A stretch of 36,542 nt of DNA, taken from positions 1-36,542 of the IMG/VR virus record IMGVR_UViG_3300034957_000013; one strand, 5' to 3'. The translations under genes and the position numbers were made by a program. Source of the DNA: a virus. The notes under the pieces were generated by a model. That model worked only from the letters and a program-made list of their open reading frames with translations, searched no databases and had not been told where the DNA came from. This document shows, piece after piece, positions 1 to 36,542 of this stretch (position 1 is its first letter; every line of letters starts with the position of its first letter).

Positions 1-2
1 AC

Positions 3-518
3 AGCCGCCTCCAAGGCGGCAACCAATGCTGCGCCTACCCCATGCTGGACCAAGACGTCTGCGCCGCCCACGGCGGCCGAGCCCCCCAAGCCCGCCGAGC
101 CGCCGCAGCCGCCACCGCCGAGAAGAAACTCCGCACCACCCTCGGCCGGCTCACCATCGCCCCCGTCGACAACCCCCTCGAAGAACTACGCCACCTCGCC
201 GGAGAAGCCCGAGCGTGGAAAGAACTCATCGCCGCCCACGTCGCCGAGCTGACCTCCGTGCGCTACTCCACCGACGGCGGCGAACAAGTCCGCGGCGAGA
301 TCCAACTGTTCGAGCGCGCCCTCGACCGGTGCAACAACATCCTCATCGGCATCGCCCGCCTCAACCTCGACGAACGCCTCGTACGCATCAGCGAACGCCA
401 AGTCGACGCGGTCGTCTCCGCCCTACGGCGCGCGTTCACCGACATCCACCTGCCCCCCGAGCAGCAGCAACTCGCCCTCGCCGGCGTGGCCAGCTACCTG
501 CGACCGTCGCCGAACTAG
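3..518 (+). CDS. Small terminase-like protein, 5' end outside window
   Basis: The frame is open from the first bases of the window, so the first ATG at 42 is internal and the true start lies upstream. The visible 171 residues begin with a Cys/His cluster: codons for Cys at 27, 30 and 60 and His at 69, ending in AAHGGRAPQARRAA. Such a C..C....C..HGG head followed by an Arg/Ala-rich helix is a recurring pattern in actinophage proteins encoded just before the large terminase. The rest is predicted to be mostly helical. The gene ends 10 bases before the GTG of the large terminase, and its stop overlaps that gene's ribosome binding site. Position and size fit a terminase small subunit, which recognises phage DNA and recruits the motor. 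No diagnostic DNA-binding motif is visible, so the role rests mainly on context. Confidence 0.6.
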   Translation, partial: SRLQGGNQCCAYPMLDQDVCAAHGGRAPQARRAAAAATAEKKLRTTLGRLTIAPVDNPLEELRHLAGEARAWKELIAAHVAELTSVRYSTDGGEQVRGEIQLFERALDRCNNILIGIARLNLDERLVRISERQVDAVVSALRRAFTDIHLPPEQQQLALAGVASYLRPSPN

Positions 519-528
519 GAGCCCCACC

Positions 529-2106
529 GTGCCGGCCGACTTCGCCAGCATGCTGGCCGACCGCCTCGACGCCGAAGCGAACCCGCAGCAGCAGATCAAC
601 ACCACCGCCGCCCGCTGGTACAACGACCCCGCCGGATTCGCCACCGAATGCATCGCCTGGCCCGCCGGCCGGCGCCTGGCCCCCTACCAGGCCGAGATCC
701 TCGCCGCGCTCCCCATCCGCAAACGGGTCTCCGTACGCGGCCCCCACGGCCTCGGCAAATCAGCGGTCAGCGCGATCACCCTGCTGTGGTTCGCGCTGAC
801 CCGCGACGCCGCCGGAGTCGACTGGAAAGCGGTCACCACCGCCGGGGCGTGGCGGCAACTGGAGAAGTACCTGTGGCCCGAGATCCACAAGTGGGCGCGG
901 CTGATCCGCTGGGATGCCCTGGACCGGGTGCCCCTGGACGTACGCACCGAGCTCCTCACCCTGAACGTCAAGCTGCGCTGCGGGTCCGGGTTCGCGGTCG
1001 CGTCCGATGACCCCGAGCTGATCGAGGGTGCGCACGCCGACTCGATCCTCTACATCTTCGACGAGTCCAAGGCCATCTCCGGGGCCACGTTCGACGCCGC
1101 CGAAGGCGCGTTCTCCGGCGCGGGCGGCGAGCAAGGCACCGAGGCGTACGCGCTGGCCATGTCCACCCCCGGTGAACCCAACGGCCGGTTCTACGACATC
1201 CACCGCCGAGCCCCCGGGCTGGACCACTGGTGGGCGCGGCACGTCACCAAGGAAGAGGCCATCGCGGCCGGGCGCATCAGCCGAGAGTGGTGCGACCAGT
1301 GCCGCCTGCAGTGGGGCGACTCTGCGGTCTACTACAACCGCGTCGAAGGCGAGTTCTACTCCTCCGACGAGGACGGCGTGATCCCGTTGAGCTGGGTGGA
1401 ACTGGCGAACGAGCGGTGGAAGGCGTGGGACGAAGCCGGCCGGCCAACCCCGACCGGGATAGCCACCTGCGGGGTAGACGTGGCCCGCACCGGCGCCGAC
1501 AAGACCGTGATCGGTCTGCGGCTGGGCAACACCATCACCGAGCTGCGCCGGGCCAGCCGCGAAGACACCATGCAGACCACCGGCCGGGTCAAAGGGGTCC
1601 TGACCGCGAACACCTCGATGACCGCCGTGGTCGACGTCATCGGTATCGGTGCCGGGGTAGTCGACCGGCTCCGCGAGATGCACATGCCGGTCGAAGCGTT
1701 CAACGCGTCGGAAGGCACCAGCCGCCGTGACAAGTCGACCGAGATGGGGTTCGTCAACTGCCGGTCGGCCGCGTGGTGGGCGCTGCGGGAGATGCTCGAC
1801 CCGTCCTCGGGTGACGATGTGGCGTTGCCCCCGGACGACCGGCTGACCGGTGACCTGACCACACCCCATTTCAAGGTCACCTCGGGTGGTCGGATCCAGG
1901 TCGAGTCGAAAGACGAGATCCGTAAGCGGCTGGGCCGGTCCACCGACGACGGCGACACCGCGGTGATGGCGTTCTGGGTGCGGTCGGCGGGGTGGCACGA
2001 GGTGTACGGGATCGTGCGGTGTGAGCACTGCGACGAGCCGTTCATGTTGGCGTTGCACCCGGACCGGTGTCCGCACTGTCACAAGGCCCAGCCGGTGCCG
2101 GCGTAG
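529..2106 (+). CDS. terL: Terminase large subunit with C-terminal zinc ribbon
   Basis: This is the DNA-packaging motor: an ATPase plus a nuclease that cuts concatemeric DNA and pumps it through the portal. Walker A is GPHGLGKS at residues 71-78. Walker B is LYIFDE at 174-179, with the catalytic Glu at 179. A coupling-type motif STPGEPNGRF starts at about 212. The RNase H-like nuclease shows its acidic residues in GVDVAR (Asp317), VVDVIG (Asp369) and DDGDTA (473-476). At 525 residues the length is normal. The GTG start has AGGAG about 7 bases upstream, overlapping the previous stop. The odd part is the C-terminus: Cys498-x2-Cys501 and Cys514-x2-Cys517-His form a zinc ribbon after the nuclease, which is not part of the core fold. 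The gene is followed by a repeat array instead of the portal gene. Confidence 0.95.
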   Translation: MPADFASMLADRLDAEANPQQQINTTAARWYNDPAGFATECIAWPAGRRLAPYQAEILAALPIRKRVSVRGPHGLGKSAVSAITLLWFALTRDAAGVDWKAVTTAGAWRQLEKYLWPEIHKWARLIRWDALDRVPLDVRTELLTLNVKLRCGSGFAVASDDPELIEGAHADSILYIFDESKAISGATFDAAEGAFSGAGGEQGTEAYALAMSTPGEPNGRFYDIHRRAPGLDHWWARHVTKEEAIAAGRISREWCDQCRLQWGDSAVYYNRVEGEFYSSDEDGVIPLSWVELANERWKAWDEAGRPTPTGIATCGVDVARTGADKTVIGLRLGNTITELRRASREDTMQTTGRVKGVLTANTSMTAVVDVIGIGAGVVDRLREMHMPVEAFNASEGTSRRDKSTEMGFVNCRSAAWWALREMLDPSSGDDVALPPDDRLTGDLTTPHFKVTSGGRIQVESKDEIRKRLGRSTDDGDTAVMAFWVRSAGWHEVYGIVRCEHCDEPFMLALHPDRCPHCHKAQPVPA

Positions 2107-2136
2107 ACGGCACAGCACCGGGGGTATGGTGGTGGG

Positions 2137-2485
2137 GCCCGCGTGCCGGCTTTGTAGGTGCGGCTGCTGACAACCCGGCATGCTCCGCCCGCGTACCGGC
2201 CTTGTAGGTGCGACGCGAACGGACAGATACCCTGTCTGGGGCCCCTGCACCGGCGTGGTAGGTGCGGCTCGCAGTCTCGTGCCCGATGCCAGCGCGCTGG
2301 CTTGGTAGGCGCGACGGACCCCAGCCGCAGCTGTGCCGGTGGCGAGCGCACCGAGCTGGTAGATGGCGATGGGTTCACTCGATCCCTGCCCGCGTACCGG
2401 CCTCGTAGGTACGGCTTGCGTGGTAGGGGTGCGGCCGGTGACCGGCCGTACCCGAACGCCCCCGCACCGGCTTGGTAGGTGCGCC
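2137..2485 (+). repeat. Hairpin repeat array 1 (reverse orientation)
   Basis: Most of the 408-base gene-free stretch 2107-2514 is an array of 28-bp imperfect repeats. Clear copies lie at 2137-2164, 2187-2214, 2241-2268, 2288-2315, 2388-2415 and 2458-2485. A decayed copy lies near 2345-2370, and a fragment near 2416-2435. Read on the + strand each copy is GCCCG followed by a six-base stem CGYRCC, a nine-base loop GGCNTNGTA and the return stem GGYRCG. Copies start 46-70 bases apart with unrelated sequence between them. The last copy ends about 17 bases before the ribosome binding site of the next gene. The same element occurs in opposite orientation at 4811-5375 and 5762-5789. Function is unknown; an RNA or single-strand hairpin is favoured by the base pairing. 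Confidence 0.9.
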
Positions 2486-2514
2486 GAACCCGCGAGGCCC
2501 GAAGGGGGGACACC

Positions 2515-2973
2515 GTGAACGGGTTCATCGACCGGGTGGCCTCGGCGCTCAAGGGCCACCCGCATCCGGGGCAGCGTTACCGGCACGGCTGGATCCCTGT
2601 CGCGCCCGGCGGTGCTGCCACCCGGGATCTGTCCCCCGACGAGCAGGACCTGGCCGATGAGTTACGCGGCGTGGGGGCGACCGTACACCCGGACGGGACG
2701 GTGCGGGCGTACCACCACACCACCCCGGCCGCAGCTGCGTCGGTGCGAGCGTCCGGTCTGCTACGTGGTGACGAAGACGGGGTGTTCTTCACCACGAAAC
2801 CGGGCGACGAGGCGCAGGCCGCCGGCCGCGGCGGGGCCATGCTGACGTTCGATGTGCCCCTGCACGCCATGCACCTAGACGATCTGTTCGACGACGAGGC
2901 GCACGTGCGTGTCCCGCTGCGCCGCGCGGGGGACAGCCTTGACGTGTCGCGGTGGCTTGTAGAGCACCCCTGA
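2515..2973 (+). CDS. ADP-ribosyltransferase-like protein
   Basis: The start is taken at GTG 2515, with AAGGGGGGA a few bases upstream; the frame extends upstream into the repeat array but has no ribosome site there. The 152-residue product begins with the signature NGFIDRVASAL, then HGWIPV, shared with three other large proteins in this window. The second half resembles the ADP-ribosyltransferase fold of the H-Y-E type: YHHTT (66-70) as the first strand with the histidine, a helix ending in ASGLL, then VFFTT (90-94) where the second motif residue would be Phe instead of Tyr, and FDDEAHVRVP with Glu128 as the possible catalytic glutamate. Enzymes of this fold move ADP-ribose from NAD onto a protein or nucleic acid, or remove an RNA 2'-phosphate. 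A phage copy could modify a host target early in infection. Activity is inferred from motifs only. Confidence 0.5.
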   Translation: MNGFIDRVASALKGHPHPGQRYRHGWIPVAPGGAATRDLSPDEQDLADELRGVGATVHPDGTVRAYHHTTPAAAASVRASGLLRGDEDGVFFTTKPGDEAQAAGRGGAMLTFDVPLHAMHLDDLFDDEAHVRVPLRRAGDSLDVSRWLVEHP

Positions 2974-2984
2974 CCGGCCCCGCG

Positions 2985-3016
2985 CACCCGAGCATAATTA
3001 CGCTTATGCTCGGGTG
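2985..3016. terminator. 13-bp perfect stem-loop after the ART-like gene
   Basis: CACCCGAGCATAA (2985-2997) pairs perfectly with TTATGCTCGGGTG (3004-3016) around the six-base loop TTACGC. It starts 12 bases after the stop of the ART-like gene. It has no T-run on either side, so a classical intrinsic terminator is not shown. A terminator of the kind used in high-GC bacteria, an mRNA end protector, or a dyad operator for a dimeric repressor would all fit. It is unrelated to the 28-bp repeats. Confidence 0.55.
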
Positions 3017-3141
3017 ATATCGATGACCGTGTGGTTACCGGCCGGTACGGGCGGCGGGTTTACCGAGGCCGCAACCCGGTAGCGGGGACGAACCGGACAC
3101 AAAACAGGGCCCCGGGGGCACCGACGCGGGAGGGGGCGCCC

Positions 3142-4014
3142 GTGGGGTTCATCGAGACGGTCCGTGCCGACCTGGTCAAGGTCGGCCCCAAAGGCTACGA
3201 ACACGGCTGGATCTACGTCGGCCCGCAAGCCGCTGGCGCCCGGATCCTGCACCCCACCCACGGGGCCGGCACCCTCACCCGCGCCGGGAAGCGCACCACC
3301 GGCGTCCAGTTCGACTCCGGCCACCACGCCGCGTTCGAGCACCAACCCGGCCCACGCAAACGCGGCGCCGCGCACTTCACCGAACGCACCCCCACCCCCA
3401 CCCGGGGCCGCCGCACACCGGCGCGCCCTGCGGTCGGGTCGTACACCGACGAAGACCTCGCCGACCACTTCCACGAGCTGTCCTCCGCCGACCGCCTCGA
3501 CGAACCCCGCACCCGTGAGGTCCTGGCCGAGATGGAACGCCGCGACGCCGCCGTCACCCCCCAGCAGCGGCACATCGACGCCCTGATCGCCAAAGGGGTG
3601 CCCTACCGCGACGCGTACGCCGAAGCCCACAACCTGGATCCGGACGAGCTCGACAAGCAAGAACGGGCCGCCCTGATCGACGCCGCCCGCCGGGCCGGGG
3701 AGACCCGTACCCAGACGCTGCGGCGCCTGTACGCCGAACACGTCCACCACCAGTACCTTGCCGCCGAGAACGCCTCCCGCGGGCACCTGCTCAACAAACG
3801 CGGCCAGGCCGCCGGGATCGACCCGATGACCCTGTTCTCCGGCCCGACGAACCGGGCCCGGGCCTACGCGAGCGAGGAACTGAAACGGTTCTGGGAACGT
3901 AACCGGCGCTCGACGTGGACACAGTTCCGGGACGAGACGGCGGGCGGGTTCCGGGAACGCGCGGCGGCCCGTGCTTCCCGTTCCCGTGGCAATGAGAGAG
4001 ACTTCGGGGTATGA
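3142..4014 (+). CDS. Tudor/SH3-like domain protein with shared N-terminal signature
   Basis: GTG 3142 is chosen because GGGAGGGGG lies just upstream and because it gives the same start (VGFI) as the gene at 15165. The product has 290 residues. Residues 1-27 are the signature GFIETVRADL, then GYEHGWIYVG. Residues about 30-70 (HPTHGAGTL, QFDSGHHAAFEH) resemble a small SH3/Tudor barrel of the kind found at the C-terminus of UvrD-type helicases. The first 70 residues are clearly related to the start of the 1188-residue protein at 15165. The rest is charged and helical with no catalytic motif that I recognise. The last bases overlap the start of the next gene (ATGA), so the two are translationally coupled. 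Function is unknown; a nucleic-acid-associated or virion-carried role is an inference. Confidence 0.7.
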   Translation: MGFIETVRADLVKVGPKGYEHGWIYVGPQAAGARILHPTHGAGTLTRAGKRTTGVQFDSGHHAAFEHQPGPRKRGAAHFTERTPTPTRGRRTPARPAVGSYTDEDLADHFHELSSADRLDEPRTREVLAEMERRDAAVTPQQRHIDALIAKGVPYRDAYAEAHNLDPDELDKQERAALIDAARRAGETRTQTLRRLYAEHVHHQYLAAENASRGHLLNKRGQAAGIDPMTLFSGPTNRARAYASEELKRFWERNRRSTWTQFRDETAGGFRERAAARASRSRGNERDFGV

Positions 4015-4190
4015 GCGAGCCGCGACGGTTCACCGCCATCCGCCAGGGCCGGCAGGCCGCCGAGCAGGGGCTGCCGGTGACCGCGTGCCCGTACCCGACC
4101 GACGGCCCGCAAGGGCACCTCGCCGCCGTGTGGGTCCGCGCCTACGCCAACCACCCGACCTCGTCCGCCCGGGTCGACTACCGGGGGTAA
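4011..4190 (+). CDS. Ribosome modulation factor-like small protein
   Basis: This 59-residue gene starts at ATG 4011, overlapping the previous stop by four bases. Its sequence follows the Rmf family pattern: an N-terminal helix IRQGRQAAEQG, then CPYP, then a second helix AVWVRAYANHP. In bacteria Rmf binds the 30S subunit near the anti-Shine-Dalgarno region and promotes inactive ribosome dimers. Similar small proteins are frequent in actinophages and might tune host translation or bind ribosomes during infection. The Gly-rich, short and basic character fits. It lies 8 bases before the tRNA gene, so two translation-related genes are side by side. The family match is by pattern only. Confidence 0.6.
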   Translation: MSEPRRFTAIRQGRQAAEQGLPVTACPYPTDGPQGHLAAVWVRAYANHPTSSARVDYRG

Positions 4191-4198
4191 GTACACCG

Positions 4199-4281
4199 GG
4201 AAGCTGGCGCCCGGCGGCGGGCAACCGGTCTTGAAAACCGGGCCGGGGTGACACCCGAGGGTTCGACTCCTTCAGTTTCCG
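4199..4281 (+). tRNA. tRNA-Ser(UGA), unusual D arm
   Basis: The acceptor strands GGAAGCT (4199-4205) and AGTTTCC (4274-4280) pair over 7 bp with one G-U, and the discriminator is G4281, usual for serine tRNAs. The anticodon stem CCGGT/ACCGG encloses the loop CTTGAAA with anticodon TGA at 4232-4234. A long variable arm (4242-4256) folds as GGGT-GAC-ACCC, as expected of a class II tRNA. The T arm is GAGGG-TTCGACT-CCTTC (4257-4273). CCA is not encoded. The D arm is abnormal: GCCC/GGGC with a six-base loop GGCGGC, lacking the usual A14 and A21. It would read UCA and UCG codons, which are rare to moderate in this DNA. The tRNA may be functional but odd, or decaying. Confidence 0.75.
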
Positions 4282-4303
4282 CTTGCGCACGGGGGTGACC
4301 GGG

Positions 4304-4543
4304 GTGATCGTCGTCCGTGGCAAACGGGCCGGGACACGTGGCCGGCTGGTCCAGTTCTGCAACGACTGGGTCATGGCGGACCTGGACGACGGGTCCGCGT
4401 TCGTCGGGTCACCGACGTCGGTGCTCCTCGACGACTTCGCCGAAGTGGCGGCGGTACGCGCCAGCCAGGACGTGGGCACGATGTGGCAGCAGTTCACCCT
4501 GTCCGATGACGGCGTCTTCGCTCGGCGCCCCCGGGCGGTGTGA
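4304..4543 (+). CDS. Small KOW/SH3-like protein, function unknown
   Basis: The gene follows the tRNA directly. GTG 4304 is preferred because GGGGG lies 8 bases upstream; GTG 4295 or TTG 4283 are also in frame. The 79 residues look beta-rich: VIVVRGKRAGTRGRLVQF, then VMADLDDGSAFV. This pattern of a Gly-turn between strands and an acidic LDDG turn is like KOW or other small SH3 barrels. The C-terminus is polar. The stop overlaps the next start (GTGTGA). I do not recognise a family and offer no function. Confidence 0.55.
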   Translation: MIVVRGKRAGTRGRLVQFCNDWVMADLDDGSAFVGSPTSVLLDDFAEVAAVRASQDVGTMWQQFTLSDDGVFARRPRAV

Positions 4544-4791
4544 CCGGGATGGCTGTGGCGTACCACGACGGGGGCCCGGTCCACGGGCTCACCCTGCGTA
4601 TCGAGGCTACCCCGCAGGTGCGGTTCTACCTGCCGGCGGCCGAGCGGGTGGTCCGTGGGTGGCTGCCGTTGGCGCGGTACGTGTTCGTGCCGCCGCGGGA
4701 CGGCAAGCATGTGCGGTACCGGTACACGGGTGTGCATCAGGTGATGGGCCCGCTGCCGGGGGCGCAGTCCGCGCCGGAGTGGTCTACGTAG
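4540..4791 (+). CDS. Small hypothetical protein
   Basis: It encodes 83 residues from GTG 4540, overlapping the stop of the previous gene by four bases. ATG 4549 is an alternative start. The sequence is beta-rich and basic (LTLRIEATPQVRFYLP, then RYVFVPPRDGKHVRYRY) with no cysteine pair, membrane segment or catalytic motif. The coupling to the upstream gene suggests one transcript. It ends 20 bases before the first copy of repeat array 2. The function is unknown to me. Confidence 0.5.
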   Translation: MTGMAVAYHDGGPVHGLTLRIEATPQVRFYLPAAERVVRGWLPLARYVFVPPRDGKHVRYRYTGVHQVMGPLPGAQSAPEWST

Positions 4792-4810
4792 ACTCGCCTC
4801 GGTGACCGGA

Positions 4811-5375
4811 GCCGCACCTACCAAGCCGGTGCAGGGGCTGTTTAACGCGTCGCCGCACCCACAAGGCCGGTGCGTGGGCCCGATCTGTTGAACTGTTGCA
4901 CGGTCGCACCTACGAAGCCGGCACGCGGGCCCGATCTGTTGAACTGGTAGAAGCCGCACCTACCACGCCGGTACGCGGGCTCGATCCTAGTGCCGTGGTC
5001 GCACCTACCATGCCGGTGCGTGGGCGCCGTTTCACGTAGACCACTTTGGGGCGCACCTACAAGGCCGGCACGAGGGCAGCGATGTGCCTACAGTCGCACC
5101 TGCCATGCCGGTGCGCGGGCGTTGACTCGCGTGAACCGCCTGCCGCACCTACTACGCCAGTGCGTGGGCGTCGACCCGGGTCACCCAGAGCGTCGCCGTA
5201 CCTACCAAGCCGGTACGCGGGCGCGGGTTTGGGTTACCCTGCCGCACCTACCAGGCCGGTACGCGGGCGTCGGCCCGGGCTCAGTCGCATCCTATGACGC
5301 CGGTGCGCGGGCGTTGCCCACTCTACCCCGGGCGGTGTGGCGCCCGTGTCGTACCTACTACGCCGGTGCGAGGGC
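4811..5375 (-). repeat. Hairpin repeat array 2 (opposite orientation)
   Basis: This array fills the gene-free stretch 4792-5415. Twelve 28-bp copies start at 4811, 4852, 4903, 4953, 4998, 5050, 5093, 5142, 5195, 5241, 5284 and 5348; the copy at 5284 has one extra base. On the + strand each reads GYCGYACC, then loop TACNANGCC, then GGYRCGNGGGC. Spacers are 13-35 bases and mostly unrelated, but those after the second and third copies share GATCTGTTGAACTG, which points to tandem duplication. Pairs in the stem co-vary: CGCACC with GGTGCG in some copies, CGTACC with GGTACG in others. Imperfect copies mostly become G-U pairs when read on the minus strand. No cas gene is near. Function is unknown. 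Confidence 0.92.
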
Positions 5376-5415
5376 GTCCATGCACCGTACCGCACCCCGG
5401 GGGGAGGTCGGTGTC

Positions 5416-5754
5416 GTGGCGCGTCGTCACCGCAGCCGTGCGGCGATCCCTGCCGAGTTGACTCCGCTGTCCGAGTGGGAGCCCGGCGACCCGGACCCGG
5501 TGGCCACCCACCCGCTGGGTGAGCCGTTGGAGTCGGACTCGTCGCTGACCCCCGAGCTCGCGGCGGGGGTTGCCCGGTTACCGGTGTGTCAGCACTGCGG
5601 CGGGTACCACAAGCGGGCGTGTCCGCGGGTGCGGTCGTTGCGGTTCCACCCGAACGGGACGATCGCGGCGGTGACGTTCTGGCGGACGTGGTCCACCGAC
5701 CATGTGTTGTTCCTCGACGGAGAAGACGACGACGGTCAGGGCGTTGCTCTGTGA
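5416..5754 (+). CDS. Zinc-knuckle small protein conserved near portal
   Basis: GTG 5416 is chosen because GGGGAGG lies 8 bases upstream; the frame runs back through the repeat array, which is not coding. The product has 112 residues: a Pro/Glu-rich N-terminal half, then a zinc-knuckle pattern CQHCGGYHKRACP with Cys58, Cys61, His65 and Cys69, then RFHPNGTIAAVTFW and an acidic tail. I recall proteins with this knuckle followed by a short beta segment in other actinophages close to the portal gene, but know no function for them. Binding of zinc is likely; contact with DNA or with the portal is speculation. Repeat copies stand just upstream and just downstream of the gene. Confidence 0.7.
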   Translation: MARRHRSRAAIPAELTPLSEWEPGDPDPVATHPLGEPLESDSSLTPELAAGVARLPVCQHCGGYHKRACPRVRSLRFHPNGTIAAVTFWRTWSTDHVLFLDGEDDDGQGVAL

Positions 5755-5761
5755 GTGCACA

Positions 5762-5789
5762 GCCGTACCTACGAGGCCGGTACGCGGGC
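5762..5789 (-). repeat. Isolated copy of the hairpin repeat before the portal gene
   Basis: This single copy has a perfect six-base-pair stem CGTACC/GGTACG around loop TACGAGGCC. It is in the same orientation as array 2 and lies 7 bases after the zinc-knuckle gene. It ends about 17 bases before the ribosome binding site GGGGGAGG of the portal fusion gene. The position is like that of the last copy of array 1 before the ART-like gene, so the element may influence the next gene. Confidence 0.9.
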
Positions 5790-5821
5790 CCCACCACCGT
5801 ACCCGGGGGAGGTGACCGGTC

Positions 5822-8800
5822 TTGGCTAAGAATCCGCGGGCGCTGGCGAAGGCCCTGATCGCCGCGAGCCGGGTGACCGGGACCCCGTTCAACGGCGGGT
5901 TCGACGCCGGGTCGGTCGGTACGAACACTCCGCAGGTGGCCGGGTACGACGCGTGGGCGTCGGGCCGGGTGACCGGGACGGGACTGCCGCGGGCGTTGTC
6001 GACGTTCCTGGACGGGTCGTTCGGGCCGTTGGCGCCGATCCAGCCGGTGGCCATTGACCGACCTGACCCGGATGATGGTCGGCCGGATCCGCGCCGGTGG
6101 CAGTACCCGGTCGGGTGGAACATGCCGATCGGGCCGCCCGGGTCGGAGGGTCTCAAGCTGGCCACGTTCGGGCAGCTGCGCACGATCGCGGACACCTACT
6201 CGGTGGCGCGGGCGTGTATCAGCCTGCGTAAGCAGGAGCTGGTGAGCCTTGAGTGGGATGTGGTCCCTACCAAGGCGGCGGAGAAGAAGCTGCGGGGTGA
6301 CAAGGACGGCCGGCGGGAGTGGGACGAGCGGCGGGCGAAGGTGATGCGGTTCCTGCGTAAGCCGGATCCGGATTACTTCTCGTTCGGTACGTGGTTCTCG
6401 GCGCAGTTGGAGGACGTTTTCGCGGTTGACGCGTTGTCGTTGTACCTGCACCCGCCGCGGGTGGCGGGTAAGGGTGCGATGGGGTCGAACTTGGCCGCGT
6501 TGGAGTTGATCGACGGTACGACGGTGCGGCCGATGATTAACCTGCGCGGTGGCAAGCCGGCGGCCCCGAACCCGGCGTATCAGCAGTACATGTACGGGGT
6601 CCCGCGGGTGGATCTCATGACGGTGATGTCGGGTGAGGACATCAAGGACATGGGGGACGCGAAGTACCGGGAGTACTCCGGTGACCAGCTCCTCTATTTG
6701 CCGTATGAGGCGCGGGATTGGACGCCGTACGGGTTCGCGCCGGTGGAGAAGTCCCTGGTCCCGATCCTGTCCGGGATGAACCGGCAGAACTGGCAGTTGC
6801 AGTACTTCTCGGAGGGCACGATCCCGGGGTTGTTCGTGACTACCGGTGACGAGAACGCGACGCCGACGCAGATCCGCGAGTTGCAGGATGCGTTGAACGC
6901 GATGGCGGGGGACCCCGCCTGGCGGCACAAGATCATTGTTTTGCAGAAGGGTTCGACGACCAGCCCGCAGGTGCCGGCCGAGCTGGCCGGCCACTTCGAC
7001 GAGATCATCATGACGCAGGTGTGCATGGGGTTCGACGTGATGCCGATGGAACTGGGCATCAGCCCCCGCACCTCCACGTCGCAGTCGTCGGGCGCGGCCA
7101 ACCAAATGGCGAAGAAATCGACGTCCACGCATGACCGTAAGGCGAACGGGCCGGTCCTCAAGCGGTTCATGGAGGTATTCGACTACGTGATCCAAGTCGT
7201 CCTGAAACAGGACGACATGCGGTTCCTCTTCGAGGGCTTGGAAGGCGGCGAAGACGAGGAAACCCAAGTCAACATCATCGTCAACAAGGTCAGCCACGGG
7301 ATGATGTCCGTCGACGAGGGCCGCATCGAACTCGGCGAGCAGCCGTGGGGTCTGCCGATCACCTCCGACCCGGTGTGGGCGACCGCGACCGGGCTGGTAC
7401 CGCTGGGCGGGATGGACCCGAAGACCGGGCAGGTGCCCCCTCCGCCGCTGCCACCCGGCACCCCGGCACCACCCGGCACCCCGGGTTCGGGTGCGAAGCC
7501 GCCGGCGGCCGGCCCGGCCGCGACCACACCGGCGCACACCGGCGCCCACCAAACCGACCAGGTCATGGGCCGGCCCACCACGCAGGGAGCCACCAAAAGT
7601 GTCGACACGTTCGCCGCGCTCCGCGAACTCGACCTGATCCGCCGCCGCCTCAACAAAGGCGGCACCATCACCGGCTGGACAGCCGAACACATCCCGACCG
7701 AGGTGTTCGGTCGGCTGGCCGACGACATCGGCCGGGCCCCGCTGGCCGACGCGATCACCGCAGCCCGGGTGACCGTCAAAGCCATGGGCCACCGGCAACA
7801 CCGCGACCAGGTCTGCGCACCCGTGCAGGCCACCCTCGTGACCGCCCTGCACAACCTCACCGCAGGGGTCGGTGACGGCACCGTGTCCACGGTCGGGTTC
7901 GTTGACGCCGCCACCGCGGCGATGCGCGGTGCGTACCGGGACGCCCTGCACCTCGGTGCAGGGCGTGCCCTCGGTGCTCCCACGGTCGTCAAGGCGGCGG
8001 CGGGGGCCGGGGACGCGAACTGGGTTGACTCGTTCGGGGGCCGGTTCGCCCTGTACGCGGGGCAGGTACCGCAGGCATTCGAGCAAGGGTACGGGCTGGC
8101 CACCGTCGGGTCCGCGCAGGACCCGGACAACATTGTGGTCCGGTGGCACGCCAAACCCGGGGCGTGTGTGCTGTGCTCAACCCGCAACGGGCAGGCGTTC
8201 ACCGTCGGCGGCCTACCGGGGTGGCCCGGTGACGGCGGGTTCGGCAAACTCGGCGACGACGGCGAGGTCATCGGCACGAACGTGCTGTGCCTCGGCGGCC
8301 CGAACTGCCGGTGCCACCTGTCCTACGAGACGATCACCCCCGGGCAGGCGGTACCCGAAACACGACCGACCGTGCTGCCCGCCCCGGCACCCGGCACCGC
8401 CCCAGGCATGATCCCCCCAGGGGCGGTGCCGGGCCCCACCCCGGCGGCGATCGAACGCCACCACGACCTGCAGGACATGGTCTGGGCGTTGAAGACCCCC
8501 AACCCGCAGGCCGCCCTGGCCGAGGTGGTCGAACACATCGCTGACCGGGCCGCGCAACGGCAACGCCCGTACCTGATGGGCCTACTCAAGGCGGTGCTCG
8601 CGAAAGCGACGACCGCAGCCGAAGTCGCCGCGATCGTGGCCCTGGTCGTGGCCGCAACCAACGACGACGAGCAGGGGTCGGCCCAGGTCGACCCGGACAC
8701 GGCGACCGCGCTGGCCGCAGCACAAGGCCAGCCAGTCACCAAAGGCGCTGCGGACATCGGCGACCCGAACCCCGTCGACGCCGAACACGTGGTCAACCAG

Positions 8801-9211
8801 ATGCGGGCGAACTACCCCGACAAGGCGATCACGTGGATGCGCCGGGCCCGGTGGATCGGCCCGGTGCAGGTGCCCACGGACCGGGTTGACATGGACGACG
8901 CCGACAAGTGGGCGGCCACCACCGACAAGGCCCGGGTGAAACACTTCACCCGGCAGATCAAGGCCGGGGACAAGCTGCACCCGGTCGTCGCAGTGCAGGA
9001 ACCCGGCGAACCCCGCATCAAGGTGATCGACGGGCACCACCGCACGTTGGCGTACCGCAAGGCCGGCCTTCCGGTGACCGCGTACATCGGGTTCGTAGAC
9101 ACCGACGGCGGCCCGTGGGACCAAACCCACGTCTACCAGCACCACCACGGCGACGACCCGGCGAACAAAGTTGTACGTGCCAGCGAAGGAATTGATCCTG
9201 GACCCGGATGA
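5822..9211 (+). CDS. Portal - MuF - ParB-like fusion protein
   Basis: TTG 5822 is preceded by GGGGGAGGTGACC at a good distance. The 1129 residues hold three parts. About 100-535 is a siphovirus portal protein (DTYSVARACISLRKQELVSL; later RKANGPVLKRFMEVFDYVI), the ring through which DNA passes. A Pro/Ala/Gly linker follows (about 540-570). About 600-845 is a Mu gpF-like (MuF) head morphogenesis part ending with Cys782-x2-Cys785 and NCRCHLSYE (Cys829, Cys831), which fits a metal site. About 985-1115 resembles a ParB/sulfiredoxin-like fold: WIGPVQVP, then a conserved IDGHHRTLAY with Asp1070-Arg1074. MuF proteins often carry variable C-terminal effector domains. Portal and MuF are usually separate genes. 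The ParB-like part could bind nucleotide or cut DNA; this is untested. Confidence 0.88.
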   Translation: MAKNPRALAKALIAASRVTGTPFNGGFDAGSVGTNTPQVAGYDAWASGRVTGTGLPRALSTFLDGSFGPLAPIQPVAIDRPDPDDGRPDPRRWQYPVGWNMPIGPPGSEGLKLATFGQLRTIADTYSVARACISLRKQELVSLEWDVVPTKAAEKKLRGDKDGRREWDERRAKVMRFLRKPDPDYFSFGTWFSAQLEDVFAVDALSLYLHPPRVAGKGAMGSNLAALELIDGTTVRPMINLRGGKPAAPNPAYQQYMYGVPRVDLMTVMSGEDIKDMGDAKYREYSGDQLLYLPYEARDWTPYGFAPVEKSLVPILSGMNRQNWQLQYFSEGTIPGLFVTTGDENATPTQIRELQDALNAMAGDPAWRHKIIVLQKGSTTSPQVPAELAGHFDEIIMTQVCMGFDVMPMELGISPRTSTSQSSGAANQMAKKSTSTHDRKANGPVLKRFMEVFDYVIQVVLKQDDMRFLFEGLEGGEDEETQVNIIVNKVSHGMMSVDEGRIELGEQPWGLPITSDPVWATATGLVPLGGMDPKTGQVPPPPLPPGTPAPPGTPGSGAKPPAAGPAATTPAHTGAHQTDQVMGRPTTQGATKSVDTFAALRELDLIRRRLNKGGTITGWTAEHIPTEVFGRLADDIGRAPLADAITAARVTVKAMGHRQHRDQVCAPVQATLVTALHNLTAGVGDGTVSTVGFVDAATAAMRGAYRDALHLGAGRALGAPTVVKAAAGAGDANWVDSFGGRFALYAGQVPQAFEQGYGLATVGSAQDPDNIVVRWHAKPGACVLCSTRNGQAFTVGGLPGWPGDGGFGKLGDDGEVIGTNVLCLGGPNCRCHLSYETITPGQAVPETRPTVLPAPAPGTAPGMIPPGAVPGPTPAAIERHHDLQDMVWALKTPNPQAALAEVVEHIADRAAQRQRPYLMGLLKAVLAKATTAAEVAAIVALVVAATNDDEQGSAQVDPDTATALAAAQGQPVTKGAADIGDPNPVDAEHVVNQMRANYPDKAITWMRRARWIGPVQVPTDRVDMDDADKWAATTDKARVKHFTRQIKAGDKLHPVVAVQEPGEPRIKVIDGHHRTLAYRKAGLPVTAYIGFVDTDGGPWDQTHVYQHHHGDDPANKVVRASEGIDPGPG

Positions 9212-9223
9212 GGGTGAGGTGCT

Positions 9224-11416
9224 GTGAGCGGACCTACGCCCCGCGTGGTACCTGACCCGGACGACGAGGCTTTCGCCATCCGAGTCCGGCAGATCATGGG
9301 GTCTTTGCCGATCGGCAACGTGACAGCCGGTAAGGCCGCCAAGGCGGGCACCGTGGCCGCCGGTCTGGCGGTAGTTGCTGCGGATACCGGTCGGGTGTTG
9401 ATGCTGCAACGGGCGTTGACCGACGGCGACCCGGCCGGCGGGTTCTGGGAGTTCCCGGGCGGCAAGCTGGATCCGGGGGAAACCCCCCGGCAGGCCGCGT
9501 GGCGGGAATGGGCCGAGGAGACCGGGTGCGCCGTGCCGGACGGCACGGTCACCGGCCAGTGGCGGTCCCCGAACGGGGTATACGAGGGGTTCGTCCTCAC
9601 AATCCCCGGCGAAGACGAGGTGCCAATCCACGACGGCCGCGACGAGGTCACCAACCCAGACGACCCGGACGGCGACCAAGTCGAGGCCCTCGCGTGGTGG
9701 CATCCGTCGCACCTGGACGATAACCCGGCGGTGCGCCCGGAACTAGCCGACGCCCTGAATGTGATCATGCCCGCGCTACACACGGCCGCGGCGGCGAAGA
9801 CCGCGCACACGGTGCTGTGTAAGTGTTTGACCTGCGGGTGCGGGCGACCCAACGACGGGCACGGGCATCCGGCGAACATCACCATGGCCGACATCAACGC
9901 CGCCGCCGCCCAGGCCGGTATCAGCCCGTTGCAGGCGTGGCGCAACCTACTCGACACGATCGGCCAGGCCCGGCCGGGGTGGCTCGGGAAGGCCGGGTGG
10001 GAACACGAAGCCCGGGTCCCGGCCGGTGGCCCCGAAGGCGGCCGGTGGGTGTCGGTCGGGGCGATCGAGCACGCGATCGCCGCCGCGGTCGGCGGTGCGG
10101 GCGACCCGAAACATGACAGGTTGAAACTGGCCGGCCGCATCCACCTCGACCCCGGGGAACACCTACTGCGGTCTGGGGTTGTGGAGGGCTCATCCGGCGG
10201 GCACGTGTATGCGGCGTGGACAGCCCACAACGGGGCGCCGTCGCTGCGGCTCGGTACGGTCGGGGAGATATCCGACGAGGACCACCCGAAGTTCCGGTGG
10301 ACCGGGAACCAAGTCGGGCTCAGCGACGCCGACCGTAACGCGATGGCCGACGAGTACAGCCGGCTCATCGACGACGCGGAGGAGTTGGAAGGCGAACACG
10401 GCGACCAGGCGCGCCTGGACGAACTCAACCGCCGCATCGACGAGATCGCCGGCCAGGGGTTCGAGGCCGAGCCCGGCGGGACCGCGAAACTCGACCAGGG
10501 GCAAGCCGACCAGCTCCGCCACGAACTGGGCCGGGCGCACACCGACATGATGGCGTACACCGACCGCCTCGACGCGAAGTACGACCAGATCGACGCCGCC
10601 GAGGCCGAGATCAACCGGTTGCAGTTGGAGGTCGACAAGCTCGACGCGCAGGAGCAGGCGTGGCACGACGCGCACCCGGAAGGCCACCCCGGGGGGATGT
10701 GGTGGAGCCCGGAACGGGTCGAACTGGTACAGCCGTTGGCCGACAGCAAACGGGCCATACGCGACCGGGTGGCCGCTCTTGAGGAGGAAACCCGGCTGAA
10801 CCACTACCAGGACACCCGGCGCGAAGGCGTTGTTCCCGGGCAGTGGGCCGACGTGCACTGGGCCGCGTGGGTCGACGAGGTTCCCGAGCTGCGGTTGACA
10901 GTGGTGCCACACGGCCGGGATCCCGACGGCTACGACGAGACGCTGTCCGCGTCGGTCACCGGCAAGAACAGTGTTTACCCGGAGGACCCGGATTCGTGGG
11001 CGGCGTTGCTGCGGCTACTGGACATGGGCACCGGGCGGGCGTCGAAGACCGTAACAGCCGGGTTGGGGAAAGCGCCGACGATCACCCCGGGCGGCCGGCT
11101 GGGTGATGACGCCCGGCACGGGTCGACCGAGAACGGCCGGAACTGGGTTGAGGCCACCGCCGGGGAACTGCCCCGGTACATCCGGATCGTGCGTAACAGG
11201 CTGATGGCCGACGGGCACGACGAGAGTTCAGCGACCGCGCTGGCGGTTTCGGCGGTGAAACGGTGGGCGGCCGGCGGTGGCCGGGTGTCGCCGAAAGTCC
11301 AGGCCGCCGCAGCTGAGGCTGTGGCGCAGTGGGAAGCGATGCGCGCCGCGGCCCGGGCCAGCAAAGCCGGGTTCATCGACATGGTCAAGGAAAGCAGCCG
11401 CTGCTGGACTGCCTGA
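9224..11416 (+). CDS. Nudix hydrolase fused to coiled-coil virion-type protein
   Basis: GTG 9224 follows GAGGT, 12 bases after the portal fusion. The 730 residues start with a Nudix domain (about 45-180). Its box is complete: G80-x5-Glu86-x7-Arg94-Glu95-x2-Glu98-Glu99-x-Gly101, so hydrolysis of a nucleoside diphosphate linked to another group (such as ADP-ribose, NAD or a damaged nucleotide) is expected. Next come a Cys-rich stretch CKCLTCGC, a segment RVPAGGPEGGRWV often seen in phage virion proteins, a long coiled coil (about 370-525), and a helical C-terminal unit LPRYIRIVRNRLMADG that I recognise from other actinophage head proteins. The last residues, AGFIDMVKES, echo the shared signature. 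The fusion suggests the enzyme is packaged in the virion. The substrate cannot be read from sequence. Confidence 0.8.
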   Translation: MSGPTPRVVPDPDDEAFAIRVRQIMGSLPIGNVTAGKAAKAGTVAAGLAVVAADTGRVLMLQRALTDGDPAGGFWEFPGGKLDPGETPRQAAWREWAEETGCAVPDGTVTGQWRSPNGVYEGFVLTIPGEDEVPIHDGRDEVTNPDDPDGDQVEALAWWHPSHLDDNPAVRPELADALNVIMPALHTAAAAKTAHTVLCKCLTCGCGRPNDGHGHPANITMADINAAAAQAGISPLQAWRNLLDTIGQARPGWLGKAGWEHEARVPAGGPEGGRWVSVGAIEHAIAAAVGGAGDPKHDRLKLAGRIHLDPGEHLLRSGVVEGSSGGHVYAAWTAHNGAPSLRLGTVGEISDEDHPKFRWTGNQVGLSDADRNAMADEYSRLIDDAEELEGEHGDQARLDELNRRIDEIAGQGFEAEPGGTAKLDQGQADQLRHELGRAHTDMMAYTDRLDAKYDQIDAAEAEINRLQLEVDKLDAQEQAWHDAHPEGHPGGMWWSPERVELVQPLADSKRAIRDRVAALEEETRLNHYQDTRREGVVPGQWADVHWAAWVDEVPELRLTVVPHGRDPDGYDETLSASVTGKNSVYPEDPDSWAALLRLLDMGTGRASKTVTAGLGKAPTITPGGRLGDDARHGSTENGRNWVEATAGELPRYIRIVRNRLMADGHDESSATALAVSAVKRWAAGGGRVSPKVQAAAAEAVAQWEAMRAAARASKAGFIDMVKESSRCWTA

Positions 11417-11453
11417 TGGGATGCCGGCCCGGCCAGGGCGAGGAAGGGCACAC

Positions 11454-14400
11454 GTGGTCGGGTTCATTGGCATGGTGCGGGCGGCTTTGGTGAAGGCCGG
11501 GAAGGTGCACCACTGGCGGCACGGCTGGATTTGGGTTGGGCCCGGGGTCGACCCGCGCCTGCACGGCCATTTGGCGGACTACCACCGGTCGATGAGCCGG
11601 GGCCAGTTCCAGGAGGCCGCCCACCACCTGCAGGTGGGGTCGATGGGTGCGGACCGGGCAACCGCCAGCCGGTTGGCCGAACACGCAACCCAGATCGCGA
11701 GGAACGCGCCTGGCCCCACGGGGCGGGTGTCGGCGGCGGAACGGGCCACCCACGAGTCCTACGCGGCGGCGCACGCGGCGGCCGGGGCGGGCCGGCACGA
11801 CGAAGCGCGGGCACACTTGGAGCACGCGGCGGGGTCGGCGCCGAACAACCTGTCTCGAGAAACTATCGCCGGGCACCTGGGACACCCCGCACCGGTGAAA
11901 GCGAAGCCGGCGGCCAAGGTGCCGGCGGCCACGCATGTCCGGGCCATCATCGACAGCCACACGCATGACGAGGCCAACGGCCACGCGGCGAAACTCAAGG
12001 GCGCCGAACTGGAAGAGGCGCTGCGTCTAGCGGGGGTGGATAACCGTCGCGGCACCGTCGCGGAACGCAGGAACGACCTTGTGCACCGTCTGGCCGGGAA
12101 CTCGATCAACTCGGCGACCATCCGGCACGGGTGGGCCGGTGACCCTGCCGCGTTCGAGGCGGACCGGGCGAAGTACCGGGAACGGATGCACGCCGAAGTC
12201 ACCGGGCGACTCGGGCCGCCCGCCGCCTCGCGGGTCAAGGAGCGCGGCCATGTGACGGCCGCCGAGTACCAGATGCGCGTGCAGGCCATGCGTCCTGCGG
12301 CTCCGCCGACGGAGGCGACCGTCCGGGCCATCATTGACGCCAAGACGACCGACGAGGCCCTCGCGCACGCTGGCAAACTGAAAGGCAACGACCTCACCGA
12401 GGCGCTGCGGCTGGCCGGGGTGCCATCGCGCGGCGGGTCAGCGGAGCAGCGTCGCCGTGATCTGGTGTCACACCTGTCCTCCGGGCCGCGCGGGTTCCAC
12501 GAGATGGGCGCCTATGGCACCGGTTCCGAGGCGGATCAGAAGCTGGCCGATGTGCAGGCGCGGCTCCACGCCGAAGTCAACCACCGCCTACCACCGCAGG
12601 AGTTCCCCGCCGAGGAACACAAACCGCTGCACGACCCGATGGACACCCCGCTGACCGCGGCAGGGCACATCGCCGCCGCACACCAGGCCACGGCGGCCGG
12701 CCGCCACCAGGAGGCGAAGGACCACCTCGACCAGGCGCTCACCCTGGCCCCGGACAAGAAGACCCGCGATCAGGTGCTGGGCCACCTGAAAGACGCCCAA
12801 GACGCCCGCGTACGGGCCGGGCAACATTCGTACTGGACGCCGCCAGCACCGCCGAAGAAGTGGTACACCCACAACGAGGCCCGGCCCGGGCAAGATCATT
12901 CGGCGTTGCGGCATCCGTCGCAGCGGGCAGCGTACGAGCAGGTGGCCGCCGACGCGGCAGCCGGGCACCCCCACACCCACGTCCTGGTCGACGACGGGAA
13001 AGAACGGCACGGCGGTGCGCGGGGCCCCCAACTGTACGAAACGATCCACCACCCCGAGGGTGGTGCGCCCGCCGAGCCGCCGATGACCGCGGTCGGGCAC
13101 ATGGACGCCGCGAACACCGCCATCCGCCACGGCGACCTGGCCACGGCGATCAACCACCTGACCGCCGCCGAGGGCAAGACGACGGACAAGAAAACCCGGG
13201 CGAACATCCGTGCTGCCCGGGCCCGGCTCGCCGCTGCGGCCATGGGCAAACCCGCTTCCACGGCCCGGCCGAGGAAGCTCACCGAGGGTGAGCGGATCTC
13301 TGCGGATCTGGTGGCGGCTCGGCGGGAGGCGTTTCAGCGGCAACACGGCCACCTGACTGCGGCCGAGCACGAAGCGGCGGCGGTGGCGGCGGGCCGGCAG
13401 GGGAGGCGTCTGACTGGTAGCGCCGGTGGGCGGCAGTTGGCTCTTGCCGCTGACCATGCTGCGGCGGCTCGCGAGCTCCGTGCCGCCGAGCACGGGGCCG
13501 GGGCCCCGTCCGCCGACGACCTGCGCGGTAGGTCGTCGGCGGAGTTGCGCCGGATCGCTGCGGCCGAGGGGGTGCCGCTGCCGAGACGGGGCAGCCCTGA
13601 CCAGTTGGCCCAGGTCATCCGGGACGTGCGGTACAACCGCGAACACGGCGGGGCGAGGGTGTTCGCGACCACGCCGACGGCCGGTGGGGCTGCCACGGAG
13701 AGGCCGACGAGGTACGGGGCTCTGACGACGCAGAACCTACGCGACAAGATCGACAGCCCGAGGACGTCTGCGGGAGCTCGGGCGGAGATGCAACGCGAAC
13801 TGTCGATCCGGACCGGCCGGGACACGGCCGCCCAGGACCGGCTACGTGATCTGGTCCAGGGCCCGACAGCACCTGCGGCGGTCGACGAGTCGGCTCCGTT
13901 GAGGGGCGACCCCGAGGGCGACAACATGCGCATGCACGGCGACTCGGTCACCATGGGTCTCGCGCGGGCGTACGCGGCGGCCGGCCGCAACGGGTCGGCT
14001 AACCGCATGATGGACCTGCGTCGGCGGGCTACCACACCGGGACCGGATAGGATCACCCCGCAGGCTGTTGTGGACGAACTGCGGGCGCTGCACGCCCAGG
14101 AACAGGACCCCCGGCTCAAGGCCCAACTGGACCAGGCCATCAGCGCGGTGGACGCCCCGCAGCGGGCGTTACCGGACATACCGGAAAACACCCCGCCGCA
14201 CGCGCTGCGGCTGATCCAAGAGCTGAACGCCATCCCCCACGCGCGTAAGCGCGACGGGGAACGCGCGGGCGCAGGGCATATCGAGGGCCCGTCGTTGGTC
14301 GAGCAGGTGGGCCAGGTGTACCGGGACGCGGCGGCCGGGGAGCGCGGCGACTCGGGGCGAAGCCCGATCGACCGGATCCGAAACATCTTGCGCGACAAGA

Positions 14401-15146
14401 CCCATGAGAGCAACGAAGCGGCGTTCCACCTGTGGTCGATGGCCGACGCGCTGGAAACCGTAGAAGGCCCGAACGGACGGGAGGCCAGTCCGTTGTCCAG
14501 GGAGTTGCGGGCGTGGGAACGCGGCCAGCTCCCGGCCGATCAAATTGCCCAGGCGCAGGGGCGCCTTGTCGAGGCTACCCATCGTCAGCGGCTAGCGGCC
14601 CGGCACGACCCCGCAGGGTATGCGTCGGTGTCGGCCGAGCGGTATTCAGCGGCGGCCGACCTGGCGGCCTTGCAGCAAGCAGGGGAACCGCGCCTTACGG
14701 AGCAGCAGCACCTCGACGCCGCGCTCACAGCACTGCGGTCCGGTGACAGCGGCACCGCCGCACGCCATCTCGAGGCCCGCGGCGGCCAGCTGTCGGCGGT
14801 CGAGAACGCGGCCCGGGCAAGGGACGTCATCACGGAGTCGGCTGCGGCGTCGCGCCGGAAACCTGTGTCGGCGCAGGCTGCGGTCAGCAGCATCACCGAC
14901 AGCAGCAGCTACGCCGAAGCCGTACAACACGCGGCCGGGTTGCGGGGCGCGGCCCTGGACGAGGCGCTGCGGCAGACCGGCACAACCGCCCGGTTCCGCA
15001 CCGCCGACGACAAACGCCGGCATTTGGTCGAGTTGTTGTACGGGCGTAACGCGGACAGCCTCGCCATCGAGCGCCTCGTCCAGGACCGTCGCCGTGGCGC
15101 ACCCAAGGGGTTCGGATTCGTGGACTTGGTGCGGGCCAACCTGTAG
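11454..15146 (+). CDS. Giant repeat protein with TPR-like and SAP-like units
   Basis: GTG 11454 is chosen over earlier in-frame starts because GAGGAAGGG lies 5 bases upstream and the product then begins VVGFIGMVR, matching the shared signature (followed by HGWIWVGP). The 1230 residues hold two sorts of internal repeat. About five TPR-like helical hairpins occur near 37, 98, 400, 545 and 1082, for example GRHQEAKDHLDQAL. Three copies of a 55-residue unit start at 162, 290 and 1144, with core HAAKLKGAELEEALRLAG and later RRDLV. These look like SAP or Rho-N type helix-extension-helix units, which bind DNA or RNA; a weaker fourth lies near 685. The C-terminus (GFGFVDLVRANL) again echoes the signature. 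I see no enzyme motif. Position and size suggest an internal virion or ejected protein. Confidence 0.75.
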   Translation: MVGFIGMVRAALVKAGKVHHWRHGWIWVGPGVDPRLHGHLADYHRSMSRGQFQEAAHHLQVGSMGADRATASRLAEHATQIARNAPGPTGRVSAAERATHESYAAAHAAAGAGRHDEARAHLEHAAGSAPNNLSRETIAGHLGHPAPVKAKPAAKVPAATHVRAIIDSHTHDEANGHAAKLKGAELEEALRLAGVDNRRGTVAERRNDLVHRLAGNSINSATIRHGWAGDPAAFEADRAKYRERMHAEVTGRLGPPAASRVKERGHVTAAEYQMRVQAMRPAAPPTEATVRAIIDAKTTDEALAHAGKLKGNDLTEALRLAGVPSRGGSAEQRRRDLVSHLSSGPRGFHEMGAYGTGSEADQKLADVQARLHAEVNHRLPPQEFPAEEHKPLHDPMDTPLTAAGHIAAAHQATAAGRHQEAKDHLDQALTLAPDKKTRDQVLGHLKDAQDARVRAGQHSYWTPPAPPKKWYTHNEARPGQDHSALRHPSQRAAYEQVAADAAAGHPHTHVLVDDGKERHGGARGPQLYETIHHPEGGAPAEPPMTAVGHMDAANTAIRHGDLATAINHLTAAEGKTTDKKTRANIRAARARLAAAAMGKPASTARPRKLTEGERISADLVAARREAFQRQHGHLTAAEHEAAAVAAGRQGRRLTGSAGGRQLALAADHAAAARELRAAEHGAGAPSADDLRGRSSAELRRIAAAEGVPLPRRGSPDQLAQVIRDVRYNREHGGARVFATTPTAGGAATERPTRYGALTTQNLRDKIDSPRTSAGARAEMQRELSIRTGRDTAAQDRLRDLVQGPTAPAAVDESAPLRGDPEGDNMRMHGDSVTMGLARAYAAAGRNGSANRMMDLRRRATTPGPDRITPQAVVDELRALHAQEQDPRLKAQLDQAISAVDAPQRALPDIPENTPPHALRLIQELNAIPHARKRDGERAGAGHIEGPSLVEQVGQVYRDAAAGERGDSGRSPIDRIRNILRDKTHESNEAAFHLWSMADALETVEGPNGREASPLSRELRAWERGQLPADQIAQAQGRLVEATHRQRLAARHDPAGYASVSAERYSAAADLAALQQAGEPRLTEQQHLDAALTALRSGDSGTAARHLEARGGQLSAVENAARARDVITESAAASRRKPVSAQAAVSSITDSSSYAEAVQHAAGLRGAALDEALRQTGTTARFRTADDKRRHLVELLYGRNADSLAIERLVQDRRRGAPKGFGFVDLVRANL

Positions 15147-15164
15147 TTCGGCGGGAAGGGGTCC

Positions 15165-18100
15165 ATGGTCGGGTTTATCGCGATGGTCCGCGCGGACTTG
15201 GAGAAGGTGGGCCCGAAAGGCTATATCCACGGTTGGATTTTTGTTGGGGCGCCTGGGGTGGGGTCGGTGGTACACCACCCCACCCACGGCCGCGGGGTGT
15301 TGTCCCACATCGATGAGCACGGGCACGCGCACGTGGCGTTCGATAAGGGCACCGCCCGGTTCGAGCACGTTGACCGGCCGGGGCATGTGGGGGAACCGAA
15401 ACTGGCACGCCGGCCGAAGGCACCGAACCCCGCCGGGGCCCCGGCTGCCTCGGTACCGAGCAAAAACGCACCGAAACCGGCAGGGGCCAAGCCCCGCAAA
15501 CCGGGGGAGGCCCGCCGCGGTGACCTGTACGTCACCGAACACACCCGCCGGGACTACGCCGCCGGTAACAACCCGACGGACCGCAAGGAATACGAGGTCC
15601 ACACGGTCACCTCGGTCGACCGTAACGGGAAAGTCAAGGCCGGCCACAACCTGGCGTGGTCACTCGACGGGGCCCCGTACGACTTCACCAAGGGCCGGCC
15701 GCCGACACAGACCTGGATCGTGCCCGGCGAACACGTTGACGCGCAGGGTGTGCGGGAGGCTTTGCTGGCCCACACCTTCCCGGGCAGCACCACCCCCCGC
15801 AGCCACGAAGACCTCGACGAACTCAAGGCGCTGATCCGCCCGCACACGGTCGCCGGTGGGGCAACACCGCGGCCGTTGGAGGAAACCGACAAGGCGTACC
15901 TTGACCGGACCCTGCGCCGCATCCAAGGCGCTGGCGGCGTCGACGAGCAGTGGACGGCGCTGAACACGGAACTGGCGAAACCCGACCTGCGGCCGGCGAC
16001 ACGGGCGAAGCTAGAAGAGATCCGTGTGGCCAACGCCGGACGGATGGCGGCACGCGCCCCGGCCGAACCGAAGGTGACCCCGGTGCCGGTGGACGTGGCG
16101 GCGGTCGCCGACCACGTCCAGGGCCTGGAGTACGAAGGCGACGTCCGGACGGCCCTTGCCGGTGACGTGCGACTCAAACCGGCCGAGCTGCGCCGGGTCG
16201 CCCGGGAACTGGGGATCCCGCTCCAGGGGTCGATGAAGGACCGCGACGAGATCATTCACCACATCGCCCGGAGCCTGGCGGCGTTCGGGTCCGGTGACAT
16301 GAGGTCAGGGGACCGTCCGCCATCCGGCGACGGGCCGCTACACGCTCGGGTCATGGACGCGGTCAACGCCACGGCCGACAGCCCGATCCCGTGGAAAGGG
16401 CTCGCCGAACTCCGCGCCGAGATCGGCGGGTCACGGCAGGAACAGGACCAGGCGCTCCTGGACCTCCTACGCCAGGGGCATATCCGGCTGATCCCGGAGG
16501 AGAACCAGAAGACCATCACCGCCGGTGACCGTGCGGCGGCTATCAACGTGAGCGGGGAAGACAAGCACCTCGTCGGGGCGAACCGGCCGCTTGTGCCTAG
16601 CAGCACGGCGCCGCAGCCGGAGACACGCGCCCCGGGCAAACCGACCGTCCGGGAGGCCGGGCAGCGGCGGTGGGCTCTGCTGTCCGCCGCCGAGCACGCC
16701 CGTGCCGGCCGCGACCACGCCCGGGCCGCAGACCTTCACGGCCAGCTCGCCGACCACATCCGGGACACCGGGGGCGGGTACTCGATCGAACGGGGAGACA
16801 AGAACCGCGGCTGGGTCGTCACGCTGGCCCAACCCAACGGGGGCTCTGCGGCGCCTGTGCAGCGGACCTCGTCGCGGGTCGCGGCCGAGGAGCACATGGC
16901 CCGGCTGGTGGCCGAACGGGAAACCGACTACCGGCATGAGGCGCAGACGGATCGCCGGTTCGCGGAGGGTACCCCGGGGGGCCGTGGCTACAACGACGCC
17001 CAGCGGGAGTCCGTTGCCACAGCCGGGCGCCGTACCGGTAACCCATATTTGATGCTGGGCCGGCATGAGGCGCTCAGCCGTGAGGAGTACGAGGGGCTGC
17101 TGCCGGAGCACCGCGCGGATGTCGCGGACGCGGTCAGGCGCCTCGCGGAACGCAGCCCGGGCGGAGTCGCGGACCAGGCGGCGGTGTTGCTGGGCCGGTG
17201 GACCGGCCCACCGGCCCCGCGGGTTCATCCGGGGGGTGTGCCGCTGGCGGACCTGAAACGAGGCGACTACGCCCGGATCACCGGCACCGACCAGTACGGG
17301 CAGGTCACCTCGTTGGAGGGGTACGTGTCGGGGCCGCCGTCCACGGTCCAAGTCGGCAGGCGGGGTTCGCGGCGTCGGGTGGAGATGCTCGCGGTGTCGA
17401 TGTCCGAGACCCAGTCGGGGGCGAACGGGTGGCGCGGTCAGGTGTTCACGAACCCTGACGGGGTGACCGTTGATCCCCGCCGCACCGGGTCGGCTGATCA
17501 TGTGGCGGAGGCGGCGAGGCACACGGCGGCGGCGGCGGACATTGAGCGTCGCCGCCGGGAGATGCGACAGTTCCCGGTGGCGCCGGGTGGGCCGGCCAGG
17601 TCGGCGCAGTTGCGGGCCGGGCAGGCGATGGACGCGGACGCGGCCGGGCACCGCCGGCAGGCAACCGAACACCTGGTTGCCGCCGCGCGCGCACAACCGC
17701 CGACGGCCACCCCGGCGGTGGTTGAGGCGGCACGGGCGCAGGAGCCGGCCCGGCTTTCCGCAGCGCAGGAAGTGGGCCTACACGCGGCGGCCACCGAGTG
17801 GGCCCGGCATCAGCGGGAGATCCAAGCGGGACGTGGTCTGGGCCAGTTCACCAAACCCGACCATGGGCCCACGAAACAGGCCACGTTGGGGTCGTTGAAA
17901 CGGACCGGACTGGTCACCTCCCACCAGGAAGGCACCAACGTCCGGTACCAGCCCACCGACACAGGGCACGAGCACCTCGCGGCGGCGAACAACGACCCGG
18001 CGCACCGGGCCCTCAACGAACAGGTAGCGGCGGCAGCCGCCCGGTACGCTGCCGCGGACGCGCACGAGCGGCGGGTGTCCCGGGTCGGTGACGGGGCGAT

Positions 18101-18731
18101 GAAACAGGACGCGGCGAACGCCCGGCAGGTCGCGTACAAGGAACTCGGGGCGCTGCGGCGGGAACGCGACGCCCACCTCGTCGACCGGTACGCCCCCCCA
18201 CCGGCGGCGGTGCCTGCCGCCGGCAGGTTGCCGCGCGGCGTGTTCGTGTCGGTGTCACAGGCACGCGGCAGGGTCGAGGTCACCACACCGCGCAACACCG
18301 CGTGGGACCGCACTGCCAGCGAACTCGGGGGCAACCTCGTCACCGTCGGCGGTGTGCGGCAGTGGGTCTTCCCGGCCGACAAGGAACCACAGGTCCGGGC
18401 GGCGCTGCACAACCACTTCACCGAGGAGTGGGAACTGCGCCGCCAAGCCGACACCGCCGTAGCGGACCACGCCGCCGTAGTGGCCCGGGCGGCGGCGCAA
18501 ACCGCCCGTGCCCACGCGGCCCGGGCCGCTACGGCCGCGCGGGAGCAGCGGCGGTCGACCACCCCGGCGACCGCACGCCAAATCGACCACATTCTCCGGC
18601 TCCTCGCCATGCGGCAGCGCAGCGGTGAGGGCGGCGGGTTCATGACCGGGCCAACGACACGTGAAGGCGTTGCCCGGCTGTCAGTTGCCGACGCGTCGGC
18701 GTACATCGACTCCCTGTCCGGCAACTACTGA
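15165..18731 (+). CDS. Giant multidomain protein: Tudor-like, winged helix, C-terminal module
   Basis: ATG 15165 follows GGGAAGGGG and lies 18 bases after the previous gene. Of 1188 residues, 1-70 are the shared signature (GFIAMVRADL, GYIHGWIFVG) plus a Tudor/SH3-like barrel related to the start of the gene at 3142. Near 337-353 is a SAP/Rho-N-like helix pair (LKPAELRRVARELGIPL). About 390-472 looks like a winged helix with a typical wing and end, RLIPEENQKTITAGDRAAA. A second barrel lies near 691-760 (LKRGDYARITG). Ala/Arg-rich coiled regions follow, and residues 1136-1188 form a compact helical module (ARQIDHILRLL, then SVADASAYIDSL) that I have seen at the C-terminus of other actinobacterial proteins. 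Domains of this kind bind nucleic acid. A virion-carried anti-defence or DNA-protecting role is an inference. Confidence 0.75.
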   Translation: MVGFIAMVRADLEKVGPKGYIHGWIFVGAPGVGSVVHHPTHGRGVLSHIDEHGHAHVAFDKGTARFEHVDRPGHVGEPKLARRPKAPNPAGAPAASVPSKNAPKPAGAKPRKPGEARRGDLYVTEHTRRDYAAGNNPTDRKEYEVHTVTSVDRNGKVKAGHNLAWSLDGAPYDFTKGRPPTQTWIVPGEHVDAQGVREALLAHTFPGSTTPRSHEDLDELKALIRPHTVAGGATPRPLEETDKAYLDRTLRRIQGAGGVDEQWTALNTELAKPDLRPATRAKLEEIRVANAGRMAARAPAEPKVTPVPVDVAAVADHVQGLEYEGDVRTALAGDVRLKPAELRRVARELGIPLQGSMKDRDEIIHHIARSLAAFGSGDMRSGDRPPSGDGPLHARVMDAVNATADSPIPWKGLAELRAEIGGSRQEQDQALLDLLRQGHIRLIPEENQKTITAGDRAAAINVSGEDKHLVGANRPLVPSSTAPQPETRAPGKPTVREAGQRRWALLSAAEHARAGRDHARAADLHGQLADHIRDTGGGYSIERGDKNRGWVVTLAQPNGGSAAPVQRTSSRVAAEEHMARLVAERETDYRHEAQTDRRFAEGTPGGRGYNDAQRESVATAGRRTGNPYLMLGRHEALSREEYEGLLPEHRADVADAVRRLAERSPGGVADQAAVLLGRWTGPPAPRVHPGGVPLADLKRGDYARITGTDQYGQVTSLEGYVSGPPSTVQVGRRGSRRRVEMLAVSMSETQSGANGWRGQVFTNPDGVTVDPRRTGSADHVAEAARHTAAAADIERRRREMRQFPVAPGGPARSAQLRAGQAMDADAAGHRRQATEHLVAAARAQPPTATPAVVEAARAQEPARLSAAQEVGLHAAATEWARHQREIQAGRGLGQFTKPDHGPTKQATLGSLKRTGLVTSHQEGTNVRYQPTDTGHEHLAAANNDPAHRALNEQVAAAAARYAAADAHERRVSRVGDGAMKQDAANARQVAYKELGALRRERDAHLVDRYAPPPAAVPAAGRLPRGVFVSVSQARGRVEVTTPRNTAWDRTASELGGNLVTVGGVRQWVFPADKEPQVRAALHNHFTEEWELRRQADTAVADHAAVVARAAAQTARAHAARAATAAREQRRSTTPATARQIDHILRLLAMRQRSGEGGGFMTGPTTREGVARLSVADASAYIDSLSGNY

Positions 18732-18755
18732 GTTACCTGTTCACCGGCCCCCGCT

Positions 18756-18769
18756 GCGGCGCGCGCCGC
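18756..18769. other. GC palindrome before the protease-scaffold gene
   Basis: GCGGCGCGCGCCGC is a perfect 14-base palindrome in the 60-base gap before the protease gene, with flanking CCGGC and GCCGG that could lengthen a hairpin. It ends about 13 bases before the TAGGAG leader. In DNA this GC-rich it could be chance, but it sits where stronger hairpins precede the capsid gene and the gene after it. Confidence 0.35.
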
Positions 18770-18782
18770 CGGCACACATTCC

Positions 18783-18794
18783 TAGGAGCACATG
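18783..18794 (+). promoter_or_regulatory. Ribosome site/leader TAGGAGCACATG
   Basis: A strong Shine-Dalgarno AGGAG lies four bases before the ATG of the protease-scaffold gene. The same 12-base leader, with T for C, stands before the capsid, the next small capsid gene and the tail tube gene. It fixes the start codon. Confidence 0.85.
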
Positions 18795-21404
18795 GCCAAG
18801 CTACTGACCGATGACCTGACCTACGTTCACTACCCGATCACGAAGTTCGAGGAGGACGCCGACGGCAACCTCGTGGTCGAGGGTGTCGTTACCGACGGGA
18901 CCGTGGACAGCGACCGTCAGATAGTGGAGCCGGGTTTCTCCGCGAAGGCGCTGACGGACTGGATGGAATCCGGGCCGAACGTGCGGGTGATGCATTCCCC
19001 ATCGCTGTACCCGGCGGGCCGTGGCCTGCAGGTCGAACTGGGGGAGAACACGCACCGGCTCAAGGCCCTGGTGGTGGAACCGACCGCGCAGAAACTGGTC
19101 CGGAACAAGGTGCTGCGGGCGTTCTCCGTCGGTATCGCGAACCCGGTGATCACCCGCGACCCGTCTGGGCGGGCCCCGGGCGGGATCGTGACCGGCGGCG
19201 AACTGGCCGAGGTGTCCTTGGTGGACCGGCCGGCCAACAAAAACTGCCAACTGGTGCTGGCCAAGTCCGCTGATCTGGACGTGCCGTGGACCTACGGGGA
19301 CCTGGACGCGTTGCTGACCAAGGCCGAGGGCGGTGAAGCGGTCGCCGAACCGGACCTGACCAAAGACGACGACAAGGCCCCCAAACCGGAGGGGTTGGTG
19401 GATCCGTCGGACCCCGGCGACCCCGACGACCAGTCCGGGCCCGACTCGTCCGCTGACGTCGACGACCGCGACGACGCCACCCACAAGGCGTACCAGCAGG
19501 CGGTCACCTTGCACAAGGCGGCCGAACCGGGCCGGGACGGGGTTGCCCTGTCCGGCACCGAGTACCTGCGGAAGGTGGGGGCGTGGCAGCGGTGGGCGCA
19601 GGACGGCGAAGACGCCGGCCTGGACGGCACCCCGGCCGGGTTCGCCCTGTGGTTGGGTAAACGCGACTTCGACCCCGCGGTGGGCGGTGGGGTTGACCGG
19701 GACACCATGCCGGCAGCCGATTTTGTGGACCCGTCCGGGCGCCGGTTCCCGATCCACGCCCCCGGGGATGTGTCCGACGCGGTGTCCTCCTACGGGCGGG
19801 CGGATCCGCAGATCCCGATGCCGCTGTTCCGGGACCGGTTGACCGAGATCGCGCACCGCAAGGGGCCCGCGTTCGTGGCGCAGCTGCCCGGGTCGTGGCC
19901 GGCCGCGAACAAAGACATCACGCTGACCTCACCGGACCCCGACGGCATGGCCCCGTTCAACCTCCAAGGCCAGGACGATGCGGCGGCTCTCAAGGGTGGT
20001 GGTAAGACGTGCCCGGGGTGCGGCAAGACCTACCACGCGGACGCGAAAGTGCGCCGGTGCGAGGACTGCGGGCGCAAACTGCCCAAGGGTGACACGGCCA
20101 CGAAGGTACGCCGGCCGATGCCGGCGGATGTGGCCGAGGCCGGCCCGCACCGGGAACCGGACGGGTCGGTTGTGGAGGCGTACGAAGCCGACGCCGGCCT
20201 GGACGACGACGACATGGGCGCCGACGAGGACGACGTGCCCGACTCGACCCTCAAGGGCGCCGACGGTGGGGCCGCGTACGTGGTCAAACGCACCCACGAC
20301 GCGTTGTGTGCCGCGTACGACTGGGCGGATGTCACCGACACCTACCCGGCGTTGAGTAGCGTCGCGGACGCCACCGACGTGGACTGGTGGACGGCGCAGG
20401 CCGGGGACGCCCTGGACAAGGGCGACATGGCCGGGGTGGCGTTCCTGGCCGCGGCGGCGCATTCCGCCGACGAACTCGCCGCCGCCGAGTACCCGATCCT
20501 GGCCGACGCCCGGGCCGGGCTACACAAGGCGTTCGCGGCCATGCACCCGATGGCCAACCCGCACCCCGCCGGTGCGGTGACGCCGGGCATGTTCCAGCGG
20601 CCGTACCTGTCCGCCGGCCACGCCACAGCCTCCGCCGGTGGTGGGGTGCAGGCGGTGCCGCCCGCGTCGCACACGATCAACCCGGACATGTTCGACCGGG
20701 ACCTGATCACCGCCGGGCATGAGGCGCAGTCCCCGGGCGACCGCGGCGACAACGCCCCGGCCGCGTCGGTGCGCTCGGGTGCGGCCCGGCACTTCTACAC
20801 CAACGCCGCCCGCACCGCCGCGGAGACCGCGATGCGGGCCATGCACGACCACATCGCGTCGACGTTCCCGGATATGTGCCCGATGGCGGCCAGTAAGTAC
20901 GTGATGCCGACCGACATGCACGACACCGCCCGCCCGACCCGGGTTGTGCCCGGCGGCGGCGGTGTGGCCCCCGGGGAGAAGGCGTACGACCCGGACCTGG
21001 TCAAGGCGGTCAAGGCCGCCCGTAAGGCTGCGCGTAAGGCCGAGCAGGCCGCCGCGCGGGCCACCCTCACCAAGACCGAGACCACCGTCCCGGTGGTCGA
21101 CTACGAGGCCACGATCGCTGCGATGCAGCGGCAGCTCGACGAGCTAGGCGCACAGCCCGACCCGGCCCAGGCCCCGCTGCGGGGAGTGGTCAAGGCGGCA
21201 GTCGCCGACACGCCTGTCCCGGTGGACAAGCGTTCGCTGGCGGCCGAAGCTCAGGCGCTGGCAGAAGCGGAAACCGCCGCGCAGTACGTGCAGTACCTGC
21301 GTGGGCTCACCAAGTCCGCGACCCCGGCCCTGCGGGAGCAGGCCGAGGAACGGCTCGGTGACGCCGAGGCGGCCCTTCGCGGCATGCTGACGAAACTTTC
21401 CTGA
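18792..21404 (+). CDS. Capsid maturation protease fused to scaffold-like region
   Basis: The first 150 residues match the phage prohead protease fold (S78/XkdF-like). His68 in NVRVMHSP and Ser112 in RAFSVGIA are the likely catalytic pair, and GELAEVSLVDRPAN follows as in the family. The enzyme trims scaffold and capsid ends during head assembly. The protein is 870 residues, several times longer than a bare protease. After an acidic Asp/Pro linker (about 190-230) come an unknown middle part, a zinc ribbon (Cys407-x2-Cys410, Cys423-x2-Cys426), a second acidic stretch, and a Lys/Ala-rich C-terminal coiled coil (from about 735) that looks like a scaffolding domain. No separate scaffold gene is seen before the capsid gene, which supports the fusion reading. 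The function of the middle part and zinc ribbon is unknown. Confidence 0.85.
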   Translation: MAKLLTDDLTYVHYPITKFEEDADGNLVVEGVVTDGTVDSDRQIVEPGFSAKALTDWMESGPNVRVMHSPSLYPAGRGLQVELGENTHRLKALVVEPTAQKLVRNKVLRAFSVGIANPVITRDPSGRAPGGIVTGGELAEVSLVDRPANKNCQLVLAKSADLDVPWTYGDLDALLTKAEGGEAVAEPDLTKDDDKAPKPEGLVDPSDPGDPDDQSGPDSSADVDDRDDATHKAYQQAVTLHKAAEPGRDGVALSGTEYLRKVGAWQRWAQDGEDAGLDGTPAGFALWLGKRDFDPAVGGGVDRDTMPAADFVDPSGRRFPIHAPGDVSDAVSSYGRADPQIPMPLFRDRLTEIAHRKGPAFVAQLPGSWPAANKDITLTSPDPDGMAPFNLQGQDDAAALKGGGKTCPGCGKTYHADAKVRRCEDCGRKLPKGDTATKVRRPMPADVAEAGPHREPDGSVVEAYEADAGLDDDDMGADEDDVPDSTLKGADGGAAYVVKRTHDALCAAYDWADVTDTYPALSSVADATDVDWWTAQAGDALDKGDMAGVAFLAAAAHSADELAAAEYPILADARAGLHKAFAAMHPMANPHPAGAVTPGMFQRPYLSAGHATASAGGGVQAVPPASHTINPDMFDRDLITAGHEAQSPGDRGDNAPAASVRSGAARHFYTNAARTAAETAMRAMHDHIASTFPDMCPMAASKYVMPTDMHDTARPTRVVPGGGGVAPGEKAYDPDLVKAVKAARKAARKAEQAAARATLTKTETTVPVVDYEATIAAMQRQLDELGAQPDPAQAPLRGVVKAAVADTPVPVDKRSLAAEAQALAEAETAAQYVQYLRGLTKSATPALREQAEERLGDAEAALRGMLTKLS

Positions 21405-21414
21405 CCACACCACC

Positions 21415-21445
21415 CACCCCACCCCCACGGTGTGGGGGTGGGGTG
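21415..21445. terminator. 14-bp perfect hairpin before the capsid gene
   Basis: CACCCCACCCCCAC (21415-21428) pairs with GTGGGGGTGGGGTG (21432-21445) around the loop GGT. It starts 10 bases after the protease stop and ends 14 bases before the capsid gene leader. No T-run follows. It may reduce read-through, mark an mRNA processing point, or protect the capsid mRNA 5' end. Confidence 0.65.
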
Positions 21446-21459
21446 CCCGCATCGACTCT

Positions 21460-21471
21460 TAGGAGTACATG
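21460..21471 (+). promoter_or_regulatory. Ribosome site/leader TAGGAGTACATG (capsid)
   Basis: This 12-base leader with AGGAG four bases before ATG is identical to those at 23397 and 27314. It fixes the start of the capsid gene and suits high expression. Confidence 0.88.
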
Positions 21472-23331
21472 ACCACCACCGCTGTCGCCGACCTGGTCAA
21501 GAGCCTGGACCAGGGTCACGGCTACTACACCGACGAATCTGACCTGGGCCAGTACAGCACCGCCCAGCAAGCCGTCGCGGAGAAGATGACGCACCTGGTC
21601 AAAGGCGCCGGGTACACGTACACCGACAAGGCGTACCAGCCGGACATGACCCCGGGCGCGAACCAGCCCCTGACCGACCCGGACAAGGTCTTCACCAAGG
21701 CGATGAAGGCCGGCCGGGCGTGGAACACGGCCATCACCGAGGGGTGCCGCACCCCCGACAAGGTCATCAAGTCGTTCAACTCTGAGTTCTCGTCGCAGTT
21801 CGGGGCGTTCATGGCCGCGAACCCGCAGGCGGCGATGTGGTCGCAGTGGACCGCGCAGTTGCAGCAGCAACTGAACAGTGTGCTGGGTAAGAACATCACC
21901 CTGACCACGCCGCTGGCCACCGGGTTCGTGCCGTTCAACCTGGTCGCACCATCCCGGCTGATCTACCCCGTTTACTCCCCGTTCCGCAACAAGATCCCCC
22001 GCACGCAGGGTCAGGGCACCTCGTACCGGGCGAAGATCGTCACCGGTATCTCCGGTTCGCAGACCGGGTCGTCCGGCGGCAACTTCGTCGACACCGCCAT
22101 TCCCGAGCTCGTCTCCGGTGGCGGGTCCATGTCGAACTGGCCGCTGAACCTGCCCGCGTCGGGTAACCAGGACTCGGTCGACATCATCGTGCCGTACAAG
22201 TTCCTCGGCCTGTCGGAGAACGTGTCCTGGCTGGCGCAGTTCTCCGGGCAGGGGTTCGAGGACGTTTCGGCGTTGGCGAACCTGATCCTGCTCCAGGAGA
22301 TGATGCTCAACGACGAGGCGCAGATCCTCGCGGCCACCTCGACCGCGTTGAGCACCCCGTCGGCGCCGACGTGCACCGCCCGTACCCCGAACGCCGGCGA
22401 GACCGCCCTGTCCGGGACGATCACGAACAACACGGTCGACATCAAGGTGACCGCGGCGAACTGGTACGGCGAGACCACCCCCAGCGCGGTCACCGCGGTG
22501 ACCGGTGTGGTGACCGCGACGGACGTCATCGACGTCACGATCACCCCGGTGTCGGGGGCGCTCTGGTACAACATCTACGTCACCGTCGGCACCGTGGCCG
22601 GCACCTACCACCGCATGGTCACCGGGGTGGGTGGCCTGACGTACACCCTGCAGGGTGCGGTCCCGACCACCGGCACCGGCATCCCCGCCTCGGACACCGG
22701 CACGTACTCCACGTACCGGTTCGAGGGCCTGATCCCGGTCCTGTCCGGGCACTCACAGGGCGGGTCGAACGTGTACCCGTCGGGGTGGCAGGGCGGCTAC
22801 ATCGACCAGTCCGTCGGTGACACGTTGAACATCAACGTCGTCAACGCGGCCCTCGGCGGCCTGTACTACGGCACCGGCGGGTACAAGGCGGACCCGGCGG
22901 AGCTGGTGGGGAACGGCGCGGACATTCAGAACCTGTCCAACGACATCGTGCAGGCCGGCAACGCGACGAACTACCGGCTGTTCGTGACCCAGACCGACAC
23001 CCCCGGGGTGCGGGCCGGTGCGGCGGTGTCCGAGTTCGTCAACCCGGTCACCCGCTCCATCGTGCGGATCATGGTGCACCCGTGGCAGCCGCAGGGCACC
23101 GTCCTCTACATGTCCTACAACCTGCCCATGTCGTTCTCAAACGTCAGCAACGTGTGGGAAATGAACATGGTGCAGGACTACCTGTCCATCGGCTGGCCCG
23201 TGATCGACGCCACGTTCCGGTACTCGGTGTTCGAGTACGGGGCGCTGGCCGCGAACGCACCGTTCTACTGCGGCATCCAGCAGGGCATCCAACTCACCGA
23301 CCGGTCCGGTTCCACCGGCACCTGGTCCTGA
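21469..23331 (+). CDS. Major capsid protein with inserted Ig/Fn3-like domain
   Basis: This is the shell protein, expected to adopt the HK97 fold. It follows the protease, has the strongest leader and is 620 residues, longer than the typical 300-400. The N-terminal helical part (about 1-110) could be a delta domain or scaffold extension. From about 150 (TPLATGFVPFNLVAPSRLIYP) the sequence reads as capsid core, and it resumes with ADIQNLSNDIVQAG and SFSNVSNVWEM toward the end. Residues about 295-410 (SAPTCTARTPNAGETALSGT, then NWYGETTPSAVTAVTG) form an extra beta domain like Ig or fibronectin type III repeats, probably on the capsid surface. The gene is flanked by two long hairpins. The capsid identity rests on position, size and core pattern. 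Confidence 0.85.
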   Translation: MTTTAVADLVKSLDQGHGYYTDESDLGQYSTAQQAVAEKMTHLVKGAGYTYTDKAYQPDMTPGANQPLTDPDKVFTKAMKAGRAWNTAITEGCRTPDKVIKSFNSEFSSQFGAFMAANPQAAMWSQWTAQLQQQLNSVLGKNITLTTPLATGFVPFNLVAPSRLIYPVYSPFRNKIPRTQGQGTSYRAKIVTGISGSQTGSSGGNFVDTAIPELVSGGGSMSNWPLNLPASGNQDSVDIIVPYKFLGLSENVSWLAQFSGQGFEDVSALANLILLQEMMLNDEAQILAATSTALSTPSAPTCTARTPNAGETALSGTITNNTVDIKVTAANWYGETTPSAVTAVTGVVTATDVIDVTITPVSGALWYNIYVTVGTVAGTYHRMVTGVGGLTYTLQGAVPTTGTGIPASDTGTYSTYRFEGLIPVLSGHSQGGSNVYPSGWQGGYIDQSVGDTLNINVVNAALGGLYYGTGGYKADPAELVGNGADIQNLSNDIVQAGNATNYRLFVTQTDTPGVRAGAAVSEFVNPVTRSIVRIMVHPWQPQGTVLYMSYNLPMSFSNVSNVWEMNMVQDYLSIGWPVIDATFRYSVFEYGALAANAPFYCGIQQGIQLTDRSGSTGTWS

Positions 23332-23352
23332 CCGACCACTCCCGATAACGAA

Positions 23353-23385
23353 CCCACCCCGCCACCACCTCGGTGGCGGGGTGGG
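23353..23385. terminator. 14-bp perfect hairpin after the capsid gene
   Basis: CCCACCCCGCCACC (23353-23366) pairs with GGTGGCGGGGTGGG (23372-23385) around loop ACCTC. It lies 22 bases after the capsid stop and 12 bases before the next leader. Its sequence differs from the hairpin before the capsid gene but stem length and position relative to the next leader match. No T-run follows. Confidence 0.65.
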
Positions 23386-23396
23386 GGCACACACCC

Positions 23397-23408
23397 TAGG
23401 AGTACATG
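23397..23408 (+). promoter_or_regulatory. Ribosome site/leader TAGGAGTACATG
   Basis: Identical to the capsid leader; it fixes the ATG at 23406. Confidence 0.85.
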
Positions 23409-23708
23409 ACCGCAATCCTCAATGCCGTCAACTACCGCACGACGGTCACCGTGGTGGCCGCGTCGTCCGGTGACGGCGACACCATCGCACTGAAATTCAA
23501 CGGGGTGATCATCCCCGCGGTCTCGAACACGGCAGCTGTGGCGACCAACGCGTCGGGCACCGTGACCATCTACTGGCAGCCGCAGTCCGGTGTCCGCGGC
23601 GGCAACGGCCTGGTCCTGAACACCGTGTCCGCGATGATCGCGGCGGACACGTCGCTGACCTCACCGATCAGCGTGTCGGTGGCGACCACCACGGCGATGA
23701 CGTCATGA
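23406..23708 (+). CDS. Small capsid-associated protein, candidate decoration protein
   Basis: This gene encodes 100 residues, rich in Thr, Val and Ala, with alternating strand pattern (YRTTVTVVAASSGDGDTIAL). It has no cysteine and no membrane segment. It has the same strong leader as the capsid gene and follows it directly, so it is probably made in large amount. A capsid decoration or cement protein would fit position, size and beta character, but no family is recognised. The stop overlaps the next ATG (ATGA), giving translational coupling. Confidence 0.7.
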   Translation: MTAILNAVNYRTTVTVVAASSGDGDTIALKFNGVIIPAVSNTAAVATNASGTVTIYWQPQSGVRGGNGLVLNTVSAMIAADTSLTSPISVSVATTTAMTS

Positions 23709-24244
23709 CCGTCAACACGGGGTTCAACCAGCAGTCCACGGCCCACCCGGTTGCTGGCGGGTATGTGCAGCCGTCGGCCGGTGTCACCGGTGCCCTGGTC
23801 TGTGTCACCGACCCTTCCGGTAACGCGCTGAAGTCGGTGGGCGCGTCCTCGGGCACCACCTACGCCGGTGTGGCCCAGTACCGCGACGCCGCAGTGTCGG
23901 CGATGATCGGCTCGGCCACCACGGCCGGCCCAACCGCAGCCACCGTTGTCGCGACCGTGACACCGGGCACCGCAGGCATCTGGGAGATCCAGGCGACGGT
24001 GTCGATTTCCGGTGCGTCGGCGGTCGCGGTCGAGTCCAACAACATGGCCCTGTACCAGACCGCCGCCGCGAAGATCGCGCTGATCCCGTACGCGTCGACG
24101 ACCACCGGCACGGCCGCGCCGGTCAACATTCCGCCGTTCCTGCTCAACCTCGGCGCCTCCGACACCGTCAACATCAAGGTCCTGGCGAACGCGACGGGCA
24201 CCGCGATCTACGCGGCGGCGATCTACTGCCGGCTGGTCGGCTGA
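23705..24244 (+). CDS. Beta-rich head protein, candidate decoration or fibre
   Basis: This 179-residue product starts at ATG 23705 within the previous stop. Residues 1-45 (GGYVQPSAGVTGALVCVTDP) are followed by a beta-sandwich-like part: GTAGIWEIQATVSISGASAV, then PPFLLNLGASDTVNIKVLA. That alternation with a final YAAAIYCRLVG strand looks like small virion surface proteins. No enzyme motif is seen. It is coupled to the gene before and lies 5 bases before the next. I infer a head surface protein; the exact role is open. Confidence 0.65.
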   Translation: MTVNTGFNQQSTAHPVAGGYVQPSAGVTGALVCVTDPSGNALKSVGASSGTTYAGVAQYRDAAVSAMIGSATTAGPTAATVVATVTPGTAGIWEIQATVSISGASAVAVESNNMALYQTAAAKIALIPYASTTTGTAAPVNIPPFLLNLGASDTVNIKVLANATGTAIYAAAIYCRLVG

Positions 24245-24249
24245 TCACA

Positions 24250-24510
24250 GTGGCGGTGGGATCCAAGCAATACACGGTGACCGCCGCCGCGCTGGTGGCG
24301 GCCGAGTCGTCCGCGACCGCGTCCGGGCCGGCCGGGTCGGTGTACCTGTCCAACACCGGGGCCACGGTGTACCTGGGCGGACCCAACGTGTCCGCGACCA
24401 CCGGGGCCCCGTTGGCGTCCGGGGCGACGGCGACGCTGTTCCTGTTCCCGGGTGACGAGCTGTACGCGTTCTGCGCGACGAGCACAGTCCTGTCCGTCCT
24501 ACAAACCTGA
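24250..24510 (+). CDS. Small beta head protein
   Basis: An 86-residue product from GTG 24250. The run SVYLSNTGATVYLGGPNVSA, then GATATLFLFPGDELYAF, fits a small jelly-roll type phage head protein that I have seen in capsid gene clusters. It is third in a row of beta-rich proteins after the capsid gene. No clear Shine-Dalgarno stands before the start, so it is probably translated by coupling with the gene just upstream. Role in the head is inferred from place and fold pattern. Confidence 0.6.
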   Translation: MAVGSKQYTVTAAALVAAESSATASGPAGSVYLSNTGATVYLGGPNVSATTGAPLASGATATLFLFPGDELYAFCATSTVLSVLQT

Positions 24511-24535
24511 TCAAGAGAGAGTGTGGTGGGTTCCG

Positions 24536-24820
24536 TTGGCTGTGCGAGTGACCGTCCCGGACGGGTGCACGGGGTTGGACATGGCCGACGGGACCCGCTA
24601 CAACGCGGGCCGTGACGGGCAGGTGACGGTGGCGGACAGCCACGCGGACACCATCAACCGGTCCTGGTATGCGCAGGCCGGGGTAATGGTGGCGTCGTCG
24701 CGGGTCGCGATGGGCACCCGCGGCACCCGGGTCTGTGACCGGTGCGCACCCGCACGCCGGTGGAACATTTGGAGCATTTCGTGTCCCCGGTGTGGGGCAC
24801 CCACCCACATCGAGGAGTAA
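24536..24820 (+). CDS. Small CxxC zinc-finger protein
   Basis: The start is uncertain: TTG 24536 gives LAVRVTVPDG; GTG 24521 and GTG 24542 are in frame. The product has about 94 residues: a beta-like first half (VTVPDGCTGLDMADGTRYNA) and a C-terminal zinc finger with CDRC, 14 residues, and CPRC. The stop overlaps GAGGAG, the ribosome site of the next gene. It is the first of three small Cys-rich genes between the capsid genes and the head-tail adaptor. Function is unknown. Confidence 0.6.
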   Translation: MAVRVTVPDGCTGLDMADGTRYNAGRDGQVTVADSHADTINRSWYAQAGVMVASSRVAMGTRGTRVCDRCAPARRWNIWSISCPRCGAPTHIEE

Positions 24821-24823
24821 CCG

Positions 24824-25351
24824 ATGACCATGTACGCGCCCAGTGACGTCAAATCGATCCACCTGCCCGACGGGTGCGGCGACTCGCACCACCGAGGCGA
24901 CGAACCGGGGCTGGTGGTGTCCTGCCCGCCGTGTGAGACGGCGCTGGGCAAACACCCGAAGTTGGGGTGGGCGCACAACCCCGACGCGGTCGCGTTGACC
25001 CCCGACGAGCGGGCCCAGGCGGCCCGCGACGACGAGAAGGCCCAGCGGGCCGGGGTACGCCGCCTGGCCCAGTGGGCCGCCGGCGGCCCCGAAACCCCCA
25101 CCGTCGGGCCGGCCGTGTCGTTGGTGGAGCAGATCGCGCGGATGACCCCGCAGGAGAAAGCGGCGCTGCGCACGCTACTCGGCACCGACCAGCCGCCACC
25201 GCCGCCAGCTCCCACTGCCACCGTCGAGGAGACCCCAGCCCCAGCGGTTGCCGACACCGGCCAGCCCGAGGTGGCCGACCCGCCAGCACCTGCCCCGAAA
25301 CGCGGCCCGGGCCGGCCCCGTAAGTCCGTCGACGCCCCGGTCGCGGTCTGA
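24824..25351 (+). CDS. Zinc-finger protein with C-terminal AT-hook motif
   Basis: ATG 24824 follows GAGGAG. The 175 residues begin with a possible zinc site (GCGDSHH, later VSCPPCE), continue with a charged helical part (TPDERAQAARDDEKAQRAG), a helix LVEQIARMTPQEKAALRTLL, a Pro/Ala-rich linker, and end in KRGPGRPRKSVD. The GRPRK core is the AT-hook, a minor-groove DNA-binding motif. Proteins with a similar plan occur in actinophage head modules. A role at the DNA-filled head or portal is possible, but a general nucleoid-like function is also possible. Confidence 0.65.
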   Translation: MTMYAPSDVKSIHLPDGCGDSHHRGDEPGLVVSCPPCETALGKHPKLGWAHNPDAVALTPDERAQAARDDEKAQRAGVRRLAQWAAGGPETPTVGPAVSLVEQIARMTPQEKAALRTLLGTDQPPPPPAPTATVEETPAPAVADTGQPEVADPPAPAPKRGPGRPRKSVDAPVAV

Positions 25352-25354
25352 CCG

Positions 25355-25570
25355 GTGGGCCGGGCACAGGGGGTGTGCCTGTTGTGCCCGGCCATGAGCC
25401 GCCGCGGCCACCACCGTGCACACCGAGACGACCCGGTCCAGTGCTGCCACCACTGCCGGGCCCAAGTCTGTGGCCGGCACGTGCGCTGGGACAGCTCAGC
25501 CGAACGGTGGCTGTGCCGGTCCTGCGCCCGGACGCTCGGCATACCGGCCAACAACCCGCCGCGGAGGTGA
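25355..25570 (+). CDS. Small Cys-rich zinc-binding protein
   Basis: This 71-residue basic protein has four CxxC-like pairs: CLLC, CCHHC, CGRH and CRSC. Together they could hold two zinc ions in a cross-brace. The start is GTG 25355, four bases after the previous stop, without a strong ribosome site, so coupling is likely. It ends 6 bases before the adaptor gene. I recognise no family beyond the zinc pattern. Confidence 0.6.
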   Translation: MGRAQGVCLLCPAMSRRGHHRAHRDDPVQCCHHCRAQVCGRHVRWDSSAERWLCRSCARTLGIPANNPPRR

Positions 25571-25576
25571 CCGGTC

Positions 25577-26530
25577 GTGCTGGACCCCTCTGATCTGCCC
25601 ATCGTGGGCCCGGGTACCCCGTACATCAACCCGTCGATCCTGACCGCCGCACCGACGGGCATCTCGTGGGGCACCATCCCGGACCGCAAATCCACCCCCG
25701 ACCAGCAGTACGCCGAACAGGTCAACCTGTGCGCGCGGGCCACCTCCATGGTCGACCAGTGGTGTAACCAGCCGCTGCGGGCCACGGTGGACACCGAACA
25801 GTGGACCGGGCCCGGGGACTTCCGCTGCCAGAACCAGCCGACCGGGGTCACCCGGTTGCTGTCGTCCCGGTTCCCGGTCGTGTCGGTCCTGGGCGGGCAG
25901 GTGTCCTCAGCCACCGCCTTTCCCCGGTCGTGGAACACCATCCCGGCCAACCAGTTCGACATCGAGGTGCCGCTGCTAGGCACCTACGGCACGTCCGCGC
26001 CCGGCGGGGCCGGCGGCGGCGGGCAGGCCATCCTGGTGGCCCCCGGGAACATCAACTGGGTGTTCGGGCGCCTGTCGTCGATCATCCAGGTGACGTACAT
26101 CAACGGGTGGCCACACGGGTCGCTGACCGCCGGGGTGGCCGCCGGGGTGTCCTCGCTGGCGGTGGACGACATCACCGGCTGGGACGGGGCCGTCGGGGTC
26201 GTGTACGACGGGGCGGCGCAGGAGGCGGTGGCGGTCACCGCAGTGACCCCGTCGGTTTCGGCGGCGGTGTCCGGGCCCGGGGTGTTGACGTTGCAGGTGC
26301 CGCTGTCGTTCACCCACCAGGAAGGCACGATCGTGTCCGCGCTGCCCGGTGCGGTGATCCAGGCGGCGATCCTGTTCGGCACGGTGCAGGCGTTGACCCG
26401 CGGCGCGACCGCGACGGCGGTGCAGTCCCTGTCCGGGGCGGTCGCCGGGGGCGGCGGCGGCGGGGTCGGCCCCGATTCGCTGCTCAAATGGGCCCGCTCG
26501 TTGATAGCCCCCTACCGGCGCATCATCTGA
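25577..26530 (+). CDS. Head-tail adaptor (gp6-like) with inserted beta module
   Basis: GTG 25577 is preceded by GGAGGTGACCGG. The 317 residues fit a siphovirus head-tail connector: an N-terminal helix pair (DQQYAEQVNLCARATSMVDQ, then WCNQPL) and a C-terminal helix (VIQAAILFGTVQALTRG). The protein ring attaches under the portal. It is about twice the usual length because a beta module is inserted at about 180-255 (LTAGVAAGVSSLAVDD, TLQVPLSFTHQEGTIV). A related module sits in the tail tube protein at 27323. The Gly-rich runs (GGAGGGG, GGGGGG) are flexible linkers. Confidence 0.72.
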   Translation: MLDPSDLPIVGPGTPYINPSILTAAPTGISWGTIPDRKSTPDQQYAEQVNLCARATSMVDQWCNQPLRATVDTEQWTGPGDFRCQNQPTGVTRLLSSRFPVVSVLGGQVSSATAFPRSWNTIPANQFDIEVPLLGTYGTSAPGGAGGGGQAILVAPGNINWVFGRLSSIIQVTYINGWPHGSLTAGVAAGVSSLAVDDITGWDGAVGVVYDGAAQEAVAVTAVTPSVSAAVSGPGVLTLQVPLSFTHQEGTIVSALPGAVIQAAILFGTVQALTRGATATAVQSLSGAVAGGGGGGVGPDSLLKWARSLIAPYRRII

Positions 26531-26552
26531 CCCGGGGCAGGGGTGGTTTGCG

Positions 26553-27068
26553 GTGCCGGTGAACACGGTTCAGGCGTACCTGCGGGCGGCGTTGGCGGAG
26601 CTGCCGCTGCCCCGCGACGCCGGCCTGTTGGAGGCGTTCATCACCCCCCCGAACCCGAACGTGGACGGGGCGCTGCGGCCGGCCGCGTACATCTGGGGGT
26701 CGCGGGGCAACGAAACCCGGCTGTCCGTGCCGCGGGCGTTGCAGGGGTCGCTGCCGACCGGCGGCAACAAGCAGATCGTGCACCAGGTCGATGTGTGGCT
26801 GGTGTGGTTCGGGGCGTCCGGGGACGACGAGTCCGACACCGAGTTCCCGGCTGTGCTGGACGCGGTGATGGCCCGGCTACGTAACTGCCCCCTGTTGGAC
26901 GGGCAGCAACACGAACCGGACCCGGTCACCGGGGTGTTGTCGAACCTGCTCGCGGTCGGCGAGACGTTGTCGTGGGAGTACGGGCCGGTGCGGGCCACGG
27001 CGGACCAGCAGTACCTGCGCTATGACGCGCAGATCACCTGCGAGGTTGTGGAAGTCATCCAGTCGTAG
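26553..27068 (+). CDS. Tail terminator or head-closure candidate
   Basis: This 171-residue gene starts at GTG 26553. It contains YLRAALAELPLP near the N-terminus, a central strand-rich part (QIVHQVDVWLVWFGASGDDE) and a late segment LRYDAQITCEVVEVIQ. The order helix, beta strands, domain for a value pair, and final strand resembles phage tail terminators, which cap the tail and join it to the head. Position between the adaptor and tail tube genes agrees. A stopper or other neck protein remains possible. Confidence 0.6.
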   Translation: MPVNTVQAYLRAALAELPLPRDAGLLEAFITPPNPNVDGALRPAAYIWGSRGNETRLSVPRALQGSLPTGGNKQIVHQVDVWLVWFGASGDDESDTEFPAVLDAVMARLRNCPLLDGQQHEPDPVTGVLSNLLAVGETLSWEYGPVRATADQQYLRYDAQITCEVVEVIQS

Positions 27069-27078
27069 GGAGACCAGC

Positions 27079-27309
27079 ATGGCCAAGACAGCCCCCGACC
27101 CGAACGCACCCGAACCCACCGCGCAGGCGGTGGGGGGGTGGCCGGTGTGGGAGTACACCGGCCCGGCCGGGCGGATCTACACCAATGTGCCGGTCACCCC
27201 GGAGCCCGGTGACCGGGTGACGTGGCCGGTGCCGCCGGCCGAGGACGGGTGCTGGGCACCCACCACCGAACCCGAAAACCGTAAACCAGACAACTGGCGT
27301 GACATCTGA
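27079..27309 (+). CDS. Small hypothetical protein before the tail tube gene
   Basis: ATG 27079 follows GGGAGA and is 10 bases after the preceding stop; an upstream in-frame start would overlap the preceding gene and lacks a ribosome site. The 76 residues are Pro-rich, with VWEYTGPAGRIYTNVPV and DGCWAPTTEPENRKPDNW. I have seen similar short proteins just before tail tube genes in actinophages. Function is unknown. Confidence 0.65.
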   Translation: MAKTAPDPNAPEPTAQAVGGWPVWEYTGPAGRIYTNVPVTPEPGDRVTWPVPPAEDGCWAPTTEPENRKPDNWRDI

Positions 27310-27313
27310 CCTT

Positions 27314-27325
27314 TAGGAGTACATG
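27314..27325 (+). promoter_or_regulatory. Ribosome site/leader TAGGAGTACATG (tail tube)
   Basis: Identical to the capsid leader and fixes ATG 27323; the most abundant virion proteins share it. Confidence 0.85.
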
Positions 27326-28552
27326 GCCAACCCGACCACTTACGCCAGTGCCAGGCAGTACATCGGGCTCGCAGTCGAAACCACCCAGGGCACCGCGGTC
27401 GTCCCGGCGGTCACGATGCCGGTGGCGAAGTTCGACCCCGCCGACACGTGGGTGTGGATCGACGACACCTCGCTACGCGGGTCGATGACCGAACCGTACA
27501 ACCGGGTCCAGGGCCCGGGGCACACCGAGTTCGACCTAGGCGGCCCCGCCTACTTCGACACCCTCGGGTACCTGCTGAACAACATCTTCGGGGACATCAC
27601 CTACTCGGGCACGTACACCGGGTCCGGCACAACCACCCTGAACTCCGCCGCCGCCGCCAACGACACCACCATCTCGACGGTGGCGTCGATCGCGGCCCTC
27701 ACCGTGATCCAGATCGACACGGGTGTGTCGTCCGAGGTACGCACCGTGTCCAGCGTGACCGGTGCCGGCCCGTACACGCTGACCCTGAACTCTGCGGTGT
27801 CGCGGGCGCACAGCGGCGGCGTGGTGGTCAAACCGATCACCACCCCCTACAGCCAGCTCTACAACGTGCTCAACACCGGCAACGGGCAGCCGTCGTCGAT
27901 GACGATCACCGACTACCAGGGGCCGACCGCGTCGACGGGCACCCGCGCCTACCCCGGGTGCTGCCTGTCCGAGCTGAGTCTCAAGGGCACCCCCGACTCG
28001 ACCGCGATCACCTACGAGGCCAAGGGCATGGGCTGGCCGTCGGCGTCCGCGGCGGCGTTCGTGTCCGCCCCGTCGTCGATCAAACCGCAGCCGGCGTGGG
28101 AAACCCAGGTCGGTCTGGCCGGGACCGTGTCCGGGGCCCCCATCCTGACGATCAACGACTTCGGGTTGTCGATCAAACGGGAGTTGAAGGTCTACGACAC
28201 CGCCCAGAACTCAACCAACCCGTACACGATCTTCCGGGGGAAGTTGACCGTCTCCGGGTCGCTGAACTTCGTGGTGGCCAACGAAACTCCGCTGACCTAC
28301 CTCAACTCGAACACCCAACCCCAGTTGCAGATCATCGTCTCCAACGGTCTGTCCGGGGCCAGCCTGCTGTCGATGCAGTGGGACCTGCAGGCCGCGGCCT
28401 GGACCACCAGCAAGATCCAGCGGGGTAACCCGGCGGTCGAGTACGCGGTCGAGTTCGACTCGATCGCGAACACCACCAACGTCGGCTTCTCCGGCGGGTT
28501 CGGCCCCCTGTCGATCACCATGCAGAACGCGGTCGCCGCGAACACGTTCTAA
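27323..28552 (+). CDS. Major tail (tube) protein with inserted beta module
   Basis: The protein of 409 residues forms the tail tube. Starting ANPTTYASARQYIGLAVETT, it follows the common actinophage tail tube opening, and KRELKVYDTAQNSTNPYTIF is typical of later tube strands. The gene has the strong leader and precedes the tail chaperones and tape measure. An extra module (about 100-175: TTISTVASIAALTVIQIDTG, then TLTLNSAVSRAHSGGVV) is inserted after FDTLGYLLNNIFGDITYSG and is related to that in the head-tail adaptor. It would lie on the tube surface. Confidence 0.83.
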   Translation: MANPTTYASARQYIGLAVETTQGTAVVPAVTMPVAKFDPADTWVWIDDTSLRGSMTEPYNRVQGPGHTEFDLGGPAYFDTLGYLLNNIFGDITYSGTYTGSGTTTLNSAAAANDTTISTVASIAALTVIQIDTGVSSEVRTVSSVTGAGPYTLTLNSAVSRAHSGGVVVKPITTPYSQLYNVLNTGNGQPSSMTITDYQGPTASTGTRAYPGCCLSELSLKGTPDSTAITYEAKGMGWPSASAAAFVSAPSSIKPQPAWETQVGLAGTVSGAPILTINDFGLSIKRELKVYDTAQNSTNPYTIFRGKLTVSGSLNFVVANETPLTYLNSNTQPQLQIIVSNGLSGASLLSMQWDLQAAAWTTSKIQRGNPAVEYAVEFDSIANTTNVGFSGGFGPLSITMQNAVAANTF

Positions 28553-28590
28553 CCGCCCACCTCCAACCGCACCCATACGAGGGGATCACC

Positions 28591-29013
28591 ATGTCCGACG
28601 AACCCGCCTACGGCGAGCCGATGAAACTGCCCTCCGGGGCCACCGTCACCCTGTCCGACCCCGAAGACCTCACCGGCGACGACTTCAAGGCCCTGGCCAA
28701 GTTCGCTGGCCGGGCCGTCAAACCCGGCGTCGACGGCGCCGAAGCCGAAATCGACGTGTCCGCCGGCCTGGACGCGGTCGACCTGATCGCGTGCATGCTG
28801 ATCGAGGCGTGGCACATCCCGTACAAGCCGGGCCGGCGCCGCGAAACCGCCGACGAACCGTGGCCGCTGCCCCGGGACAACCCGGCCCTGCTCGGCAAAC
28901 TGTCCGGCCGCGACTACCGGGCCCTGCTCGAACTGGTTGTGCCCGCGGTGAACCTGCTCATCCCCGGGCAGTCCACCCCCGACGACGCGGACAAGCCGGG
29001 GTCCCCTACGTAG
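28591..29013 (+). CDS. Tail assembly chaperone, short form
   Basis: It encodes 140 residues and is placed between the tail tube and tape measure genes, the usual site of lambda G/GT-type chaperones. Text: MKLPSGATVTLSDPEDLTG at the start, then helices (FKALAKFAGRAVKP; LDAVDLIACMLIEAWHIPY; YRALLELVVPAVNLLIPG) and an Asp/Pro tail. The chaperone coats the tape measure before tube growth. The reading frame one base back stays open across the end and beyond, so a longer product by -1 frameshift is likely (next feature). ATG 28591 has AGGGG 7 bases upstream. Confidence 0.75.
   Translation: MSDEPAYGEPMKLPSGATVTLSDPEDLTGDDFKALAKFAGRAVKPGVDGAEAEIDVSAGLDAVDLIACMLIEAWHIPYKPGRRRETADEPWPLPRDNPALLGKLSGRDYRALLELVVPAVNLLIPGQSTPDDADKPGSPT
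28998..29006 (+). other. Probable -1 frameshift site GGGGTCCCC
   Basis: Frame one reads CCG GGG TCC CCT and stops at 29011. A step back by one base lets the Gly codon GGG re-pair exactly as GGG, and CCT re-pair as CCC. The -1 frame then continues as VPYVARRWLRSQ. It is not a canonical X XXY YYZ heptamer, so the exact slip point is uncertain. Confidence 0.5.
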
Positions 29014-29300
29014 CCCGGCGTTGGCTACGCAGCCAACTGTCGGGGTCGCACATCCGCCCGGCCGTCAGCGCGGAGGAACTGCTGCTGGCCCGCGCGGTGG
29101 ACGCGTACTGGTTCGGTAAAGAGTTCGGCTGGACACCGAGGCAGGTCGCAGCCGAGTCACACATCCTGATGACCCGTATCCGCATCGTCGGTGCGGAAGT
29201 CAACGAACTGCGGGACCGGGAGACCGCCCGGTCCCGGCCCCCCGGCACCCAACCGCGCGGGAGCGAGGTGCCGCCGTGGCTGGAGTCAAGTCCAAGCTGA
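28998..29300 (+). CDS. Tail assembly chaperone, frameshifted C-terminal extension
   Basis: This is the part of the long chaperone (GT-type) reached only by -1 frameshift from the gene at 28591. About 100 residues: GVPYVARRWLRSQLSG, then SAEELLLARAVDAYWFGKEF and GWTPRQVAAESHILMTRI. The text has real coding character, no start with a ribosome site at its beginning, and ends inside the start of the next gene. In lambda the T domain binds the tail tube protein while G holds the tape measure. The sum length of about 236 residues is normal for this pair. Confidence 0.62.
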   Translation, partial: GVPYVARRWLRSQLSGSHIRPAVSAEELLLARAVDAYWFGKEFGWTPRQVAAESHILMTRIRIVGAEVNELRDRETARSRPPGTQPRGSEVPPWLESSPS

Positions 29301-29731
29301 CCGGGGTGCCCGAGGTGTCCGCCGCGTTCGCCGCAATGATCGCGCAGGTGGAAGGGGTCACCGGGCCCACGGTCAAGAAGGTCCTGGACCAGGTCGGCCG
29401 GCACGAACGGACCCTGCTGTCGTTGGGGTACCACCCGTACGGCACCCCAACGGGGTCGGTGCCGCCGTCCCCGCCGTGGCGCATCTTCGGGGACCTGTCC
29501 CGGTCGGTGTGGACCGAACCCACCAAACGGACCGTGTTCACCTGGTCCGGGCGGGTCGGGCCCACCTCACCGTACGGGCGTATCCACGAGCTCGGCGGCT
29601 GGACCGGCCGCCGGCACGCCACCTACCTGCCACCGAGGCCGCACCTGGACCCGGCGTGGCGGATCGTGCGCCCGTCGGTGCGGTTCACGTTCGAGGTGGC
29701 GTGGCTGCACGCCACCCGCCCACCCCGCTGA
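29276..29731 (+). CDS. HK97 gp10-like tail/neck protein
   Basis: GTG 29276 follows GAGCGAGGTG and overlaps the end of the chaperone extension by 25 bases. The 151 residues resemble the HK97 gp10 family: an N-terminal helix pair (VSAAFAAMIAQVEGVTG), a Pro-rich loop (PYGTPTGSVPPSPPWRIFGD), and YGRIHELGGWTGRR then YLPPRPHLDPAW. Members sit at the head-tail junction, and their gene is usually before the tail tube gene. Here it is after the chaperone genes. Confidence 0.65.
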   Translation: MAGVKSKLTGVPEVSAAFAAMIAQVEGVTGPTVKKVLDQVGRHERTLLSLGYHPYGTPTGSVPPSPPWRIFGDLSRSVWTEPTKRTVFTWSGRVGPTSPYGRIHELGGWTGRRHATYLPPRPHLDPAWRIVRPSVRFTFEVAWLHATRPPR

Positions 29732-29746
29732 CCCGCCAGGGGGTAC

Positions 29747-32377
29747 GTGACCGACTTCCTACCCCCGGTGGTGTTGAAGCTCGACGCGGACATCAGCGAG
29801 TACGTACGCAAGCTCGCCGAGGCCGACGCCGCCCTGAAAGCGTTCGGGCGTAACGCCAACGACGAAGTGGGCCGCCTGGGGTCCAAGATGGACCACGACG
29901 CGGCCAGGGCCGGGGAGAAAGCCGGCCAGTCCCTGGCCGCCGGCCTGGGCAGCGGGTTCACGTCGGGCATGAAAGGGCTCGTCGGCACCTTCAAAATCGC
30001 CGGGTTGGCGAACCTGATCGGCGGCGCACCGCAACTCATCGGCGCGCTGGCCCCGATCGCCGGCCTGTCCGGGCTGATCCCCGGCGGCATCACCAGCCTG
30101 GCCACCTCGATCGCCGCCCTGGTCGTCGGGTTCCACGGGGTCAAGGACGCGTTGGCGAACTCCGGCGACGTGGCCAAGTACGCGCAGGCGCTGGCCAAAC
30201 TCGCCCCCGCCGCCCGGGACACCGTCAAGGCCCTGGTCGCGATGAAACCGGCCCTGCACGACATCCGGGCAGCCACCCAGCAGAGCCTGTTCGCCGGGCT
30301 CGCCCCGATGCTGCGTGACCTCGGCGGCAACCTGCTGCCGGTGGTCAAGACCGGGCTGGTCGGTGTCGCGGGCGGCTTCAACGACATGTTCCGCAACATT
30401 CTCCAGGTCGTGAACACCGACGGGGCCCTGTCGTCGATCGCCGTGATCATGGGCAACGTTGCTGCCGCGGTCCACAAGTCGGCCGGGTCGTTCCAGGGGT
30501 TCATCACCGGGTTCCTCGACCTGGCCCGGGTCGGGTCGACGTTCCTGCCCCAACTCGGGCAGGGCATGACCAACATGGGCGACAAGTTCGCCCAGTTCAC
30601 CGCCCGCATCACTTCCGACGGGTCGTTCCAGAAGTTCATCCAGGGCGGCCTGGACGCGTTCAAGTCGATGTTGCCGCTCCTAGGCGACCTCGGGTCGATC
30701 GTGTCGAGCCTGGTCAGAGCAATGAGCGGGCTCGGGCCCGGGCTCGGGCCCATCGGTGTACTGATCCACCAGCTCGCGACGTTCTTCGACAGTGCGCAGG
30801 GCATGACCGCCCTAACCGCGATCATGACGACGTTGTCGCAGGTGGCGTCGCTGGCCGGCGGGGTCATCATGGCGATCCTGCCGCCGCTGGCGCAGGTCCT
30901 GGTCGTGCTCAGCACCGCCCTCGGCCCGATCATCGACATCCTGTCCACCCAGCTCCTGCCGATCATCTCGCAGCTTCTGGGCACCCTCGGACAGGCCCTG
31001 GTCCCGATCATTGTTGCGCTCGGGGCGTCGTTCGCGCAGCTGCTGATCCACCTGATGCCGTTCGTCCAGGCCCTGGTGACTAACCTGTCCCCGGTCCTGC
31101 TCGCCCTGGCGCCCGTGCTGGCCCAGTTGGCCACCTCGCTCGGCGACGTGCTCGTGCAGTCCCTGGACGCGCTGCTACCCGCGTTCGTGCAGCTCCTGCC
31201 GGTGATCGCGCAACTAGCGGTTGAGGTCCTGCCGGACCTGATTCCGCTGATCCGCATCCTCGCCGACATGCTGATCATCGTCGCGCCGATCATCAAGGTC
31301 GTCGCGACCCTGCTCGCCGAGATCCTCGGCCCCGCGCTGCGGGTACTCGCCCCCCTGCTGGGGGCCCTGGTCGGTCCGCTGACGTGGATCGCCGACCACA
31401 TGGACCACGCGGTCAAGGTCGCGATGAAGTTCGCCGACCAGATCATCAAAACCCTGACGAGCGTGCAAATGTGGCGGTCGGTCGGGAAGTGGTTCGTCGA
31501 CCTGTGGCACACGATCGTGGCCGCCTTCGACTTCGGGGTGAAATGGGTCGAGGCCCTACCCGGGCGGGTCTGGCGGGCCCTGCAAGCCCTGCCGGGGCTG
31601 CTGCGCCGGGCGGCCCTGGCCGCGGTGGACGCGTTCTTCGTCACGATCGGCCGGCTGATCGGGTCCGAGATCCGTGACCTGATGGAGTTCCCACACCGGG
31701 TCGCCGCGATCTTCCATTTCCTGGTCGATGTGGTGAAAAAGGGCTGGGCGTTGTCGGTGGCGGAGTTCCACGCCGCCGTCCACAAGATCACCGAGCTAGT
31801 GCGGGGCCTGTGGCACCAGTCGACCCAGGAAACCTCCGACGGGTACCACGCGGTCCTGAAATTCTTCAACGACCTACCCGGCAAAGCGTGGAAAGCGCTC
31901 GTCGACCTGAAAAACAAGGCCGTCGGGTTCTTCAAAGACGCCAAAAAATGGTTGTCAGACGCCGGCAAAGACATGATCACCGGGTTCCTCGACGGGGCAA
32001 AGTCGCTGGTCACATGGGCCGTCGACGGGGTCAAGCGAATCGTCGGCGACATTGTTAAAGGCGTCAAAGAATCGCTCGGTATCCATTCACCGTCGACAGT
32101 GTTCGCGGACATGGGTAAACAGACCATCCTCGGGTTCATCCAAGGGATCCAGGACAACGTCGGGTCGCTGCGCTCGTCGATCCTACGGGTCGTCGGGTGG
32201 CGGCCGGAGATGTCCGGTAACGCCGGCAGCATCCTCGGCGGGGTCGCCGGGGTCGCCGCCGGATACGTGCCGATCAACGTGCAACTCGGCGGCACCCAGA
32301 TGGCCGCCGTGCACGGGGCCCTGATCCCCGTGGCGCAACGGTACAAGCAGCGCACCGGCACCACCGGCATGATCTGA
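29747..32377 (+). CDS. Tape measure protein
   Basis: The longest tail-shaft gene, 876 residues from GTG 29747 with CAGGGGG upstream. It begins with a charged helical part (DADISEYVRKLAEADAALKA), followed by long hydrophobic stretches (about 80-145 and 320-550) typical of tape measures that insert into the host membrane during DNA entry. Near the end ESLGIHSPSTVFADMG is a near-universal C-terminal tape measure motif. No lytic or peptidase domain is evident. By the usual rule of about 0.15 nm per residue the tail would be about 130 nm. Confidence 0.93.
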   Translation: MTDFLPPVVLKLDADISEYVRKLAEADAALKAFGRNANDEVGRLGSKMDHDAARAGEKAGQSLAAGLGSGFTSGMKGLVGTFKIAGLANLIGGAPQLIGALAPIAGLSGLIPGGITSLATSIAALVVGFHGVKDALANSGDVAKYAQALAKLAPAARDTVKALVAMKPALHDIRAATQQSLFAGLAPMLRDLGGNLLPVVKTGLVGVAGGFNDMFRNILQVVNTDGALSSIAVIMGNVAAAVHKSAGSFQGFITGFLDLARVGSTFLPQLGQGMTNMGDKFAQFTARITSDGSFQKFIQGGLDAFKSMLPLLGDLGSIVSSLVRAMSGLGPGLGPIGVLIHQLATFFDSAQGMTALTAIMTTLSQVASLAGGVIMAILPPLAQVLVVLSTALGPIIDILSTQLLPIISQLLGTLGQALVPIIVALGASFAQLLIHLMPFVQALVTNLSPVLLALAPVLAQLATSLGDVLVQSLDALLPAFVQLLPVIAQLAVEVLPDLIPLIRILADMLIIVAPIIKVVATLLAEILGPALRVLAPLLGALVGPLTWIADHMDHAVKVAMKFADQIIKTLTSVQMWRSVGKWFVDLWHTIVAAFDFGVKWVEALPGRVWRALQALPGLLRRAALAAVDAFFVTIGRLIGSEIRDLMEFPHRVAAIFHFLVDVVKKGWALSVAEFHAAVHKITELVRGLWHQSTQETSDGYHAVLKFFNDLPGKAWKALVDLKNKAVGFFKDAKKWLSDAGKDMITGFLDGAKSLVTWAVDGVKRIVGDIVKGVKESLGIHSPSTVFADMGKQTILGFIQGIQDNVGSLRSSILRVVGWRPEMSGNAGSILGGVAGVAAGYVPINVQLGGTQMAAVHGALIPVAQRYKQRTGTTGMI

Positions 32378-32391
32378 CAAGGGGGTGGGGT

Positions 32392-35300
32392 GTGGCGGCG
32401 AACCGCCCCGACTGGGTTGTCCAGGCCGCGTTCAACGCCGACCCCAACGACCCCAACGTCATCTCCCTGTGGTCGGACCTGACCGCCCTGGTGCTCGGCG
32501 CCTCGGCAATCGCCCGCGGCCGGCAGTACGAGCTGGCGCAGACCATGGCCGCACAACCGCAGGTCGCGTTCCGCGACCCCAACGAATACCTCAACCCGGC
32601 CAACACCGGCTCCCCGTACTCCCCGTACGTGCTGCCCTACCGGCAAATCCTGTGGCAAGGGGTGTGGAACCCCAACACCAACACCAACACCGCCGCCGGT
32701 AACCTGCTGAACTCGGCCACCTGGCGGGTCCCCTACGACGGCAGCTTCGACAGCTACACCGCCGGGGCTGCGGTGGCGTGGGTCACCGCCGTCGGCGCCA
32801 CCACCCCGGTGGTCGGCACGACCACCCCGCACTCCGGCGCCAACGACCTGACCTGGGCGGTCGCCGGCACCTCCACCGCGCAGGGCGTGTCGTGGCAGGT
32901 GCCGTGCATACCCGGCCGGCAGTACACGTCATCGGCCTACGTGCGCCAGTCCACCGGCTCCACCCAGCAGATCAGCGTCGGGGACCAGACCGCCGGGGTG
33001 GACGTGTTCGGCACCACCGTCGCCAACGGGTGGGGCACCGCCGACTACGGCGGCACCTGGACCGCGGCCGGCGGGTCGGCGTCGGACTTCTCCGTCGTCG
33101 GCGGCTCCGGCGGCACCGCCGGGGTGGCCTACCACACCGCCACCACAGTGAACGTGGCCCGCACCACCACCGTGGGCACCGGGTTCTACGACTCGGACAC
33201 GGTGGTGGCGATCACCGTCCCGGCCGTGGCGACCGGCTCATACATCAGCATGGGCGTCATCGGCCGGTACGTCGACGCATCCAACTCCTACCGGGCGGTG
33301 GCCCGGTTCAACACCGACCAGACCATCACCATCGCGGTCACCAAACGGGTCGCGGGCACCGACACCGACCTGGCCACCGCCACCAGCACGCTGACCTACA
33401 CGGCCGGGGCCCAGTTCCAACTGCGGTTCACCGTGTCCGGGTCGTCCCTGTCGGCCAAACTGTGGCCGATCCTGAAAGGCGAACCGTCGGCGTACGACGT
33501 CACCATCGCCGACACGTCGATCACCTCGACCGGTGGGGTGGGCTGCTACACCCGCCTGAACACCGGTAACACCAACACCAACCCGGCGTTGGGGTTCGCC
33601 ACCTACTACTGCGCCGCGTACCTGGCCGGGTCGACCACGACCACAACCGGGTCGTATGTGCGGCTGTCGGTGACGTTCACCGCCACCCAGCCCTACCAGA
33701 CCGTGCAGGTCGCCACCACCGGCACCGCGACGGCCGGCACGGTGCTCCTCGACGACGTGCAACACGAGCAGGCCGCGTCGGCGTCGACGTTCACCACCAC
33801 CGGCGCCGTGATCTACCCGGTGATGCGTAACTACATCGAACGGTGGCCCAGGGTGTACCAGGCCCAGGGGTTCGAGGGTTTCTCGGTGGCCCCCGGGGTG
33901 GACGGGTTCGCCGCGCTCAACGCGTTGGCGCTGCGCACCGAGTACGAGTCAGCGGTCCTGGCCCTGGGCCCGGACTTCTACTGGCCGTTGCACGACGGGC
34001 AGGACGTGAACGCGTTCGCCGAAACCTCCGGTAACCACCAGCCCCCGCTGCTGCCGGTGGTGTCGAAATACGGTGCCGGAGCGGGCCTGCAGGCCGCGGT
34101 GACGTTGGAGGTCGCAGGCGACCCGGGCGGGTCCGGGGTGCAGACCACCCCGGACCCGGACGCCCCCACCGGATTCCAGCAAAAGGTCACCCTCCTGGGG
34201 ACTGGGCTGTTGTTCGGCACCCCCCGCGTGGCGGTGCCCGCGCTGATCGGGAACAGCTGGGCGGTCACCGCGGCGGCATGGGTCGTAGGTAACCAAGTCG
34301 ACCCGGCCACGGCGGTGTCGCTGTTCCTGCCGTACTCGGTCGCGGCCGACCTGTCCGTGTGGTACCCGATCTCGCTGGAACTCGACGGCGTGGGCGGCGG
34401 CCCGAGCGCCGGGTACGTCAACACGTTCCTCAACCAGTTGTCCGCCGACGGGACCACCAACTTCCGCGACGGGCAACTACACCACATCGTGGGCACCGTC
34501 ACGCAGGTCAACGGCGGCAACACTGTGATATCCGTGTACGGCGACGGGGCTCTGCAGGCCACGGCCACCGCCACCACCGCGTCGCTGGGCGGCATGCTCG
34601 GCCGGCAGGCGGACACCATCCTCCTCGGCGGAATCATCCAAGGCTCCGCAATCGGCGACATCCACGACGGGCTGACCTCACACGTGGCGCTGTGGAACAG
34701 GGCCCTGTCGTCGGCCGAGATCAGTGCCCTGTACTCGGCCGGGGCGACCGCGTTCGCCGGGGAGACGTCCGGTACCCGCATCACCCGGCATCTGGCCCTC
34801 GGCGGGTACACCGGGGCCACCCGGATCTCCACCGGCCAGTCCACCATGCAGGCCCCGTCGTGGCAGACCGCGATCGACCTGCTGTCCGACTGCCAGGACA
34901 CCAACACCGCCGAAGGCGGCACCATCTGGATGGCCCCCGACGGGGCGTTCGTGTTCGAGGACCGCAACACCCGGTTCCTGCGCCTGACCTCCACCTACAC
35001 CTTCGGGGAGGACACCGCCGGGGGCGAAATCCCCTACCTCGGGGAACCCGGCGACCTGGAGTTCGACTTCGACCCGAACTTCGTGTACGCCGACGTGGAG
35101 ATCACCCGCAACAACGGGACCGTCGCGATCGGTGGCACCGCCGCGGACATCCTCACCGCCGCCCGCCGGTACTTCCCCCGCTCCTACACCTCGTCGGTTG
35201 ACCTGCAAACCGACACCGAAACCCAGGACCAGGCCGACTGGGTGTTCAACACCCACAAAGCACCGTTGGAACGGGTTTCGCAGGTCACGATCGACCCGGC

Positions 35301-35586
35301 GTCGAACATCGGCCTGTGGTCGGTTGCCCTGTCCGTCGAGGTCGGCATGCGGATCACCCTGAAACGGCGGCCGAAGGCCGCCAACCAGGGCGCCGGGATC
35401 ACCATCAGCGGCGACTTTTTCATCGAGGCCGTCACCCACGACCAGATCAACATGGAGACCGGGACGTGGCGGACCACGCTGCTGCTGTCCCCGATCGGTC
35501 GGGGCCCCGGGGTGACCGTGCAGCCGTGGATCCTGGACAACGCCACCTATTCGGTCCTTGACTCGACCACAGTCCTCGGGTGGTGA
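32392..35586 (+). CDS. Large minor tail protein with nested carbohydrate-binding-type domains
   Basis: GTG 32392 is preceded by GGGGGTGGG. 1064 residues. The N-terminal 100 residues look like a tail-tip attachment part. From 103 a CBM4_9-like jelly roll begins (PGRQYTSSAYVRQSTGST). It is interrupted at about 204 by a second jelly roll (NGWGTADYGGTWTAAGG to about 409) and then finishes (SYVRLSVTFTATQPYQT, VLLDDVQHEQ, to about 465). Residues about 621-783 are a LamG/concanavalin-like domain (GQLHHIVGTV; VALWNRALSSAEISALYSAG). The C-terminal 270 residues form a conserved minor-tail part. Such proteins sit at the tail tip and bind wall sugars. Receptor binding is an inference. Confidence 0.8.
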   Translation: MAANRPDWVVQAAFNADPNDPNVISLWSDLTALVLGASAIARGRQYELAQTMAAQPQVAFRDPNEYLNPANTGSPYSPYVLPYRQILWQGVWNPNTNTNTAAGNLLNSATWRVPYDGSFDSYTAGAAVAWVTAVGATTPVVGTTTPHSGANDLTWAVAGTSTAQGVSWQVPCIPGRQYTSSAYVRQSTGSTQQISVGDQTAGVDVFGTTVANGWGTADYGGTWTAAGGSASDFSVVGGSGGTAGVAYHTATTVNVARTTTVGTGFYDSDTVVAITVPAVATGSYISMGVIGRYVDASNSYRAVARFNTDQTITIAVTKRVAGTDTDLATATSTLTYTAGAQFQLRFTVSGSSLSAKLWPILKGEPSAYDVTIADTSITSTGGVGCYTRLNTGNTNTNPALGFATYYCAAYLAGSTTTTTGSYVRLSVTFTATQPYQTVQVATTGTATAGTVLLDDVQHEQAASASTFTTTGAVIYPVMRNYIERWPRVYQAQGFEGFSVAPGVDGFAALNALALRTEYESAVLALGPDFYWPLHDGQDVNAFAETSGNHQPPLLPVVSKYGAGAGLQAAVTLEVAGDPGGSGVQTTPDPDAPTGFQQKVTLLGTGLLFGTPRVAVPALIGNSWAVTAAAWVVGNQVDPATAVSLFLPYSVAADLSVWYPISLELDGVGGGPSAGYVNTFLNQLSADGTTNFRDGQLHHIVGTVTQVNGGNTVISVYGDGALQATATATTASLGGMLGRQADTILLGGIIQGSAIGDIHDGLTSHVALWNRALSSAEISALYSAGATAFAGETSGTRITRHLALGGYTGATRISTGQSTMQAPSWQTAIDLLSDCQDTNTAEGGTIWMAPDGAFVFEDRNTRFLRLTSTYTFGEDTAGGEIPYLGEPGDLEFDFDPNFVYADVEITRNNGTVAIGGTAADILTAARRYFPRSYTSSVDLQTDTETQDQADWVFNTHKAPLERVSQVTIDPASNIGLWSVALSVEVGMRITLKRRPKAANQGAGITISGDFFIEAVTHDQINMETGTWRTTLLLSPIGRGPGVTVQPWILDNATYSVLDSTTVLGW

Positions 35587-35966
35587 CCATGACCCTGCCA
35601 GGGGGGATCTACTTCGGGCCGCTGCAACCGTCGCTGGACGACATCAAACAGGCCCACCTGCGCCCGCAGCCGCTACGGACCCCGCCGCCGCAGCCCGGCG
35701 ACACGGTGTGGTACCGGCACAGCGAGTTCGGTGAACTGGTCGATGCCACGGTGGTGTCGGTGGTCATGGACAACATGGCCGACCCGAACGTGTGGCATGT
35801 GGTCACCGTCGGCGGGCAGCCGGTCACCGGCCCCGACGGCACGCTGATGGAGGTGGGCCCGGACCCGTGGCCGGTGGTGTTCCTGACCACCCCGTTCGGG
35901 CGTGTCCAGACCCGTGAGGCGCGGGTGACCGGCTCGGCCGGTTGGCTGCCGAGGGGAGGCACCTGA
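35583..35966 (+). CDS. Small minor tail protein
   Basis: The start GTG 35583 overlaps the previous stop (GTGA); ATG 35589 is an alternative. The 127 residues are TLPGGIYFGPLQPSLDDIKQ near the start, a Pro-rich linker, then a small beta barrel (GDTVWYRHSEFGELVDATVV) and late LTTPFGRVQTREARV. No family with known function is recognised; place between two tail proteins suggests the tail tip. Confidence 0.6.
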   Translation: MTMTLPGGIYFGPLQPSLDDIKQAHLRPQPLRTPPPQPGDTVWYRHSEFGELVDATVVSVVMDNMADPNVWHVVTVGGQPVTGPDGTLMEVGPDPWPVVFLTTPFGRVQTREARVTGSAGWLPRGGT

Positions 35967-36496
35967 CCGCCGTACCTGCCAGCAGGACATGGGTCGCCGG
36001 CGAGGTCGTCACCGCCAGCGAAATGAACACCACGATCCGGGACGTGGAGAACTTCCTCCTAGCCCCCCCGATCTTGGAAATTACCTCGTCGGTGAACCAG
36101 TCGATCGCGAACAACTCCCTGGTGGCGTTGACGTTCGACACCGAAACCGTCGACTCGACCAACATGCACTCCAACGTGACGAACACCTCCCGGGCCACCG
36201 CCGTGTACCCGGGCTGGTACTCCACCGGCGGCAACGCGTCGTTCGTGGCCAACGCCGTCGGCCGGCGCGGCACCACGATCGCGGTCAACGGCACCACCTT
36301 GGCGTCGTCGTCGTCGATCGGGCCGTGTACCGCCGCCGGCACCTGGTCCGGCGCCGTCCGGCACAAGATCGCGTTCTTGAATGTGGGGGACTACCTGGAA
36401 ATCCAGGCGTACCAGGACTCCGGGGCCGGGCGTAACACCACCGTCGGTAACAACTACGACCAGCCCGGCATGACTCTGGTGTTCGTGTCGTCGTGA
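35963..36496 (+). CDS. Tail fibre-like protein, C1q-like C-terminus, probable CTG start
   Basis: The reading frame has no ATG, GTG or TTG between TTG 35942 and ATG 36023 (which would cut off a conserved start). CTG 35963, overlapping the previous stop as CTGA with GAGGGGAGG just upstream, gives TAVPASRTWVAGEVVTASEM. This is the common N-terminus of actinophage tail fibre-type proteins (RTWVAGEVVTA, then MNTTIRDVENFLL). The rest (ALTFDTETVDSTNMH, then YPGWYSTGGNASFV, and NVGDYLEIQAYQDSG) fits a C1q/TNF-like jelly roll that forms trimers. 177 residues. It likely belongs to the tail tip or fibre. Confidence 0.68.
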   Translation: MTAVPASRTWVAGEVVTASEMNTTIRDVENFLLAPPILEITSSVNQSIANNSLVALTFDTETVDSTNMHSNVTNTSRATAVYPGWYSTGGNASFVANAVGRRGTTIAVNGTTLASSSSIGPCTAAGTWSGAVRHKIAFLNVGDYLEIQAYQDSGAGRNTTVGNNYDQPGMTLVFVSS

Positions 36497-36512
36497 TCGT
36501 GGGGGTGGTCAC

Positions 36513-36542
36513 CTGCCCGTCGTGCCGCAGACCAAACTGTTC
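36513..36542 (+). CDS. Start of next tail gene, cut by window end
   Basis: GGGGGTGGT stands before CTG 36513 (PVVPQTKLF) or GTG 36522 (PQTKLF). The residues PVVPQTKLF look like a typical opening of actinophage minor tail proteins. Only about ten codons are in view, so product and start are open. Confidence 0.35.
   Translation, partial: MPVVPQTKLF

Follow-up and report, generated by a model that had tools for sequence, protein, structure and literature searches.

Two facing arrays of a degenerate 28-bp repeat stand between the terminase and portal genes of a phage, and we tentatively read them as two convergent non-coding RNA genes whose hairpins resemble helix 45, the last hairpin of 16S rRNA, and whose transcripts, to judge from the letters of the DNA, would most likely act as a multivalent decoy. 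A more specific form of this proposal—that the two facing RNA genes carry some 19 tandem mimics of the 16S 3' hairpin and titrate a maturation factor, an rRNA-attacking toxin, or the phage's own Rmf-like protein—is one that we hold more loosely and consider doubtful. If it were true, a phage would be imitating a helix of ribosomal RNA with RNA of its own, as a route to control host translation or, alternatively, to escape an rRNA-targeting defense; to our knowledge, no phage RNA that mimics an rRNA helix in this way has been described.

The window (the whole stretch of DNA analyzed) is an entire IMG/VR virus record of 36,542 bases, the one phage record from which the array is known. Its hosts are high-GC bacteria, probably actinobacteria. 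Its genes include those for terminase, portal, MuF, tape-measure, and tail proteins, with no early region in this fragment. What kind of element, then, are the repeats, and on which strand should they be read?

The Repeat Units

The motif CGYACCTACNANGCCGGYRCG, with up to two mismatches allowed, occurs 18 times in the window: six times on the minus strand (2142-2483) and 12 times on the plus strand, where 11 copies lie in 4813-5370 and one lies at 5764-5784. With up to three mismatches, there are 20 matches in the window against 0.31 expected. Under a covariance model, 18 copies reach 39-47 bits, and a nineteenth, which carries one inserted base (5284-5312), reaches 27.5 bits; the rest of the window reaches at most 18.3 bits and holds no further convincing copy by this model, and one extra degenerate copy, near 2345-2372, was recognized by eye. 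The count first made from the sequence (six copies, twelve copies, and one at 5762 of a single 28-bp repeat) is thus borne out, as 18 strong copies and one with an insertion.

All of these copies are confined to one 3.7-kb interval (2137-5789). Array 1 (2137-2485), with its RNA strand on the plus strand, has 28-nt units at 2137, 2187, 2241, 2288, 2388, and 2458 in addition to the degenerate copy near 2345. Array 2 (4811-5375), with its RNA strand on the minus strand, has its first six units at 4811, 4852, 4903, 4953, 4998, and 5050 and its last six at 5093, 5142, 5195, 5241, 5284 (the one with the inserted base), and 5348. The single unit (5762-5789, minus strand) and the unit at 2388 agree at every position over 29 nt. 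Conservation extends beyond the hairpin itself (GCCCNCGYRCCGGCNTNGTAGGTRCGRC on the strand complementary to the one first proposed), and the conserved unit can be written for the RNA strand as 5'-GCCCN-CGYRCC-GGCNUNGUA-GGURCG-RC-3', with GGCNUNGUA as the loop and with a nearly invariant GTAG that is internal to the unit.

The units are 83% identical on average in pairwise comparison, whereas the 13 nt that flank them on each side are 25-29% identical, against 26% expected from composition. Units so alike among linkers that are effectively random look selected, and the pattern fits an old array in which units were kept while linkers drifted. The spacings do not fall in multiples of three, which means that the units do not form one reading frame. 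The period is 41-63, and the linkers measure 13-42 nt, a wider range than the 13-35 bases of the sequence-only reading, which was right about the degeneracy of the repeats and also right, given such degenerate units and uneven linkers, that they are unlike CRISPR.

The Strand That Pairs

The hairpin with a six-base stem had been proposed from the sequence on the strand that pairs poorly. On the strand first chosen, 13 of the 102 stem cells are C·A or A·C mismatches, and 87% are paired; on the complementary strand, all 13 become G·U wobbles, and 101 of the 102 (99%) pair. In other words, 13 of the 14 deviating stem cells have turned to wobble pairs on the complementary strand. RNAalifold finds an eight-pair consensus hairpin on this RNA strand and only three unrelated invariant pairs on the opposite one. 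Changes are common on the arm where wobbles absorb them and few on the other arm, where compensation accompanies four of five. By the formal test, covariation is weak (shuffles did as well in 76 of 500 cases), and the asymmetry between the strands is therefore the stronger argument. When whole arrays are folded, the RNA strand of array 2 is not clearly more stable than shuffles (z of -0.35), and array 1 does better (z of -2.6); in context, the six-pair hairpin is predicted at 0.24 on the RNA strand vs. 0.23 on the other, and context lowers the hairpin probability on both.

Promoter-like elements fall on the same strand. Before array 1 (2103-2136, plus strand), GAC stands about 16-17 nt upstream of TATGGT (2125-2130), which ends 6 nt before the first unit; on the minus strand, TACGGT lies 8 nt 5' of the first unit of array 2 as read on its RNA strand (5376-5391) and again 6 nt 5' of the single unit (5790-5803). 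Thus, a -10-like element (TAYGGT) precedes the first unit of each run by 6-8 nt on the RNA strand, and the longer string GGTAYGGTG occurs three times in the window, at 2123 (plus), 5391 (minus), and 5803 (minus), each at the start of a run. TANNNT is found 5-9 nt upstream of 5 of the 19 units in the RNA orientation and of 0 of 19 in the other, against a background of 0.4% per position. These three elements are not fully independent, because two of them, those before the units at 2137 and 5762, have a common ancestry and lie in a duplicated 45-nt block (2122-2166, inverted at 5760-5804, 89% identical).

Could the units instead be sites in double-stranded DNA? We think this unlikely, and it is nevertheless the alternative that survives best. 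Each unit would be an imperfect dyad, CGYRCC-N9-GGYRCG, with an invariant central A, and a dimeric protein of the phage or the host would bind it for silencing, immunity, or replication, as happens at stoperators and repressor sites. The same Y and R positions are tolerated in both half-sites, pair covariation is no better than that of shuffles, folding energies in context do not favor hairpins, and units lie only in gene gaps, all of which such sites would lead one to expect. In this respect, protein-binding sites, one of the candidates of the sequence-only reading, fare well on their conserved half-sites and weak covariation and leave the strand asymmetry unexplained: 13 of 14 uncompensated arm changes keep pairing on one strand only, and the -10-like elements are on that very strand. 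We found no helical phasing in the unit spacings, and the match to helix 45 described below would go unaccounted for. The stoperators of cluster A mycobacteriophages are likewise many oriented sites in actinophage gene gaps; those of the L5 type, however, are 13-bp, asymmetric sites spread genome-wide (PMC9283540) and not tandem arrays, whereas here 28-bp tandem units occupy one interval.

Likeness to Helix 45

In all three of the actinomycete 16S genes fetched, helix 45 reads CGUACC GGAA GGUGCG GC. The two-arm pattern CGYRCCGG, 0-12 nt, AGGTRCGRC, taken from the units, matches all three, and in the 2.8 Mb of other fetched loci, its only occurrences are in loci that motif scans had picked out. 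Among 40,000 random hairpin patterns as degenerate as this one, 4 matched 16S, and among 40,000 permutations of the true pattern, 6 did so; because the match turned up after other comparisons, we estimate its real weight to be lower, at perhaps one in several hundred. Over the 17 arm positions of helix 45, the units are 88.5% identical on average, and two units match at 17 of 17. The likeness is limited to the arms: the GGAA tetraloop, a KsgA substrate, is replaced by the larger loop GGCNUNGUA. The match lies on the same strand as is favored by wobble pairing and by the -10-like elements.

A first gapped comparison with 16S loci had given nothing above shuffles, the gap penalty having masked the loop insertion in helix 45. 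A BLAST search of the 16S 3' end against phages returned only contaminating rRNA and coding sequences matched by chance (primases of mycobacteriophages and a tail gene of a Rhizobium phage). A likeness to another 16S region was also considered and dropped.

A Multivalent Decoy?

RNA regulatory elements are the best supported of the three candidates originally put forward, on the strand opposite to the one then chosen. As we picture it, each RNA gene would start at the -10-like element before its first unit; array 1 would be transcribed rightward, as six or seven hairpins, toward the ART-like gene at 2515, and array 2 together with the single unit would be transcribed leftward against the late genes, with 13 hairpins in all. 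Every unit would fold with the arms of actinobacterial 16S helix 45 and a larger loop, and many such hairpins could hold a protein that recognizes the 16S 3' end. We infer the transcription, the folding in the cell, the partner protein, and the decoy role alike.

Why a decoy? CsrB is a multivalent decoy for CsrA, which binds GGA motifs in its hairpin loops, and many copies of one structured element among irrelevant linkers would suit the same function. The phage arrays resemble CsrB and RsmZ sponge RNAs in having many copies of one hairpin and unrelated linkers in one RNA; they differ in having no GGA motif in the loop (GGCNUNGUA), in being phage-encoded, and in forming two facing genes.

True mimicry would call for a partner that contacts the 16S 3' end, and candidates would be RsmA/KsgA, Era, an rRNA-targeting toxin, or the phage's own Rmf-like protein. 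KsgA/RsmA contacts helix 45 (PMC9032327), RMF binds 16S nucleotides just upstream of the anti-SD (PMC6177447), and MazF toxins attack the 16S 3'-end region (PMC5408214). The Rmf-like gene between the arrays lends the last of these candidates weak support. It may merely accompany its MuF neighbor, since Streptomyces phage Mojorita has an Rmf-like gene behind a MuF gene without the hairpin motif.

Two CRISPR-related comparisons bear on what the arrays are not. The units bear a partial likeness to type I-C CRISPR repeats, on the poorly pairing strand; we set this likeness aside for the wrong strand, the missing 3' tag, and a variable position 24. RNA anti-CRISPRs (Racrs) are, like the units, short structured elements behind promoter-like elements in a phage that mimic a host RNA. 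They are solitary repeats (PMC10651486), however, and here there are 19 tandem units with a likeness to 16S rRNA. A CRISPR array would have near-identical repeats and spacers of even length, and a Racr would be a solitary mimic of a known CRISPR repeat; the arrays, with degenerate units and linkers of 13-42 nt, fit neither.

Where the Arrays Lie

The repeats had at first been described as enclosing a terminase-portal island. They do not: terL (529-2106) and the portal gene (5822-9211) both lie outside the arrays, and the arrays have between them a set of inserted genes and a single core gene. That core gene is small (4549-4791, plus strand) and stands directly 3' of terL in five relatives; a second core gene, zinc-finger-like by eye from its CxxC (5416-5754, plus strand), lies between array 2 and the single unit. 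The portal gene has a long C-terminal region that ends in a ParB-like domain, and the gene after it has a NUDIX domain.

Relatives, whose terminases are up to 74% identical, keep the order terL, small gene, zinc-finger-like gene, portal, and in the five, hardly any space separates these genes: the gaps are about -1 to 50 bp, with a few apparent overlaps (some gene starts being estimated from alignment). The same three gaps in the window measure 2442, 624, and 67 bp: array 1 and the gene insert lie in the first, array 2 in the second, and the single unit in the third. Relatives with the same terminase and core genes have neither the repeat nor, as far as we found, any other degenerate tandem array. 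The arrays, that is, occupy gene gaps of one lineage. The absence of repeats from relatives with these genes had been expected to speak against a link with the island, but those relatives lack the gene insert as well, and the motif, rather than being scattered over the genome, is confined to this interval; a link of the repeats with the insert is, therefore, not rejected. In four relatives (L106, L112, L114, and L115), the stretch from terL to portal has other inserts, about 1.5-6.7 kb long, and the interval therefore looks like an insertion hotspot of the phage group.

Placement in gaps only, in both orientations, and absence from relatives would also be expected of a selfish or mobile palindromic repeat, REP/BIME-like, that acts as folded single-stranded DNA and has spread into operon gaps. 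REP/BIME elements are likewise short imperfect palindromes, and the nearly invariant GTAG of the unit recalls them. We regard this reading as improbable: the units are not dispersed, with all copies in 2137-5789, none elsewhere in the window, and no genome array by exact scan; GTAG is internal and not at the hairpin foot, whereas in REPs it stands at the 5' foot (PMC8266576); no REP transposase was recognized in the window; and randomized linkers between kept units speak of old selection and not of recent spread.

The consensus search proposed in the sequence-only reading brought no second array. Exact-seed scans of 2.9 million viral contigs (IMG/VR) and 85,000 genomes (GTDB), which can miss diverged relatives and may have left out records very near the window, found none. 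In IMG/VR, single-unit, two-unit, and flank-extended patterns gave only chance single matches or Ala-Tyr coding repeats. In the genome scan, a 25-base pattern had 0 matches, and a 21-base pattern had 81 single matches and no array. In 297 genomes of the class of an Actinomadura genome, two mismatches yielded 13 matches vs. about 10 for the reversed pattern, a level that chance accounts for. A search of 395 genomes with the covariance model, which scored few candidates in each, carries little weight; blastn of array 2 against plasmids and phages found nothing, and Rfam had no match on the arrays even at an E-value of 5.

Array 1 might, more improbably still, be a cis-acting leader that controls the ART-like gene, in the manner of a type III toxin-antitoxin system or a riboregulator, with array 2 as a second copy. 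A -10-like element, tandem units, and then an ORF at 2515 do follow one another, and the invariant 5' GCC could pair with the invariant loop GGC as a pseudoknot; these triplets, however, never vary. Measured against the defining features of type III systems and their ToxI RNA (PMC8860590), the putative -10-like element, the tandem structured repeats, and the ORF behind array 1 are alike; the variable linkers and unfixed repeat period, the lack of a terminator between array 1 and the ORF (2485-2515), and the lack of any ToxN-like family match are unlike, and behind array 2, there is no recognizable gene.

That the arrays are borders of a mobile cassette, with recombination between them moving or inverting the segment, is hardly credible, inverted arrays and the 45-bp inverted pair 2122-2166/5760-5804 notwithstanding, because the right array lies beyond one core gene (4549-4791) and the single copy beyond another (5416-5754), inversion would flip a core late gene, and no second cassette or similar bordered structure was found elsewhere.

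The Inserted Genes

Between the arrays, all on the plus strand, lie four inserted protein genes and a tRNA gene. The first encodes an ART-like protein (2515-2973), so named from motifs seen by eye; it has no Pfam, NCBIfam, or PADLOC match and no database relatives that we could find, and its predicted fold is of low confidence (pLDDT 44). The second (3142-4014) encodes a MuF C-terminus-like protein with head morphogenesis PHROGs, and the third (4011-4190) encodes a phage Rmf/CrpP-fold protein, with PF04957 and NF041887 above cut-off; the Rmf-like family is absent from 41 records of relatives. The same MuF/Rmf-like pair (3142-4190) in Mojorita suggests that the two moved as a unit. A tRNA-Ser gene (4199-4282, anticodon TGA) follows, which the tRNA-Sec model scores at 41 bits against a threshold of 47, and then a small gene that looks KOW/Tudor-like by eye (4283-4543, starting at 4283 or 4313) and has no family match.

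Directly after the ART-like gene is a perfect 13-bp inverted repeat (2985-3016; CACCCGAGCATAA-TTACGC-TTATGCTCGGGTG), which overlaps a promoter-like CTGACC-17-CATAAT (2970-2998) and is a candidate operator or terminator. Finally, an N-terminal module, GFI..VRADL.KVGPKGY.HGWI.VG, is common to four plus-strand proteins (at 2515, 3142, about 11457, and 15165), among them the ART-like and MuF-like inserts, and is perhaps a head-targeting signal for packaged proteins.
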